Source: Dawidia soli (GTDB lineage: Bacteria > Bacteroidota > Bacteroidia > Cytophagales > Cyclobacteriaceae). Taken from it: 61,811 nucleotides of DNA. The stretch covers positions 1 through 61,811 of the forward strand of contig NZ_JAHESC010000043.1 in NCBI RefSeq assembly GCF_018598185.1, in the 5' to 3' direction. Position numbers and translations under genes: made by a program. Shown one piece after another: positions 1-61,811 of this stretch. The notes beneath the pieces were generated by a model. The model was not told the DNA's origin, searched no databases, and saw only the letters and a list, made by a program, of their open reading frames with translations. Each line of letters opens with the position of its first letter. The stretch's first letter is position 1.

Positions 1-87
1 CCGCTGTTTTTTTTTTTAATTATACGGCTTCCAGCGATATCTACACAGCAAACTTCGTCGGCAGCGTCAGTTGTGTATAAGAGAGAG
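1..87. other. Illumina/Nextera adapter read-through (not genomic)
   Basis: After a T-rich run, bases 18-46 match the Illumina P5 flow-cell oligo at 24 of 29 positions. Bases 47-54 occupy the i5 index position. Bases 55-68 match the Nextera read-1 stem exactly (TCGTCGGCAGCGTC), and 69-87 match the transposase mosaic end with two mismatches. The order P5, index, read-1 stem, mosaic end is exactly that of a library molecule, so chance is very unlikely. Genomic sequence starts at about 88. Confidence 0.96.
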
Positions 88-313
88 TGTTATATGCGGG
101 GCCGTTCACGCGATAGATGCAGAACGGGCCGATCGTCATGCCGGGCCATACTTCGCTTGCCAGGCTGCGTGCATTTTTGGAGAAGGCGGTTAGGTAGGCC
201 AGGTAGGTGCTGTCGAGGGAAGTGATGGTTTGTGCACGGAGCATTGACGAGGCGACGAGGATAAAACAGATCGCCAGCAGTGTTATAACGGGACGACGGT
301 ATATTGTCTTCAT
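88..313 (-). CDS. 3'-truncated exported protein of unknown function
   Basis: The reading frame starts at an ATG at 313 and runs off the genomic sequence at the adapter junction, leaving about 75 residues. The first 28 or so residues form a Sec signal peptide (basic MKTIYRR, hydrophobic core, cleavage near LRAQ). The mature part contains SEVWPGMTIGPFCIYRVNGP, which resembles conserved hypothetical secreted proteins of Bacteroidota, but I cannot assign a function. An upstream in-frame ATG at 334 gives a seven-residue extension that would spoil the signal peptide, so 313 is preferred. Residues encoded below 88 are translated adapter and must not be kept. Confidence 0.6.
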
Positions 314-351
314 AGGATGGTGTACAATAAACAAATATAATCGTTTTGCGA

Positions 352-370
352 TACGTACCCTACCTACGTA
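352..370. promoter_or_regulatory. TACGTA repeat, candidate operator (copy 1)
   Basis: TACGTA (352-357) and TACGTA (365-370) are separated by 7 bp, 49 bp upstream of the ATG of the multi-PAS kinase. Related copies lie at 5954-5969 and 7021-7033, also upstream of signalling genes. A shared regulator site is an inference. Confidence 0.4.
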
Positions 371-418
371 GTTACACGTACGAAACCGTTGCCAATAATC
401 GTTATTTTTCTATTTCTA

Positions 419-3400
419 ATGGTGGAAAACAAGCCTACCGATCTTTTTCATGGGCACCCTCTCCCTGCGTGGATCTGTGAGCCCCACACCGCCCGCATCA
501 TCGATGTGAACGAGGCGGCCGTGAAAGCTTTTGGCTATTCGCGCCAGCAGTGTGTGGGCGTTTGCCTGCACGACATCCTGCGCGAGCAAGACCGTCCGTA
601 CGAAGTGCATACGGCCCCCGTGATGTATGAAGATAAGAACTGCTGGCTGATGGCCGCCCATCCCGCGGTGCCGGGAGAAGATGGTGCCAGCGGCGCGGCC
701 AGCCGGTTGCGCGAGGTGATGCGTTTTTCGAAAACGGGTATTGCCGAGCTGACCCTCGGCACGGGTGAGCTGACCCTGAGCGCGGAGCTGCTCGAGTTGC
801 TGGAAGAAAGCCCGGAGGCGCCGCTGCGCATGACACTGGCGGCGTTCATCGATAAATATGTAACCGAACAGGATCGTGCCTTGATCTATGATAAGATCAA
901 GGAGGGCATGTACGATGCCGGCCAGCCGGTGAGCCGCGTGCGCGTGGAATTCAAGATGATCACGGCGATGGGTACGGTCAAAGACATCGAGGCGATGGGG
1001 TCTTTCCTGCCCGACGGGGTGGCTATTGGCATGTTTCGCGATGTGACGCGCCGCAAGCAACGCCGCCTCGAACGGCAAACGCTCAACATGATCGCCAGCC
1101 GTACGAGCAACGGCATCCTGATGATCGACGCGCGCGGGCGTATCACCTGGGTCAATCAGGGTTTCGTGCGAATCTCGGGCTATGCGCTGGAAGAAGTAGT
1201 GGGGCGCGTCCCCACATTTCTGAATGGTCCGGAGACCAGCCCCGAGACACTGGCATACATGGAGAACATGATGCGGCAGGGACGCACGTTCCGCACGGAG
1301 CTCATTCATTATACGAAGAGCGGAAACAAATATTGGGTCGATGTGGAAGTGATTCCCCTGGTAGGCGAGGACGAGGAACCGCCGGGTTTTATGGTCGTTC
1401 AGTCGGACATCACCAGCCTGAAGACGGCCGTGCAAGAGATGCTCAGGAGCGAAGAGCTGCTACGCACTATTACCGATCACGCGCCACTCGTTGTCTTTAT
1501 GAAAGACCTGCAGGGTCGCTACACCTTTTATAACAAGCTCTTCAAAGACAAGTTTATCCGGGTGCCGCCGCCGAAGCATGGGTTGTATACCGACCATGAT
1601 CTGTTCGAGCCTTCGCAGGCCGAGGTATTTACATCGTCAGATCAGACGGTGCTGAGCTCGGGCCGGCTGGAAGAATTCGAGCAGGAGGTGGTGACCGACG
1701 GCAGGAGTGAAACGTACCTGGCCATCAAGTTCCCGCTGCGCGACGAGCACGGGCGGGTCTGTGCCCTGGCGGGCGTGGCGCTGTCGATCACCGAGCGAAA
1801 GCGGGACGAAGTGGAGCTTTACCAGAAGCGCCGGGCGCTCAAAAAACAGAACCAGGTGCTGGAGATCATCAACCTGGCGCAGCTGCAATTTATACGCGAT
1901 GTAAAACCCACGATCTTTTTCCACACGGCGCTCAAGAACATCCTGGCGCTGACCGAAAGCGAGCTCGGCTTTATCGGCGAGGTGTTGGAACGCAACGGCG
2001 AGCCCTATGTGCGCACCTTCGCGCTGATCGACACGCGCGACGAAGAGCTTACACCCCAGGACCCCGGGAATATCGGCGCCGGGGTGGAATTCCAGGGTGT
2101 GGGCGCTCCGTTGGAGCGTGTGATCCGGTTGGGCGAGACGGTCGTCACCAACCGGCCTTCCAAAGATCCCCGGCCGGGCTACCCGCCGCTGCGCTCCTTT
2201 ATCGGGATCCCTATATTACGGAGTGGTATCCAGGTAGGGATGATCGGTCTGGCCAACAAGGCGGGCGGATACGGCAATGCGTTCCGTCAGGAATTACAAC
2301 CGCTCGTCATTGTTATCGGCTATATTATAGAGGCCCTGCGCACCGACCAGGAACGAAAGGCGTCGGAAGACATGATCCGCGAAAGCGAAAAAAGACTGCG
2401 CGAGACGGCCGATTCGCTGGCCGAGTCCGAGGCACGGTATCGCTCGATCGTCGATGACCAGCAGGAGATGATCTGCCGGTACACCCCCGACTGGAGGCTG
2501 ACGTTTGTAAACCGGGCGTTCGAGCGCACCTTCAGTCATCATAAACAACTGATCGGTGAGAGCATATTTAATTTCCTGCCCGGGCGCGTGCACCGTGAGC
2601 GACGTGAATTTCTCGAAGGTGTGGTAGCGGGAACCATCAAGCCACGAGCGCTGCAACACGAAACGGTTCTCGGCGACGGCACACACCAATGGCAGGAGTG
2701 GATCGATGTGCCGCTGCGCAATGCGCAGGGAGAAGTGTACGAGATACAGTCTATCGGGCACGATATTACAGGACGGAAAAAGCTGGAGGCGGAGCAGGCG
2801 CGGTTGGACAAGATCGTGCGCGAGAGCTACAACGAAATATATCTTTTTAACATCGATACGCTGTGTTTTGAGTTCGCCAACACGTCGGCGCTGCGGAACG
2901 TGGGCTATTCGCTAGAGGAGCTTACACGTATGAAATTCTCGGATTTGTTCTATTATCCGGATGAATTTGCGTTGCAGGCGCTGTTGGGCCCGCTGCGGCG
3001 TGGGGAGACGGACCGCATCCAGCTGCAGATCAAGCACAGCCGCAAGAACGGTGTGTATTATGATGTGGACACGGTCATTCAATTGCTGGAGGGGCGTTCG
3101 TTTGTAGCGATTGCGACAGACATTACGCAGAAATTGATCACGGAGAAGAAGCTCATCTCCTCGGTGTTGGAGAAGGAAGTTCTGATTAAGGAAATTCACC
3201 ACCGTGTGAAAAATAATCTGCAATTGATCTCCTCGATCATTTACATCAAAATACTCGCTTTGGGGAAATCTGATGTGAGTGATTTCCTCGAAAACACACG
3301 TAAGAAAATCCACTCGATTGCGCTCATACACGAGCGGCTTCTACAGACAAATAATCTTGACAAGGTGGAGATCTCGGACTATCTTGGCAAGATGCTTTAC

Positions 3401-3778
3401 GACCTGCAGGCAGCGCACGACAACCAGAGCATGCAGTTGACCATCAAAGCAGAAATCCCCAAAACCGTGTTTGATCTCGATACAGCTATCTACTGTGGGC
3501 TGATCGTAAATGAACTTGTAACAAATGCTATGAAGCACGCTTTTAAAGATAGGGGCGAGGGCACGATCGTCGTGTCACTTGTAAAGGATGTAAATACATT
3601 TATTCTTCAGGTACGTGATGATGGCATCACGCTTCCGGAAAGTATCGTGCCTGACCATGCCGGTTCCTTTGGCATGCAGCTGCTCCAGATTTTTGCCAAA
3701 CAATTAAACGGCGCGATGGAGATTATTCGCGAAAAAGGCACTATATTCCTAATACGATTCAACCAAAGAGTAGTATAG
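419..3778 (+). CDS. Multi-PAS/GAF sensor histidine kinase (HisKA_2 type)
   Basis: Predicted cytosolic sensor kinase of about 1,119 residues. PAS-like domains lie near residues 8-75, 105-215, 229-333, 347-459, 669-785 and 794-902, several ending in the usual DIT-type motif. A GAF domain covers about 480-642. The kinase core is HisKA_2 (IHHRVKNNLQLISS, His927/928, from about 924) followed by a HATPase_c with an N box (LIVNELVTNAMKHAF). No transmembrane segment is visible, so ligands or redox state are probably sensed inside the cell. The ATG at 419 is preferred over the upstream TTG at 389. The gene ends 5 bp before a REC-containing hybrid whose receiver is the typical partner of this kinase class, so direct phosphotransfer is likely. 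Signal unknown. Confidence 0.9.
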   Translation: MVENKPTDLFHGHPLPAWICEPHTARIIDVNEAAVKAFGYSRQQCVGVCLHDILREQDRPYEVHTAPVMYEDKNCWLMAAHPAVPGEDGASGAASRLREVMRFSKTGIAELTLGTGELTLSAELLELLEESPEAPLRMTLAAFIDKYVTEQDRALIYDKIKEGMYDAGQPVSRVRVEFKMITAMGTVKDIEAMGSFLPDGVAIGMFRDVTRRKQRRLERQTLNMIASRTSNGILMIDARGRITWVNQGFVRISGYALEEVVGRVPTFLNGPETSPETLAYMENMMRQGRTFRTELIHYTKSGNKYWVDVEVIPLVGEDEEPPGFMVVQSDITSLKTAVQEMLRSEELLRTITDHAPLVVFMKDLQGRYTFYNKLFKDKFIRVPPPKHGLYTDHDLFEPSQAEVFTSSDQTVLSSGRLEEFEQEVVTDGRSETYLAIKFPLRDEHGRVCALAGVALSITERKRDEVELYQKRRALKKQNQVLEIINLAQLQFIRDVKPTIFFHTALKNILALTESELGFIGEVLERNGEPYVRTFALIDTRDEELTPQDPGNIGAGVEFQGVGAPLERVIRLGETVVTNRPSKDPRPGYPPLRSFIGIPILRSGIQVGMIGLANKAGGYGNAFRQELQPLVIVIGYIIEALRTDQERKASEDMIRESEKRLRETADSLAESEARYRSIVDDQQEMICRYTPDWRLTFVNRAFERTFSHHKQLIGESIFNFLPGRVHRERREFLEGVVAGTIKPRALQHETVLGDGTHQWQEWIDVPLRNAQGEVYEIQSIGHDITGRKKLEAEQARLDKIVRESYNEIYLFNIDTLCFEFANTSALRNVGYSLEELTRMKFSDLFYYPDEFALQALLGPLRRGETDRIQLQIKHSRKNGVYYDVDTVIQLLEGRSFVAIATDITQKLITEKKLISSVLEKEVLIKEIHHRVKNNLQLISSIIYIKILALGKSDVSDFLENTRKKIHSIALIHERLLQTNNLDKVEISDYLGKMLYDLQAAHDNQSMQLTIKAEIPKTVFDLDTAIYCGLIVNELVTNAMKHAFKDRGEGTIVVSLVKDVNTFILQVRDDGITLPESIVPDHAGSFGMQLLQIFAKQLNGAMEIIREKGTIFLIRFNQRVV

Positions 3779-3783
3779 CCATC

Positions 3784-5220
3784 ATGTTGCCAAAAGAGCG
3801 GATACTGATTGTTGAAGATTCGTTCATCGTTGCCTACCATTTGCAGGCTACGTTGGAAAGCGAAGGGTACATTGTGCTGGGGACACAGGCGTCCGGCGAG
3901 GGAGCGTTACAATTCATGGAGACGCAGCGACCTGACCTGGTGTTGATGGACATTATGTTGAACGGAGACCTGGACGGTATCGAAACCGCGCGCATCATCA
4001 AATCGAAATACAATTTGCCGGTGATCTACATCACGGCACTGACGGACAAAAAAACGATCCAGCGGGCGAAGGTGACGGAGCCGTACGGTTATCTCACCAA
4101 ACCTTTTGAAGACCGCGAGATCTTTACCGTGATCGAGATGGCGTTGTACAAACACAACATCGAGCTGCGGTTGAAGCAGAGTGAGGAGCGTTATTTTTCG
4201 ACGGTGCGGTCCATCAGTGATGCCGTGGTCGTCATCGATCAGCATTACGAGATCAGTTACCTGAATCCCAGCGCCGAGGCGATTTCGGGATGGCCCCTGG
4301 CGGAAGCGCAGGGCAAGTTGTTATACGAAGTATTGAGCCTGCAAAACCAGGAAACCGGCGAGCTGCATGTCAATCCGATCCAGTGTATGCTGGGCAACGG
4401 CCGTGTGAACTCCATGCCGGACAATCTGTTGCTGCGCACCCGGCAGGGAACCGACCGGGCGATCGGTGAAGGCAGCATGAGCCCGGTGATCGACAACAAG
4501 GGGAGGTTTACCGGGCTGGTGATCATCTTCAAAGACATTTCGCAGCGCATCGAGCACGAGCGCCTTCTGAAAGATTTCGAGAAAAGCCGCATGGCGGCGT
4601 TGCTGGAAGGGCAAGAGAAAGAGCGCAGCCGCATCGCCAAAGATATGCACGACGGTCTGGGCCAGATGCTGAACGCGATCAAGATGAAGGTGAAGGCCGA
4701 AGTACGAGGCGACGAGAATGCCGCGGTGCTCTATAAGATGATCGACGAGGCCATTCACGAGTCGGTGCGCATTTCCGAAAACCTGTTGCCGTCGAAACTG
4801 CGCGACTTCGATCTGGCGACGTGCCTGAACTCGCTCTGCAACCAGATCGAAGACCTGTCGGAGATCACGGTGGCGTTCGAGTCGTCGGGCAGCGGGATAG
4901 ACCTGAACCAGGCGCAGAAGATCAATTTATACCGCATTGCGCAGGAGGCGATCAACAATGCGGTGAAACATGCGCGGCCGTCGTTCATCAGCGTGCAGCT
5001 GCACGAAGACGAGGGCAGGATACGCCTGACGATCGAAGACGACGGCCGGGGTATACCGGCTGCGCCGAAGAAGGCGAGCCAGCACGGACTGGTCAACATG
5101 CGCGAGCGTGCAGAAATTATGGGCGGACAACTAACCATCGAATCGGATACGGACCGGGGCACATTAATCATAGCGGAAGCGCCGGCCGTGAATAACGTTT
5201 TAACGCATGCACAGATATAA
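3784..5220 (+). CDS. Hybrid REC-PAS-HisKA_3 sensor kinase
   Basis: An N-terminal receiver (residues 1-125, phosphoacceptor Asp56 in LVLMDIML) is followed by a PAS domain (about 135-255), a HisKA_3 dimerisation domain (EKERSRIAKDMHDGLGQ, His289) and a NarX/DesK-type HATPase_c (about 380-465, DDGRGIP). With the receiver at the N terminus, this protein probably accepts phosphate from the upstream HisKA_2 kinase or is tuned by it, and itself phosphorylates the NarL-type regulator that follows. The next gene starts inside its last 14 bp, which implies translational coupling. Confidence 0.92.
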   Translation: MLPKERILIVEDSFIVAYHLQATLESEGYIVLGTQASGEGALQFMETQRPDLVLMDIMLNGDLDGIETARIIKSKYNLPVIYITALTDKKTIQRAKVTEPYGYLTKPFEDREIFTVIEMALYKHNIELRLKQSEERYFSTVRSISDAVVVIDQHYEISYLNPSAEAISGWPLAEAQGKLLYEVLSLQNQETGELHVNPIQCMLGNGRVNSMPDNLLLRTRQGTDRAIGEGSMSPVIDNKGRFTGLVIIFKDISQRIEHERLLKDFEKSRMAALLEGQEKERSRIAKDMHDGLGQMLNAIKMKVKAEVRGDENAAVLYKMIDEAIHESVRISENLLPSKLRDFDLATCLNSLCNQIEDLSEITVAFESSGSGIDLNQAQKINLYRIAQEAINNAVKHARPSFISVQLHEDEGRIRLTIEDDGRGIPAAPKKASQHGLVNMRERAEIMGGQLTIESDTDRGTLIIAEAPAVNNVLTHAQI

Positions 5221-5854
5221 GATCCTCATTGCCGACGACCACGCGATGGTGCGTGACGGCGTCAAGAACCTGGTAAGACAAAGTAAAGAGTACGTAGTTA
5301 TCGGCGAAGCCTCCAACGGGCGGCAGGCCATCGAACAGTTTGAAACACTGGCGCCCGACCTGCTCATTCTCGACATCTCCATGCCCGAGCTGAACGGCAT
5401 GGAAGTAGCGCGCGAGGTGCTCAACAAGAACCCGCTCGCCAACATCATCATCCTCTCCATGTACGACGACGAAGAATATGTGAGCCGCTGTCTGGAGATC
5501 GGTGTGAAAGGCTATGTGGTAAAAAATGAAAGCGGTTCGGAGCTGGAGTATGCCATCCGGTCGGTGCTGCAGGGTAAAAATTACTTCAGCCGCCAGGCGC
5601 AGGATGTGATCTTCAAAAAATACTCACATGCTGTAACAAAAAAGAAACAGCGCGAAGAGCTGATCCGCCTCACACCCCGCGAGGTCGAGATCATCCGGCT
5701 GATCGCCGAAGGACTGACGAGCCAGCAGATGGCCGATAAGCTTTTTATCAGTCCCCGCACGGTGGAGACACACCGCGCGAACCTCATGAAGAAGGTAGGT
5801 GTTAAAAATGCCATCGAGCTGGTCAAGAAGGTACAGCAGCTGGAGCTGATCTGA
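5207..5854 (+). CDS. NarL/FixJ-family response regulator
   Basis: Residues 1-125 form a receiver with Asp56 (LLILDISMPELNG) and conserved K in the VVKNESG region. Residues 150-212 form a LuxR-type helix-turn-helix (LTPREVEIIRLIAEG, SPRTVETHRANLMKKV). The length of 215 residues is typical. Its start overlaps the hybrid kinase by 14 bp, so that kinase is its likely partner. A short GC-rich hairpin follows the stop. It is the only DNA-binding protein in this sensor cluster and so the best candidate to bind the nearby TACGTA repeats (inference). Confidence 0.93.
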   Translation: MHRYKILIADDHAMVRDGVKNLVRQSKEYVVIGEASNGRQAIEQFETLAPDLLILDISMPELNGMEVAREVLNKNPLANIIILSMYDDEEYVSRCLEIGVKGYVVKNESGSELEYAIRSVLQGKNYFSRQAQDVIFKKYSHAVTKKKQREELIRLTPREVEIIRLIAEGLTSQQMADKLFISPRTVETHRANLMKKVGVKNAIELVKKVQQLELI

Positions 5855-5880
5855 CGCGGCGCATGCCGCGGTGTCTTTTC
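5855..5880 (+). terminator. Probable intrinsic terminator of the three-gene sensor operon
   Basis: CGCGGC (5855-5860), a GCAT loop and GCCGCG (5865-5870) form a 6-bp GC stem followed by GTGTCTTTTC. It begins right after the response-regulator stop codon. Confidence 0.5.
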
Positions 5881-5953
5881 TGGCGAGGCAACCCGTACCC
5901 CATACGCGTATTGCAGACGCATTTTATCAGCGCGCGAGGTTGCACGGTATTGT

Positions 5954-5969
5954 TACGTACTTCTACGTA
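5954..5969. promoter_or_regulatory. TACGTA repeat, candidate operator (copy 2)
   Basis: TACGTA-CTTC-TACGTA, 74 bp upstream of the next kinase's ATG. The first 13 bp are identical to those of the copy at 7021, which argues against chance similarity. Confidence 0.45.
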
Positions 5970-6043
5970 TCCAATCTCCAAACTTCTGGGTATTGAATTG
6001 GGTGGATGCTTGTCTGACCTTTGATCAAACGATAGAAGGGGCG

Positions 6044-6874
<831 letters not shown>

Positions 6875-7020
6875 TCCTGCATCTGTTTTCAGCAGTCCGT
6901 TGAAGGTAAAATGTACACGGTACGATCGCAGGGCCGCCGGCCATTTCGGCCCCCCTGAAATGTCTCTTTTTTCCCCGTTTTTTCTTACATGTGGAAGCGT
7001 GTTTTGCCCCGGAAAAGCAG

Positions 7021-7050
7021 TACGTACTTCTACTGACTTTTTCACGTAGA
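7021..7050. promoter_or_regulatory. TACGTA-type repeat, candidate operator (copy 3)
   Basis: TACGTACTTCTAC (7021-7033) repeats the first 13 bp of the copy at 5954. About 10 bp further is CACGTAGAA (7044-7052), close to the reverse complement of CTTCTACGT. It lies about 80-110 bp upstream of the reductase-like gene. Confidence 0.4.
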
Positions 7051-7131
7051 ACAGTGTAAACCAAAATACTAAGTTCCGCTGATGGAGCCTGGGGGCCATT
7101 AAAATAACTTTGTAACCAATAAAAGACCCCC

Positions 7132-8391
7132 ATGGCGAAACATATTTTCGGCGCCGAGATCAGTCACGAAAATGCTCCTCTGCACATTCGTGAGAAGCTT
7201 GGCACAGACGATGCGAGCGTGAAACAGTATATCCAACAGCTGAAGAAAGATCTTGATGAAGTGTGTATCCTGTCCACGTCCAGCCGGTTTGTGATCTACG
7301 GTGTAGGCCAGAATATAACGCCGCTGATAAACTTCTTTTTCCGCGATCCCATTCTTTTCCACTACGTACAGTTCTATAAGAATACCGAGGCTGCGGTGGG
7401 CCACTTGTTTGCCACGGCCAGCGGCTTGTGCTCGCAGGTAAAGGGCGACCGGCACATCCTCACGCAAGTGAAGCATGCGCACCAGGTTGGCCTGAACACG
7501 GGCAGCATCGGGTTGTTGCTCGACAGTCTGCTGCGCGAAGCCGTAGAGATCGGGCGCAAGGTGCGCGCGCAGACGGGCATCGACCAGCACTGCGTGTCGC
7601 TGGTAGACCTGGGGTTGGACATGCTGCGCCGCCGGCTGGGCGAGCTGACCGAAAAGAAGGTGCTGGTGATCGGCACCGGTAAGATGGCCCGTCTGGTGCT
7701 GGACCGCCTGTATGCCGACGGCTGCAAGCACGTGACGATCGTGAGCCACGACGCACAACGGGCCGGTGTGCTGGCCGCGCGGATGCACATGCAGGCCGGT
7801 CACATTCGCAACGTAGCGCATTACTTTATGCAAGCCGACATCATCGTGGGCGCCACGGACCGCCCGGTGAGTATATTTCCGACGGCGGCCAAGCCGCAGC
7901 ATCCTTCGCTGCAGAAGCGTTTTGTGCTGGACTTCGGCGCGCCGCCGAATTTCGACCGCGCCATGGCGCAATACGACTCGATCGAATTTTTTGACCGCGA
8001 TAACTTTTACGAGCAGTTGCCCGACGCGGCGCGCTGCCGCAACAGCGTTGACGAAGCCCGCAAGATCGTCCATGCCGAGGCCAGGGAGTTTGTTTCGCTC
8101 TTTGCCCAATTTTATACCACGCCCATCCTGGCGCCCTACTGGGTGCGCCGCCTGAGTACCAAGGACAATAACCTGAAAGGTTTTCTGTCGCGCATCACCA
8201 AACCGAACGCCCGTGACGCGGTGCGCCTGCGCAAGCTGACGTATCGGTTTGTGCACCGCCTGGACGACGAGCAGCTTCGAAACCTGCGGCTGTATACCGT
8301 AACGGGCGACACCCAGGCGCCCAGTCCGGCCGACGTGGTACGCCACGTAAAGAATTTTGAAAATTTAAGATTCTACTTATCTGTCAATTGA
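7132..8391 (+). CDS. Glutamyl-tRNA reductase-like protein lacking the catalytic cysteine
   Basis: The 419-residue protein follows the HemA fold order: N-terminal domain (1-150), NAD(P)-binding Rossmann domain ([14 protein letters not shown], about 177-190) and C-terminal helical dimerisation domain ([12 protein letters not shown]). Recognisable HemA landmarks are [12 protein letters not shown], the ILTQVKHA stretch and PNFDRAM. In active enzymes the catalytic motif is STCNR; here it reads STSSR, with Ser50 at the position of Cys50 of E. coli HemA, and the following Asn is also lost. Standard tRNA-dependent reduction through a cysteine thioester is therefore unlikely. It sits alone among sensor kinases and directly ahead of the chemosensory operon, not beside heme genes. 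It may be a cofactor-binding regulator, or a divergent enzyme; a true HemA would be expected elsewhere in the genome. Confidence 0.85.
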
Positions 8392-8446
8392 TCTGATCCC
8401 TGGCCCCTTCGCACGCCGGGACACCACACTTACCTATACCCTAGAC

Positions 8447-10645
8447 ATGCCCAGGAACTACTACCAAGAGAAAGGAAACGGCGCGGCGATGGCCGGCACC
8501 GACAACGATGCCGCCGCCACCGAGCACGCTGCGCTCCAGCGTCGTATCACCGAGCTGGAACAGGCTAACCTGGAATTCAAATCCCAGATAGAGGCCATTG
8601 GCCGGTCGCAAGCCATGATCGAGTTTGCGCTGGATGGCACGATCCTCTTTGCGAACGCTAATTTCCTAAACGCCGTAGGGTATACCCTCGACGATATCAA
8701 GGGCAAGCACCACAGCATTTTTGTAGACCCTGATTTTGCGCGGAGCCATGCGTACCGCGACTTCTGGTCGAGGCTGAACCGCGGCGAGTATATTTCCGGT
8801 GAATTCCGTCGTCGCGGCCATTACGACCGCGAGGTATGGCTGCAGGCCTCCTACAATCCGATCTTCGACCGCAACGGTGTGGCGATAAAGATCGTGAAGT
8901 ATGCGTCTGACATCACGCAACAAAAGCTCCAGAGCATCGACACACAAGGCCAGCTCGACGCGGTGAACCGCTCCAACGCCGTCATCGAGTTCGACCTGGA
9001 CGGCACCATCCGCCATGCGAACGAAAACTTTTTGCGTGTAGTGGGCTACACGCTGGCGGAGGTGAAAGGCAAACACCACCGCATGTTCGTAGACGCGGCG
9101 TACGCCGGCAGCCGGGAGTATGCCGACTTTTGGGCGCGCCTGAACCGGGGCGAGTTTTTAGTAGACAACTTCATGCGCCTCTCCAAGTCGGGGCGCCCGG
9201 TATATATTCAGGCGTCGTACAATCCCATCCTGGATGCCGAAGGAAGACCGTACAAGGTGGTGAAGTATGCTACCGACATGACCGAGTTCACGGTGGCGCT
9301 GAAAGCGGTAAGCGACTTTGCCGGCCACCTGCGCAAAGGCGACTTCGAAGCCCGCCTGGACATTCAGGCTACGGGCGACGTAGGCCGCCTCATCGACGAC
9401 AACCTGGCATTGCGCGATACGTTGCGCGAGATCGTCTCGAAGGTGAACGACGTTGTAAAAGCGGCCGGCCGGGACGGGAACCTGCAGGCCCGCCTCACGA
9501 TAAAGGACGCCGCGGGCACGTGGCGCCAGTTGACCGATTCCATCAATACGCTGCTGCAATCTATTGCCGAGCCGATGCTGGAGGTCAACCAGATCATTAT
9601 GCAGATGGCCGACGGCGACCTGACCAACAAGTTTGCCATGGCGGCCAATGGCGATGTGAAGAACATGGGTCAGTCGCTGAACAAGGCCATCGATAACCTG
9701 AACGAGCTGTTGTACAACATCGGCCGCAGCGCCGACGTGGTGGCCAGCTCGTCGATGAACATGCTGCAACGCACGGAAGGCATGAAGCGCAATACCAACG
9801 AAGTGGCTACGGCGATCGCGCAGATGGCTAAAGGTGCGCAAGACCAGGCACAACGCACGGACGAGTCGTCGAAGCTGGTGGACAAGGTGATGGTGACCTC
9901 TTCGGAAATGGAGAAGCGCGCCAACAGCATCAGCAAGGCGGCGGAGAAAGGCCAGAAGAGCAGTGAAAATGGTTTGAAGATCATGAAGACGCTGGTCGCC
10001 AACATGACCGGTATAAGAGAATCGGCCGAGCAGACCTCGAAGTCGATCGATATCCTCACGACGCGTGCAGAAGAGATCGGCCGCACGCTGAACGTGATCA
10101 CGGACATTGCCAGCCAAACGAACCTGCTGGCGTTGAACGCCGCGATCGAAGCAGCACGTGCCGGCGACGCCGGGCGTGGGTTTGCCGTCGTGGCCGAAGA
10201 GATCCGCAAGCTCGCAGAAGGCTCGCGCAAGTCGGCGGTGGAGATTGAAAAGATCATCGGCGACGTGCAGAAGGATACGCAGGCGGCTACCAAGGCGATC
10301 GATATGATGCAAAGCAGCGTGCGCGAGGGCAACAAGGCCACCAACGAGGCAGAAGAAATTTTCCAGGAGATCGCCGACTCGAGCGAGGAGACCTTTACCT
10401 TCTCGAAAGAGATCCAGGAAGCGACCTCCGGTCAGAAGGTGTCTATCGACGTGGTGGTGAAGAACATCGAGCAGATCGTCGTCGTGGCCGAAGAGACCGC
10501 GGCGGGTACCCAGCAGGCGGCGAGCTCGTCGCAGCAGATGAATCTGGCGATGGGCGAGATCACCGAAGGTACGAATAAACTGTCGGGTGTGGCGGCCGAG
10601 CTTCAGACCGGTGTCAACAAGTTCAAGCTTCGCAAAGCCAGCTAA
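8447..10645 (+). CDS. Soluble methyl-accepting chemotaxis protein with two PAS domains
   Basis: Receptor of 732 residues feeding CheA/CheW. Two similar PAS domains (about 40-155 and 165-280) share the pattern GKHH.(I/M)FVD..FW.RLNRGE. and end in QASYNPI and a DIT/DMT motif, an arrangement known from BdlA/Aer-like receptors that bind heme or flavin. A HAMP-like segment lies near 290-410. The signalling coiled coil follows, with the conserved hairpin tip ([19 protein letters not shown]) and [16 protein letters not shown]. There is no transmembrane helix, so the receptor is cytoplasmic and likely senses redox, oxygen or a metabolite. It is the first gene of the che operon. Confidence 0.94.
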
Positions 10646-10676
10646 GTCCAATCCCGAATCGAAAAGAATATAGCGT

Positions 10677-11195
10677 ATGGAAACAGCGACAGGACAACCC
10701 CGGGCAGCGGCCGATGGCAAGCCGGCGGGCTCGTTTCAGATCATCGTCTTTAAGCAGGGCAACGAAGAGTATGCGCTGAGCATCGACCAGATCAAGGAAG
10801 TGGTCATTACACCGACCATTACCCGGATGCCCCAGACGTTGCCCTATATCAAGGGGGTTGCCAACATCCGGGGCAATATCATTGCCATCCTGGACCTGGA
10901 AGAGAAGTTCAATATTAAGCGCTCGGAAGACCAGCACACCGGCAATCATTATACGCTGGTGGTCGAGAGCGAGGATTTTAAAATGGGTGTGCTGGTGCGT
11001 GAGGTGCCGAACACCGTGACGATCGCGGCGACGGATTTCGACGAGGCGACGAACATCATTACCGATGCGACGAGCGAGTCGAACTATATAAAGGGGATCA
11101 TCAAGGTACAGGGCCGCCTCATTATCCTGATCGACATCTTCAAGGTGATCAGCCAGGACGTTACATCGGCCCTTCGGAAAAGCACGGCGGCATGA
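10677..11195 (+). CDS. cheW: CheW coupling protein
   Basis: A single CheW domain of about 150 residues follows a short N-terminal extension. Matching features are FQIIVFKQGNEEYALSID, IKEVV, TRMPQTLPYIKGVANIRGNIIAILDL and the closing KVQGRLIILIDI. It bridges the double-PAS receptor and CheA. It starts 31 bp after the receptor gene, and its last 4 bp overlap the start of cheD, so the two are translated together. Confidence 0.95.
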   Translation: METATGQPRAAADGKPAGSFQIIVFKQGNEEYALSIDQIKEVVITPTITRMPQTLPYIKGVANIRGNIIAILDLEEKFNIKRSEDQHTGNHYTLVVESEDFKMGVLVREVPNTVTIAATDFDEATNIITDATSESNYIKGIIKVQGRLIILIDIFKVISQDVTSALRKSTAA

Positions 11196-11665
11196 AACGA
11201 GTGATACTGAACATCGGTGATGCACACGCGGTAGAAGGCGCCGCGACCTTTACCTGCTTCGGCCTGGGCTCGTGCATCGGTTTATTCTTACAGGACAGGA
11301 CCCTCGACCTTTCGGGCGGCGCGCACATCATGCTGCCCGAAGATACGACGTCGTCGCATGCGTGCGCCGGAAAGTATTATAATGTCAGGGGCGCCATCGA
11401 CCATTTGCTGAAGCAGTTTGCGCGCAAGGGGAGTAGCCTGAAGTCGATCCGGGCCAAGATCACGGGCGGTGCGAACGTCATCCAGTCGATGTACAACGTC
11501 GGCTCGCTGAACGCCGAGTCGACACTACACCACCTGACCCGGCGCGGAGTCTATATTGCCGCGACCGATGTGGGAGGATTTGAAAGCCGCACGGTGAACT
11601 TCAATACCCATACCGGCGGCCTGAACATCACGAACCCCGGCCGCCCGGGGGAGCGAACCATTTAA
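11192..11665 (+). CDS. cheD: CheD receptor glutamine deamidase
   Basis: The 157-residue protein matches CheD. The active-site Cys28 lies in FGLGSCIGL, the histidine in GGAHIMLPE, and the conserved KITGGANV stretch follows. In the Thermotoga enzyme a threonine sits six residues before the cysteine; here that position is Cys22 (Thr21 is one residue off). CheD modifies glutamines of receptors and in many bacteria also binds CheC to boost its phosphatase activity; a CheC-like gene is present in the same operon. Confidence 0.93.
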   Translation: MKRVILNIGDAHAVEGAATFTCFGLGSCIGLFLQDRTLDLSGGAHIMLPEDTTSSHACAGKYYNVRGAIDHLLKQFARKGSSLKSIRAKITGGANVIQSMYNVGSLNAESTLHHLTRRGVYIAATDVGGFESRTVNFNTHTGGLNITNPGRPGERTI

Positions 11666-11707
11666 AAAACCAGACCTGCTATACCCTAACTCTTAAACCT
11701 CACTATC

Positions 11708-12064
11708 ATGTCAAAAAATGTTTTAATTGTAGACGACTCGTTGTACATGCGTACGCTGATCAAGGATGCGCTGGAAGTAGGCGGGTACAAGGTGATTGGT
11801 CAGGCGGCCAACGGCGAGGAGGCCATCGACCTGGCGTTCGAGCTGCAGCCGGACTTCATCACGCTGGACAACATCCTGCCGGATATGATCGGGATCGACA
11901 TCCTGAAAGTATACCAGGAAGAGGGGTTGAAGTCGAAGGTAGTGATGATCAGCGCCGTCGGCCAGGAGTCTGTGGTGAACGAAGGGTTGCGCCTGGGCGC
12001 GAAGGCCTATATCATCAAGCCGTTCACCTCCGAGCAGTTGATCGAAACGATTTCCAAAGCCTGA
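11708..12064 (+). CDS. cheY: CheY-like single-domain response regulator
   Basis: A stand-alone receiver of 118 residues, starting SKNVLIVDDSLYMR. The phosphoacceptor is Asp54 (FITLDNILPD), the switch threonine/serine region is VVMISAVGQ, and the conserved lysine lies in YIIKPFT. There is no output domain, as expected for the diffusible product of CheA. The target is not visible: no flagellar switch genes occur in the window. cheB follows after 20 bp. Confidence 0.92.
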   Translation: MSKNVLIVDDSLYMRTLIKDALEVGGYKVIGQAANGEEAIDLAFELQPDFITLDNILPDMIGIDILKVYQEEGLKSKVVMISAVGQESVVNEGLRLGAKAYIIKPFTSEQLIETISKA

Positions 12065-12084
12065 TCGCACGCCAACCGACCCAC

Positions 12085-13122
12085 GTGGCAAACAAGATCA
12101 GGACGTTGCTGATTGACGACTCGCCGTTCATGCGCAAAGTGATCGGCGATATCATTACGGCCGATGGCGAGCTCGAGCTGGTGGGCACCGCCGCGAATGG
12201 CCGCGAAGGCAGCACCCTGGCGACCACGCTGAAGCCCGACGTGGTGGTGACCGATATGGTCATGCCCGAGTACGACGGCGCATACCTGGTACGCGCAGTC
12301 ATGGACCAGCGGCCGGTGCCGATCATTTTACTCAGCTCGCTGGAAAAGAATAACGTCCGCATCTTCGACGCCCTGCAATCGGGTGCTTTTGATTTTATAG
12401 ACAAGCCGGTGGATTTCGATGTCAACAGCATTCGTGACTACCGGCTGCGCGCGTTGATCAAGGAAGCCGCGCGCGCCGACATCAGCGCGCTGAAGTCGAA
12501 GACCATCCGCAAGACCAACCGGGGCGCGCATACCTTCGACAGCACGCTGAACTATTCCATCATTGCCATCGGTGCTTCCACGGGTGGGCCGAGCGCGGTG
12601 GAAAGTATCATTTTTAACCTGCCGGCCAACCTGCAGATACCGGTGGTGATCGGTCAGCATATGCCGGCGCGTTTCCTGGAGTCTTTTGCCGAGCGCCTCA
12701 ACAACCACAACCATTTGCCGGTGACGGTGGCGCGGGCGGGCGATCCGTTGGAAGGCGGCGGGATCTATATCATCAACGGCGATCATAACTCGGGGTTGAC
12801 CCGGCTGCCGTCTGAAAACCGGGTGATATTCTCGACGGTACAACGAAAGTTTGCAGACTTCAACCATCCCTCCATCAACTGTTTGTTTACCGCGGTGGCG
12901 GAAGTATACGGCGCCAAAAGCATCGGCGTCATTCTGACCGGCATGGGTAAAGATGGCGCGGAGGGATTGCTGCGTATAAAATCAAAGGGTGGTTTTACCA
13001 TTGCCCAGGACGAGGGCTCGAGTGTGGTATACGGCATGCCCAAGGCGGCGGTCGAACTTGGCGCCGTGCGACAAACGGTGCCGCTGCACGAGATCCCCGG
13101 CTTTATCGTGAGTTGTTTATAA
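12085..13122 (+). CDS. cheB: CheB protein-glutamate methylesterase
   Basis: A receiver (1-120, Asp57 in VVVTDMVMPEYDG) is joined to a CheB catalytic domain (about 155-340). The catalytic triad is visible as Ser165 (GASTGGPSA), His192 (GQHMP) and Asp290 (TGMGKDGAEG). It removes methyl groups from the receptor when phosphorylated by CheA, countering CheR at the end of the operon. Translation appears to start at a GTG (12085). It ends 14 bp before cheA. Confidence 0.95.
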   Translation: MANKIRTLLIDDSPFMRKVIGDIITADGELELVGTAANGREGSTLATTLKPDVVVTDMVMPEYDGAYLVRAVMDQRPVPIILLSSLEKNNVRIFDALQSGAFDFIDKPVDFDVNSIRDYRLRALIKEAARADISALKSKTIRKTNRGAHTFDSTLNYSIIAIGASTGGPSAVESIIFNLPANLQIPVVIGQHMPARFLESFAERLNNHNHLPVTVARAGDPLEGGGIYIINGDHNSGLTRLPSENRVIFSTVQRKFADFNHPSINCLFTAVAEVYGAKSIGVILTGMGKDGAEGLLRIKSKGGFTIAQDEGSSVVYGMPKAAVELGAVRQTVPLHEIPGFIVSCL

Positions 13123-13136
13123 GCCCCGTATGAACC

Positions 13137-14846
13137 ATGAAAAAAGATCAGGAGTACACCGAGCTCTTCCTGGCGGAGTCGCTGGAAAACTTTGAAGAAA
13201 TAAACCGGTTGCTGACGCAGCTGGAGAAACATCCGTCGGAAAGAAATACACTGCACGCGTTGTTCCGCATCACCCATACGCTGAAGGGCAACGCCGCGGG
13301 TATGGGCTTTACGGCGATTGCCGAGCTGGCGCATGTATTGGAGGACCTCTTCGGCGAGGTGCGCGACGGCAACATCGTCATGGACGGTCCGGTGTTCGAA
13401 CCGGTGTTTAAAGGAGTGGACGTGCTGGGCGCGCTCATCAACGCCGTGCGTGACAATGCCGACGTGAAGTATAAAGGCATCAAAACCAAGCTGGAGGTCA
13501 TCGTCCGGACCAAGGGGATCGTCAAAACGGAAACAGACCACGCGGCGGATGTACCGGTCGTTGGTGACGTGGCGCCGGAGGAGACGGAGGAAACCAGGGT
13601 TGCGTTCTCCGACCTCGTACAGGTACCCGTGCGCAAGCTCGACAACCTGTTGAACCTGGTGGGCGAGCTGATCATTGAAAAAGACCGGATCCTGGCGCAG
13701 GCGGCCAGCAACCTGCGCGGGACGAACGAATATGCGCGGTTGAGCCGCATCAGCTCCGACCTGCAATACTCGGTCATGGACGTGCGTATGGTGCAGGTGG
13801 GTTTCCTGTTTAACAAGTTTCACCGCGTGGTGCGCGACGCAGCGGCGGCAGAGAATAAAGACGTCGTCCTGAACCTGGAAGGCGCGGATACGGAAATTGA
13901 CCGCAACGTGCTGCAGGTGATCAGCGACTCGCTGATACATTTGATCCGCAATGCGATCGGCCACGGTGTGGAGCGTGCCGAAGAGCGCAGGCGCCTGGGC
14001 AAGCCGTCGGCGGGTGTTATTACGCTGCGGGCCCGGGGCGAAACAGACACGGTCGTGATCGAGATCAGCGACGACGGCAAGGGGCTGGACCACGAGAAGA
14101 TCAAACGCAAGGCGTTGTCGAAGGGCCTGATCACGCCGGAAGAAGCGGACCGCATGCCGGCGGAAGCGCTGGCGCTGCTGATCTTCGAGCCGGGTTTCTC
14201 GACGGCCGACCAGGTAACGGCGATCTCGGGCCGGGGCGTGGGCATGGATGTGGTGAAGAAAACACTCGACTCGATCGGTGCGACCATCCGGGTAGACTCG
14301 AAGCCCGCGGCCGGTACAACGGTTCGGCTGTCGCTGCCGTCGTCGATGGCCGTGAAGTCATGTTTGCTCTTTGAGCTGCAGAAGGATGTATATGCCATAC
14401 CGTTGTCGTTCACCGAGGCGGTGATCAGCCTGTATAAGTCGGACATTCACAAGGCGGGCGGCGGCCTGATCGCCAGCCACCTGGGTAAAAGCATGGCGAT
14501 CGTCTTTCTTAAAGACGTGTTTGACCAGGACCGGGAGAAACATCCCGGCACAAATTTGCTGCAGAACACCTTTGACCAGATCCATGCCGAGACGAAGCTC
14601 GAGATCGTCGTGGTTACCTTCAATAACCGCACCGTGGGGCTGGTGGTGGACAAGCTGTTGCAACAGAAGGAGATCGTCGAGAAGCCGCTGACGAAGCCTG
14701 TGGACCGTGTGAAATTTATCGGCGGGGTGACGATCCTGGGCAGTGGCAACGTGTGCCTGGTGCTCAACATTCCGTTCGTTTTGCAGTTTATTTTTGGCCT
14801 CTACGTTCAGGGAAGGTCGACAAAAGGTATAACTTTAAATCAATGA
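13137..14846 (+). CDS. cheA: CheA chemotaxis histidine kinase
   Basis: 569 residues, on the short side for CheA. P1 phosphotransfer domain with His47 (FRITHTLKGNAAGMGF). A linker with little room for a P2 domain follows (about 120-165). The P3 dimerisation domain comes next, then P4 ATPase with N box (HLIRNAIGHGVE, where the usual second Asp is Gly), G1 (DDGKGLD) and G2 (GRGVGMDVV). The C-terminal P5/CheW-like domain starts near 400. It links receptor and CheW to CheY and CheB. Confidence 0.95.
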   Translation: MKKDQEYTELFLAESLENFEEINRLLTQLEKHPSERNTLHALFRITHTLKGNAAGMGFTAIAELAHVLEDLFGEVRDGNIVMDGPVFEPVFKGVDVLGALINAVRDNADVKYKGIKTKLEVIVRTKGIVKTETDHAADVPVVGDVAPEETEETRVAFSDLVQVPVRKLDNLLNLVGELIIEKDRILAQAASNLRGTNEYARLSRISSDLQYSVMDVRMVQVGFLFNKFHRVVRDAAAAENKDVVLNLEGADTEIDRNVLQVISDSLIHLIRNAIGHGVERAEERRRLGKPSAGVITLRARGETDTVVIEISDDGKGLDHEKIKRKALSKGLITPEEADRMPAEALALLIFEPGFSTADQVTAISGRGVGMDVVKKTLDSIGATIRVDSKPAAGTTVRLSLPSSMAVKSCLLFELQKDVYAIPLSFTEAVISLYKSDIHKAGGGLIASHLGKSMAIVFLKDVFDQDREKHPGTNLLQNTFDQIHAETKLEIVVVTFNNRTVGLVVDKLLQQKEIVEKPLTKPVDRVKFIGGVTILGSGNVCLVLNIPFVLQFIFGLYVQGRSTKGITLNQ

Positions 14847-14852
14847 TCGTTT

Positions 14853-15452
14853 ATGAGCGCCAATAAGAGCCGCGAAAACTATATTTTGCAGGTTATGAAC
14901 AAAGGGTTCGAGCGCGCCGCACAGTCGTTCTCGCAGTTCATCGAAGCGCCGGTGACGCTGACGAGCACGCAATTCGTACTGGCGCGTCGCGACGAAGACG
15001 TAACGTTTTTGTCGGAGGAGAAAGGCAATGTATATGTACTGATCACGCAGATCATCGGTGAGTTTGCGGGCAGGAGCTACCTGATCTTTACTCTGGAGGA
15101 GTGCGAAGGCATCTTTCGGGCGGTAAGCAAGAACAAGCCGGGAATGAGCGACTCGCTGAAAGAGCCGCTGCTGCTGGAGATCGACAATATCATTTCCGCT
15201 TCGGTCATTGCCGAGCTGGCCGACTCGCTCATGGCAGAGGTGTACGGCGACGTGCCGTCGCTGCAGATCCTGCCCGCGTCGGCGCTCGAGGATATCGTCG
15301 GCAAAGACGTGGACCACGAACGCCCTTCGAGCGTGATCTTTGCCAAGACTACATTTTGTTTCGACGGGCATCAACAGATAACGCCTCAATTCATCTGGAA
15401 GATCAGCACACAGGTATTTGACATTATACCCGTGGACAGACTGAGTGTCTAG
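14853..15452 (+). CDS. CheC/CheX-family CheY-P phosphatase (probable)
   Basis: The 199-residue protein carries one copy of the CheC active-site signature: Glu-x-x-Asn (LEIDNIISASVIAEL) with a proline exactly 22 residues after the Asn (GDVPSL). The Ser/Asp normally found four residues before the Glu is a proline here. CheC has two such motifs, while CheX has one per subunit, so the exact subfamily is uncertain. Its place right after cheA and the presence of cheD support a role in dephosphorylating CheY. An overlap or gap of only 6 bp follows cheA. Confidence 0.75.
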   Translation: MSANKSRENYILQVMNKGFERAAQSFSQFIEAPVTLTSTQFVLARRDEDVTFLSEEKGNVYVLITQIIGEFAGRSYLIFTLEECEGIFRAVSKNKPGMSDSLKEPLLLEIDNIISASVIAELADSLMAEVYGDVPSLQILPASALEDIVGKDVDHERPSSVIFAKTTFCFDGHQQITPQFIWKISTQVFDIIPVDRLSV

Positions 15453-15485
15453 CCGGAAAAAGTGCTTACCCTGATAATCGGTACT

Positions 15486-17255
15486 ATGAAAAAAAGGATT
15501 GTTTCGCTGGCCATTGTTTTTACGGTATTCATGGCAACCCTGATCGGGGTGTCTTTTCTTTCTTTTACGGGTAAGGGCACAGTTGTGCTGACCCTGGCCG
15601 TGGCCGCCACTGCGGTGATGGCGTCGATGACGGGCGTGTGGCTGTCGTACGTGTCCAGGCTTGTCGTCCGGTCGTCGGACGCGTTGAACAAAAAAGAGCA
15701 GCGCATTTCGCCATGGTCGTTTGGCAACATAGACACCCTCGAACAGGACCAGGAGGCCATCAAAAAGAAATTTGCCCTGTCCGCCCAGTACATCGCCCGG
15801 CTGGGCCAGCCCGAGTCACTGGATACCATTGACGAAGTACTGCGTAACGACACGATCGGCGAGGCGTTGCTGCGTATCAAAAGCGATATGTCGCGGCTGC
15901 GGGAAGAGGAAAATAAACGCAACTGGATCACACAGGGTCTGGCGATGTTTAGCGAGATCTTACGGAACAAAGCCGAGATCGACGAATACGCCTACGAGAT
16001 CATCTCCAACCTGGCGCGCTATGTCAACGCCAACCAGGCGGCGATGTTCATCGAATACGAGGACGACAACGGGCGTTACCTCGAGATGGTGTCGTGCTAT
16101 GCCTATGACAAACGCAAGTACCAGGATCAAAAGATCCGCGAGGGGCAAGGCCTCCTGGGCCAGGTGATGTATGAGCGGGAGTTTATCTTTCTGAAAGATA
16201 TTCCGGCCAACTATACCCGTATCACCTCGGGGCTGGGCGCCGCTACGCCGCGGAACCTGGTGGTCGTGCCGCTGATGTTGAACGAGAAATTTTACGGTGC
16301 CATCGAGCTGGCCCTGTTCCAGGTATTGGAACCGCACCAGGTAGAGTTCCTGAAGAAAGTGTCGGAGAACATCGCGTCGGAGATCTCGTCTATCAAAACC
16401 TTCCGCCATACGCAGAAGCTGCTGGACGAGTCCAAGACGTTGACGCACGAGCTGCAGCAACGCGAAGAGGAGATGCAGCAGAACATCGAAGAGATGGCGG
16501 CCATCCAGGAGCAGATGAACCGGAAACAGACGGAGTTGGACAGTTACCTGTCGGCCATCAACAATACGATCGCGTCGGCGGAGTTCGACCTGCTGGGTAA
16601 TTTTGCATCGGCCAACGATATCTTTCTGAAAGTAACGGGCTACACCATGTCCGACCTGGCCGGCCAGCAATACAATAAGATCATGAAGGACGATGCCTCG
16701 GTGCGCATGATGTGGGACAACCTGCGCGAGGGTAAATTCTTTAGCGGCGAATTTCGCCTGCGCGATAAAGAGGGCAAGGAGCTGTGGCTGTCGGGCACGT
16801 TCAACCCCATCGTTACAGGTAACGGACGTCCGGACAAGATCATGATGTTCGCGCAGTTTACGACACAGGAAAAGGAAAAGATCAACGATATGGGCGTGAT
16901 GGTCAACGCGCTCAAGTCGACGTTGCCGGTGGTGGAATTTAACAGTGCATTCAAGTGCAAGACGGCAAACGACAAGTTCATGAAACTCTTTGGCGTGACG
17001 CGCATGAACCTGAAGACCAGGACGCTGTACGACTTCCTCGCGCCGCAGGCCGTAGCGATGTTTGATCACATCAAAGACGAACTTCTCGGCAAGGATTTCT
17101 CGTCCATCCTGTTGCCGATGATGCACGAGGGGCAGCCGATGACCTTTGAAGTGTCGGTCACGGTCGCGCAAAATTCCGACGGTACGATTGCCCGGTTGAT
17201 CATGATCCTGGTAAAAGAAGTACCCGAAAAAGTGCCGGTAATGGTCGCTGATTAG
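15486..17255 (+). CDS. Membrane GAF-PAS-PAS protein without kinase or MCP domain
   Basis: About 589 residues. Two N-terminal transmembrane helices (about 5-25 and 30-53) are separated by a very short turn, so there is almost no periplasmic part. A GAF domain (about 150-300) is followed by a Glu/Gln-rich coiled coil (about 308-352) and two PAS domains (about 355-465 and 480-585). The first PAS has the WLSGTFNPI pattern shared with the receptor PAS domains of this operon. There is no HisKA, HATPase, GGDEF or MCP domain. It lies inside the che operon, between cheC and cheR, so it probably supplies signals to the array or scaffolds it at the membrane (inference). The ATG at 15486 is preferred over a GTG at 15462. 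Confidence 0.82.
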   Translation: MKKRIVSLAIVFTVFMATLIGVSFLSFTGKGTVVLTLAVAATAVMASMTGVWLSYVSRLVVRSSDALNKKEQRISPWSFGNIDTLEQDQEAIKKKFALSAQYIARLGQPESLDTIDEVLRNDTIGEALLRIKSDMSRLREEENKRNWITQGLAMFSEILRNKAEIDEYAYEIISNLARYVNANQAAMFIEYEDDNGRYLEMVSCYAYDKRKYQDQKIREGQGLLGQVMYEREFIFLKDIPANYTRITSGLGAATPRNLVVVPLMLNEKFYGAIELALFQVLEPHQVEFLKKVSENIASEISSIKTFRHTQKLLDESKTLTHELQQREEEMQQNIEEMAAIQEQMNRKQTELDSYLSAINNTIASAEFDLLGNFASANDIFLKVTGYTMSDLAGQQYNKIMKDDASVRMMWDNLREGKFFSGEFRLRDKEGKELWLSGTFNPIVTGNGRPDKIMMFAQFTTQEKEKINDMGVMVNALKSTLPVVEFNSAFKCKTANDKFMKLFGVTRMNLKTRTLYDFLAPQAVAMFDHIKDELLGKDFSSILLPMMHEGQPMTFEVSVTVAQNSDGTIARLIMILVKEVPEKVPVMVAD

Positions 17256-17267
17256 TTAGACGGAAAT

Positions 17268-18086
17268 ATGACAGACCCCGTTGATGTTACCGATGAAGAG
17301 GTAAAGTCCATCGCACAAAGTATCCTGATCCGGTACGGTATCGATTTTACCTGCTACGAACCGAAGTCGTTCCGTCGGCGGATCATACGCATGCTGAGCC
17401 TGCACGATCTCACGTCGGTGCACGCGTTGTGGATTAAATTCCTGTCCGATCCTGGGTTTATCTATACTTTCATGAACGGGGTGAGCGTCGGCATGACGTC
17501 GATGTTCCGCGACCCGGTGCTCTGGCGGAGCCTGCGCGGCCAGCTGCAGAACCGGTATGGCCACCGTGATACGATCTCGATCTGGCATGCCGGTTGTTCG
17601 ACCGGGGAAGAGGTATACAGCATGGGCATCCTGCTGCGGGAAGCGGCGCGGACGGCCACGGCGCTGGCGACGGACATCAACCAGGATGCGATCGAGACAG
17701 CCAAGACCGGTACCTATCACAAGATCCGCATGGTAGAGAACGAGAACAACTACCGGGAATATAATCCGTACGGCAACTTCGAGCGTTATTACCGGAAGGC
17801 GGAGAAAGAGATGACGATGGACCCCGAATTGATCAACCACGTGTCGTTCCATTACCACAACCTTATTACAGACCCGATTGCAACGACACACGATATCATT
17901 CTTTGTCGCAACGTGATGATCTACTTTGATCATGCGGCGAAAGCGAAGTTGCTGGCGAAGTTCTATGATTCGCTTAATCCGGGCGGGCTTTTTATTGTTG
18001 GGTTTTATGATGCGCCGGTTCAGATGGTGGATGAGGGTCGGTTTGATCTGATCGATCCGGATGCGAAGATCTTTGTGAAGAAGTAG
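17268..18086 (+). CDS. cheR: CheR receptor methyltransferase
   Basis: 272 residues. A small N-terminal helical domain with basic residues (KSFRRRIIRM) precedes the SAM-dependent methyltransferase domain. SAM motif I is IWHAGCSTGEEVYSMG and the late motif is IILCRNVMIYFD. It methylates receptor glutamates and works against CheB. It is the last gene of the operon and meets the convergent outer-membrane protein gene after only 7 bp, with no clear hairpin between. Confidence 0.95.
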   Translation: MTDPVDVTDEEVKSIAQSILIRYGIDFTCYEPKSFRRRIIRMLSLHDLTSVHALWIKFLSDPGFIYTFMNGVSVGMTSMFRDPVLWRSLRGQLQNRYGHRDTISIWHAGCSTGEEVYSMGILLREAARTATALATDINQDAIETAKTGTYHKIRMVENENNYREYNPYGNFERYYRKAEKEMTMDPELINHVSFHYHNLITDPIATTHDIILCRNVMIYFDHAAKAKLLAKFYDSLNPGGLFIVGFYDAPVQMVDEGRFDLIDPDAKIFVKK

Positions 18087-18093
18087 ATTAGGA

Positions 18094-19326
18094 CTAGTCG
18101 AATTTTCGTTTTATACCCCACATGTCGCGGATGACGAGGTCGATCATGAACTTTTGGGATTTTTGGAGTACGAGGTTGCGTTCGGTGGTGCCGAGGCGGT
18201 CGTAGTTGTAGGTGAGGTTTACGGCGGAGCGGCCGTCGAACACGGGCAGCGAGATGCCGCCGGAGAGGCCCCAGACCGGCAGGTTTTGGCCGGAGAGCTT
18301 CAGGGCGTAGTCTTGCACGTAGAAACCGGCGCGCAGGGAGGCGAGGCCGAAGTAATTTTCGGCGTTGGGATTGCCGTGGTAGATATAGCCGGCGGAGAAA
18401 CGCCAGGTGTCCTGGAAGACGAGGTCTTGCTTGTCGTATTTGGCGTTGCTCCAGTTTTCAAAGACCAGGTCGGCGGCGATGGTGGATCGTTTGGAGCGCA
18501 GGGAGAGGCCACCGCCGAGGCTCGCCGGCAGGGTATACGTAAGGCGGTCGCCGGTGCCGCTGTCGAGCGTGTCGGCGGCGGCGTCGTAGAGCGCCCCTTC
18601 CTGCTTGCCGTGCAGGGTCATGCCGTCGTCGGCAACGAGCCCGATGATGAGCGAGCGTTTCCCGAAATTTATTTTATACTGCAGGCCCACGTCGAGGTCG
18701 AGCTTGCGGGCGACGACCTGGTTGGAGTAGGTCAGCGCGCTGGACTCGCCGTTGGGGGCGATCGTTTCGCTTTTGGTGATGTTGCCGAAGAGGTAGGCCA
18801 GGTGAAATCCTACCGACAGGTTGGGCGTGATGGTAAATCCGTTGCCCAGGTATAACTGGTTGATGTTGCCGGACCCCTCATACGTATACCCGACGTCGGG
18901 CGCGGCCGCCAGCTGCCGGGTGGCCGTGATCTTATAGCCTACGTTGCTATAGGGCGTCAGGCCCGCGGTCGCGGCCCACCATTTGGAGAACTTGAACCAG
19001 TAGTTCAGGTTGGTGATGCTGCCGGTGCTTTTTGATTCGCTCAGATTCTTCGTCTGGTATGTGTTGGCCTCTATATAGAGTCCCATCTCGTATATGTGGC
19101 TGACGGGCGATACGATGCTGCCATACGACGCGGGATTTACGGGGTTGAGACTATAATCATCCTGAACGCCGATGCCCGTGCCGCCGATGCTGCGGTTGAG
19201 GGTGGCGACGCGGCGGTTGATCATGCCCAGCCCGTATACCGAATAGGGTGAGCTGTATACCTGTTGGGCGTGTGCTGTCCACACCCCTGTCGTCAGCAGC
19301 AGGGTGATGAGCAGAGCTTTTATCAT
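18094..19326 (-). CDS. Outer-membrane beta-barrel protein, FadL/OmpP1-like (probable)
   Basis: About 410 residues with a Sec signal peptide (MIKALLITLLLTTGVWTAHA, cleaved before QQ). The mature sequence has alternating hydrophobic strands, many Gly/Tyr turns and the opening QVYSSPYSVYGLGMINRR. NPASYGSIVSP resembles the NPA motif near the N terminus of FadL/OmpP1 barrels. It may carry hydrophobic compounds across the outer membrane, but the family call is weak. Longer starts (19341 or 19377) exist; the chosen one gives a standard signal peptide. It is transcribed toward cheR and is not part of that operon. Confidence 0.65.
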   Translation of the reverse strand: MIKALLITLLLTTGVWTAHAQQVYSSPYSVYGLGMINRRVATLNRSIGGTGIGVQDDYSLNPVNPASYGSIVSPVSHIYEMGLYIEANTYQTKNLSESKSTGSITNLNYWFKFSKWWAATAGLTPYSNVGYKITATRQLAAAPDVGYTYEGSGNINQLYLGNGFTITPNLSVGFHLAYLFGNITKSETIAPNGESSALTYSNQVVARKLDLDVGLQYKINFGKRSLIIGLVADDGMTLHGKQEGALYDAAADTLDSGTGDRLTYTLPASLGGGLSLRSKRSTIAADLVFENWSNAKYDKQDLVFQDTWRFSAGYIYHGNPNAENYFGLASLRAGFYVQDYALKLSGQNLPVWGLSGGISLPVFDGRSAVNLTYNYDRLGTTERNLVLQKSQKFMIDLVIRDMWGIKRKFD

Positions 19327-19574
19327 CTTCTCAGGGTCCATCATGCGACAAACTACGGGCGCTGCCCACCACCGCACAAGAAATTGCGACCACCCCGTGG
19401 AATTAGACTACCAGTGCAGGCATTGTCCGGATTTTTCGTCGCAGGTATATATTCGTTTCAAAAAGTCCCTCGGGGGCACGGTCTTCGGCACATCTTCGAA
19501 TCCCCGAATCTGGTAGACACATTTGCCGGCCTTATCTACTCCTTTTCACCAAGCGACCGGGACACCGTTCTTTT

Positions 19575-19593
19575 GTCTCAGGAATTGTGAGAC
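19575..19593. other. Short hairpin just upstream of the DUF4270 gene
   Basis: GTCTCA (19575-19580) and TGAGAC (19588-19593) form a 6-bp stem with a 7-nt loop, ending 6 bp before the ATG at 19600. It could affect translation or be an operator half-site pair; no more can be said. Confidence 0.3.
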
Positions 19594-19599
19594 TGGCCC

Positions 19600-20871
19600 A
19601 TGCGGAATTTAACTTTTGGCATATTATTGATCGTCGCAGCATCCTGCGGCGTCGACTCTACCGAAACCGGCACGAGCTTCTTTAACGAAGGCGTGCTGGA
19701 TTATTCCTATTCGGATACTTCGTCCGTTCACCTGGCGACGGTTCGTTACGACAAGCTTGTTACCGGCGACGCGGCACGCTTGCTCATCGGCAGCCACGAC
19801 GATGAACGCCTGGGGCGCCTGACATCGGCGGCATATTTTCAAGTCATGCCCGCCGGCGCGGTAACGCTGAAAGATGACGACGTGACCTTTGACTACCTGG
19901 CGTTGACGTTGTACCACGACGGCTACAGCTATTATGATACCACACAGGAGATGACCCTGCGCGTGCACCGCGTGACGGAAGAGATTGCCGTGAACGACGA
20001 CGGCTATCTGTATAATGACGACAGTTTTACGATTGATGAGGAGCCGCTGGGCAGCCTGACATTCAAACCACGGCCGCACAACAGCGACTCCGTGGAGATT
20101 CGCATGCCCGATGCGCTAGGCCAGGAGTTTTTTGAAAAGGCAAAGGAGGAAGACGTAGACCTGAGCTCGGCGGCGGATTTTCTCAAATATTTCCACGGGT
20201 TGCAACTCCTGGCGGACTCCACCGTGTCGGCATCCCTCGTCGGTTTTGCCGTCGAGCCTGAATTGCGCCTGTACTATAAAGATCGCAGCGTGACGCCCGT
20301 GGAGCAAAAGTACATCAGCTTCAAGGCAAGCGGTGTACGCTCGGTGAAAGTGACCACCGACCGGGGCACCAGCGCGCTCGCAGACCTTACCGATCCGTAC
20401 GACAAAGTAAACGCCGAAGAGACGGACGATGTTTCGTTTATCCAGGCCGGCGGCGGGCTGGCCCTGCGGGTGGAGATCCCCTATCTGCGCGAGCTGAAGC
20501 AGGTAGAGAACTTCTATGTATTGCGGGCGGTGCTCGAGCTATATACGGTGCGCCGTTCGGGCGGCGACTATACCCCCATGCCGTCGCAGCTCATGGTATA
20601 TCCGGTAGACCGCGACAACGTTGTGATCGGGCAGTTTGACGCTCAGGCGCTATTGATCGAAGATCTGGACCTGGGGCGCGACAACCGCTATGCGCTGGAT
20701 GTTACAAGCTTTGTAAAAACACAGATGGAGACGGTAGCGCTCAATAACAATGCGCTGCTGTTTACCCTGACCGATAATTTCCCGGTATCGGCCAATCGCC
20801 TGTACGCAGCGGCGGCGAGCGGCAACTACGACACCCGTGTGCGAATCTATTACGCTACTTTAAATAACTAA
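19600..20871 (+). CDS. DUF4270-family lipoprotein
   Basis: 423 residues with a lipoprotein signal (lipobox IVAASC, Cys16). The body matches the Bacteroidota DUF4270 pattern: an early segment ending in a LLIGSHDDERLGRLTSAAYFQ-like stretch, beta-rich middle, and a late YALDVTSFVKTQ segment before the C terminus. These proteins are surface or periplasmic and have no established activity. It is followed after 5 bp by a Kelch-repeat lipoprotein, a pairing seen repeatedly in Bacteroidota, so the two probably act together. Confidence 0.8.
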   Translation: MRNLTFGILLIVAASCGVDSTETGTSFFNEGVLDYSYSDTSSVHLATVRYDKLVTGDAARLLIGSHDDERLGRLTSAAYFQVMPAGAVTLKDDDVTFDYLALTLYHDGYSYYDTTQEMTLRVHRVTEEIAVNDDGYLYNDDSFTIDEEPLGSLTFKPRPHNSDSVEIRMPDALGQEFFEKAKEEDVDLSSAADFLKYFHGLQLLADSTVSASLVGFAVEPELRLYYKDRSVTPVEQKYISFKASGVRSVKVTTDRGTSALADLTDPYDKVNAEETDDVSFIQAGGGLALRVEIPYLRELKQVENFYVLRAVLELYTVRRSGGDYTPMPSQLMVYPVDRDNVVIGQFDAQALLIEDLDLGRDNRYALDVTSFVKTQMETVALNNNALLFTLTDNFPVSANRLYAAAASGNYDTRVRIYYATLNN

Positions 20872-20876
20872 AACAG

Positions 20877-21923
20877 ATGAAACACCTGCAACGGATCGCC
20901 CGGCTTCTTACGCTCGCCGGCATCATGGTCATGGCGGCTTGCTCTTCTTCCGACGACGACGATACGACCTTTGGCGATTGGATCAAGTCCACACCTTTTA
21001 AAGGCGTAAAACGTTCCGGCGCCTTTACGTTTACGATCGGCACCACGACCTACGTAGGGTTGGGCTATGACGGTAAGGATTATCTGGCGGATGTATATAA
21101 ATTCGATATCACCAAAGGTTACTGGGAGGAAGTAACGCAATTTCCGGGCCCCCTGCGCGAGCGTTGCGTGGCGTTCAGCATCAACGGCATCGGGTATGTA
21201 GGCCTGGGCTATCACCGCGACGACGCAGAAGACGGCAGGGACGATTTCTGGCAATACGACCCAGCCACCGGGCAGTGGGCGCAACTGGCGAACTTCGGTG
21301 GAGGGCTGCGCTACGGTGCAGTGTCGTTCGCGATGGGCTCGAAAGGGTATGTCGGCACAGGTTCTGACGGAGACAACACTTTCAGCGACTTCTGGGAGTT
21401 CACCCCGGGCGCCACGCCGGAAGAAGGTACGTGGACGGAAGTAGTAAGCTACCCCGGCGAGAAGATGGAGGGGGGCCTGGCCTTTGTCATCAACAACAAA
21501 GCGTATATCGGCACGGGCCGCGACAACTTGATCTTCAGTATGGGCTTCTGGGAGTTTGCGCCCGGTGCAGACGGTGGTAGCCCTACGTGGACGAAGCGCA
21601 CGCCGGATACCGACGAGTCGGACTACGATGAATTTCAGATTGCGATGTCACGCTACGATGCCGTGGTGTTGACGCTGGGCAACAAAGCGTATCTTGTCGG
21701 CGGGATATCGTCGAGCGGGGCGACGGACAAGTCGGTATATGAATTCGACGCGACCACTTTGAACTGGGACAACCTCACCTCGCTGGAAGGATCCGCGCGC
21801 AGCCTGGCAGTTGGATATGTGCTCGACGGCCGCCTGTTTGTCGGCACGGGCGTGAACGGCTCCAGCCGCTTCGACGATGTGTGGGAGTTCTTCCCGCAGA
21901 AGGAGTACGACGAAGAGTATTGA
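20877..21923 (+). CDS. Kelch-repeat (beta-propeller) lipoprotein
   Basis: 348 residues with lipobox MVMAAC (Cys22) followed by an acidic SSSDDDD linker. About six repeats share the pattern YVGLG/YVGTG ... W.Y.P..G.W, for example GIGYVGLGYHRDD, GYVGTGSDGD and AYIGTGRD, which indicates a Kelch/galactose-oxidase-like propeller. No catalytic residues can be named, so a binding role is most likely. It probably shares a transcript with the DUF4270 gene, ending at a hairpin 20 bp downstream. Confidence 0.85.
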   Translation: MKHLQRIARLLTLAGIMVMAACSSSDDDDTTFGDWIKSTPFKGVKRSGAFTFTIGTTTYVGLGYDGKDYLADVYKFDITKGYWEEVTQFPGPLRERCVAFSINGIGYVGLGYHRDDAEDGRDDFWQYDPATGQWAQLANFGGGLRYGAVSFAMGSKGYVGTGSDGDNTFSDFWEFTPGATPEEGTWTEVVSYPGEKMEGGLAFVINNKAYIGTGRDNLIFSMGFWEFAPGADGGSPTWTKRTPDTDESDYDEFQIAMSRYDAVVLTLGNKAYLVGGISSSGATDKSVYEFDATTLNWDNLTSLEGSARSLAVGYVLDGRLFVGTGVNGSSRFDDVWEFFPQKEYDEEY

Positions 21924-21943
21924 ATTAATGGGGGACAATGGTG

Positions 21944-21980
21944 ATGGCTCCTGCTTTTGGGTGGGAGCCATTGCTGTTTG
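21944..21980 (+). terminator. Probable intrinsic terminator after the Kelch gene
   Basis: ATGGCTCC (21944-21951) pairs with GGAGCCAT (21964-21971) around a 12-nt loop, followed by TGCTGTTTG. It lies over the far-upstream possible start of the next kinase and argues for the later start at 22014. Confidence 0.5.
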
Positions 21981-22013
21981 AAGTGCCTTAAAAAAGACCG
22001 ATATTTAGACTTC

Positions 22014-23201
22014 GTGAACAAAAAGCTCATCAACAAGATCCTCGTGGTGGCGTTGCACGTCTTTGGATGGGCATTGCTGTTCATGTTGCCGTACCGTATG
22101 CTGATCCGCCGCGGGCATGTGCGCGCGGGCGCCAACCATGTATTTGAAACACCCGATGCACACCTCACGCCGGCGCTGCCCCTGGACGAGGCCGGTCCCG
22201 GGCTACACATTACAACCCCGGCCGGCCCGGGTGGTCCCTTTCATACGCAAACCATCCCCATCGACCCGATGTGGTTCCAGGTGGAGGCCATCACGACCAA
22301 TATCCTGCTGGCGATCTTTTTCTATACCAACATGTTTGTGCTGGTGCCGAGAGTGCTGACGCGCCGCGGCTGGCCGGCGTATATGTTGTGCGTGGTGCTG
22401 TCGTGCTCGATCTATATAGCCGTGGGATATATGATCCGGCTCAACCTCATGCCGGAAGGCATTTTTGCACATCGCATCGGCCCGCCGTTGTTTATGGGCA
22501 TGCCCAACTTCCTGATGGTATTCGGCCTCAGCCTCGCGTTGCGCATTATGCAGGACCGCTCCGATTTCGAAACGATCCGCAAAGAGCAGGAGAACGAGAA
22601 GCTGAAGTCGGAGCTTTCATTTTTACGCTCGCAGGTAAGCCCGCATTTTATGTTTAACGTGCTGAACAGCCTGGCATCGCTGGCACGGAAGAAGTCGGAC
22701 CAGGTAGAAGCGGCCATCATCCAGTTGTCACAGTTGATGCGGTACAGCTTGTATCACACCGACAAGAAGGTGACGCTCGAGCAGGAAGCAGAGTATCTCA
22801 ACAACTATATCGAGTTACAAAAGCTGCGGTTCGGGGCCTCGGTCGAAATGCGTTTCCACGTAGACATCGCGCAACGCGATGTCCTGATCGAGCCGATGCT
22901 GCTCGTGCCGTTTGTGGAGAACGCGTTCAAGCACGGCGTGGGCCTGATGGCCGACCCGGTCATTATTATTATGCTCAAGGCCAACGGCGAGACCATCCAC
23001 TTTGCGGTGCGGAACAAGTTCAATATGTCGCCGACCGAGGTGAAAGATGCCAGCTCGGGCATCGGCCTGCAGAACGTGCGCCGCCGGTTGGATCTTTTGT
23101 ACAAAGGTCATTACACCCTCAACATTTACACGAACCAGGAAAACTGGTTTATTACAGAACTAACCATCAGCCACCATGATGACCTGCCTGGCAGTCGATG
23201 A
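22014..23201 (+). CDS. LytS-type sensor histidine kinase (His_kinase family)
   Basis: About 395 residues. Four hydrophobic segments occupy roughly the first 190 residues, followed by a short coiled coil (RKEQENEKLKSELSFLRSQ). The LytS-class kinase core has QVSPHFMFNVLNSLAS containing the phosphoacceptor His, an N box (VPFVENAFKHGV) and a final SGIGLQNVRRRLDLLY glycine motif. The frame stays open up to a TTG at 21957, but that lies inside a hairpin; the GTG at 22014 (VNKKLINKIL) is more likely. The partner LytTR regulator starts inside this gene (26-bp overlap). Confidence 0.88.
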   Translation: MNKKLINKILVVALHVFGWALLFMLPYRMLIRRGHVRAGANHVFETPDAHLTPALPLDEAGPGLHITTPAGPGGPFHTQTIPIDPMWFQVEAITTNILLAIFFYTNMFVLVPRVLTRRGWPAYMLCVVLSCSIYIAVGYMIRLNLMPEGIFAHRIGPPLFMGMPNFLMVFGLSLALRIMQDRSDFETIRKEQENEKLKSELSFLRSQVSPHFMFNVLNSLASLARKKSDQVEAAIIQLSQLMRYSLYHTDKKVTLEQEAEYLNNYIELQKLRFGASVEMRFHVDIAQRDVLIEPMLLVPFVENAFKHGVGLMADPVIIIMLKANGETIHFAVRNKFNMSPTEVKDASSGIGLQNVRRRLDLLYKGHYTLNIYTNQENWFITELTISHHDDLPGSR

Positions 23202-23889
23202 TGAACCCCTGGCGTTGGATCTGCTGGAGGACAACATCAAAAAGATCCCCTTTCTGAAGCTTCTCAAGAAATGCTCGAACGCACTCGAAGCCAATGAATT
23301 TTTGCAGTCCCAACCGGTAGACCTGTTGTTCCTCGACATTCAGATGCCCGGCCTGACGGGAATACAATTCCTGCAAGGGCTTTCGAAGGCGCCACCGCTC
23401 GTGATCTTCATCACCGCGTACGAGCAGTATGCATTGGAAGGCTACTCGCTGGACGTTGTGGATTACCTGTTGAAGCCCGTATCGTTCGAGCGGTTCCTGA
23501 AAGCGGTTAACAAGGCACATGACAAATTTACCAGCCGCGCGCCCGCGGTGGTCGCGCCCGCTGCGACGTATATGTTTGTAAACTCCGAGTATAACCTGGT
23601 GCGGATCGACTTTGCGGACCTGGCGTATATCGAGGGGTTGAAAGACTATGTAAAGATCTTTTTGATGTCGGCGACACGGCCGGTGATCACACGGATGAGT
23701 ATGAAGTCGCTGGAGGAGATCCTGCCCGCCGATCAGTTTGTGCGGGTGCATAAGTCGTTTATTGTTTCGATCAGCAAGATCACGTCGATACGGAAAGGGC
23801 GGATCGCCTTGCTGAAGGAGCAGATCCCCATCAGCGAGCATTACCGGGAGAATCTTTACCGGTTTATCGATCCGAAGAATTTGACGTAG
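23176..23889 (+). CDS. LytTR-family response regulator
   Basis: 237 residues. The receiver (1-120) has Asp54 in LLFLDIQMPGLTG and Lys in YLLKPVSFERF. A LytTR DNA-binding domain fills about 135-235 (LVRIDFADLAYIEGLKDYVKI, QFVRVHKSFIVSISKI). It forms a two-component pair with the preceding LytS-type kinase; the 26-bp gene overlap supports coupled translation. Target genes are unknown; the neighbouring DUF4270 and Kelch genes are possible. Confidence 0.94.
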   Translation: MMTCLAVDDEPLALDLLEDNIKKIPFLKLLKKCSNALEANEFLQSQPVDLLFLDIQMPGLTGIQFLQGLSKAPPLVIFITAYEQYALEGYSLDVVDYLLKPVSFERFLKAVNKAHDKFTSRAPAVVAPAATYMFVNSEYNLVRIDFADLAYIEGLKDYVKIFLMSATRPVITRMSMKSLEEILPADQFVRVHKSFIVSISKITSIRKGRIALLKEQIPISEHYRENLYRFIDPKNLT

Positions 23890-23936
23890 AAAGGCTGCTC
23901 TCCCCTTCGGGAAACGACATGCTGTGCTAAAAACGT

Positions 23937-23944
23937 TACCTTTG
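23937..23944 (+). promoter_or_regulatory. -7 element TACCTTTG of the helicase gene
   Basis: TACCTTTG fits the Bacteroidota -7 consensus TAnnTTTG and ends only 4 bp before the ATG at 23949. No good TTTG is found 19 bp upstream. Transcription would start at or next to the A of the ATG, giving a leaderless message. Confidence 0.5.
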
Positions 23945-23948
23945 CCGC

Positions 23949-25196
23949 ATGAAGTTTGAGCAGTACCGCATTTCCGACGCCATCAAGAGCCGGCTGGCTG
24001 AACTTGGATTTAAACGTCCGACCGACATCCAGTTCAAGGCCATACCGCCTATTTTACAGGGCGACGACGTACTGGCCATTGCCCAGACGGGAACCGGCAA
24101 AACGGCCGCCTTCGTTATTCCCGTGCTCCATAAACTCGTAGAAAATAAGCAGTACCGTGTTGGTCGATACCAGGTAAAGTGTCTCGTCATGGTGCCCACG
24201 CGCGAGCTGGCGGTACAGATCGCCGATGTTTTTCACGACATCAGCAAGAACCTCGACGTCAACATCGTGGGGATCTATGGCGGCGTAGAGCAGGAAGAGC
24301 AGATCCGCCAGCTTGGCAAAGGCGTGGATGTGCTGATCGCTACCCCGGGCCGGATGTTCGACCTGATCAACCAGCAGAAGATCGATCTGGGCATGCTCAG
24401 GATCCTGATCCTCGACGAAGCGGACCACATGCTGGACCTGGGCTTTATCAGAGACATACGCGATGTACAAAAGCATATCGCCCACCGCCACCAGACGTTG
24501 TTCTTCTCGGCTACGATAGACGCCAGGATCAAAGAAATAGCGTACTCGATCGTGCGCAATCCCATCCGGATCCAGATCTCGCCGGAGAATCCGGTTTCAA
24601 AGAATGTGAGCCACGGGGTGGCCTTTATCGAGATGGATGACAAACGTTTCTTTCTCGAACGTTTTGCCCGCCAGCATGAAGGCAGCAAAATGCTGGTGTT
24701 TGTTCGTACCAAAGTACGGGCGGAGCGTGTGGCGGCAGCGATGCAGCGGGTGAATATCGCGACGTTGACGATGCACGGAGGCAAGGAACAAGGCGATCGC
24801 CTGACCGTGATGGATGAGTTTAAGAAAGGACAAACAAGGATACTGATCACGACGGATGTCAACGCCCGGGGCATCGATATCCCGAATGTCGACTACGTCA
24901 TCAACTACGACCTGCCGGACGAGCCCGAGAACTATGTGCATCGCGTAGGCCGCACGGGCCGGGGTGTGCAGAAAGGTACGGCTATATCGTTTTGCAGTAC
25001 GGAGGAACGGCCGGTGCTGGAGGAGATCCAGGAATATCTGGGCAAGCCTATCGAAGAGCTGGTAATTGATAAGGCGGATTATCGCGGGATCGTGAGTGCG
25101 TCGGAGGAAATGCCGGCGGATAGTAACTGGCGGAAGCTTATCGAGGATCACAATAAAGCCAGTGAGAACGTGCGGAGGAAAAAGAAGAAGAAGTAG
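23949..25196 (+). CDS. DEAD-box ATP-dependent RNA helicase (RhlE-like)
   Basis: 415 residues with all core motifs: Q motif (KRPTDIQFKAIPPIL), Walker A AQTGTGKT, PTREL, DEAD (LDEADHMLD), SAT, and HRVGRTGRG in the second RecA domain. A short basic tail ends in KKKKK, likely RNA-contacting. It probably unwinds structured RNA during ribosome assembly or decay. It is a single gene between a two-component pair and a convergent lipoprotein gene, with a strong hairpin after its stop. Confidence 0.95.
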   Translation: MKFEQYRISDAIKSRLAELGFKRPTDIQFKAIPPILQGDDVLAIAQTGTGKTAAFVIPVLHKLVENKQYRVGRYQVKCLVMVPTRELAVQIADVFHDISKNLDVNIVGIYGGVEQEEQIRQLGKGVDVLIATPGRMFDLINQQKIDLGMLRILILDEADHMLDLGFIRDIRDVQKHIAHRHQTLFFSATIDARIKEIAYSIVRNPIRIQISPENPVSKNVSHGVAFIEMDDKRFFLERFARQHEGSKMLVFVRTKVRAERVAAAMQRVNIATLTMHGGKEQGDRLTVMDEFKKGQTRILITTDVNARGIDIPNVDYVINYDLPDEPENYVHRVGRTGRGVQKGTAISFCSTEERPVLEEIQEYLGKPIEELVIDKADYRGIVSASEEMPADSNWRKLIEDHNKASENVRRKKKKK

Positions 25197-25208
25197 CGCC
25201 AGATGCGG

Positions 25209-25235
25209 GTGTTACGGCGCATCGCGCCGTAACAC
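25209..25235. terminator. Perfect 12-bp hairpin between convergent genes
   Basis: GTGTTACGGCGC (25209-25220) and GCGCCGTAACAC (25224-25235) pair fully around a 3-nt loop. It sits between the helicase and the DUF4832 gene, each ending within 13 bp. It probably ends transcription in both directions although no long T-run follows. Confidence 0.6.
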
Positions 25236-25246
25236 TATAGTTATGG

Positions 25247-26767
25247 CTACTTAACCGCCAAAGTATGATTCAAAGAATTATACCCCGTCGCGCCATCCCA
25301 GGTTCCATTGTTTGCCAGTCGTATACTATACTCGGGCCGTTTATTGATCGTGGCGGCTGCGTCGGGCAGGTTTAGGTATAATGCCCAGGTGCCGGCCTTC
25401 AGGCCGCCTTCGAGGCTTTCTTCAATTGTATTGGTGCCGGGGAACCAGCGGCGAACGTCGGTGGCCAGCGTGCGCACAATAATTTCTCCCGAAGTCGTAT
25501 TCCTGAATATCAATTGCGCGGGCCGGGCTTTGAAGGGGGAGGTGAAGCCGCTGTTCTCGATCGTAAGCTTGATGTCGATCTTGTCGTCTTCTGTCAGGGT
25601 TGTGGGGTAGGTGCCGGTGGTGAGCGCGAAGCGGTAGCCCAGCCGTTTTTTGATGTTGTCCATGCAGCCGCCGGTTACCCAGTCGTTGTTGACCTCGTTG
25701 TTGTAGTCCATGTTGAGATAACTATAGTGCAAGTCACTCATTTCCTTTTCGGCTTTGCCGGCGGGGGCGCAGTCGTTTTGGGGACTGTAGCCGTCGCTGC
25801 ATGTCTCGCCGCCTACTACTACATATTTACTGTCGTCGGCAAAATACTGACGCAGTACCGTATTGGCGCCGGTGCGCGGCGAGCTGGAGTTGCCATAGTC
25901 TTCATAGGTGCCGAAGTCGTCGGCGCTGGCGAGGAAACAGTCGTTGTGATAGCCGATGCGGGCTTTGTCGGTCTCGCTGAAAGCCTCGGTTTCGGTGAGG
26001 GCCGCCACGTTGGTCAGGGCGTTGATACCATAGGTGTGGCGTTGTTTGAATTGCGGGTAGCGTACCTGGACCATGATATGCCTGGGCGTGGCGTCGAGCA
26101 TGGCCTGGAGCACTTCGATGCGGTCGGTCCAGTTTTGGTCGAGCAGCTTGCCCTGGTCGTTGCCGGAGGCATCGCCGAAGTAGTCGCTATAGTAGTTTTC
26201 GCCCCACGTGCCGAAGAAGCCGAGCTGCACACAGGCAATGACGTCGGCGTTGTCTTGCAAGAGCGGTTTGAGCTGACCGATGTGGCCGAGTACGGTGGCT
26301 TTGGCGGCGTCCCCGTAGGGCGGACAGATAAAAGACTCGGGGCAATCGCCGGGGGTGGCGGTGACGGTATAGGTAAAGCGTGGGATCAGCTTGACACCGG
26401 CATCGCGGGCCGCGGCGAAATCGGCCTGCACCTTGGCGAGGAACGACTCCTCCAGGGGCGCGGCGGTATACATATCGAGAATAAAATAACGAAAGACGAG
26501 CGTGCTGACTACGGAATAGCTGGCACCATCGGCCGTCTGCAGCGAGCGGTAAGTGGCGAGCTCGTCGGCATCGAGGGGACTATAGTTGCTGGCGCGGGTG
26601 TCGGAATAATGATAGAAGCCACGCTCGGGGTTTGGAAAGTCGTCCTGGCTGGCGGTGTAGGTGATGGTCGTGGGCTCATCCTCGTCCTGATCCTGGTCTG
26701 AGCTTTTGTCGTCCGACGAGCATCCTACGGCCAGCAGGAGGCCCAGCAGGGGCAGATATCTTTTCAT
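25247..26767 (-). CDS. DUF4874/DUF4832 lipoprotein, possible glycoside-active protein
   Basis: 506 residues with lipobox LLAVGC (Cys16) and an acidic linker (DQDQDEDEP). The N-terminal half matches DUF4874 (FPNPERGFYHYSD, then KLIPRFTYT and CVQLGFFGTWGENYYS) and looks like a TIM-barrel. The region from about 300 (NDCFLASADDFGTY) matches DUF4832, ending in a beta-sandwich-like tail (FTSPFKARPAQLIFRN). No activity is established for this pair as far as I know. It is divergent from the PKD/GH109 unit, so it may be an outer-surface part of the same carbohydrate locus. Confidence 0.8.
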   Translation of the reverse strand: MKRYLPLLGLLLAVGCSSDDKSSDQDQDEDEPTTITYTASQDDFPNPERGFYHYSDTRASNYSPLDADELATYRSLQTADGASYSVVSTLVFRYFILDMYTAAPLEESFLAKVQADFAAARDAGVKLIPRFTYTVTATPGDCPESFICPPYGDAAKATVLGHIGQLKPLLQDNADVIACVQLGFFGTWGENYYSDYFGDASGNDQGKLLDQNWTDRIEVLQAMLDATPRHIMVQVRYPQFKQRHTYGINALTNVAALTETEAFSETDKARIGYHNDCFLASADDFGTYEDYGNSSSPRTGANTVLRQYFADDSKYVVVGGETCSDGYSPQNDCAPAGKAEKEMSDLHYSYLNMDYNNEVNNDWVTGGCMDNIKKRLGYRFALTTGTYPTTLTEDDKIDIKLTIENSGFTSPFKARPAQLIFRNTTSGEIIVRTLATDVRRWFPGTNTIEESLEGGLKAGTWALYLNLPDAAATINKRPEYSIRLANNGTWDGATGYNSLNHTLAVK

Positions 26768-26940
26768 GGTGTTTTGGGTTAAAAATAGGGAATTTGGTTT
26801 TAATCTTTCTTTTCCTTGTTTATAGATCGTGATTCGAAATTAAAAACAATATTATTTCTTTTATTTGATTGTTTTAATAATTTTATAACAACAAAGAAAA
26901 CCTTTTGTAAATATTGACCATCCTAACCCAACTAAAACCT

Positions 26941-27831
26941 ATGAAACTGCGATTTGTTCAGTCCTTCACCTTCTGGAGCAAGGTCTTGTCGCTGGCCGCC
27001 CTGACCCTGGCAGCAGGAGCCTGCGGTGATGATGATGAGGGCGCCCCCAAGTCCGACTTTATCTATGAGGCGGATGAGCGCACGGTCACGTTCATCAATC
27101 TGTCGAAAGGTGCGACAGCGTACTTCTGGGATTTTGGCGATGGTACGACCTCTACGGAAGAGCGTCCTGTGCACGAGTATCCAGCGTTTGGTGTTTACAC
27201 GGCGTATCTGACGGCTACAGGCCCGGGCGGCGAAACGCTATCGCTGCCGGACGAGATGATCCTCGCCAAAAGCTCGGACGTTGTGATCGATGGCAGCTTT
27301 GACGACTGGGCCGACATACCGGTATCGACCGAACTGGGCGAAGGCTCTATTACAAAAGTGAAAGTAGACTACGACGGTCTGAAGATCTATTTCTACGTAG
27401 AGGGCACGGCCGATCTGCAGGGCTTCTTTGATGTATACCTCAACGTCGACAATAACTTCGGTACGGCTTTTAATACCGGCGACTGGGAAGGGGGCATAGG
27501 CGCCGAGTACCTCATTGAAGGAGACTTTGCCAACGACAACGATGCAAGCTTGTTTGGCTACGATTATAGCTCGGGTAACAACAATACGTTTGCCTGGCTG
27601 CCGGCCGCGGACATCGGCTCGGGCTTCCTGCTGGCGTCCGACCTGCAGGTTATCGACGGCGGCAAGGCCATCGAGTTTTCGATGCTGCGCTCGACGCTCG
27701 TGGGGTTGTCGCCTGCCGGCTTCACCTATGGCATTCACGACCTGTTGAATTGGGGCTCGGTGGGCAGTATACCCGAAGCCGGCGCCAGCCCGGATCCTAA
27801 CCAAACGCAGTTTGTCGATCTGACGAAATGA
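26941..27831 (+). CDS. PKD-domain lipoprotein, probable glycan-binding protein
   Basis: About 296 residues. The signal peptide ends in a lipobox (LAAGAC, Cys near 28) and is followed by an acidic DDDEG linker. A PKD domain spans about 35-105, with the signature AYFWDFGDGTTSTEERPVH. The C-terminal 190 residues begin VVIDGSFDDWADIPV, a pattern typical of sugar-binding beta-sandwich modules of the DOMON/CBM9-like type. The chosen ATG gives a normal signal peptide; an upstream in-frame start adds 9 residues. It lies 40 bp ahead of the GH109 gene, so it is probably its surface partner. Confidence 0.8.
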   Translation: MKLRFVQSFTFWSKVLSLAALTLAAGACGDDDEGAPKSDFIYEADERTVTFINLSKGATAYFWDFGDGTTSTEERPVHEYPAFGVYTAYLTATGPGGETLSLPDEMILAKSSDVVIDGSFDDWADIPVSTELGEGSITKVKVDYDGLKIYFYVEGTADLQGFFDVYLNVDNNFGTAFNTGDWEGGIGAEYLIEGDFANDNDASLFGYDYSSGNNNTFAWLPAADIGSGFLLASDLQVIDGGKAIEFSMLRSTLVGLSPAGFTYGIHDLLNWGSVGSIPEAGASPDPNQTQFVDLTK

Positions 27832-27871
27832 GCCATAATAATAGTATATTCAGGAAATCAGGATTCAAAGC

Positions 27872-29230
27872 ATGAAGAGTTTTTCGCGTAGAGATTTTAT
27901 CAAACAGACGGCCATGGCAGGAGCAGGGCTGACGTTGCTGCCGTCGGCACTGCTGTCGAAAGAAAAGGATCCGGCCAAAGTACGGTTGGGATTTATCGGT
28001 GTAGGCTTGCGCGGGCAAGGGCATCTGGAACTGGCGTTGCACCGTGCCGACGTAGAGGTTGTGGCGATCTGCGACATTCAGCAACGCATGATCGACATGA
28101 GCAAGGAGCTCATTACCAAATCGGGTAAGCCGATGCCGCAGATCTTTTCCGACGGCCCGTATGGTTATAAGAAACTGTTGGAGCGCAAAGACATTGACGC
28201 TGTCGTCATCGCTACGCCGTGGGAGTGGCACACGGTGATGTGCCTCGACGCGATGAATGCCAGGAAGTACGTAGGCTGCGAAGTGATCACCGGCATGACG
28301 ATCGAAGAATGCTGGGAGCTGGTGCATACTTCCGAGCGCACGGGCATGCCGTTGATGATGCTGGAGAACGTCTGTTACCGCCGCGACGTCATGGCCGTGC
28401 TGAACATGGTGCGGCAAAATGTCTTTGGTGAAATTGTACACCTGCAAGGCGGCTATCAGCACGACCTGCGCGCGGTGAAGTTCAATAACGGCAAGGATCC
28501 GTACGGCGGCGGGGTGGAGTTTGGCGAGAAAGCCTTCTCGGAGGCTTCGTGGCGCACGCAACACTCGGTGCTGCGCGACGGTGATCTATATCCCACGCAC
28601 GGCCTGGGGCCGGTGGCCATGATGATCGACATCAACCGCGGCAACCGCCTGACGGAGCTCGTGTCGTATTCGACGAAGAGCCGCGGGTTGCACGACTATA
28701 TTGTGAAGAACGCGGGCGAGAATCATCCCAATGCGAAAGTGGGATTTAAGCTCGGCGATATCGTTACGACGATGATTAAGTGCGCGCGCGGGGAGACGAT
28801 CCTGCTGCAGCACGATACAAATTTACCGCGGCCGTATTCGCTGGGTTTCCGCGTGCAGGGTACGAATGGATTGTGGATGGATGTCAATAACTCCATTTAC
28901 GTGGAAGGGAAGAGCAAGCCGCATGAATGGGACAACGCGCAGGTGTGGCTGGACAAATATGATCACCCGCTGTGGAAGAAGTATGGCAACGATGCTTCGG
29001 GCGCAGGGCACGGTGGCATGGACTGGTTTGTGATCAACGCCTTTATCGAAGCGGTGAAGCGGAAGACAAATACGCCGCAAGATGTATATGATGCCGTGAC
29101 GTGGAGTGCGATCACGCCATTATCGGAGACGTCGATCAGACTCGGGGGGGAGACGGTGGAGATACCGGACTTTACGCAGGGGCAGTGGATGTATCGGAAG
29201 AATGAGTTTGCGCGGAGTGACGATTATTAG
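27872..29230 (+). CDS. GH109 alpha-N-acetylgalactosaminidase (Gfo/Idh/MocA fold)
   Basis: 452 residues. The N terminus is a Tat signal (SRRDFIKQTAMAGAG). The Rossmann part starts VRLGFIGVGLRGQGH. Long stretches agree with the Elizabethkingia GH109 enzyme as I remember it: ATPWEWH, LENVCYRRDVMAVLNMVR, GGYQHDLR, VEFGEKAFSEA.WRT, YPTHGLGP (conserved His), DINRGNRL, GAGHGGMD and the ending ARSDDY. GH109 uses a bound NAD cofactor to cleave terminal alpha-GalNAc. Tat export fits a cofactor loaded before secretion. The gene precedes a strong terminator and belongs with the PKD lipoprotein. Confidence 0.93.
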   Translation: MKSFSRRDFIKQTAMAGAGLTLLPSALLSKEKDPAKVRLGFIGVGLRGQGHLELALHRADVEVVAICDIQQRMIDMSKELITKSGKPMPQIFSDGPYGYKKLLERKDIDAVVIATPWEWHTVMCLDAMNARKYVGCEVITGMTIEECWELVHTSERTGMPLMMLENVCYRRDVMAVLNMVRQNVFGEIVHLQGGYQHDLRAVKFNNGKDPYGGGVEFGEKAFSEASWRTQHSVLRDGDLYPTHGLGPVAMMIDINRGNRLTELVSYSTKSRGLHDYIVKNAGENHPNAKVGFKLGDIVTTMIKCARGETILLQHDTNLPRPYSLGFRVQGTNGLWMDVNNSIYVEGKSKPHEWDNAQVWLDKYDHPLWKKYGNDASGAGHGGMDWFVINAFIEAVKRKTNTPQDVYDAVTWSAITPLSETSIRLGGETVEIPDFTQGQWMYRKNEFARSDDY

Positions 29231-29253
29231 ACCAATGATCTGGGAATAAGAAC

Positions 29254-29284
29254 AAGGCTACTCGCTACCGAGTAGCCTTTTTTT
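29254..29284 (+). terminator. Strong intrinsic terminator after GH109
   Basis: An 11-bp perfect stem (AAGGCTACTCG, 29254-29264; CGAGTAGCCTT, 29269-29279) with a CTAC loop and a T-tract to 29284. Confidence 0.9.
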
Positions 29285-29364
29285 ATGCCCGCCAGCCTGG
29301 AGACCGGGCGCATGCGGGGCACAAGAGACGCGCTGCGCGCTGACTCTCTCGTCAGGATCCCTTG

Positions 29365-30228
29365 CTATTCTGATAGAAGATAGATCGCAACCAGCGCCAG
29401 CACGATCCCGAACATCAAGCTCGGACCCGGAATCACTGTATATACAATCAATGATAGGATTACCGTCAGGATAGGCGACAATCCCGTGAGCGGCACCACG
29501 ATGATCGCTTTGCCATAACGCAACGCATAGACCAGGGTCAGGGCTCCGATGGAATTCAGCAGGTGTACAACGCCTGCCAGGTAAGGCCCTTTCCAGCCCC
29601 AGTAGATCGGCTGCGTGCGATCGGTCATCCAGATGGCGACCGGGACCAGTACCAGCGCACTGACGGTCATGTAAAAGAAGATGCTTTCAGCCTGCATGGA
29701 GGCATTGGAGAACTTCATGGCATATGCCTGCACGCCCCACATCAGGAAGACGATCAACGCCAGCCAGATCCAGCGGGTGCCAGCGACAGTGCCGGTGCTC
29801 TGCGGGGAGTAAGACAGGAAGAAGATGGCCGCCAGGGCCACGGCGATGCCCACCCACTGGCGGGGGTTGCCACGCTCGCGGAGGAGAAGGGTGGAGAGCA
29901 AGATCGTGACGATCGGGAATAACGAAATGAAAGGAAATACAATATACGCAGGACCTTCGCGAAGGGCCTGGAAAAGAATAAGCTGGCCGCCTGCTCCCAG
30001 CAGGCCGATCAGCATGCCCAACCCGACCGACCGCAGGTCGGTCTCGAGTTTCCAGCCGAGGGCATAAAGGGCCACTAACGCACAGGGAATCATAGATATG
30101 GCCCAGGCGACATAGCCCAGCGTGGCGGGGAATCCGGCTTTTTCGGGGATCTCGATAAAGGCGCCCCAGACACCCCAAAAGAGGGTTGTGACAAGGGCGT
30201 ACCGGAACCAGGGTTGTTTGAGAATCAT
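29365..30228 (-). CDS. EamA/DMT-family sugar permease (probable)
   Basis: 287 residues with ten predicted transmembrane helices in two similar halves, each of EamA type (FWGVWGAFIEIPEKAG; TLVYALRYGKAIIVVPLTGL). GPAYIVFPFISLFPIVT and the GAGGQLILFQAL stretch are typical of drug/metabolite transporters, including the sugar-uptake branch. It is divergent from SusC and lies inside the GalNAc locus, so uptake of the released amino sugar across the inner membrane is the likely role (inference). A non-sugar substrate cannot be ruled out. Confidence 0.75.
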   Translation of the reverse strand: MILKQPWFRYALVTTLFWGVWGAFIEIPEKAGFPATLGYVAWAISMIPCALVALYALGWKLETDLRSVGLGMLIGLLGAGGQLILFQALREGPAYIVFPFISLFPIVTILLSTLLLRERGNPRQWVGIAVALAAIFFLSYSPQSTGTVAGTRWIWLALIVFLMWGVQAYAMKFSNASMQAESIFFYMTVSALVLVPVAIWMTDRTQPIYWGWKGPYLAGVVHLLNSIGALTLVYALRYGKAIIVVPLTGLSPILTVILSLIVYTVIPGPSLMFGIVLALVAIYLLSE

Positions 30229-30286
30229 AAGGTTTTAAAAATCAAATTTAGGTTATTGGTAATAATAGGAAATTTTAAATTGTGTT

Positions 30287-30316
30287 TTTGTAATATTTCG
30301 AAAGTTTATACATTTA
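30287..30316 (+). promoter_or_regulatory. Probable susC promoter
   Basis: TTTG (30287-30290), 18 bp, then TACATTTA (30309-30316), one base off the Bacteroidota TAnnTTTG consensus, 24 bp upstream of the SusC ATG. Confidence 0.55.
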
Positions 30317-30340
30317 CTTAAACTTACAAACCCAATACCT

Positions 30341-33300
30341 ATGCCTATTCTTTTACTTAAAAAACTTCCCTGGGGAGTGTTTTGCTTTTGCTTGCTGGCG
30401 TCTGCCGTGCAGGCACAGGTCAGGACCGTCCGGGGGACTGTCAGGTCCATCGACGACAACAGTCCCTTGCCGGGTGTCAATGTGCTGATAAAGGGTACGA
30501 TAAAGGGAACGACCTCGGACGCCAGCGGCGCCTATTCGCTGGAAGTGGGGAGCGATGCCGACGTGCTGGTCTTTTCGTTTATCGGATACCAGTCGGAGGA
30601 GGTAACGGTAGGGCAACAAACTACCGTGGACATAGCGTTGACCCAATCGGTCGACCAACTGGCTGAAGTTTTAGTAGTAGGGTATTCAGAAAAAACAAAG
30701 CAGGAGATCACCGGTGCCGTCGTGAATGTCTCCGGTGAAAAGCTGAAGAGTGTGACCACCTCGAGCGTCGAGAGCTTGCTGCAGGGGAAGGTCGCGGGCG
30801 TGCAGGTGTCGACGCTGACGGGTGCGCCCGGAAGTGTGCCGCAGGTGTTGGTGCGCGGCGCGTCGTCCATTGGTTCCAGCCGGGGTGCCCTGGTGGTGGT
30901 GGACGGCATTGTGGGGGGGGCGTATAATCCGAATGACGTGGAGAGCGTGACCATGCTGAAAGATGCCGGCGCAACGGCGCTCTATGGGTCGCGCGCAAAC
31001 TCGGGTGTGCTGATCGTGACAACTAAAAAAGGTGTATCCGAAAAGCCGGTCATCACCTATAAAACTACGCTGGGTACGCGCAAGATTACCACGGGTAATT
31101 TTGAGATGATGAACACTGAAGAGCTGTATGAAACCGAGCGTGCCATGTTCCCGGGTTCCGCCCAGTTCCTCGCGTTGCGCCCGCGGACGCTGCTGGAACA
31201 AAATTATGACTGGGTGGATCTTTCCTATAAGGAGGCCTTTGTACAGAATCACAATGTTTCGGCGCGTGGCAAGTCCGGCAAGATCGGCTACTACCTGGCC
31301 GGCGATTTTTACGACGAGGAGGGCACCCTGCTCACCACGGGCTATAAGCGGTTCAACTTCCGCTCCAATCTCGATTTTGCATTGTCCGATAAAGTAAAAC
31401 TTACGACGAACCTCAACATTACCCGGGACAAGACCAAGAACTATCACTGGCGGTGGCCGTATCAACCGTTCCTATACCTGCCATACGACTCACCCTACGA
31501 CGAGAACGGAAACATCCGTTATGTCGATGCAACCACGCCGGGCTTTCTGTCGCGCGACAAGAACAACATCTTGCAAAGCGCCGAGTATAACGACTACAAC
31601 GGCAAAGGTTTTACGCTGAACGGTGATGCCGTGCTGACCGTAGAGGTTACTCCATGGTTGACATTACAGTCGCGGAACCGGTTTGCTTATGGTAGCTATC
31701 GCAGCGACACCTACGAGGATGTGAAGACGATTGAAGGCGCAGCCTATGACGGCTCCCTGGCATACGACATATCGGACTCTTACAGCCTCATTTCGACAAA
31801 CCTGATCCGCCTGAATCACGACTTCGGCGAGCACCACGTCGGTGGCTTCGTCGGCTTTGAAGGGCAGTACTCGGAATCTGAAAATGCCGCCGGTAACGGT
31901 ATCGGTGTGCCATCGGGCATTAAGGTTCCTTCGGCGGTGGGTACTCCGCAGGACATCAACGGCGAGCATGCCGAAGGCCGGGCGATGTCGTACCTGGGCG
32001 AGGTCAACTATGATTACAAAAACAAATATTTCGTGACCGGCTCTTTCCGTCGGGACGGTGCATCTGTCTTTGCCATCGATAAGCGTTGGGGTTCTTTTGG
32101 CGCCCTGTCGGCCTCGTGGATCATCAGCAGTGAAGATTTCTTCCGCGGGATCCGGGAGCAGGTAACCTTCACGAAGCTTCGCGGCAGCTTTGGCATTGTG
32201 GGGAACGACAACATTCCCGCCAATCAGGACGTCGGCGTCTATGAATTCTCGCATCAGTACAACGGTGGTACTGCCGGTTATCCTGTCAATATCCCCAACC
32301 CTGTTCTGGCCTGGGAGCAAACGAAGACCTACAACGTTGGTCTCGACGTCGGATTATTCAGCCGGGTTAACGTGGCGGTTGATGCATATTATAAAGACAC
32401 CGACCGCCTGTTGCTGTATGTACAGCAGCCGCCTTCGCAAGGCATTGAACGCGTGTTGCGCAATGCGGGCCGGCTGGCGACCCGCGGTATCGAACTGGGC
32501 ATCGACGGCGATGTACTACGCACAGGCGACTTCCGCTGGAATGTAGCCTTTAACATCGGTACGGCCGCCAACGAGGTGAAGGCACTGGCCGATGATGGTG
32601 TCACGCAGATCTTCCGGAACAACGATGGCGTGAAACAAGTCGTACAGGTGGGAAAAGATGTTAACTCGTGGTATCTGCCCAAGTGGATAGGGGTAGATCC
32701 GGAGAACGGTGATCCGCAGTGGCAGACGACGGAGCGCGATGCCGATGGCAGGATCGTGGGCTACGGCGTTACCAACGAATACGATATCGCATCGCGGACG
32801 GAAAACCTGCAGATTGTCGGCTCGGCTACACCCAAGGTGTTTGGCGGCCTGAGCACGACGCTTGCCTATAAGGCGTTTACGCTCAGCGTATCTTCATCCT
32901 ATCAATATGGTAACGACGTATACCACAGCACGCGTGAGTTTGTCGATGCCGACGGCGCCATGTTCAATTTTAATATGATGAAGCTGGACGACGGCTGGTC
33001 GCGTTGGCGCAACCCCGGTGATATCGCGACACACCCCAAGCCTATGTTCGGAGGGAATCACAATGCCAACAAAGCCTCGTCGCGGTACCTGGAGGATGGC
33101 GGTTTCTGGCGCATTCGAAATATCACCCTCAACTATAACGTGCCGGCAGACCTGCTGTCAAAGCTGAAACTGTCGGGTGCCAACCTCTACGTCTCGGGCG
33201 ACAACCTGTTCACCTTCACCAAATTCTCAGGCCTCGACCCGGAGGTAGCGGGGTATACCGACGAGCCTAACGGTATCATGGCCGGCTTATCGTATTTCAA

Positions 33301-33349
33301 GTACCCGATCAGCAAACAGTATCTCGTAGGTCTTCAAATCAGCTTCTAA
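30341..33349 (+). CDS. SusC-type TonB-dependent outer-membrane transporter
   Basis: 1,002 residues. Signal peptide (cleavage near VQAQ), carboxypeptidase-like regulatory domain (VRGTVRSIDDNSPLPGVNVLIKGT..., about 28-110), then the TonB plug with LVVGYSEKTKQEITGAV, VESLLQGKVAGVQV, VLVRGASS, VVVDGIV and VTMLKDAGATALYGSRANSGV. A large beta-barrel follows, ending in an aromatic residue (LVGLQISF). The CarboxypepD_reg-TonB arrangement marks the SusC/RagA family. With the SusD directly downstream it imports oligosaccharides, here probably GalNAc- or galactose-containing. Confidence 0.96.
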   Translation: MPILLLKKLPWGVFCFCLLASAVQAQVRTVRGTVRSIDDNSPLPGVNVLIKGTIKGTTSDASGAYSLEVGSDADVLVFSFIGYQSEEVTVGQQTTVDIALTQSVDQLAEVLVVGYSEKTKQEITGAVVNVSGEKLKSVTTSSVESLLQGKVAGVQVSTLTGAPGSVPQVLVRGASSIGSSRGALVVVDGIVGGAYNPNDVESVTMLKDAGATALYGSRANSGVLIVTTKKGVSEKPVITYKTTLGTRKITTGNFEMMNTEELYETERAMFPGSAQFLALRPRTLLEQNYDWVDLSYKEAFVQNHNVSARGKSGKIGYYLAGDFYDEEGTLLTTGYKRFNFRSNLDFALSDKVKLTTNLNITRDKTKNYHWRWPYQPFLYLPYDSPYDENGNIRYVDATTPGFLSRDKNNILQSAEYNDYNGKGFTLNGDAVLTVEVTPWLTLQSRNRFAYGSYRSDTYEDVKTIEGAAYDGSLAYDISDSYSLISTNLIRLNHDFGEHHVGGFVGFEGQYSESENAAGNGIGVPSGIKVPSAVGTPQDINGEHAEGRAMSYLGEVNYDYKNKYFVTGSFRRDGASVFAIDKRWGSFGALSASWIISSEDFFRGIREQVTFTKLRGSFGIVGNDNIPANQDVGVYEFSHQYNGGTAGYPVNIPNPVLAWEQTKTYNVGLDVGLFSRVNVAVDAYYKDTDRLLLYVQQPPSQGIERVLRNAGRLATRGIELGIDGDVLRTGDFRWNVAFNIGTAANEVKALADDGVTQIFRNNDGVKQVVQVGKDVNSWYLPKWIGVDPENGDPQWQTTERDADGRIVGYGVTNEYDIASRTENLQIVGSATPKVFGGLSTTLAYKAFTLSVSSSYQYGNDVYHSTREFVDADGAMFNFNMMKLDDGWSRWRNPGDIATHPKPMFGGNHNANKASSRYLEDGGFWRIRNITLNYNVPADLLSKLKLSGANLYVSGDNLFTFTKFSGLDPEVAGYTDEPNGIMAGLSYFKYPISKQYLVGLQISF

Positions 33350-33361
33350 TCCCGAAACCAC

Positions 33362-34819
33362 ATGAAACTCAAACTATATTTAGCTGCCGCGCTGCTGACG
33401 CTCGGCGCCTGCGACCTGCAGGTAGACCCTTTCAACGGCGTGACCAAAGACAACCTGCCCACCGTACCCAATGCGTTGAAATACGCTACCGACGGCGCGT
33501 ACTCGCTCATGAAGGACCAGCTGCTTTACAAGGGTGTTCCGGATTATCGAAGCACCTACGCGCGCAACCTGCACATGATGCTGGAATACTCCAGCGACAA
33601 CGTTACCCTGAGTGGCACCACCGAAGATCCGCTATTCCAGGCGGCCACCCGGCAACACTATCCTGCCATGGAGAATTCCACATACGTATGGTACGTGGCG
33701 TATAAGATCATCAACTCCGTGAACCAGAATATCGAATCGGTTGAAGAGGGGGCGGACCCGGCCAATGATTATTTGCTCGGGGAGAATTACTTTCTGCGGG
33801 GTATGGCCTACATGGATCTATTGCGATTATTCTCGAAGCCCTATACGCAAGGCACGGGTAATTTGGGAGCGATCCTTCGCCTCAAAAGCACAGACCCTGG
33901 AAAGATGCCGCGGGCGACGGTAGGCGAATCATACGACCAGGTAGTGGCGGATCTGGAGAAGGCTGCTGCCCTGATGGAGAATGGTGAGCGTCGGGGCGTG
34001 GAGTACGCTTCAAAGGAGGCCGCCTGGGCGTTACTGTCGCGCATATACTTATATATGGATCAGCATGACAAGGTGATCGAGTATGCCAGCAAGGCCATTG
34101 CCTCGCCGTTGCTGACGTTGACGCCAAAGGAAAACTATCTGGACATGTTTTGGAATACACCCAAGCATTCGGAGTCGATCTTTGTGATCAAACACACACT
34201 ACAAGACGATCTGGGTGACGGATCGATCGGGTCGATGTACCTGACCGATGTCAAAGGCTGGGGAGAGGTATATGTATCGGATCCGCTGCGCTTGTTATTG
34301 GAGCAGCATCCGGAGGATGTCCGCAATACGCTGATCAAACCGCAGTATGAAGAAGACGGTGTGACCGTGGCGCAGCGCAATGGTATCCCGAAATACTTTA
34401 TCACGAAGTTTTCATACCAGGATGGCATTGTGACGCTCAGCTCGCCGCATGTCGTGCGCCTGGCGGAGATGTACCTGAACCGCGCGGAGGCGTATGCCAA
34501 GAAGGGACAGGACCAACTGGCGCTGGATGACATCAACGTGATCCGCAAACGCGCGGGCATTGCCGACGATGATCTGTATACATTGGGAGATCTCCAGGGC
34601 GCTGCGACGGTGCTGGAGGCAGTGTTGCAAGAGCGGCGGATGGAGCTGGCGTATGAGGGGCACCGCACGATCGATGTATTCCGGAACAAGCTGCCCATGG
34701 ATCGGACCTTCCCCGGTGTGCAGCCGCACGAGGTGGTGAACTGGGATGCCGCCCGGAATATATATTATATACCGCAGGACGAGCGCCTGGCGAATGAGCT
34801 GGCGGATCAGAACGACTAA
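33362..34819 (+). CDS. SusD-type outer-membrane glycan-binding lipoprotein
   Basis: 485 residues. Lipobox LTLGAC (Cys17), then the RagB/SusD fold. Conserved points are ENYFLRGMAYMDLLRLFSKPY (about 145-165), EAAWALLSRIYLYM, and the C-terminal LYLNRAEAYAK-like stretch (EMYLNRAEAYAKKG), DINVIRKRAG and LQERRMELAYEGHRTIDVFR. It caps the SusC barrel and captures the glycan. It begins 12 bp after susC. Confidence 0.96.
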   Translation: MKLKLYLAAALLTLGACDLQVDPFNGVTKDNLPTVPNALKYATDGAYSLMKDQLLYKGVPDYRSTYARNLHMMLEYSSDNVTLSGTTEDPLFQAATRQHYPAMENSTYVWYVAYKIINSVNQNIESVEEGADPANDYLLGENYFLRGMAYMDLLRLFSKPYTQGTGNLGAILRLKSTDPGKMPRATVGESYDQVVADLEKAAALMENGERRGVEYASKEAAWALLSRIYLYMDQHDKVIEYASKAIASPLLTLTPKENYLDMFWNTPKHSESIFVIKHTLQDDLGDGSIGSMYLTDVKGWGEVYVSDPLRLLLEQHPEDVRNTLIKPQYEEDGVTVAQRNGIPKYFITKFSYQDGIVTLSSPHVVRLAEMYLNRAEAYAKKGQDQLALDDINVIRKRAGIADDDLYTLGDLQGAATVLEAVLQERRMELAYEGHRTIDVFRNKLPMDRTFPGVQPHEVVNWDAARNIYYIPQDERLANELADQND

Positions 34820-34848
34820 TGGGTTAAGATTTGGGCTAATTGCTGACG

Positions 34849-34871
34849 GACGCCAGTTTGTAACTGGCGTC
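34849..34871. repeat. REP-like palindrome (CAGTTTGTAACTG type)
   Basis: GACGCCAGTT (34849-34858), TGT loop, AACTGGCGTC (34862-34871): a perfect 10-bp stem between the convergent susD and DeoR genes. A relative with the same CAGTT-TGT-AACTG core lies at 56414-56430, suggesting a dispersed palindromic element that may also end transcription both ways. Confidence 0.6.
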
Positions 34872-34890
34872 GTTGCCTTAAACGGCTACC

Positions 34891-35670
34891 CTATACGATA
34901 ACAACTTGCACCCCCGCATCCTCCAAACGCTTCTTATCATCGGGCTTAATCCCATTATCCGTGATAACCTTATTGATCTGGTCGATGGAGCAGATAAAAG
35001 CGAAGCTGCGGCGGGTGAATTTGCTGGAGTCGGCCAGGAGGATCACTTCTTTGGAGATCTCGATCATGATCTCGTTGAGGCGGGCTTCTTCTACGTTCGG
35101 AGTATAGATGCCATGTTTGGTATCGAAGCCATCCACGCCCAAGAAGGCTTTGTCTACGTTGAAATTGCGCAGGCTCTTTTCGGCTTGTGGGCCGACGAGG
35201 GAGAGTGAGTTTTTGCGCAGGTAGCCGCCGGGGATGATGACGTTGATGTTCGGGCGTGTGATCAGCTGGTTGGCGATGTTCATCGCGTTGGTGATTACCG
35301 TCAGGTCTTGCAGCTCGGGCAGGTTGCGTACCATTTCGGCGGTAGTGGAACCCGAGTCGATAATGATCGTGTCGGATTCAACGACCAGCTGGGCGGCCTT
35401 GCGGCCGATGCGCGATTTCTCCTGGAAGTTGATGCGGTTCTTGTCGACGACGCGCTGGTCGATCGCCACGCCGGTTTCCATTTTGATGGCTCCGCCGCGG
35501 GCGCGGATCAACAGGTTCTTTTGTTCGAGCTGGTCCAGGTCGTTCCGGACCGTGACGCCGCTGACCTTGAAGCGTTCGATCAGATCCTCGACAAACACTT
35601 CTCCTTTTTCTGAAAGCATTTGAAGGATTTCCTTGCGTCGCGACACGGTGGAATCTTGATTTCTGGACAT
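34891..35670 (-). CDS. DeoR-family repressor, AgaR-like
   Basis: About 259 residues. The DeoR helix-turn-helix occupies 8-60 (RRKEILQMLSEKGEVFVEDLIERF, VTVRNDLDQLEQKNLLIRARGG). The sugar-phosphate sensing domain follows (DSGSTTAEMVRNLP, VITNAMNIANQL, GGYLRKNSLSLVG, KAFLGVDGFD). It is divergent from agaS, kinase and aldolase genes, the layout of AgaR in GalNAc loci, so it probably represses them until a phosphorylated intermediate binds. The ATG at 35670 (MSRNQDS) is preferred; a further upstream frame extension is hydrophobic and unlikely. Confidence 0.88.
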   Translation of the reverse strand: MSRNQDSTVSRRKEILQMLSEKGEVFVEDLIERFKVSGVTVRNDLDQLEQKNLLIRARGGAIKMETGVAIDQRVVDKNRINFQEKSRIGRKAAQLVVESDTIIIDSGSTTAEMVRNLPELQDLTVITNAMNIANQLITRPNINVIIPGGYLRKNSLSLVGPQAEKSLRNFNVDKAFLGVDGFDTKHGIYTPNVEEARLNEIMIEISKEVILLADSSKFTRRSFAFICSIDQINKVITDNGIKPDDKKRLEDAGVQVVIV

Positions 35671-35778
35671 TATAGTTTCGTTTAAAAGGGTTTTTTGAAC
35701 AAATAAAAGTAATAAATTAAGTAGCCGGTCCACCGGGAAGGCCCGGATTTAATGTATTCTCACCAATTGTAATAAAAA

Positions 35779-35815
35779 GAAAGCCTTTCAGTAAATTAAA
35801 ATAACGAAATGAAAG
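35779..35815. promoter_or_regulatory. Candidate AgaR-like operator region
   Basis: GAAAG-C-CTTTC (35779-35789) is an 11-bp palindrome, and CGAAATGAAAG (35805-35815) repeats the GAAAG element 22 bp later. Both lie between the divergent DeoR and agaS genes, just upstream of the agaS -7 element. CTTTC repeats recall known AgaR sites, but binding here is an inference. Confidence 0.4.
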
Positions 35816-35835
35816 ATAATTAATTTAACTTATTC

Positions 35836-35843
35836 TACCTTTG
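35836..35843 (+). promoter_or_regulatory. -7 element TACCTTTG of the agaS operon
   Basis: TACCTTTG matches TAnnTTTG and lies 26 bp upstream of the agaS ATG. The -33 box is not clear, as may be expected at a regulated promoter. Confidence 0.55.
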
Positions 35844-35869
35844 GCTTCGGACACTTTTAAATAAAAGCT

Positions 35870-37036
35870 ATGAAATATTTGAATTTCCCCGTGGACGAAT
35901 TGACCCGCCTGGGGGCTATTCACACGGCCAGGGAAATTTCCCAGCAGCCCGCCCTCTGGCTGAAGATCTGGGAAGAGGCGAATGCCCGCCGGTCAGCGAT
36001 CGAAGAATTCTTTCACACGACCCAACCGGTTCGCCGCATCATCCTGACCGGCGCGGGCACGAGCGCTTTCATCGGCCTTTCGCTGCGCGGTGCGTTTCAA
36101 CGCGGCCGGGGAATTCTGACAGAGGCGATTTCGACCACCGACCTGGTGTCACATCCCCAGGACTACCTGCTGCCCGAGGTGCCCACGTTGCTGGTATCTT
36201 TTGCGCGCTCGGGTAACAGCCCGGAGAGTGCTGCCGCGGTGCGGATAGCGGATGAGATCTGCCGGCAGTGTTTTCACCTGGTGATCACGTGCAATCCGGA
36301 AGGGCTACTGGCGATGTATCCGTCACCCAATCCCAAATATGTATATACATTGCCCGCGGAGGCAAACGATCAAAGCCTGGCGATGACGAGCAGCTACTCC
36401 GGCATGTTACTGGCGGGTAAGCTATTGGCGAATATAGACACCGTGGCGGATCAGGAGCCAGCCGTGCAGACGCTGGCGCGGTATGCGGAGCGCGTATTGA
36501 CAAACAATGTGGCCGAACTGAAGGAGATCGCGGCGCTGGACTTCAAGCGTGCGGTATTCCTGGGCGGCGGGCCATTGTACGGCACGGCTACCGAGGGACA
36601 CCTGAAGTTGCAGGAATTGACGGACGGCCAGGTGATCTGTAAGAACGATTCATACCTGGGTTTTCGCCACGGTCCGAAAGCGGTGATCGATCCGCATACA
36701 CTGGTGGTCTATACGTTCTCCAACGACAAGCATGCACAGCAATACGAAAAAGACCTGGTGGGCGCGATGAAGAAGGGCAATCCGCCGCTCGCGGAGATGG
36801 GGATCGCCGAGACGGCACCGGAAGGGATCGCGCTCGACCATTTGATCACGCTATCGAACGGCACGAATACCGTGGATGAAGAGTTCCTGACGGTAGCGGC
36901 GATCGTGCCGGCACAGTTGCTGGGATTTTTTAAGTCGCTGCAGCTGGGGCTGAAGCCCGATGCACCGTCTGCCACGGGCGCGATCACGCGCGTGGTGGAA
37001 GGTGTGCAAATTTATGCGTTGAACGGAATCCGCTAA
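35870..37036 (+). CDS. agaS: AgaS galactosamine-6-phosphate deaminase/isomerase
   Basis: 388 residues, near the length of E. coli AgaS. Two SIS domains are visible. Shared stretches are RIILTGAGTSAFIG, TTDLVSHPQDYL, LLVSFARSGNSPESAAAV, AMTSSYSGMLLAG, FRHGPKAVIDPHTLVV and DAPSATGAITRVVEGV. It converts galactosamine-6-P to tagatose-6-P and ammonia. It is the first gene of a run agaS-pfkB-aldolase-GH36-NodB all on the plus strand with short gaps, under likely control of the divergent DeoR protein. Confidence 0.93.
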   Translation: MKYLNFPVDELTRLGAIHTAREISQQPALWLKIWEEANARRSAIEEFFHTTQPVRRIILTGAGTSAFIGLSLRGAFQRGRGILTEAISTTDLVSHPQDYLLPEVPTLLVSFARSGNSPESAAAVRIADEICRQCFHLVITCNPEGLLAMYPSPNPKYVYTLPAEANDQSLAMTSSYSGMLLAGKLLANIDTVADQEPAVQTLARYAERVLTNNVAELKEIAALDFKRAVFLGGGPLYGTATEGHLKLQELTDGQVICKNDSYLGFRHGPKAVIDPHTLVVYTFSNDKHAQQYEKDLVGAMKKGNPPLAEMGIAETAPEGIALDHLITLSNGTNTVDEEFLTVAAIVPAQLLGFFKSLQLGLKPDAPSATGAITRVVEGVQIYALNGIR

Positions 37037-37042
37037 CGTATC

Positions 37043-37990
37043 ATGAATAAACCCTATGATGTACTGGTTGTCGGAGAGCTGAACGTCGATCTGATCCTCA
37101 ACCAGGTCGATAAGTTTCCCGAGATCGGAAAAGAAGTATTGGCCGACAACATGACCCTGACGATGGGCAGCAGCTCGGCGATCTTCGCCAGTAACCTGAG
37201 CACCGTGGGCTCGCGGGTGGCCTTCATCGGCCGGTTGGGCCATGATAATTTCGGCGACCACATCCTGGCCAGCCTACAGTCGCGCGGTGTGGACACGACG
37301 CATATCCTGCGGTCGACCGCGTATAACACCGGCGCCACCATCGTGCTCAACTTCGGCGAAGACCGCGCCATGGTGACCTATCCCGGCGCCATGAAACACC
37401 TCACGCTGCAAGACATCACCCCCGGCGTATTACAAAAGGCCAGACACCTGCACCTCAGCTCGGTGTTCCTGCAATCGGGCCTGCAGCAAGATATCGTGGC
37501 GTTGTTTAAAGGCGCAAAGGATGCGGGGCTGACAACGTCGCTGGACCCGCAGTGGGACCCGGCCGAGCGCTGGGATATAGACCTGCCACAATTGCTACCG
37601 CACGTCGATGTCTTTATGCCCAACATCAACGAGCTGAAAGCCTTTACAAGCAAAGACGATCTTACGGCGGCCCTGGACGCCATAAAATCCTTTGCCCGCA
37701 ACGTGGTGGTGAAGCACGGCAGTGACGGCGCCTACCTGTGGAATGGCCGGGAGCTCTTGCACCAGCCGGCATTCCTGAACAAAGATGTGGTCGACAGCAT
37801 CGGTGCGGGCGACAGCTTTGACTCCGGTTTTATACACAAATTCATATCCGGCGCCGGTGACCAGGCGTGTCTGGAATTTGGCGCGCTGACGGGCGCGATC
37901 AATACGACACGCCCCGGTGGCACGGGCGCGTTTGAAAGCCTGGCCCTGGTAAAGACCATCGCCGCGACATCCTTCAACTATTCATTTTAA
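37043..37990 (+). CDS. PfkB-family sugar (phosphate) kinase, probable tagatose-6-P kinase
   Basis: 315 residues of ribokinase fold. The N-terminal pattern is VLVVGELNVDLILNQVDKFP with a Gly-rich GSSSAIFASNLSTVGSRVAFIGRLG lid region, and the catalytic Asp is in DSIGAGDSFDSGF. Its position between agaS and the tagatose-bisphosphate-type aldolase gene suggests phosphorylation of tagatose-6-P to tagatose-1,6-bisphosphate. Specificity cannot be read from sequence alone; it could instead phosphorylate the incoming sugar. It starts 6 bp after agaS. Confidence 0.85.
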   Translation: MNKPYDVLVVGELNVDLILNQVDKFPEIGKEVLADNMTLTMGSSSAIFASNLSTVGSRVAFIGRLGHDNFGDHILASLQSRGVDTTHILRSTAYNTGATIVLNFGEDRAMVTYPGAMKHLTLQDITPGVLQKARHLHLSSVFLQSGLQQDIVALFKGAKDAGLTTSLDPQWDPAERWDIDLPQLLPHVDVFMPNINELKAFTSKDDLTAALDAIKSFARNVVVKHGSDGAYLWNGRELLHQPAFLNKDVVDSIGAGDSFDSGFIHKFISGAGDQACLEFGALTGAINTTRPGGTGAFESLALVKTIAATSFNYSF

Positions 37991-37992
37991 CT

Positions 37993-38814
37993 ATGACCCT
38001 ACAGGAAAAACTCAGTACATGCAGCCGCGAAGGAAAAGCATTGCTGGCCACCAACTTTTACAACTTCGAGACCCTGTCGGGCGTATTGCAGGCTGCGAAG
38101 GCGCGGAACAAATCGATCATTCTTCAATTGTCGGAAAGCTCGCTGCAATACCTCGGTATAGACCTGGCGGCGGCGATGGCACGCGAAGCATTGAAGGCGT
38201 ACGGCGTCGAAGGCTGGCTGCACCTGGACCACGGCAGCTCGCGCGATGTTGTGCACCAATGCCTCGATGCGGGGTTTGATTCGGTGATGATCGATGCAAG
38301 TGAGAAATCGTTTGACGAGAATGTGAAGATCAGCCGCGAGGTGGTGAAGCTGGCGGCATCGTATCACGCCAACGTAGAGGCAGAGCTGGGCTATGTTGCC
38401 AAGCTGGGACAGGTGCAACAGGTAAGCCAATACACACAGCCAGACGAAGCGCGGCGGTTTGTGGAGGAAACAGGTGTGAGTGCATTGGCCATCGCGATCG
38501 GTTCGGCGCACGGGTTCTATAAAGAGACGCCGAAGCTGCAACTGGACCTGCTGTTGCAGATCCACCAGGCAACGCCGGCGGCGTTGGTGCTGCATGGCAG
38601 CTCGGGCATCCCGGATGACCAGTTAAAGCAGGCCGTGAAGAATGGTATCACAAAAGTGAACCTGGCAACAGAGACCAAGAACATGTTTATGAAAACCTTG
38701 CAATCGACGTTACGTGACAACGACGAGATTGACTTGCGCAAGGTGTTCCCCGTGGCGACGGCGTCGGTCAAAAAGCTGATCGAAGAAAAGCTGAGCGTTG
38801 TTTCGCCGTTGTAA
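37993..38814 (+). CDS. Class II ketose-bisphosphate aldolase (AgaY/KbaY/GatY-like)
   Basis: 273 residues. Zn ligands and catalytic region are visible: WLHLDHGSSRDVVHQCLDAG, SVMIDASEKSFDENV, VEAELGYVAKLG, LAIAIGSAHGFYKETPKL, LVLHGSSGIPDDQLKQAVKNGITKVNLATE. This agrees with tagatose-1,6-bisphosphate aldolases (KbaY type); fructose-bisphosphate is the alternative. It gives dihydroxyacetone phosphate and glyceraldehyde-3-phosphate. It starts 2 bp after the kinase stop, so it is in the same operon. Confidence 0.9.
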   Translation: MTLQEKLSTCSREGKALLATNFYNFETLSGVLQAAKARNKSIILQLSESSLQYLGIDLAAAMAREALKAYGVEGWLHLDHGSSRDVVHQCLDAGFDSVMIDASEKSFDENVKISREVVKLAASYHANVEAELGYVAKLGQVQQVSQYTQPDEARRFVEETGVSALAIAIGSAHGFYKETPKLQLDLLLQIHQATPAALVLHGSSGIPDDQLKQAVKNGITKVNLATETKNMFMKTLQSTLRDNDEIDLRKVFPVATASVKKLIEEKLSVVSPL

Positions 38815-38846
38815 GAAGCCTTCTCCAATCCTAAACCCTTTATTGT

Positions 38847-40892
38847 ATGTCCAGCCGTAGCGTTGCAGTCTTTCTTGTATGCCTGGTCGTGGTTGCCTGT
38901 CGTGAGACGCCGTTGTCGTGGCAGCATGGTAACTTGCAGGTGTCGGTCAATGACAAGCTGCATGTAGCGGTACGATCCGCCGACGAGCAGGCCGGCCCCC
39001 TGACGACCGGAACGGCCGCGACGGAGTATATCGTAACAACGATCGATACGCTACGGGACTTTCGTGTTGATAAAAAGGAATCACATGCTTTTTCGGACGA
39101 TGCCGGCGTGGGCACGCAATGGGTTATCCAAGGGGTAGCCGATTCGCCGGATCAAAAGATCAGAAAGGTCGTTACGGTAAAGGTATACAGCCATTTCCCC
39201 GACCTGATGTTGTTACAGGCGGCCTATGTGAACGAAGGAGATAAACCTCTCGGGATCCGCCAGTGGGTCAATCACCATTATTCCATTTCACCCGTGCAAG
39301 ACACCGTTGTGGGTTGGTCCTTCCAGGGCGAGTCCACCGGCGAGCGTCGCGACTGGGTATTGCCGTTAAAGCCGGGCTTTTACCAGCGGAATTACATGGG
39401 CATGAACAACTCCGACTACGGCGGAGGTATACCCGTGACGGATGTGTGGCATGCCGACCAGGGCCTGGCGGTAGGGCATGTGGCGCTGGAGCCGCGGCTC
39501 GTAGAGCTGCCGGTGGCCGTCGACGCAGCCGGTGAGACAATCGTGCAGGTATCAAAAACATATGAGCAGCCTTATGCGCTGGTGCCGGGCGATACACTGC
39601 GTACAGACGAAACGTTTGTGCTGATACACCGCGGCGATTACTATACCGCGCTTAAACAATATGGAACGTTGTTGCAGGCGCGGGGCCTGGTCTTTCCCGA
39701 ACCGGAAGAAGGAGCCTTTGAAGCTTCGTGGTGTGCCTGGGGCTATATGCGCGACGTGACGCTCGACGAGATCCGTGGTACCTTTCCGAAAGTAAAATCG
39801 CTCGGTATAAAATGGGTGACTATCGACGATGGGTTTCAGCAAGCGGAGGGCGACTGGCATGTGAATACCCAAAAGTTTCCCGGGGGCGATGCGCAGATGA
39901 AGACGCTGGTCGATGAGATCCACGCGCAGGGCATGAAGGCCATGCTGTGGTGGGCGCCGCTGGCCGCCGACAGTGGCAGCCAGCTGTTACGAGTACATCC
40001 CGACCTGCGGCTGATCAATGCCGGGGGCAAACCGCAGCAGATCACGTGGTGGGATGCCTGGTATATGTCGCCGGGATATACCGGCACGCTGAACCACACA
40101 AAAGAAACCGTCGACCTGTTCATGCGGCAGTGGGGCTTCGACGGCTTGAAGATGGACGGCCAGCACATGAACGCCGTACCGCCCGATTACAATACACACC
40201 TGGGTGGTACCGATCCTGAACAAGCGGTGCGCGACCTGCCGCGGTTCTTTGATACCATCTGGCAGGAAGCAAAACAGATCAATCCGCACGCGGTTATTCA
40301 AAACTGCCCGTGTGGCACGTGTATGTCGGTCTTTAATATGCCCTATATGAACCAGGCGGTAGCGTCCGATCCGCTGAACAGCTGGCAGGTGCGTCTGAAG
40401 GGCCGGGCGTACAAAGCGCTCATCGGCAAGACAGCATACTTTGGTGATCATGTGGAGCTGAGCGATGGCCGCAGTGACTTCGCCTCTTCGTTTGGCATCG
40501 GGGCGGTGCTGGGGACGAAGTTCACCTGGCCGAAGGAAAATCCGGCGGTAAAAGAAGATAACCTGCTGACGCCGGAGAAGGAGCAACTATGGAAAAAATG
40601 GTTTATGTTGTATCACCGTAAAATGCTTTCCAAAGCGCCGTACCGCGGGGAGCTCTATACGCTGGGGTATGATCTGCCCGAGACACACGTGGTACAGAAG
40701 GGCGACACGCTGCATTATGCCTTTTACAGTGATCGTTGGGATGGCGCGGTGGAATTGCGTGGTCTGGAAGACAAAGTATATACCGTGCGCGACTATGTAA
40801 ACAATGTTACGCTGGGGGAGGTGTCGCGCGCGAATCCAACACTGCCGGTAACGTTTACCCAACACCTGCTGCTGGAAGCATACCCGCGGTAG
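38847..40892 (+). CDS. Alpha-galactosidase-like glycoside hydrolase (GH36/clan D), lipoprotein
   Basis: 681 residues with an N-terminal lipoprotein signal (VCLVVVAC, Cys18). An N-terminal beta-sandwich (about 25-270) precedes a TIM barrel with the clan-D pattern: KWVTIDDGFQQAEGDW, GMKAMLWWAPLAAD and WGFDGLKMDGQHMN, whose Asp437 is the expected nucleophile. NAVASDPLNSW corresponds to the region that bears the acid/base Asp. A C-terminal beta domain ends the protein. It would remove alpha-linked galactose (or GalNAc) at the cell surface. It lies 32 bp after the aldolase gene. Confidence 0.85.
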   Translation: MSSRSVAVFLVCLVVVACRETPLSWQHGNLQVSVNDKLHVAVRSADEQAGPLTTGTAATEYIVTTIDTLRDFRVDKKESHAFSDDAGVGTQWVIQGVADSPDQKIRKVVTVKVYSHFPDLMLLQAAYVNEGDKPLGIRQWVNHHYSISPVQDTVVGWSFQGESTGERRDWVLPLKPGFYQRNYMGMNNSDYGGGIPVTDVWHADQGLAVGHVALEPRLVELPVAVDAAGETIVQVSKTYEQPYALVPGDTLRTDETFVLIHRGDYYTALKQYGTLLQARGLVFPEPEEGAFEASWCAWGYMRDVTLDEIRGTFPKVKSLGIKWVTIDDGFQQAEGDWHVNTQKFPGGDAQMKTLVDEIHAQGMKAMLWWAPLAADSGSQLLRVHPDLRLINAGGKPQQITWWDAWYMSPGYTGTLNHTKETVDLFMRQWGFDGLKMDGQHMNAVPPDYNTHLGGTDPEQAVRDLPRFFDTIWQEAKQINPHAVIQNCPCGTCMSVFNMPYMNQAVASDPLNSWQVRLKGRAYKALIGKTAYFGDHVELSDGRSDFASSFGIGAVLGTKFTWPKENPAVKEDNLLTPEKEQLWKKWFMLYHRKMLSKAPYRGELYTLGYDLPETHVVQKGDTLHYAFYSDRWDGAVELRGLEDKVYTVRDYVNNVTLGEVSRANPTLPVTFTQHLLLEAYPR

Positions 40893-40908
40893 CATCCTGA
40901 AGAATTGT

Positions 40909-42381
40909 ATGTCTATGACACAAAAGATAACATTTCCGCGTGCGTTTGCTTTTGCCGTGGACGACCTGGGCTGGATGGACGGCGCCGATCTTTCCGAAAA
41001 ACCTGTGCCCGGTCCGTATCGCACCGGCGTAAAGCGCCGCTTTGAGTTAAGTGACTACCAGTACATGATCGACGTCGGCAAGGCCGTCGGGTCACGCATT
41101 CAATGCCTGTTTATCCTGAGCGAGATGGACCGCACCAACCTGCTGGCACGGTTCCCCACCACCACGTACCTGCGCGAGCAGTGGGACAATAGCCACCGCG
41201 TATCGGAGGCGCAAGAGGTTATCATGCGGTTTGTGCGCGAGCAGTCCGCGTATATGGAGTTTGGTCTGCACGGCACGGGCCATGAATATTGGGCTCCCGG
41301 CCAACCGCAAAAGCGCGCCGAATGGTATAACCTCGCCGACAAGGAACCGTGGCCGGAGGTATCGCTGCGCGAGCATATTCAATGCTTTAAAGACATCCTG
41401 GCGCAGTATGGTATCACCCCGGAGAATGGGCACTCTTTTCCCGAGAGCTTTGTGCCCTGTGCCTATAGCTACTTCTGGAATCCCACCGGCAGCTATAGCC
41501 TTGGAAAGCTGCTGAGCGAAGCCGGTGTAAAATATGCCAATACCGACTTTAGCGAGATACCCGAGCTGAACCCGCCCACCGAGCCGAACGGCGGCGGTTT
41601 TGACTTCAACACGCACGTCATCAACCGCATCAACTACGGCAACGTATGGTACGAGCTGTCATCGTTGCCGAAAGTGCCGCTGGCGGAGCAAAAGACCGAC
41701 ATCATCGAGAGCCATTGGCCCAACTGGCTGGCACAGGACGACCCGCTGCAACCTGCGGTCACAGCCCGGTGGATTGAATACTATAAAGCTGCGCAACGGT
41801 TGCCCGACCGGTATATTGCCAAGAACACGGAACAGCTGCACGCGCAGTGGCTATATAACAAACACACCGTGGTTACCGAGCCCACGCCGGGCGTTGTGAC
41901 CCTCGACAACACAGCGATGCCCGAAAAGGCCTATACCTTTAAAGGCCTCGGCAACCTGGTACTGAAGCTCAGGCTTGCCCCCGGCGAACATATCGCCTCG
42001 GCTGATCTGAACGGTACCCCGCTGGCGGTGGCGTTCGAAGACGAGGGCTATGGATTTTTATACCTGCCGCCGCTCGAGCGCCAGGTATATACACTGCGGT
42101 ATGCGGTTGGAAATGAGCGGCCGCCGGTGCATGTGTACAACGACGGAACGTATAACGTATACCGCGTGGAGCTGTCGGGACAGGGGCTTTCGGCAACGCT
42201 GCGCATCTATGGCGAGCAAGATGTGAAGGTAAGGTGCCCGAAGCCGGTGCTGGTACAGTCGATGGCGCGCGGGCTCACCGTGCTGCACCACCGTTACGAC
42301 GAATCGTCGGGCTATTTGCACATGGCGGTGAAGGCTTCTGACATGCAGGGGTGCACCGGTAGCGTGGTGGTGCGCTGGTGA
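40909..42381 (+). CDS. NodB-fold polysaccharide deacetylase-like protein
   Basis: 490 residues without a signal peptide, so probably cytosolic. The N-terminal 320 residues show the NodB metal triad pattern: AFAVDDLGW (Asp18/Asp19) and GLHGTGHEYW (His121 and His125), with ESHWPNWL later as a possible active-site His. The C-terminal 170 residues are beta-rich, with YTFKGLGNLVLKLRLAPGE. It ends the agaS operon, 16 bp after the GH36 gene. A deacetylase for GalNAc-containing substrates would fit the locus, but it could also be a degenerate or different esterase. Substrate unknown. Confidence 0.65.
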   Translation: MSMTQKITFPRAFAFAVDDLGWMDGADLSEKPVPGPYRTGVKRRFELSDYQYMIDVGKAVGSRIQCLFILSEMDRTNLLARFPTTTYLREQWDNSHRVSEAQEVIMRFVREQSAYMEFGLHGTGHEYWAPGQPQKRAEWYNLADKEPWPEVSLREHIQCFKDILAQYGITPENGHSFPESFVPCAYSYFWNPTGSYSLGKLLSEAGVKYANTDFSEIPELNPPTEPNGGGFDFNTHVINRINYGNVWYELSSLPKVPLAEQKTDIIESHWPNWLAQDDPLQPAVTARWIEYYKAAQRLPDRYIAKNTEQLHAQWLYNKHTVVTEPTPGVVTLDNTAMPEKAYTFKGLGNLVLKLRLAPGEHIASADLNGTPLAVAFEDEGYGFLYLPPLERQVYTLRYAVGNERPPVHVYNDGTYNVYRVELSGQGLSATLRIYGEQDVKVRCPKPVLVQSMARGLTVLHHRYDESSGYLHMAVKASDMQGCTGSVVVRW

Positions 42382-42389
42382 TAAAAGAA

Positions 42390-42417
42390 GGGTGCGGGAG
42401 AGGCAGCTCCCACACCC
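42390..42417 (-). terminator. Intrinsic terminator of the YceI-porin operon
   Basis: GGGTGCGGGAG (42390-42400) pairs with CTCCCACACCC (42407-42417), one mismatch. Read on the minus strand the stem is followed by TTCTTTT, fitting termination of transcripts coming from the porin gene. The stretch from 42418 to 42550 is otherwise non-coding with further GC-rich short repeats (CCTGCCTGCC). Confidence 0.6.
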
Positions 42418-42550
42418 AAAACCCAAACCTGAAACTATTGTAACACCTGCCTGCCTGCAGGACCAGTCGACCCTGTGCTGAAGAAGTCGGCTGGTGCCCG
42501 AGCCCTGTCAGGAGGGCCTGCCTGCCGCAAAGGCCGGCTACCGGTTATCG

Positions 42551-43930
42551 TTAGAAGGCGATGGTGCCCTGGAAGACAAATCCATCGAACTTACCACCTT
42601 GCAGGATATCGCCTGCAGGATAGTCGTTAAATTTCTGTGTTACATATTCACCTTTCAGCAGGATGTTGCGGGTGATGAACCAGCCACCGCCAAAAGCGGT
42701 GCGTTCCTGCGATACATCGAGACGGGTGCCTTGCGAGATCCCACCGGCCGTCGCAACGGTTGTGCTGCTGCCGAACACCTGCGTGCCGCTCACTTTATTA
42801 TAGCGTGCGCCGACATAGAACCGGTCGGCTTTTCCGAAGCGGTACAGTAAGTCTACGGCTACCTGGTCGAATTTGCGTTTCTCCAGTTTATTGAACCGGG
42901 TGGCATCGTTGGCAGCCGGTGTGTATTGTACTTCACCATTTTCTACCGCCGTGTTGCCTTCCGCAAATTCTACCGTGCCGAATAATTCCAGGCCGTGGAA
43001 CTGTACGAAGGGGTTGATCACAAAGGTGGTGACGTCGTCGGAGAAGTTGGGGTTGATGCGTCCGGAGAAGGCGTTGGCCGTTACCGTAGCGTTGGCAGGT
43101 TCCATCACGAACTGGTAATTGGAGCCGGTGCGGTCGCCGCGGAACAACGTGCCGTTGACAGACGAAGATTTACGCAGGAGCGAACCGGTCAGGCGTATGC
43201 GGGTTCTTTCCGCCAGCACTTTGTCATAGCCCACTTTGCCGTATACCGACGGGCTGCGTTTGTTGGGTGCGGTCACGCTGCCCTGGATCTCGCCGTTGGT
43301 CATACCACCCATTAACAAGAACCCATTCTTTTGCCAGTATAGCTCGGCGCCGATCTCGGTGGTATAAGCATCCAGGATATTGTTTTCGATGAAAGGGTTC
43401 CAGAAGGCGTTACCACCGTCGCTGCGGCGAAAGTGCGCGTCGCCGTAGTTGATCTCCATGTGGCCGATCTTCAGCGTGAGGTTCTTCCACAGGTTGTTCA
43501 GCAGCTCACTGTTGAGGAACCCGACTTTGTCGATCTGAAAATAGCCCGCCTTCACCCACATTTCGTTGTGGTGGTGAGACGACATATACGAGATGAGGTT
43601 TACGCGTACACCGTCGGCCAGCTGGAAATCGAGGTTGAGGTTCGCTTGCGCCAACGGAAAGCCGTTGCCCAGGTCATAGAGCGGTACACCGCTTTCGTTG
43701 CTATGGCTGAGGGTCTGAAAGCTTTGCGTAAAGTTCCCGCCTACACGCAGCTTGAGGTCGTTGAAGGGCACGGTGTCGTTCTTGGAGGTTTCGAATACGC
43801 CGATGCCACGCTGGTCATATTGGCGGAAGTATTGAATCGGGGCCTGTGCTGCTGCGATCTGTGCCAGGAGGGTGAGGAGGAGGAAGCCGGGGAGTCTTCG
43901 CAGAAGGGTAATACGGCTGACAGTCTTCAT
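42551..43930 (-). CDS. Outer-membrane porin-like beta-barrel protein
   Basis: 459 residues with a signal peptide (FLLLTLLAQIAAAQA). The mature chain is rich in amphipathic strands ending with a terminal Phe (VFQGTIAF), as in outer-membrane barrels. Recognisable stretches are LTLKIGHMEINYGDAHFRRSDGG and DVSQERTAFGGGWFITRNILLKGEYVTQ, resembling carbohydrate- or phosphate-selective porins of Bacteroidota. The start lies 35 bp after the YceI gene on the same strand, and the pair probably forms one operon. Substrate unknown. Confidence 0.75.
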   Translation of the reverse strand: MKTVSRITLLRRLPGFLLLTLLAQIAAAQAPIQYFRQYDQRGIGVFETSKNDTVPFNDLKLRVGGNFTQSFQTLSHSNESGVPLYDLGNGFPLAQANLNLDFQLADGVRVNLISYMSSHHHNEMWVKAGYFQIDKVGFLNSELLNNLWKNLTLKIGHMEINYGDAHFRRSDGGNAFWNPFIENNILDAYTTEIGAELYWQKNGFLLMGGMTNGEIQGSVTAPNKRSPSVYGKVGYDKVLAERTRIRLTGSLLRKSSSVNGTLFRGDRTGSNYQFVMEPANATVTANAFSGRINPNFSDDVTTFVINPFVQFHGLELFGTVEFAEGNTAVENGEVQYTPAANDATRFNKLEKRKFDQVAVDLLYRFGKADRFYVGARYNKVSGTQVFGSSTTVATAGGISQGTRLDVSQERTAFGGGWFITRNILLKGEYVTQKFNDYPAGDILQGGKFDGFVFQGTIAF

Positions 43931-43965
43931 AAGAAGTTTGTTTAAGTGGATAGTTAGAGAGATGA

Positions 43966-44568
43966 TTAGCGGGAGGCGGCAGCGGCCTGTGCGAGCACGA
44001 GGCTCACGACAACCGTTACTTCGTCGCCTACCTTGATGGTACCCATCATCGCGGTGGGTGGTTTCATGTTGAACTCCGTCATTTTAAGCTTGCGGGCTAT
44101 AGAGATCTCCATGTCGCCGTTGGGCAATGACTTGCCTTTTGCTTCGACCGTGATGGGTTTGGTAGTGCCCGCCATGGTCAGGCTGCCCGAGACTTTAATG
44201 GTCGTATTCCGGGCAGCGTCGGTCGTGATCTGTGCGCGCGACGCGGTATAGGTTATATACGGATGTTCGTCGGACTTAAAAGCTTCATAGGTTTTATTGT
44301 CCATCATTTTACCTTCCGAGCTTTTGATGGCTGCCACGGGAATTTTGACGCTGATGTCAGCGATGGTTTTGAGTAGACTGTTCTCTGACTGAAAATCACC
44401 AAGGCAGGTTATCTGCGTGATCTGCGATTCCCAGTCGTGTAACGTCGATGAGCCCTGGATGGTGGCCTTCACCGACTTGACCGTAAGTGTATTTTGTGCG
44501 TGCAGGGGATGATACAGGAAGATCGCCAGCAGTACCACCAGGGTGGCATTCAGATGTTTTGCGTTCAT
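43966..44568 (-). CDS. YceI-family periplasmic protein
   Basis: About 200 residues with a signal peptide (MNAKHLNATLVVLLAIFLYH, cleavage near LHAQ). The YceI lipocalin-like fold is marked by ATIQGSSTLHDWESQIT, IKSSEGKMMDNKTYEAFKSDEHPYI and GTTKPITVEAKG. Such proteins bind isoprenoid-type lipids, sometimes quinones, in the periplasm. A longer upstream frame exists, but the ATG at 44568 precedes a clean signal peptide. It is divergent from the ABC transporter genes. Confidence 0.9.
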   Translation of the reverse strand: MNAKHLNATLVVLLAIFLYHPLHAQNTLTVKSVKATIQGSSTLHDWESQITQITCLGDFQSENSLLKTIADISVKIPVAAIKSSEGKMMDNKTYEAFKSDEHPYITYTASRAQITTDAARNTTIKVSGSLTMAGTTKPITVEAKGKSLPNGDMEISIARKLKMTEFNMKPPTAMMGTIKVGDEVTVVVSLVLAQAAAASR

Positions 44569-44618
44569 AGCGTTGTCCTTTAATGTGACGCTAAAGTAGG
44601 GGGCGCCCGATGCCCCGC

Positions 44619-44717
44619 ACCTGACGTAGGTCTGCCGATAGGATGATCTTTGATACACATACTTCCTGACATCCGTCAGGCTGGCCGTGTTGATGTGTAA
44701 TTCCTGACGAATGCAGG
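44619..44717. promoter_or_regulatory. Cluster of CCTGAC-type repeats between yceI and the ABC operon
   Basis: ACCTGACGTAGGT (44619-44631) is a near-palindrome; CCTGAC-ATCC-GTCAGG (44665-44680) is a perfect one; CCTGAC-GAAT-GCAGG (44703-44717) is a partial one. Three similar elements in a 185-bp divergent spacer suggest an operator for a regulator not encoded nearby. Confidence 0.45.
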
Positions 44718-44753
44718 CGACAGATATCACCAGACGAGCAAATACAATGGCTA

Positions 44754-45383
44754 ATGATACAGTTTGACCGGTTTGCCAAACGGTATGGCACAACTACGAT
44801 CGTACAGATCGATGCGCTTACACTGCCTGTGGGCATTTATTGGGTAAAAGGTGCGAACGGTTCCGGCAAGAGTACATTGTTACGCTCCATGGCCGGTGTG
44901 CTGCACTTCCGCGGTGACATTGCCTGGAACGATCTTCGTCTTAAAAAAGACACGGTGTCTTATCGGCGCGTCGTAAACTTTGCGGAAGCCGAGCCGCTGT
45001 TCCCGGAGTTTCTGACGGGTATGGAGATGATCGATCTTTTTCGCACAGCCAAGAGTGGTGCACGGCGGCAGGAAGAGCATTATATAGAGAGCATGCATAT
45101 GCAATCGTATATACATCAGCCTATCGGCACGTACTCCAGTGGTATGTTAAAGAAACTTTCGCTGGTACTGGCGTTCCTGGGCACGCCGCAGCTTATCTTA
45201 CTGGACGAGCCGGCCATTACGCTGGATGCAGAGGCGCTGGAGGCGCTCGATCGGTGGATCATCGGGCAGTATACGCGCCAGGGCACGACATTTCTGATCT
45301 CTTCGCACCAGCCCCTCGCCATGGAAAGCTTGCCACTACGGCATCTGCTCGTAGCACATCACACGGTAACCGTCACGGCCTGA
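44754..45383 (+). CDS. ABC transporter ATP-binding protein
   Basis: 209 residues. Walker A GANGSGKSTLLRS, signature YSSGMLKKLSLVLAF (the short SxGM form common in ABC-2-type exporters), Walker B PQLILLDEPAI and H-loop SSHQP. It lacks an N-terminal extension, so it is a stand-alone nucleotide-binding subunit. The next gene, a multi-span membrane protein, starts at its stop codon (TGATG), so they form an export pair. The cargo is unknown. Confidence 0.92.
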   Translation: MIQFDRFAKRYGTTTIVQIDALTLPVGIYWVKGANGSGKSTLLRSMAGVLHFRGDIAWNDLRLKKDTVSYRRVVNFAEAEPLFPEFLTGMEMIDLFRTAKSGARRQEEHYIESMHMQSYIHQPIGTYSSGMLKKLSLVLAFLGTPQLILLDEPAITLDAEALEALDRWIIGQYTRQGTTFLISSHQPLAMESLPLRHLLVAHHTVTVTA

Positions 45384-46507
45384 TGACCCGGCCCGTAGCC
45401 CATGTGTTGATACGCATCTTCGCGTACCGGTTCTATAAGACCAATGCCGGGCTGTTCCTGTTCCTCTTTGTAACCGTGGTGACGTACTTCTTTTTTATGA
45501 ACGTACTGAACGAAACACACCTCGTACCGGCGGACCGCATACGGTACAATCTCATTTTTGCGCTGTCGTTCGTTTCATCCCCGTACATCTGCGGGGCGGT
45601 CTTTGTGGGGTGGGCGTTCTATACCGTACGCAGCTGGAGCTTTGTGCTGAAGCAATCCCGGTTGCCGGAGCAACAGTTTTTGACCTACAGCGTTACCGCA
45701 GCCCCTAAGGTGCAGCAGTATGTCGACTGGTGCCTGGTGCAACTGGTGCTTTCGCTCCCGGCCTTTGTGTTTGCATTGTTCTGCGTGGTTGTGGGTCTGG
45801 TTTATCAATATTATCTGATACCCGTGTTACTGGTGGCCTACGTGCTGCTGGTGATCCTGGTGAGTGCGGCGTTATATGTGTGGTACATAAACCGGCTGGC
45901 GAGCGACGTCGGGCGTTGGTGGATGACGACACTCACCCGGCGTTGGCGAAAACCCCTGTTCAGTTTGTATCTGTACGAGCTCTTGTACCGGCAGAAGCTT
46001 ACGCTGACGGTCACCAAGTTGTTTTCGTGGCTGATCCTGGCGGGCGGTATCGTGCTGTTCGGCAGCCTGACAGCCGATGTGCGCATGGGCGGCGTGATGG
46101 TATTGCTGCTGGCATTGGCCCACCTGGTGGTACTGTATCAGTGGCAGCAATTTGAGAATACCTACCTCAGCGTATTGCCGAACCTGCCGTGGCCACGGTG
46201 GCGGCGTTATGGTCATACCCTGTTGGCCTACCTGTTGTTGACGTTGCCTGAAACGATATGGATACTGACACAGGGCGATCTTTCGACAGCTGCCGGGTTG
46301 GCAGCGTTGAACCTCGCCATGGGGATGCTGCTCCGCAGTTACTTGTACAGGATGCCGCTGTCGATGGCGAAGTTTGTAACGGCGGCGTTCTACGGCTTTA
46401 TGATCTTGTTTCTGGTGATCCTTTTTGGGGGAATGTGGTGGGCTGCACCGGTGATGTTGGCTGCCTCGGCCATACTATTCTACCAACGCTACTACACCTA
46501 CAAGTAA
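45383..46507 (+). CDS. Multi-pass membrane protein, probable ABC permease
   Basis: 374 residues with about eight to ten transmembrane segments spread over the chain (for example GLFLFLFVTVVTYFFFMNVL, LSLPAFVFALFCVVVGLVY, MILFLVILFGGMWWAAPV). There is no ABC ATPase motif and no recognised domain. The ATG overlaps the stop of the ATP-binding gene, which assigns it as the membrane partner. An upstream frame extension overlaps the ATPase gene and is unlikely to be used. Confidence 0.8.
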   Translation: MTRPVAHVLIRIFAYRFYKTNAGLFLFLFVTVVTYFFFMNVLNETHLVPADRIRYNLIFALSFVSSPYICGAVFVGWAFYTVRSWSFVLKQSRLPEQQFLTYSVTAAPKVQQYVDWCLVQLVLSLPAFVFALFCVVVGLVYQYYLIPVLLVAYVLLVILVSAALYVWYINRLASDVGRWWMTTLTRRWRKPLFSLYLYELLYRQKLTLTVTKLFSWLILAGGIVLFGSLTADVRMGGVMVLLLALAHLVVLYQWQQFENTYLSVLPNLPWPRWRRYGHTLLAYLLLTLPETIWILTQGDLSTAAGLAALNLAMGMLLRSYLYRMPLSMAKFVTAAFYGFMILFLVILFGGMWWAAPVMLAASAILFYQRYYTYK

Positions 46508-46628
46508 GGAAAAGGCCGGTGCGATGGGAAAATGAGTTCCATTTGTCGTGATTCGCCCATCGCCCGAAGGCGTCGTAAGACATCTTGTGCGGTCACGGAA
46601 AGGAAAACCACTATACTACAGTGCGTGT

Positions 46629-46644
46629 TGACCGGAATCGGTCA
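46629..46644. other. 16-bp palindrome upstream of an orphan lipoprotein gene
   Basis: TGACCG-GAAT-CGGTCA, about 117 bp upstream of the next ATG. A regulatory site is possible. The rest of the spacer 46508-46760 shows no gene; a TTTG (46714 region) and A/T-rich stretch may be the promoter. Confidence 0.35.
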
Positions 46645-46760
46645 TGTAAGAATATTTGCTGCCCGGGCGGTCTGATCTATCGGCTCCGCTAGACGGCGTT
46701 TGTGCTTTTTCAATAGTTTTGAAGATCTATTGTCTAAAAAATTACCATCAACCATTATCT

Positions 46761-48134
46761 ATGAAAAACAAATTTTTACTGCTTTGCCTGACAGCCCTGG
46801 CAGTGTTGGCTTTTTCCTGTTCGGACGACAGCGACGATGTCAAAAAAGAAGAAGACGATGACCAGCCGCCCGTGGGAGAGACACGCGGTATGAACATCCA
46901 GGATGCACAGAGCCTGGTGCTGCTCGGACCCGCTCCCAACGGCCGCATCGGCGATGTACGCCCGGCTTACACACCCAATCTGTACAAGATTACAGAAGGC
47001 GGCTCCATGGAGGTTGTAAAGTTCCTGGATGCCCAGGGCAATGTTATCGATACCAAGGAGGCCGGCACCAATGTACTGGTACGTTGGATCACACCGATGA
47101 ACGACGAGTATGTGGCGCTTACGGGTGACTTTGTTTTTCCCGATAGCATCAGCACGAAACATTATACCACGCTGCTGCTGCGCAAGACCGACGGCGCCAT
47201 CTTCGATTTTACCCAGGGTGGTTTGGTGCCTCCATGGAAAAGACTGGGCGAAGCAGTTGTAAAGGCCGATGGCGCGGGCAATCTATATTATCTGACCATG
47301 GATAATGCTGCCGGTTCCGTAAAGAAACTGGATGTTTCCAACCCCCAGCAGCCGGCGGTATCAGGTTATACATCCACCGGGCAGGAAGCCCGGTATTTCG
47401 AAATGGATGCGCACGGAAATTGCCTCTACAAATATGGCGAGTCTGGCGGCGTAACCCAGGCGAACGGCACGGCCGATCTGCGCATCCGGAAAGCCAACGG
47501 AGGGATCTTTGAAGTGAAGGTCGATGGCCGCGACAACCGCGAAGCCTGGCTGGGCAATAACGGATCGTTCTATTTCATCACGTACACCTGGGATAACGGT
47601 TATTTGCCCGCCATCCACAGAATAACGATCACGGGAAGCGAGATCGCGATCAACACCGTTTGGTCGGCCAACGACGACCTCGACGTGAACGACGCCGTCG
47701 GCAGCATGATGCGCACCGAGAGCCAGGGAGCCTATATGATCCGGAAAGAGAATTCGGTTGTCTTTGTCGATACCTATTTTAATCGCAACCTTCACTGGGA
47801 GTTTTTCGAGGAGGATAATACCGTGCGCAAATTTGAGCTTCCGCAGGTTGAGGAAGGCGCCCTGTTGGTGTACTCTGAACGCTACTACTACATAGCCTCC
47901 GGCACGAACCTGTACAAAGTGGACCTCGATACACACGCGTATGAAAGTCTGCTGCCCGAAAACGCGTATGAAGTGTATACCATGAACGTAAGCGCCGATG
48001 ACGTGGTGCAGTTCAGCGCAATGCGTTTCAGCGACGGCAAGAAGATCGTAGCCGAAATTAGCGCTGCTGGTGCCCTGACCGTGGTGAGCGAGGAGCTGGA
48101 AGCGGCGGCGATCGTATTGCAACGCTTGAATTAA
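46761..48134 (+). CDS. Lipoprotein of unknown function
   Basis: About 457 residues. Lipobox VLAFSC (Cys20) is followed by an acidic linker (DDSDDVKKEEDDD). The body has repeated short beta-rich units with aromatic and Gly turns (GNLYYLTMDNAAG, GNCLYKYGESGG, GSFYFITYTWDNGY, YYIASGTNLYKVDLDTH), suggesting a beta-propeller. I do not recognise the family. The ATG at 46761 is preferred because the upstream frame has no sensible start. It is a single gene ended by a strong terminator. Confidence 0.75.
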   Translation: MKNKFLLLCLTALAVLAFSCSDDSDDVKKEEDDDQPPVGETRGMNIQDAQSLVLLGPAPNGRIGDVRPAYTPNLYKITEGGSMEVVKFLDAQGNVIDTKEAGTNVLVRWITPMNDEYVALTGDFVFPDSISTKHYTTLLLRKTDGAIFDFTQGGLVPPWKRLGEAVVKADGAGNLYYLTMDNAAGSVKKLDVSNPQQPAVSGYTSTGQEARYFEMDAHGNCLYKYGESGGVTQANGTADLRIRKANGGIFEVKVDGRDNREAWLGNNGSFYFITYTWDNGYLPAIHRITITGSEIAINTVWSANDDLDVNDAVGSMMRTESQGAYMIRKENSVVFVDTYFNRNLHWEFFEEDNTVRKFELPQVEEGALLVYSERYYYIASGTNLYKVDLDTHAYESLLPENAYEVYTMNVSADDVVQFSAMRFSDGKKIVAEISAAGALTVVSEELEAAAIVLQRLN

Positions 48135-48137
48135 TAC

Positions 48138-48153
48138 TTACGTGCGCACGTAA
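48138..48153. other. Perfect 16-bp palindrome TTACGTGCGCACGTAA
   Basis: Fully self-complementary, 4 bp after the lipoprotein stop and 10 bp before a terminator. It has no spacer, so it is more like a protein site or a small cruciform than an RNA hairpin. Confidence 0.4.
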
Positions 48154-48162
48154 CGATAGGAG

Positions 48163-48195
48163 AAGGCCCGGCAATGTACGCTGCCGGGCCTTTTA
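48163..48195. terminator. Bidirectional terminator between convergent genes
   Basis: AAGGCCCGGCA (48163-48173) and TGCCGGGCCTT (48182-48192), a perfect 11-bp stem with an 8-nt loop and T/A-rich flanks. It separates the orphan lipoprotein from the ECF operon. Confidence 0.9.
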
Positions 48196-48203
48196 TATTC
48201 ATC

Positions 48204-49292
48204 TTATGCGCGCCGCCGCCGGGTGAAGAGAAAGACCGTCAAGATGATCACTCCGCCCGAGACAGCCACCGCCCAGTAGTTTAGCTGACGTGCCTCGGCG
48301 TAGAATGTATGATCCTTTATCAGAAATTTAATGGAGGGCGGATTCCAGAAAAGCTGGTTGCCTGAAATGGAGTCGGCATTGGTTCGGACCACTCCCCACG
48401 GCATATTGATCTGGTGCCGATAGGTAGCATCGCTGGCTACAGACATAAAGCTAAGTTTGCTATCCATCGCTTTAAGCAAGGCCTGCCGTATCGTTGATAG
48501 TTGAGCCGAGGATAGCGGAATACCGAGGCTATCGAGTGTGTCGACCATGTAGTTCTCACTGATATCATGCCTGGAAACAACATCCCGAAGGATACTTTCT
48601 TTGTGTGCCCGCAGCGTGTCGTACCACCGGTCCTCTACGTGGTTTTCCTGCATAAGCTTTACCGTAAGATCATAATATTGCTCATACAGGGCACGTAAGC
48701 TGTAGTCGCCGAAGAGCTTATCGTGCAGGTGGGCGAGGTATATGCTGTCGGCCGGCGTGATCTTTTTGCCCTCGGCGGGGAGGCGGTCTATGAAGCTGTA
48801 GTCTTCCGGGGTCACATAGTTCGTGATCGGATAATCCAGCCGGTTGATCGCGTGATAGGTATCGGCGTAATAGAGATATGTATAGAACCAACGGAATTTC
48901 TTTTCGAACGAACTGGTTACGCGAAACAATGTGTCGACGGGCGTCGCCAGCGCGGCATTCGCTTCGTGCACAGACGAGAAATGGCGACTGAAGGCATAAA
49001 GCGTTATCGAGTCAACTTCCGGGATCATTCGGGTCGCTACGGCCCACCCGTCTTCTACACGCAACCCGAATATGTTTTCAATGGTGTCGCTGTGGGTGAC
49101 CTCTACCGTATTGTCCGGTCTGGCATTGATCGCCTTAATAATTTTATGGTCTTCGGTTTGAGCGATGTGAATGGTCTTGTCCAAAGAGCCATCCGGGTAA
49201 ACGGTGGTTTCCATGGCGATATCCTGTTCGCAAGCGGAGAGGAGAGCTGACAGACATAGTAGGAAGTATATGATGTTGATTCGGAATTTCAT
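48204..49292 (-). CDS. Membrane-anchored lipoprotein, third gene of the ECF operon
   Basis: 362 residues. Lipobox ALLSAC (Cys21) is followed by a long soluble region with a VYPDGSLDKTIHIAQTEDH opening. A transmembrane segment (WAVAVSGGVIILTVFLF) and an RRRRA tail close the chain. Lipid at one end and a membrane helix with basic tail at the other give an unusual double anchor. No family recognised. Its start overlaps the anti-sigma gene by 4 bp, so it likely helps sense or answer an envelope signal. Confidence 0.75.
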   Translation of the reverse strand: MKFRINIIYFLLCLSALLSACEQDIAMETTVYPDGSLDKTIHIAQTEDHKIIKAINARPDNTVEVTHSDTIENIFGLRVEDGWAVATRMIPEVDSITLYAFSRHFSSVHEANAALATPVDTLFRVTSSFEKKFRWFYTYLYYADTYHAINRLDYPITNYVTPEDYSFIDRLPAEGKKITPADSIYLAHLHDKLFGDYSLRALYEQYYDLTVKLMQENHVEDRWYDTLRAHKESILRDVVSRHDISENYMVDTLDSLGIPLSSAQLSTIRQALLKAMDSKLSFMSVASDATYRHQINMPWGVVRTNADSISGNQLFWNPPSIKFLIKDHTFYAEARQLNYWAVAVSGGVIILTVFLFTRRRRA

Positions 49293-49831
49293 AGCGAAGA
49301 AAGTTTTCGTTGTTTATGCGTTTCGAAGAGTGATGCGGCACAGGACTCATCACGAAGACATTGATACCAGGAGGGGGTGGTTGGTTTCGACTGTTTTTTT
49401 TCCTCCGCGTATTGTTTTAGAAAGACGCCTGTATTCAAGGTGGCCGACGCTGCCGGGCCCGGCATGCGTTTGACCACGACTGGTCCACTATACTGTTCAG
49501 AAACAAAGAGCACCAACAACCCTACCGATACGGCCGCCAGCGAATATCGGACAAAGAGCGAATCCATCGGTGCGAGCAACCGGGTCACAACGGTTGCCCG
49601 CTGTGCCGGTTGTTCGATGCGTGCGAGAATGGCATCGGTAAGATGTTTCGCGTGCGCGGGCGCCGGTCGTGCCGTAGAAGCATGCTTCACCAGCGCAGAT
49701 TGCTGTTGTACTTCCTCCAGCAACGCGCGGCAGGCGTCGCACGTCAGCACGTGCTGGTCTATAATCAGACGCGCTGCGGGAGAGAGCTCATCATAGAGGT
49801 AGATGTCTTCTAAATATCGTGCACAGCTCAT
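49289..49831 (-). CDS. Anti-sigma factor with zinc-binding motif
   Basis: 180 residues. The N terminus carries an anti-sigma zinc motif, His27-x3-Cys31-x2-Cys34 (DQHVLTCDACRALLEEV). A transmembrane helix follows near 98-118 (RYSLAAVSVGLLVLFVS) and the rest is periplasmic and Pro-rich. It should hold the co-transcribed ECF sigma factor inactive at the membrane. It overlaps genes on both sides by 4 bp. Confidence 0.88.
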   Translation of the reverse strand: MSCARYLEDIYLYDELSPAARLIIDQHVLTCDACRALLEEVQQQSALVKHASTARPAPAHAKHLTDAILARIEQPAQRATVVTRLLAPMDSLFVRYSLAAVSVGLLVLFVSEQYSGPVVVKRMPGPAASATLNTGVFLKQYAEEKKQSKPTTPSWYQCLRDESCAASLFETHKQRKLSSL

Positions 49832-50406
49832 AACGAGAAGTGGTTTGTGTTGTCTTGATAAAAGGCACGGAGTTTTTCGCCCACCTGCCGGCGGGCATAA
49901 AACAAATTACTTTTTAAGGTGCCGGCGTCCATCGATAGAGCTTCGCACGCCTCCTGGGCGGAAAGCCCTTCGAGGTCGCGGAGGATAAAGACGGCGCGCT
50001 GTTTCGGCGGCAATGTTTCGCACGCCCGGTGAACGGACTGCAGCAGCTCGCGTTGCTGCAGGTCTTTTTCGGGTGAGCTCAGGTCGGGTATGCCGTGGCC
50101 ATCGGCTAGTCCGACCCGGTTCTTTTGCTGCCGGCGGTGGCGCGACTTTAAAAAGTCGAAGCACAGGTTGACGACGATGCGGTAGAGCCAGGTGGTGAGC
50201 TTGACCTCAGGCCTGTAGTCCGGCAGGTGGCGCCAGAGCCGGACGAAGGCTTCCTGGACGATATCCTGGGCGTCGTCGGCATCCCCCGTAAAACGGTAGG
50301 CAACGGAATACGCGTAGGGCTGAAGCCATTCCACTACCTCGCGAAAGGCCTGCGTGCTGCCGCGGGTAGCGCGCAGGATGGTGTCGGTCGGTGGCGGGTT
50401 AGGCAT
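49828..50406 (-). CDS. ECF RNA polymerase sigma factor
   Basis: About 192 residues with region 2 (PYAYSVAYRFTGDADDAQDIVQEAFVRLWRHL) and region 4 (LPPKQRAVFILRDLEGLSAQEACEALSM). The start is taken as the ATG at 50406 (MPNPPPTD). It overlaps the anti-sigma gene by 4 bp, forming a three-gene operon. On the minus strand a TAAATTTG element ends only 3 bp before the ATG, so the message could be leaderless, or that match could be chance. Confidence 0.93.
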   Translation of the reverse strand: MPNPPPTDTILRATRGSTQAFREVVEWLQPYAYSVAYRFTGDADDAQDIVQEAFVRLWRHLPDYRPEVKLTTWLYRIVVNLCFDFLKSRHRRQQKNRVGLADGHGIPDLSSPEKDLQQRELLQSVHRACETLPPKQRAVFILRDLEGLSAQEACEALSMDAGTLKSNLFYARRQVGEKLRAFYQDNTNHFSL

Positions 50407-50484
50407 CTTCAAATTTACCCATGATACGAGGACCCGCAGCGGAAGTCAAACGTGTTAAAAAAATTTTTCCGAAATCCACAACCG

Positions 50485-50521
50485 TTTGAAACCGTACGGT
50501 AAATGCGTTTTGAAACCGTAC
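50485..50521. promoter_or_regulatory. Two direct repeats TTTGAAACCGTAC upstream of tetR
   Basis: Identical 13-bp units at 50485-50497 and 50509-50521, 24 bp apart, in the spacer between the ECF operon and the efflux operon. They may serve either divergent gene. Confidence 0.55.
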
Positions 50522-50534
50522 ACGTTTCTTTTAC

Positions 50535-50569
50535 TTAAACATTTGTTTAAATCTTAAACAACCGTTTAA
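50535..50569. promoter_or_regulatory. Tandem palindromic operators for the TetR-family repressor
   Basis: TTAAACA-TT-TGTTTAA (50535-50550) is a perfect palindrome, and TTAAAC-AACC-GTTTAA (50554-50569) a second, sharing TTAAAC/GTTTAA arms. The second overlaps the -7 element at 50567, so binding would block transcription. Autoregulation is inferred. Confidence 0.65.
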
Positions 50570-50574
50570 CTTTG
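50542..50574 (+). promoter_or_regulatory. Promoter of the tetR-tolC-emrA-emrB operon
   Basis: TTTG (50542-50545), 21 bp, then TAACTTTG (50567-50574). The -7 box matches TAnnTTTG exactly. The leader to the tetR ATG would be about 80 nt. Confidence 0.6.
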
Positions 50575-50658
50575 CGTCCGTTACAAGACATCGGAGCACA
50601 GCAGACGCCCGCCTGCGACTCTCTCCCGGCCCGTCGAAGTGACATTTATACATCTTTT

Positions 50659-51249
50659 ATGACCAGCGAAAAAATACTGTCTGCCGCCGCCGAGCTTTTT
50701 ATGGAAAAGGGCTTCGACGCCGTCAGTGTACGCGAGATCGCCGCCAAGGCGGGGGTGAACGTGGCCCTGATCAACTACCACTTCCAGTCAAAGGAAAACT
50801 TATTCCTGTCTGTGCTGGAAGAGACGGTGTCCGCCTCGCGCATGAAGCTGAATAACCTGAACAATGCCGATATACCTTCCAAAGAAAAACTGCTGCAGGT
50901 GATCGACATGTATACGGAGAAGATCTTTACGAACTGCCGCGGCTATCATTTCATTCAGCGTGAGCTGACGGGGACGCAGCGTCCGGAGTTGGTAGAGGGC
51001 ATCGCCAAGATCACCAACAAGAACAGCGCCGAGCTGCGCCGGTTACTGGAAGACGGGCAGAAGAAGAAAGAGTTTAAGAAAGAGGCCGACGTCGACATGG
51101 TGAACGCAACTCTGTTCGGTGTCATGTACCAGGCCACGCACGCCGTACTTCGGAAGCGCTGGATACGCCCCGGCGAAGACGACGCGGCGTTCAAACAACG
51201 TGTTAAAGAATACCTGGTCGATCTGCTGACCGGGTACCTGATCAAATAA
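50659..51249 (+). CDS. TetR/AcrR-family transcriptional repressor
   Basis: About 196 residues. The N-terminal DNA-binding domain is classic: KILSAAAELFMEKGFDAVSVREIAAKAGVN followed by VALINYHFQSKENLF. The C-terminal part is a ligand-binding helical domain. It precedes tolC, emrA and emrB genes on the same strand, so it is likely their local repressor, released by a toxic compound. The ATG at 50659 is chosen because it starts right at the helix-turn-helix domain. Confidence 0.93.
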   Translation: MTSEKILSAAAELFMEKGFDAVSVREIAAKAGVNVALINYHFQSKENLFLSVLEETVSASRMKLNNLNNADIPSKEKLLQVIDMYTEKIFTNCRGYHFIQRELTGTQRPELVEGIAKITNKNSAELRRLLEDGQKKKEFKKEADVDMVNATLFGVMYQATHAVLRKRWIRPGEDDAAFKQRVKEYLVDLLTGYLIK

Positions 51250-51268
51250 ACCGAACCAATTTTTAGTT

Positions 51269-52591
51269 ATGTATAGAAGAATAACGTGGGCCCTGGCAGC
51301 GCTGCTACTCGCAGCAAGTGCGCAGGCGCAAACCGTCAGGAAGCTGACGCTCAAGGAGGCTGTGGACCTCGGCGTAGCCAACAGCAAGGAGCTGGCCGTA
51401 TCGTCGGCCAAAGTAAAACAAGCCCAGGCAAAGGCCGCCCAGGCAAGCGACAAGGTATGGCCGGAAGTGGGCGTAAGCGGCACCTATCTGCACCTCAATA
51501 CCCCCAACGTAGACATTAAGGCCAAGCCCGCCGACGGCGAAACAAGCGGCAGCTCACAGCTGGCCATCTTTGAAGACCTGCACGACATTGCGCTGCTGCA
51601 AGCCTCGGCATCCCTGCCGATCTTTAACGGCTTTCGTATCCGGAACAACCGCCTCATGGCCGAGTACCTGGAAGAAGCCGCCAAATACGATGCCCAAACG
51701 GCGAGGAGCAAAGTAATGCTCAATACGGAGAAAGCGGTTTATCAATATTATGAGCTGCTGGAAACGCGACGCACCATCGAGGAAAGCCTCAAGCGCGAGC
51801 AACAACGCGTGAAGGAATTTCAGGACCGGGAGAAACAAGGTCTGCTGGCGCGCAACGACCGGCTCAAAGCCGAGCTGCAGGCCAACAACATCGAGCTGGC
51901 ACTGACGGAAGTGAACAACAACGTGCAGCTGGCAGAATACAACCTCATTATATTGCTCGGCTTGCCCGACGACACAACGCTGGAGCTCGACACCGCCGGC
52001 ATGTTCGGCCAGATGCCACTGACCACGTGGGATGAATATTTGCAGACCGGTCTGACCAACCGCAGCGAGTTGAAAGCAGCAGAGTATCAGGTAAAAGCAG
52101 GTGAATCGGGGTACCGTGCCGCCAGGGCCAACCGCCTGCCGACGGTAGGGTTAAGCGCCGGGTATGTAAATGCGTACATCCCCAATGTCGCCAACATCAC
52201 CAACGCGATGAATGCCGGTGTCTCTGTGAAATATAGTCTGACCGGTGCCTTCCATGCGAACCACGGCATACAAGAAGCCAAAGCGCAGCAGGCGCAGGCC
52301 GAAGCGGCCCGCCAGGCCGCCACCGACCAGGTGAAAGTCACCGTGCGCCAGAAGTTCCTGAAGTGCCAGGAGTCGGTCGACCGGCTCGCGATCACCGAGC
52401 GTGCCATCGAGCAAGCCGAAGAGAACTATCAGATCACACACAACAAATACAACCAGGGTCTGGTGATCCTGTCGGACTACCTCGACGCCGACCTGGCGCT
52501 GCTGCAAGCCCGCATCAATTATGCGACGACCCGCGCCGAAAGCATGATCGCGTACTACGAGCTTCAGGAATCAGTCGGGAACCTTCAATAA
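51269..52591 (+). CDS. TolC-family outer-membrane efflux channel
   Basis: 440 residues with a signal peptide (WALAALLLAASAQAQ). Two similar halves of long coiled-coil helices carry OEP patterns (LTLKEAVDLGVANSKELAVSS; NRSELKAAEYQVKAGESGYRAARANRLPTVGLSAGY). It forms the outer-membrane exit duct for the following EmrA/EmrB-type genes. It begins 19 bp after tetR. Confidence 0.94.
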   Translation: MYRRITWALAALLLAASAQAQTVRKLTLKEAVDLGVANSKELAVSSAKVKQAQAKAAQASDKVWPEVGVSGTYLHLNTPNVDIKAKPADGETSGSSQLAIFEDLHDIALLQASASLPIFNGFRIRNNRLMAEYLEEAAKYDAQTARSKVMLNTEKAVYQYYELLETRRTIEESLKREQQRVKEFQDREKQGLLARNDRLKAELQANNIELALTEVNNNVQLAEYNLIILLGLPDDTTLELDTAGMFGQMPLTTWDEYLQTGLTNRSELKAAEYQVKAGESGYRAARANRLPTVGLSAGYVNAYIPNVANITNAMNAGVSVKYSLTGAFHANHGIQEAKAQQAQAEAARQAATDQVKVTVRQKFLKCQESVDRLAITERAIEQAEENYQITHNKYNQGLVILSDYLDADLALLQARINYATTRAESMIAYYELQESVGNLQ

Positions 52592-52615
52592 TCAGAACAA
52601 ACACCTTTATCCAGT

Positions 52616-53695
52616 ATGGAAACCAATAAGAGAAAGAAGAATAAAACATTTGCCGTCGTGTTGGGAGCCCTGGCCGTTGCGGGCGCAGCCTTTGGTATCA
52701 CTAAATATATTCACGGTCAGCACCATGAAGAGACCGACGACGCGCAGGTGGAAGCAGATATCAGCCCCATCATTCCGAAAGTGCCGGGGTATGTAACGCG
52801 CCTGCAGGTGGAAGACAACAAGGTCGTAAAGGCCGGCGATACCCTGGTCGTGCTCGACGACCGCGACCTGGCCCTGAAAGTACTGCAAGCCGAAGCAGCC
52901 CTCGAAAATGCCAAAGCCAGCCTCGCTACGTCGCAGGCCAGCTATACAACGTCACAAGAGAACGTATTGAGCTCGCGCTCGAACATGGAAGCGGCAGACG
53001 CCAACATCGAAATTGCACAAGTACGCGCCAAGCGTGCGGAGCAAGACTTCAAACGCTACCAGGAGTTGATCAAGACCAACTCGGTTACACAACAGCAGTA
53101 TGAGCAGGCAGAAGCCGAGAAAGATGCAGCCTTGAAACAGCTCGACGTAGCAAAACGTCAGCGCGAAGCCCTGTACCGCGAGACATCCGCCCGCAAAGCA
53201 CAGAGCAACGTAAGCGATCGCAACATTGCCCTGGCGCAGACTGTGGTGAAAGAACGCGAAGCAGACCTGCAATTTGCTAAACTGCAGCTGTCGTATGCCT
53301 ACATATTGGCCCCCACCAACGGCGTGATCTCACGCAAGAGCGTACAGCTCGGTCAGTACGTACAAGCAGGCCAATCGTTGTTTGCTCTCGTCACCGAAAA
53401 ACAAAAATGGGTGGTAGCCAACTTCAAAGAAACACAGCTGGACAAGATGAAGCCCGGCCAGGAAGTAGAGATCAAAGTAGACGCCTTCCCCGACGACGTG
53501 TTCGCGGGCAAGGTAGAATCGATCTCACCGGCAACAGGCGCAAAGTTTTCGTTGCTGCCGGCCGACAACGCGTCCGGTAACTTTGTGAAAGTGGTGCAAC
53601 GCGTGCCGGTAAAAATTGTGCTGACAGAGAAAGCCGCCAAGGCTGGTCTGCTGCGCGCCGGTATGAACGTGATTGTAGACGTACACCTGGACTAA
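52616..53695 (+). CDS. EmrA/HlyD-family membrane fusion protein
   Basis: 359 residues. An N-terminal transmembrane anchor (about 10-30) is followed by ETDDAQVEADISPIIPKVPGYV, typical of EmrA, a lipoyl-type domain, a long coiled coil (80-200) and a beta-barrel (QLSYAYILAPTNGVISRKSV). It links the inner-membrane MFS pump to TolC. It starts 24 bp after tolC. Confidence 0.95.
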   Translation: METNKRKKNKTFAVVLGALAVAGAAFGITKYIHGQHHEETDDAQVEADISPIIPKVPGYVTRLQVEDNKVVKAGDTLVVLDDRDLALKVLQAEAALENAKASLATSQASYTTSQENVLSSRSNMEAADANIEIAQVRAKRAEQDFKRYQELIKTNSVTQQQYEQAEAEKDAALKQLDVAKRQREALYRETSARKAQSNVSDRNIALAQTVVKEREADLQFAKLQLSYAYILAPTNGVISRKSVQLGQYVQAGQSLFALVTEKQKWVVANFKETQLDKMKPGQEVEIKVDAFPDDVFAGKVESISPATGAKFSLLPADNASGNFVKVVQRVPVKIVLTEKAAKAGLLRAGMNVIVDVHLD

Positions 53696-53701
53696 TACCC
53701 T

Positions 53702-55279
53702 ATGACGCAACAGGAATCATTGGTCGAATACGGCTTCAACCGCGTCATCATTACCATTACGGCGGTGATGTGTGCGCTGCTGGAGATCATCGATACGACC
53801 ATCGTCAACGTAGCGTTGAATGACATGCGGGGCAACCTGGGCGCCACGCTCAACGACGTGAGCTGGGTCATTACAGCCTACGCCATCGCCAATGTTATTG
53901 TCGTACCGCTCACCAGCTGGCTTTCGCAGCAGTTTGGACGCCGTAACTACTTTGCCGTATCGATCGTGATCTTTACGGTCGCATCTTTCCTCTGCGGCAA
54001 CGCAACCTCTATCTGGGAGCTGGTGTTCTTCCGCTTTATCCAGGGCCTGGGGGGCGGTGCACTGCTGGTAACGTCGCAGACGATCATCACGGAAGTATAC
54101 CCGCCGGAAAAGCGCGGCATGGCGCAGGCGCTGTATGGCATGGGCGTGATCGTAGGACCGACACTGGGGCCGCCGCTGGGGGGCTATATTACGATGAACT
54201 ACAGCTGGCCGTATATCTTCTATATCAACATCCCGATCGGCGTCATCGCCACCTTGTTGACGCTGTCGTATGTCAAAAGTCCGAACTATGGTGGGAAGAA
54301 ATCGCTGGGCGATGTAGACTGGCTGGGTATCGGCTTCCTGATCATGGCCGTGGGATCACTGCAATTTGTATTGGAGAAAGGGCAGGAGCACGACTGGTTT
54401 GAAGATGCGCACATTATATTCTTTGCCGTGTTGGGCGCGCTGGGCATCTACCTCTTCATCTGGCGCGAGCTGGTGGCGAAAGACCCGGCAGTAGAGCTGC
54501 GGGTACTCAAAGATAAGAACCTCGCCATTGGTACCGTGCTATCCTTTATCCTTGGCTTCGGCCTCTATGGGTCGACCTTCGTGATACCGATCTTTACGCA
54601 GAACTCGCTGGGATGGACCGCGCTGCAAGCGGGTATAATGCTGGTGCCCAGTTCGGTTGCCACCGGTATCATGATGCCTTTCGTGGGACGAGCCGTTCAA
54701 AAGGGGATATCGCAAAAGTACCTGATCGCAATGGGCTTCTGCGTGTTCTTTGGCTTCAGTTTCTGGGCCTATACCGTGATCACGCCGTTTACCGGCGAAG
54801 GCGACTTCTTTTGGATGCTGATGGTGCGGGGTGTAGGTCTAGGCCTGTTGTTCGTGCCGGTTACTACGTGGGCGCTCTCCTCGCTCAAGGGGAAAGAGAT
54901 CGGGCAAGGCGCAGCCTTTACGGGCATGGTGCGGCAGTTGGGTGGGTCGTTCGGCATTGCGCTGATCAGTACCTATATCAGCCGCAAGAACGTGCAGCAT
55001 CGCGCCGACCTCATCGACCACGTATCGTCATATGATCCCAACGTAACACAGCGGCTGAACGGCATGCAGGCCAACTTTATGTCGCATGGCTCTACAGCCG
55101 AGGTAGCCGTGCAACAATCCTACCGGGCCATGGAGGGGCTGGTCATGAAGCAGGCGGCGCTGTTGACCTACATGGACGTGTTCCTCGGCATCGGGTTGTT
55201 CTTCCTGCTGTGCGTACCGTTCGTGCTCATACTGAAGCCCGCCAAAGGCAAAGTTGACATGAGCCAGGCAGCACACTAA
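53702..55279 (+). CDS. EmrB-type MFS drug exporter (DHA2, 14 helices)
   Basis: 525 residues, about 14 transmembrane helices. DHA2 motifs are visible: LEIIDTTIVNVALNDM (motif D1), WLSQQFGRRNYF (motif A) and GMGVIVGPTLGPPLGGYI (motif C, Gly/Pro-rich). It uses the proton gradient to export drugs through EmrA and TolC. It is the last gene of the operon, 6 bp after emrA, and is followed by a long terminator stem. Confidence 0.95.
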   Translation: MTQQESLVEYGFNRVIITITAVMCALLEIIDTTIVNVALNDMRGNLGATLNDVSWVITAYAIANVIVVPLTSWLSQQFGRRNYFAVSIVIFTVASFLCGNATSIWELVFFRFIQGLGGGALLVTSQTIITEVYPPEKRGMAQALYGMGVIVGPTLGPPLGGYITMNYSWPYIFYINIPIGVIATLLTLSYVKSPNYGGKKSLGDVDWLGIGFLIMAVGSLQFVLEKGQEHDWFEDAHIIFFAVLGALGIYLFIWRELVAKDPAVELRVLKDKNLAIGTVLSFILGFGLYGSTFVIPIFTQNSLGWTALQAGIMLVPSSVATGIMMPFVGRAVQKGISQKYLIAMGFCVFFGFSFWAYTVITPFTGEGDFFWMLMVRGVGLGLLFVPVTTWALSSLKGKEIGQGAAFTGMVRQLGGSFGIALISTYISRKNVQHRADLIDHVSSYDPNVTQRLNGMQANFMSHGSTAEVAVQQSYRAMEGLVMKQAALLTYMDVFLGIGLFFLLCVPFVLILKPAKGKVDMSQAAH

Positions 55280-55296
55280 TTCAGGATATTTCAATA

Positions 55297-55391
55297 CACA
55301 CGACATCCGCGCACAGCGCAGGGCCGGGCTGGAGTTTTTAGAGGGGTTGCCTGGTCCGCGCGCTGTCCGCGGATGTTCGTGTTTTTTTCTT
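55297..55391 (+). terminator. Long-stem terminator of the efflux operon
   Basis: ACACGACATCCGCG with nearby CACAGCGC (55297-55318) pairs with GCGCGCTGT and CGCGGATG-TTCGTGT (about 55357-55381) around a 38-nt loop; seven Ts follow (55382-55388). The T-tract runs straight into the next gene's promoter region. Confidence 0.75.
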
Positions 55392-55403
55392 TTATCTTTC
55401 GGC

Positions 55404-56318
55404 ATGCTTAGATACCTCTTCCTTGCATGCATGCTGTCGTCCACCCCGCTGATGGCGCAGATCTACACACCGAAGTTCGATGTACAGGGCCACCGTGGTG
55501 CCCGCGGCCTGAAGCCCGAGAACACCATACCCGCGTTTATCACCGCCCTCGATTCGGGCGTGATGACATTGGAAATGGATGTGGTCATTACCAAAGACCG
55601 GCAGGTAGTGCTGTCACACGAACCCTGGATGTCGTCGGAGATCTGCCTCGACACCGCCGGCAATGTCTTTACCGGCAAGGATGAAAAACGCTACGCCATC
55701 TACGACATGACCTATGCCCAGGTGGCCCGCTTTGACTGCGGCTCAAAGATCAACGAGCGGTTTCCCCAGCAGCAAAAAATGCCCGTAGCAAAACCCCTGC
55801 TGCGCGATGTGCTGATCGCCGTGGAAGACCACATCAAAGGCGTGACGTTATATGAAGTGGATTACAACATCGAGATCAAAAGCTCGCCCGACGGCGATAA
55901 AAAACTTCACCCCACGGTAGAGGAATATTCCGACCTGGTGTATGCCATGCTGGACGAATACATTCCGATGGACCGCGTGGTGATCCAATCCTTCGACTTC
56001 CGCGTGTTGCGCTACTGGCATAAAAAATATCCGGATATCCGCCTGGCGGCGCTGGTGGAGAACGTTAAGTCCGTAGACGCCAACCTGGCCGACCTCGGGT
56101 TTAACCCGGCGATCTACAGCCCGTACTTTAAATTGATCACCAGGGAGCGGGTCGACGCCCTGCACAAACGCCGGATCCGCGTCATTCCCTGGACGGTAAA
56201 CGAAACTTCAGACATGCTGTCGCTGAAAGGCATGGGCGTGGATGGCTTTATCACCGATTACCCCGACCGGGCCAGGCGGTATAAAATGACACTGGGCATG
56301 AACGTGCAGAAGAAATAG
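55404..56318 (+). CDS. Glycerophosphodiester phosphodiesterase, exported
   Basis: About 304 residues with a signal peptide (FLACMLSSTPLMAQ). The GDPD TIM-barrel is shown by DVQGHRGARGLKPENTIPAF, LEMDVVITKDRQVVLSHEPW and the C-terminal RRIRVIPWTVNETSDMLSLKGMGVDGFITDYPDRA. It hydrolyses glycerophosphodiesters from phospholipid breakdown in the periplasm to glycerol-3-P and alcohols. The ATG at 55404 follows TATCTTTC by only 3 bp, a -7-like element, so a leaderless message is possible. Confidence 0.93.
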   Translation: MLRYLFLACMLSSTPLMAQIYTPKFDVQGHRGARGLKPENTIPAFITALDSGVMTLEMDVVITKDRQVVLSHEPWMSSEICLDTAGNVFTGKDEKRYAIYDMTYAQVARFDCGSKINERFPQQQKMPVAKPLLRDVLIAVEDHIKGVTLYEVDYNIEIKSSPDGDKKLHPTVEEYSDLVYAMLDEYIPMDRVVIQSFDFRVLRYWHKKYPDIRLAALVENVKSVDANLADLGFNPAIYSPYFKLITRERVDALHKRRIRVIPWTVNETSDMLSLKGMGVDGFITDYPDRARRYKMTLGMNVQKK

Positions 56319-56643
56319 CACGATGCCAACGAAACTGGCCGAACTGGCCGAAACTGGCGCAAGTTTGAGCACCGAGCGGTAGCGTAGGTGCGGTAACTTG
56401 TGCCGCGACGGTTGGCAGTTTGTAACTGCCGTCTGCCCTCTCAAGCTGTCCGCCGCTGTGACCGGCGCCAGCATAGCCATAGCAAACCTATACCCATCCT
56501 TATAGCATCCTTATAGCAAACATAGGGATACCTTATTGTAAGCATATAAAGAGTATAGTAAAATGAAAGTTGCGAAGCTGCCGGAGCACTGGTTTGTTTG
56601 ATGGCGCTGTATTCCGTATCCTTGCGCAAAATTTTTCCCTCGC
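56319..56643. other. Gene-free spacer with repeats and a kinase promoter
   Basis: The 325-bp stretch holds three tandem near-copies of GAAACTGGCC (56331-56359), a REP-like palindrome region (56357-56430), an A/T-rich part, and a promoter candidate: TTTG (56593-56596), 20 bp, TATCCTTG (56617-56624). No coding frame or tRNA was seen. Confidence 0.6.
56357..56430. repeat. REP-like composite palindromes
   Basis: An outer hairpin pairs CAAGTT (56360-56365) with AACTTG (56395-56400) and GCACC (56369-56373) with GGTGC (56387-56391). A second hairpin has GGCAGTT, TGT, AACTGCC (56414-56430), the same CAGTT-TGT-AACTG core as the element at 34849. Such elements are usually copied by RAYT transposases elsewhere in the genome (inference). 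Confidence 0.55.
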
Positions 56644-57639
56644 ATGAAGAAATACGACGTTTATGGCATCGGCAACGCCATTGTGGATATTGTAACAGAA
56701 GTCGAATACGACTTTTTTGAAAAGAACGGTATCGAAAAGGGCGTCATGACCCTGGTGGATGAGAAACGCCAGGTGGAGCTGATGAAGGCCATAGACATGA
56801 AAAAAAGCAAGCTCACGGGCGGCGGCTCTGCGGGGAACACCGTAACGGCCATCAACCAGTTTGGCGGAAAAGCTTTTTACTCGTGTCTGGTGGCCAACGA
56901 CGAGCTGGGCAAATTTTTCCTGGACGAGCTGAGCCGCAGTGGGGTAGACACCAATATGCGTCACGAAACCTGCCCTCCGGGCGACTCGGGTCGCTGCCTG
57001 GTGATGACCTCGCCCGACGCGTCGCGTACCATGAACACGTTTTTGGGCGTAAGCTCGCTGCTGTCACCCGAGCACCTGGACGAAATCGCCATCAAAAATT
57101 CTTCCTACGTCTACCTGGAAGGCTACCTGGTGCCCAGCCCGCAAGGCCTGCAGGCACTGAAGGAGGCAAAGCGCATCGCCGAACGCAACAAAGTAGATGT
57201 AGCGCTGACCTTTTCCGACCCCAGCATGGTGAAATATTTCTCGCAGCAAATGACCGAGATCGTCGGCGCCAGCGTAGACCTGCTGTTCTGTAACGACGAG
57301 GAGGCCATGCTCTTTACCGGCACCACCTCGGTAAGCGAGGCCCGCGAAAAACTGCGCGGCGTGGCCAAGCGGTTTGTGATCACCCTGGGAGCCAACGGCG
57401 CCCTGATCTTTGACGGCGATACCTTTATTCAGATCGAGCCGTACAAAGTGAAGGCGGTCGATACAAACGGAGCCGGCGACATGTTCGCGGGGGCCTTCCT
57501 GTATGCCATCACACACGGCCACAGCTACGCCGAAGCCGGCAAACTGGCATCGCTGGCATCGTCGCGCGTGGTGTCGCAATGGGGCCCGCGCCTGGAAACG
57601 GCCCAGGCTCAAAAAGTGCTGCAGGAGCTGACGGCGTAA
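56644..57639 (+). CDS. PfkB-family kinase, adenosine/sugar kinase-like
   Basis: 331 residues of ribokinase fold: YDVYGIGNAIVDIVTEV at the start, TGGGSAGNTVTAINQFGG substrate loop, and KAVDTNGAGDMFAGAFLYA with the catalytic Asp. The pattern is closest to the adenosine-kinase-like proteins common in Bacteroidota, but the true substrate may be another nucleoside or sugar. It lies apart from the GalNAc kinase gene and is probably housekeeping. Confidence 0.88.
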   Translation: MKKYDVYGIGNAIVDIVTEVEYDFFEKNGIEKGVMTLVDEKRQVELMKAIDMKKSKLTGGGSAGNTVTAINQFGGKAFYSCLVANDELGKFFLDELSRSGVDTNMRHETCPPGDSGRCLVMTSPDASRTMNTFLGVSSLLSPEHLDEIAIKNSSYVYLEGYLVPSPQGLQALKEAKRIAERNKVDVALTFSDPSMVKYFSQQMTEIVGASVDLLFCNDEEAMLFTGTTSVSEAREKLRGVAKRFVITLGANGALIFDGDTFIQIEPYKVKAVDTNGAGDMFAGAFLYAITHGHSYAEAGKLASLASSRVVSQWGPRLETAQAQKVLQELTA

Positions 57640-57712
57640 GCCGCATCCAGAAACCGTAAACCAGCCTTTTTACGCTGGATTTGGCACTTTTCGGCAGAAA
57701 TCGCAGTAATGA

Positions 57713-57744
57713 GTTGTAATTTAGACAAATAGTGGCCATCTTTG
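57713..57744 (+). promoter_or_regulatory. Probable rpmH promoter
   Basis: GTTG (57713-57716), 20 bp, CATCTTTG (57737-57744), near the TTTG-TAnnTTTG consensus, 35 bp upstream of the rpmH ATG. Confidence 0.5.
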
Positions 57745-57779
57745 CAGCCCTTAAAAAGTAAGGGTAAAACGGATATACT

Positions 57780-57941
57780 ATGAAACGTACATATCAACCT
57801 TCCCGCAGAAAGAGAAAGAACAAGCACGGTTTCCGTGAGAGAATGGCGTCTGCTAATGGTCGTCGCGTATTGGCTTCCCGTCGCGCGAAAGGTCGTAAGA
57901 AACTGACTGTTTCTGACGAGAAGACATTAAAGCATAAATAA
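57780..57941 (+). CDS. rpmH: 50S ribosomal protein L34
   Basis: A 53-residue basic protein: [18 protein letters not shown], then [20 protein letters not shown] and [15 protein letters not shown], matching L34 apart from the extended C-terminal tail usual in this phylum. It sits 50 bp upstream of rnpA, the standard pairing. It is too short for many gene callers' cut-offs. Confidence 0.97.
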
Positions 57942-57991
57942 TCGCTTTCGGGTAGATGAGCTCCCTGGGAGAGATTGAGTAATTTGATCTC

Positions 57992-58369
57992 ATGGGGAAA
58001 TTTACATTCCGCAAGGAAGAACGACTCTCGAAAGAAAAGCATATACAGGAACTCTTTGCCAGGGGTTCCTCTTTTTATTTGTTCCCGTTCAAGGTAATGT
58101 TCCTTCCGCAGGCCGACCCGGCGGGCCCGGTGCACCAGGTCCTGATCTCGGTCTCCAAGCGTCATTTCAAACGGGCCGTCGACCGCAACCTGATCAAGCG
58201 GCGCATACGCGAGGCCTACCGGCTGCAGCAACAACTTATGCCGGCGGCGCCCCGGCTGGCCGTGGCCTTTATTTACACCCACAAGGAACCGCTGTTATCG
58301 GCCGAGCTGCAGGGAAAAATGCGGAATACGTTGGTAAAACTGGGCAAAATGGCCCTTTCCCCGTCCTAG
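57992..58369 (+). CDS. rnpA: Ribonuclease P protein component
   Basis: 125 residues. The RnpA signature is present: KEERLSKEKHIQELFARG near the start, VLISVSKRHFKRAVDRN followed by LIKRRIREAYRL. It binds the RNase P RNA and helps process tRNA 5' ends. It follows rpmH and precedes the S41 protease gene, as is often seen in Bacteroidota; there is no yidD/yidC or dnaA here. Confidence 0.96.
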   Translation: MGKFTFRKEERLSKEKHIQELFARGSSFYLFPFKVMFLPQADPAGPVHQVLISVSKRHFKRAVDRNLIKRRIREAYRLQQQLMPAAPRLAVAFIYTHKEPLLSAELQGKMRNTLVKLGKMALSPS

Positions 58370-58483
58370 CGGGAAGAGGTTGCCGCGACACCCATCCTTG
58401 CGTATATTTAAAAGATGATTCACACCCGGCAAGCCGGCCGGGGCTTGAGCTAGCAGCCAGTACAATTTCAGATATTATCGATT

Positions 58484-60133
58484 ATGTGGAGAAGATATTC
58501 GTGGTTGATCCTGCTTACGACGGCTGTGGTGGCGCTGGTAGCCTTCCGCAAGCCCGCCGAACGATACTTCGATGTTGCCAAAAGCCTTGATATTTTTGCC
58601 ACCCTCTTCAAAGAGGTCAACGCCTACTATGTTGATGAAATAGAACCTCAAAAGCTCATCCGCAAGAGCATCGACGGCATGCTCGAATCGCTGGATCCGT
58701 ACACGGACTATATTCCCGAGGACGAGATCGAGTCGTTTCGCATCTCCACCACCGGCCAGTACGGGGGCGTGGGCGCGCTGATCGGCATCATCAATAAGAA
58801 AACAACCATCACCTTTCCCTATAAGAATTTCCCGGCCTACCTGGCCGGCGTGAAGGTAGGCGACGAGATCGTTTCCGTGGACGGCCACCTGGTAAAAGGC
58901 AAAACAACGTCAGAGGTAAGCGCCTGGATGAAAGGCAAGCCCAAGACCGAGGTGGAGATCCGCATACACCGCTATGGACTGAAAGACGACCTGGTGTTTA
59001 AGATCCGCCGCGAAAAGATTGCCGTCAGCAACCTGGCCTACACCGGCATGCTGGAGCCGGGCATCGGCTACATCCGCCTCGACGACTTCACCCCTGGCGC
59101 CAGCCGCGAAGTAGGCGAGGCGTTGACCGCCCTGAAAGCGCAAGGCGCCAAAAAAATAATTCTCGACCTGCGCGAGAACCCGGGCGGATTGCTGCACGAA
59201 GCCGTGAACATTGTCAACCTCTTTGTGCCCCGTGGACAGGAAGTCGTGTCGACCAAAGGCAAGGTGGAGGATTGGAACAAAACCTACCGCACGTTGAACA
59301 ACCCCCTGGATACAGAAATACCGATGGTCGTGCTGGTAAGCGAAGGCAGCGCCTCGGCCTCGGAGATCGTGGCCGGTTCTTTACAGGACTACGACCGCGC
59401 CGTACTGATCGGCAAAAAGACCTTTGGCAAGGGCCTGGTGCAAACCACACGCCCCCTCACCTACAACGCCCAGTTGAAAGTGACGACGGCCAAGTATTAC
59501 ATCCCCAGCGGCCGCTGCATCCAGGCGCTGGACTACACCCACCGCAAAGACGACGGTACGGTAACACGCGTAGCCGACTCGCTGAAACGCGAGTTCACGA
59601 CCCGCAACGGCCGCAAAGTCTATGATGGCGCCGGCCTTGATCCGGATGTGGAAGTGGAGTTCGATCCCCTCGGGCGTGTAACCGCCGCGTTGATCAACTC
59701 AGGCCTGGTCTTTGAGTTTGCATCGCGGTATTGCGCCTACAATCCACACATGCCCGACCTGAAAACGTTCCGGTTGTCGGAAAACGACTATGCCGAATTT
59801 TCGGCGCTATTAAAAGAATTTAAGTTTGTCTACGACATGCCGCTGGAGGAAAATGCAAAGCACCTGGCGGAAACGGCGCGGAAAGAGCGCTACTATCGTG
59901 AGCTGGAAGGACCGCTGAACACCCTGCGCGGCAAGATCGAAGCGGGAAAAAACTCCGACCTGGTACGCTTTAAAAAAGAAATTATGCAGGTGCTGGAAGA
60001 GCAGATCGCTTTTCACTACACCCAAAACGAAGGGCAGGCCCTGAACTCGCTGCCGCGTGACAAGGCCGTGCTGGAGGCGCAGAAGCTTCTGAACAATCCG
60101 GTCGCCTATCAGAAAATTCTTTCTCCGAAGTAA
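58484..60133 (+). CDS. S41 C-terminal processing protease (CtpA-like)
   Basis: 549 residues. An N-terminal membrane anchor (WLILLTTAVVALVAF), a PDZ domain (about 85-170, GVGALIGIINKKTTI, GVKVGDEIVSVDG) and the S41 catalytic domain. The catalytic Ser lies in SEGSASASEIVAG and the Lys in GKKTFGKGLVQ. A C-terminal helical region of about 120 residues follows. It trims periplasmic proteins. Its stop overlaps the tsaB start (TAATG). Confidence 0.95.
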   Translation: MWRRYSWLILLTTAVVALVAFRKPAERYFDVAKSLDIFATLFKEVNAYYVDEIEPQKLIRKSIDGMLESLDPYTDYIPEDEIESFRISTTGQYGGVGALIGIINKKTTITFPYKNFPAYLAGVKVGDEIVSVDGHLVKGKTTSEVSAWMKGKPKTEVEIRIHRYGLKDDLVFKIRREKIAVSNLAYTGMLEPGIGYIRLDDFTPGASREVGEALTALKAQGAKKIILDLRENPGGLLHEAVNIVNLFVPRGQEVVSTKGKVEDWNKTYRTLNNPLDTEIPMVVLVSEGSASASEIVAGSLQDYDRAVLIGKKTFGKGLVQTTRPLTYNAQLKVTTAKYYIPSGRCIQALDYTHRKDDGTVTRVADSLKREFTTRNGRKVYDGAGLDPDVEVEFDPLGRVTAALINSGLVFEFASRYCAYNPHMPDLKTFRLSENDYAEFSALLKEFKFVYDMPLEENAKHLAETARKERYYRELEGPLNTLRGKIEAGKNSDLVRFKKEIMQVLEEQIAFHYTQNEGQALNSLPRDKAVLEAQKLLNNPVAYQKILSPK

Positions 60134-60843
60134 TGTCGATCATTCTTAGTCTTGAAACTTCTACCCATGTATGCTCGGTGGCGCTGCATGCAGACGGTGC
60201 GTCGCTGGCCTCGGCGGTGACCTACCGCGAGCAGTCGCACGCCTCGAAACTAGCCGTACTAGTGGACCAGGTGCTGTCACTGGCCGATGTGACGATGGCC
60301 CAGCTCGGTGCGGTGGCCGTTTCGTCCGGCCCGGGCTCCTACACGGGACTGCGCATCGGTACGTCTACAGCAAAAGGCCTTTGCTATGCGCTCAACATCC
60401 CGCTCATCGGGGTCGGGGCATTGGATTCGCTGGCGTTAGCGGCGGGACCGTTCAACACATCGCGGGCATTACTTTGCCCCATGATCGATGCCCGCCGCAT
60501 GGAAGTGTATTGCCAGCTGTTGGATGCCGAATACAATGCCGTAAGTCCCGTCGAAGCCAAAGTGATTGATGCGGAAAGTTTTCGGACGCAGCTGGAAGCC
60601 GGTCCTGTCTTGTTTTTTGGAAACGGCGCCGCCAAATGCCAGGGGGTGATCCAACATAAAAATGCCTTTTTCCTGGCGGATGTTCATCCTACGGCAGACA
60701 CCGTAGGTACACTGGCCTGGGAAAAGTTCCGGCGAAATGAAACCGAAGACCTGGTGACGTTCGAGCCCTTTTATCTGAAGGAATTTATGATCAAAGCGCC
60801 GGCAACACCGGAAGTTGCGGCGGCCGCGAACAAAACAGCCTGA
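60133..60843 (+). CDS. tsaB: tRNA t6A biosynthesis protein TsaB
   Basis: 236 residues of ASKHA fold: ILSLETSTHVCSVALH at the start, SSGPGSYTGLRIGTSTAKGLCYAL as the hallmark, and CPMIDARRMEVYCQLLD. It works with TsaD and TsaE on threonylcarbamoyl transfer to A37 of ANN-decoding tRNAs. It shares one base with the upstream protease stop. Confidence 0.95.
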   Translation: MSIILSLETSTHVCSVALHADGASLASAVTYREQSHASKLAVLVDQVLSLADVTMAQLGAVAVSSGPGSYTGLRIGTSTAKGLCYALNIPLIGVGALDSLALAAGPFNTSRALLCPMIDARRMEVYCQLLDAEYNAVSPVEAKVIDAESFRTQLEAGPVLFFGNGAAKCQGVIQHKNAFFLADVHPTADTVGTLAWEKFRRNETEDLVTFEPFYLKEFMIKAPATPEVAAAANKTA

Positions 60844-60864
60844 AGCTGATGTTTTAACAACGCT

Positions 60865-61383
60865 ATGGAAGCAGAGGAACAAATTGTAAACCGCGTAGCC
60901 AACAGCGGCCTGATTACCTTCGACCTGGAAGAATATTATCAGCCCGGGCCGCGCGTACTTATCGACATAAAAGATCAGCTCTTTCAAGGACTTATCCTGA
61001 AGGAAAAGGATTTTCGTGATCATATCAAAGCACACGATTGGAAGCAATATGAAGGCGCGTATGTAGCCGTCACGTGCTCTGTCGATGCGATTGTGCCGAC
61101 ATGGGCGTATATGTTGTTAGCCATTGCCCTGGAGCCGCACGCAAAGCGTGTCTTTTTTGGTTCGGCAGAGGCGCTGGAAGTAGCATTGTATCAGGAGCGT
61201 CTTGCGCAAATCGATTGGCAGATCTTTAAAGATGCAAAAGTGGTGGTGAAAGGCTGTAGTAAAGTGGCCGTTCCCATCGCCGCATACGTCGAGGCGACCA
61301 ACAAATTGAAGCCGTTAGCCGCAAGTTTGATGTTTGGTGAACCCTGTAGTACAGTTCCACTCTACAAGCGACCAAAAGTTTAG
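60865..61383 (+). CDS. DUF2480-family protein
   Basis: 172 residues, soluble, no signal peptide. It matches DUF2480, a family restricted mainly to Bacteroidota, with EEQIVNRVANSGLITFDLEE at the start and AYVAVTCSVDAIVPTWAYML in the middle. No function is known. It starts 21 bp after tsaB, so probably shares its transcript. Confidence 0.88.
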   Translation: MEAEEQIVNRVANSGLITFDLEEYYQPGPRVLIDIKDQLFQGLILKEKDFRDHIKAHDWKQYEGAYVAVTCSVDAIVPTWAYMLLAIALEPHAKRVFFGSAEALEVALYQERLAQIDWQIFKDAKVVVKGCSKVAVPIAAYVEATNKLKPLAASLMFGEPCSTVPLYKRPKV

Positions 61384-61468
61384 AAAAATTTACTGGAGTG
61401 TAACTTCTTTACAATCAGACTTTAGCCAGGGTAGGAAGGGGACTGTAGAAAAAATCTCACACAGCATT

Positions 61469-61499
61469 TTTGCATCTTATCAAACCTTGGCTACATTTG
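61469..61499 (+). promoter_or_regulatory. Tandem promoter P1 (perfect TTTG-N19-TAnnTTTG)
   Basis: TTTG (61469-61472), exactly 19 bp, TACATTTG (61492-61499). Transcription should begin at about 61503. Confidence 0.8.
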
Positions 61500-61531
61500 C
61501 ATCCCCAATCGCTAGAAGGGCGACGGGGATG
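61500..61531 (+). other. Hairpin at the P1 start site
   Basis: CATCCCC (61500-61506) pairs with GGGGATG (61525-61531), and TCGC (61509-61512) with GCGA (61520-61523), giving an 11-pair stem with small bulges at or near the +1 of P1. Confidence 0.6.
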
Positions 61532-61653
61532 CAAGCGGTGAAAGCCGAGAAAAGCAAAAGACACTTGACGTACTGTGGAGATTCTGGTTGGATCTGATGG
61601 ATTGATTCTCTTCACGGAGAGATAAAAAAAGAAGAAAAAAAGTTAGCCGGAAT

Positions 61654-61684
61654 GTTGCAAAGAGAGAAAAGCTTCTTACCTTTG
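61654..61684 (+). promoter_or_regulatory. Tandem promoter P2
   Basis: GTTG (61654-61657), 19 bp, TACCTTTG (61677-61684). It lies 185 bp after P1, in the same direction; tandem strong promoters are typical of rRNA operons. Confidence 0.75.
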
Positions 61685-61811
61685 CACTCCCAAAACGAAA
61701 GAGGGCTTCGAAGATCAGAAGGATTGACGGAGATAAAAGTTGAAAGGTTTAAAAACTGTTAAAGGTTTGCGACCACGGTTGGTCGAAGTCGGAATGGATA
61801 AGTGATTTGAG

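Follow-up and report, generated by a model that had tools for sequence, protein, structure and literature searches.

The window, by which the whole stretch of DNA analyzed here is meant (61,811 nucleotides), comes from a soil bacterium related to Chryseolinea and carries on its forward strand a signaling locus that includes the gene of a putative GluTR-like (HemA-like) pseudoenzyme (positions 7132–8391; 419 aa, ATG start), so classed from the list of open reading frames, its domains, its homologues, and its dN/dS. As the initial annotation had described, sensor kinases precede this gene and a PAS receptor follows it, with che genes coming after. The upstream part consists of a PAS/GAF sensor histidine kinase of the HisKA_2 type (HK1; 389–3778), a receiver-PAS-HisKA_3-HATPase kinase (RR-HK; 3784–5220), a LuxR/NarL-type response regulator (5207–5854), and a HisKA-HATPase histidine kinase (HK3; 5993–6874) directly upstream of the slot occupied by the GluTR-like gene, the three kinases being assigned by Pfam. 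Downstream lie a PAS-PAS-HAMP-MCP chemoreceptor (8447–10645), CheW (10677–11195), CheD (11192–11665; Pfam), a single CheY-like receiver domain (11708–12064), CheB (12085–13122), CheA (13137–14846), which ends in GITLNQ, and CheR (17268–18086). A 199-residue gene between CheA and a GAF/PAS gene (14853–15452) has no Pfam match and is present in those loci with the same kinase/LuxR block that reach it; CheC/X as a label for it is a guess. An antisense open reading frame of 415 aa across the GluTR-like gene (7099–8346) is presumably a byproduct of GC-rich third codon positions.

The fold of HemA, a textbook housekeeping enzyme, is retained, as had been proposed: a Foldseek search with an AF2 model of moderate quality (mean pLDDT 62.5) returned GluTR structures at all of ranks 1–7. 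Pfam detects the N-terminal GlutR_N domain (PF05201; 94.4 bits against a gathering threshold of 27, E 7.5e-27) and the Shikimate_DH Rossmann NADPH domain (PF01488; 71.1 bits against 24.3, E 1.3e-19), which are placed at residues 1–150 (7132–7581) and 151–300 (7582–8031), respectively, and does not find the dimerization domain GlutR_dimer (PF00745) at E ≤ 0.001. Against TIGR01035 the protein scores 197 bits, below the equivalog cutoff of 209.55, and the canonical copy of the same genome scores 326.7. The statement that most HemA landmarks remain proved to be about two-thirds right, in that the protein keeps 15 canonical columns out of 23 and loses eight, with 22 or 23 kept in the five lowest canonical rows; the columns are those in which 39 rows (38 distinct) labeled canonical agree to 95% or more, a label given to proteins over 400 aa that are nearest to the canonical copy. 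Lost, in reference numbering, are C52, N53, E56, K149, G160, N212, R213, and W331, the pair N212/R213 lying in what we take to be the cofactor-phosphate region. The alignment shows Arg52, His91, and the GTGK/GTG loop to be retained, with GTGKMA intact and S-H replacing the canonical N-R after it.

At the catalytic site, STSSR (residues 48–52; 7273–7287; codons TCC ACG TCC AGC CGG) stands in place of the STCNR of canonical HemA, with Ser50 at the position of the nucleophilic Cys, which in the alignment is position 48 of the Methanopyrus kandleri GluTR. The available text of PMC3778395 describes Cys48 as attacking the aminoacyl bond and as highly conserved in GluTR, and that of PMC6399207 assigns the catalytic Cys to the N-terminal domain. 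The substitution, pointed out in the initial annotation, is confirmed by the codons, the alignment, and a second assembly: because a separately assembled relative, Parachryseolinea silvisoli, has a 91% identical homologue with the identical STSSR, and the dN/dS between the two genes is 0.067 (Nei–Gojobori), the gene is neither a sequencing error nor a decaying pseudogene. This value falls within the range of 11 neighboring genes in the same comparison (0.022–0.146), and the gene is under purifying selection after the loss of its catalytic residue. By domain, ω is 0.015 (N), 0.089 (NADPH), and 0.087 (C) in the Cys-less pair as against 0.052, 0.056, and 0.019 in the canonical HemA of the same two species; the order of constraint is thus reversed, the maximum having moved to the N-domain.

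A divergent second copy and its full-length relatives

In the same genome a profile search found one further GlutR_N gene, at G000:C59:50713-51885, which is canonical and carries STCNR; the possibility raised at the outset that the window gene is the only hemA is thereby ruled out. It might nevertheless be argued that the protein is still an enzyme in which Ser50 acts as a slow nucleophile or as part of a hydrolase, for which the 15 retained canonical columns could be cited. The solved M. kandleri GluTR chain 1gpj, however, has a Ser at the same aligned position, which corresponds to the inactive C48S form (about which nothing was found in the open-access literature), and the loss of the dimer-domain signature together with the presence of the canonical copy also speaks against catalysis, so that this reading is very improbable.

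Homologues were collected from overlapping samples of 148 family genomes, seven genomes of the genus, 390 of the family, 390 of the order, and a collection of named genomes. Besides that of P. silvisoli, full-length relatives were found in Pseudochryseolinea flava (43–44% identity, STCNR), Chryseosolibacter histidini (39%, SSCNR), Fulvivirgaceae JP3-4 (39–41%, STCNR), and, more distantly, genome G090 (25%, STCNR), and the homologue of G132, with SSDTR, lacks the NADPH domain. The search of 390 genomes of the order gave no match above 181.0 bits except the window's own, and a copy of the window type is missing from four of the seven genomes sampled within the genus. In a tree from which G132 was left out, the six full-length members form one clade (support 99/92), apart from 42 other HemAs and with two divergent hemA paralogues, of G072 and G542, as sister group. 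Each of the seven genomes that have a clade member, counting G132, carries two GlutR_N genes, as do both sister-group genomes, and in all nine the higher-scoring gene has STCNR; this search matched 16 of 17 genomes, the exception being a genome of 81% completeness.

The Cys is retained by four of the six full-length members. Since the clade groups Cys-bearing with Cys-less proteins, the clade ancestor most likely had it, and its losses in the window pair and in G132 would be separate events. The idea of a che-linked STSSR clade therefore holds as far as the tie of the clade to signaling genes is concerned, but not for the motif. GlutR_dimer is detected in the canonical copy and in all four Cys-bearing full-length members, P. 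flava included, but neither of the two Cys-less full-length members shows it. E56 and the N212–R213 pair of the canonical reference are missing in all six, Cys-bearing ones included, N212 and R213 both being changed in each; the sister protein of G542 retains R213.

The remaining second copies of hemA in the family, which stand beside a hemH-like gene or in ordinary neighborhoods, fall outside the signaling clade. Four genomes of the same genus (G151, G148, G074, and G150; loci L053, L054, L055, and L056) have a different, short second hemA of 337–357 aa with STCNR, which groups in the tree with copies of G012, G101, and G142 and which, at least in L054, adjoins a gene that resembles ferrochelatase at its N-terminus. 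The two sister paralogues, L037:8431-9714 (G072, ATCHR) and L120:8972-10186 (G542, STCNR), lie in neighborhoods without che genes.

Synteny refines the proposed che linkage. The order HK1, RR-HK, LuxR, HK3, GluTR-like gene, MCP, CheW, CheD, receiver, CheB, and CheA onward is common to the window, P. silvisoli, and P. flava. In C. histidini, JP3-4, and G132, HK1, RR-HK, and LuxR (in G132 also HK3) again lie upstream of the GluTR-like gene, but it is followed by sulfite reductase, an SUMT-like methylase, and a precorrin-2 dehydrogenase-like gene, with no che genes on the fetched stretches and CheA matches of 31–38% identity elsewhere in these genomes; in G090 it sits between two che clusters. 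The block of kinases and LuxR regulator neighbors the window gene, the genes of its four closest full-length relatives, and that of G132, and is the most constant partner of the GluTR-like gene, the che genes coming second. Linkage to signaling genes is accordingly conserved, although three relatives do without che genes beside the block.

Further loci were sought through CheA, which matched 82 of 390 family genomes at 1e-100; 20 loci and then 18 more were fetched. In five of these 38 the fetched stretch itself includes a GluTR-like gene, and two more of the genomes have one on another contig. Among 15 block loci in which the interval before the MCP is sequenced, 10 contain a co-directional GluTR-like gene (three full-length and seven short forms, described below), and three further block loci hold one without che genes. 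The slot is empty, with an interval of 65–196 nt, in G696, G515, G527, G136 (which lacks HK3), and G655. All five of these genomes possess RR-HK, and the GluTR-like protein is therefore dispensable to the pathway. Loci L156 and L160, where a GluTR-like gene is absent and the MCP is preceded by an HK3-like kinase alone, were left out of the 15. A ParA/MinD-type ATPase lies directly before the MCP in L147 (8673–9431; Pfam AAA_31), where it separates a short form from the receptor, and, judged by a similar N-terminus, in L159, L162, and L163.

N-domain-only forms and the shared C-terminal tail

In the HK3–MCP slot of seven homologous che loci (G033, G516, G571, G624, G667, and, on separately fetched contigs, G137 and G528), a protein of 170–194 aa is encoded, here called a mini, which consists of the GluTR N-domain and the same C-terminal tail as the window protein and is missing the Cys, the STCNR region, the Rossmann NADPH domain, and the dimer domain. 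What the minis have retained is the part that is most constrained in the Cys-less full-length pair. An eighth mini, in G015 (L200:9651-10193), is an orphan far from che genes and is still tailed. None of the five minis examined matches a Pfam family above gathering, and in the eight mini-bearing genomes the GlutR_N model listed none of these proteins.

Their relationship to GluTR emerges from dedicated profiles. A first profile, built from full-length proteins and N-domains without the NADPH part, recovered four of the first five minis among 1860 open reading frames (E 7e-8 to 3.2e-5), as the best matches after the known ones; the fifth reached only E 0.058, behind a chance match at 0.015. Leave-one-out HMMs found each of the five at E 4e-18 to 1.8e-46 among 3299 open reading frames, two of the five (G033 and G516) being close to each other. 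In the reverse direction, a profile made of minis alone, run on 61 chosen whole genomes, of which 14 matched, recovered six full-length or NADPH-less relatives (3.2e-6 to 7.8e-12) and missed the G090 protein. Among 321 genomes of the order it matched four, one of them through a canonical HemA (G213, 1.9e-6) that scores as well as the window protein. By hhalign, the minis align with the full-length clade at 96.5% probability (E 7.7e-10) and weakly with canonical HemA (16.5%, E 0.0015). In an N-domain tree the minis form one group (100/99), whose attachment to the full-length clade gains no support there; the tail that they have in common with that clade, along with the profile scores, favors their derivation from inside it. 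Synonymous sites are saturated among the minis, as an attempt at dN/dS revealed.

These short forms bear directly on the proposal of the initial annotation that the protein was recruited for signaling as an NADPH- or tRNA-binding protein. Recruitment agrees with a Cys-less second copy that belongs to a signaling-linked clade and is under purifying selection. The binding part fares less well: a sensor that has kept its affinity for NADPH or glutamyl-tRNA as a ligand and informs the kinases of redox or charging state would be in keeping with the retained Rossmann fold with its GTGK, Arg52, and His91, but N212 and R213 are changed throughout the full-length clade and, because minis in the same slot consist of the N-domain and have neither a Rossmann domain nor an STCNR region, binding of either ligand is unlikely as the essential, retained function. 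Such a sensor is improbable as an explanation of the window gene.

The tail of the window protein, FYLSVN (8371–8388), has counterparts such as KFNISLN, FYRFSVN, and FEHTCLN in all six of the proteins formed by five full-length clade members and G132 and in all eight minis; it is absent in G090 and in the sister proteins of G072 and G542, and among 39 canonical rows a single one matches the tail expression. The same pattern closes CheA of this locus class. In many relatives with block-type loci CheA ends in NF[S/T/N]LN, unlike the CheA of other loci, and the window CheA has one extra Gln after the tail (GITLNQ, as against GITLN in P. silvisoli). Counted in its three-residue form, [STCN][LVAIN]N at the C-terminal end, the tail is found in 10 of 11 GluTR-like proteins of che loci (exception G090) and in 14 of 15 CheA proteins of block loci (exception the window's own), as compared with none of 27 CheA proteins of other loci, four of 552 proteins that are neither such GluTR-like proteins nor block-locus CheA (these 27 included), and six of 361 proteins of non-che loci; since the pattern was noticed first and then counted, these counts are descriptive. 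The tail is short, and convergence could account for it. In L156 (G023), a GAF/PAS protein ending in ENLTLN carries the tail instead.

The presence of the tail goes along with that of RR-HK: of 14 genomes that encode a tailed GluTR-like protein, 13, all but G015, have an RR-HK of at least 52% identity, which in G528 is in two pieces. At 1e-60, RR-HK has no match in G015, G090, or G072, and in the tailless sister genome G542 the search gave a single match at 36%. As G084, G512, and G132 keep the tail without this class of CheA, the tail partner more likely resides in the kinase/LuxR block than in CheA itself, insofar as gene content can indicate it.

Globin receptors, tetrapyrrole genes, and the proposed role

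Both Cys-bearing forms in che loci (P. flava and G090) stand directly before an MCP that carries a truncated globin (Bac_globin) at its N-terminus, and all nine Cys-less ones (the window, P. silvisoli, and seven minis) stand before MCPs without globin, a split with an exact chance of 1 in 55 if relatedness is ignored. Globin MCPs occur in only three of 39 loci tested, the third of which, in G596, has no GluTR-like gene beside it. Three loci have tetrapyrrole genes downstream (G084, G512, and G132); in two of them the distance from the GluTR-like gene to the start of sulfite reductase is 608 and 848 nt, and in the remaining one 171 nt.

Such neighbors suggest a local tetrapyrrole supply enzyme that is out of a job: the Cys-bearing forms would be active, feeding heme to the globin chemoreceptor or siroheme to sulfite reductase, and would decay where there is no heme protein, with the window copy as a remnant or in a minor role. 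The Cys–globin pattern agrees with an origin as a local supply of ALA for a heme receptor, and the order of sulfite reductase, SUMT-like methylase, and precorrin-2 dehydrogenase-like gene after the three GluTR-like genes points the same way. It has to be noted, however, that the window copy is not decaying, that the E56 and N212–R213 changes extend to the Cys-bearing members, that G132 has siroheme neighbors yet neither Cys nor NADPH domain, that the globin MCP of G596 does without a GluTR-like neighbor, and that two of the three sulfite reductase gaps are wide (608 and 848 nt). As an account of the window gene this supply scenario is rather unlikely. A part of siroheme synthesis, tried as a separate assignment for the GluTR-like protein, was rejected, as G000 and G127 (P. 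flava) have the siroheme/sulfite reductase operon elsewhere in the genome and only a single genus (G084, G512, and G132) shows the adjacency.

The reading preferred here, judged on balance the probable one from comparative sequence evidence, is that the window gene encodes a GluTR pseudoenzyme that serves the RR-HK/LuxR and chemosensory pathway as an adaptor or regulator. An old hemA paralogue would have been placed in a signaling locus, behind the block of kinase, receiver-kinase, and LuxR regulator and ahead of the chemoreceptor, and the window lineage would then have lost the nucleophilic Cys and a recognizable dimerization domain while keeping a constrained N-domain and the C-terminal tail. 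The protein would make no glutamate-1-semialdehyde and would instead act as a noncatalytic, protein-binding adaptor or regulator, with the N-domain as its regulatory or working surface and the tail as a tether. The tail may dock on a component of the RR-HK/LuxR module that is also used by CheA, and docking may couple the RR-HK/LuxR phosphorelay to the chemosensory kinase or set the two in competition. A wider proposal, offered tentatively and with a good deal more reserve, is that the GluTR N-domain became a dedicated family of signaling adaptors in Cytophagales, with a disarmed HemA of full length at one end and a protein of 170 residues at the other; this family may link the receiver-kinase/LuxR phosphorelay to the chemosensory array through a C-terminal docking peptide shared with CheA, its ancestor perhaps having been an enzyme that supplied heme locally to a globin chemoreceptor.

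The window protein shares with GluTR (HemA; TIGR01035) its fold, domains, and length, together with Arg52, His91, and the GTG loop, and differs from it in the missing nucleophile, the undetected GlutR_dimer, the score below the TIGR01035 cutoff, and the changes at N53, E56, N212, and R213, as well as in being a second copy in a signaling locus. A family search would file it near glutamyl-tRNA reductase and overlook the minis. What is new, as these results suggest, is a signaling-linked pseudoenzyme of the GluTR family and a small-domain branch without a Pfam name; the open-access literature, as far as its text was available, yielded no role of GluTR in chemotaxis or chemosensing or as a pseudoenzyme. 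A single synteny slot holds a graded series, namely, Cys-bearing full length, Cys-less full length, and N-domain only, and the conversion of an enzyme into a signaling protein can therefore be followed and tested. The tail common to CheA and the GluTR-like proteins may point to a docking system, and we know of no source that describes one with such a shared tail.

Among known systems, a short conserved C-terminal peptide is also present in E. coli chemotaxis receptors, where the NWETF pentapeptide is a C-terminal tether; the tail here differs in that it ends in -[S/T/C/N]-x-N and is carried by CheA and the GluTR-like protein, not the MCP, its partner being a candidate only. Plant GluTR bound by GluTR-binding protein or FLU (PDB entries 4n7r, 5che, and 5yjl, by their titles, and the available text of PMC3778395) offers a likeness in that GluTR there is a docking platform for regulators, but the plant enzyme is active and itself regulated, whereas the window protein looks disarmed and sits with kinases and che genes. 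Globin-fused chemoreceptors are represented by the truncated globin-PAS-MCP proteins that follow the GluTR-like gene in P. flava and, immediately downstream, in G090, and the window MCP lacks their N-terminal globin. N-terminal truncated-globin chemoreceptors were located at L072:11274-14225 and L036:6475-9468 (by Pfam), both with several PAS domains after the globin, and at L160:8154-11624 (by similarity only).
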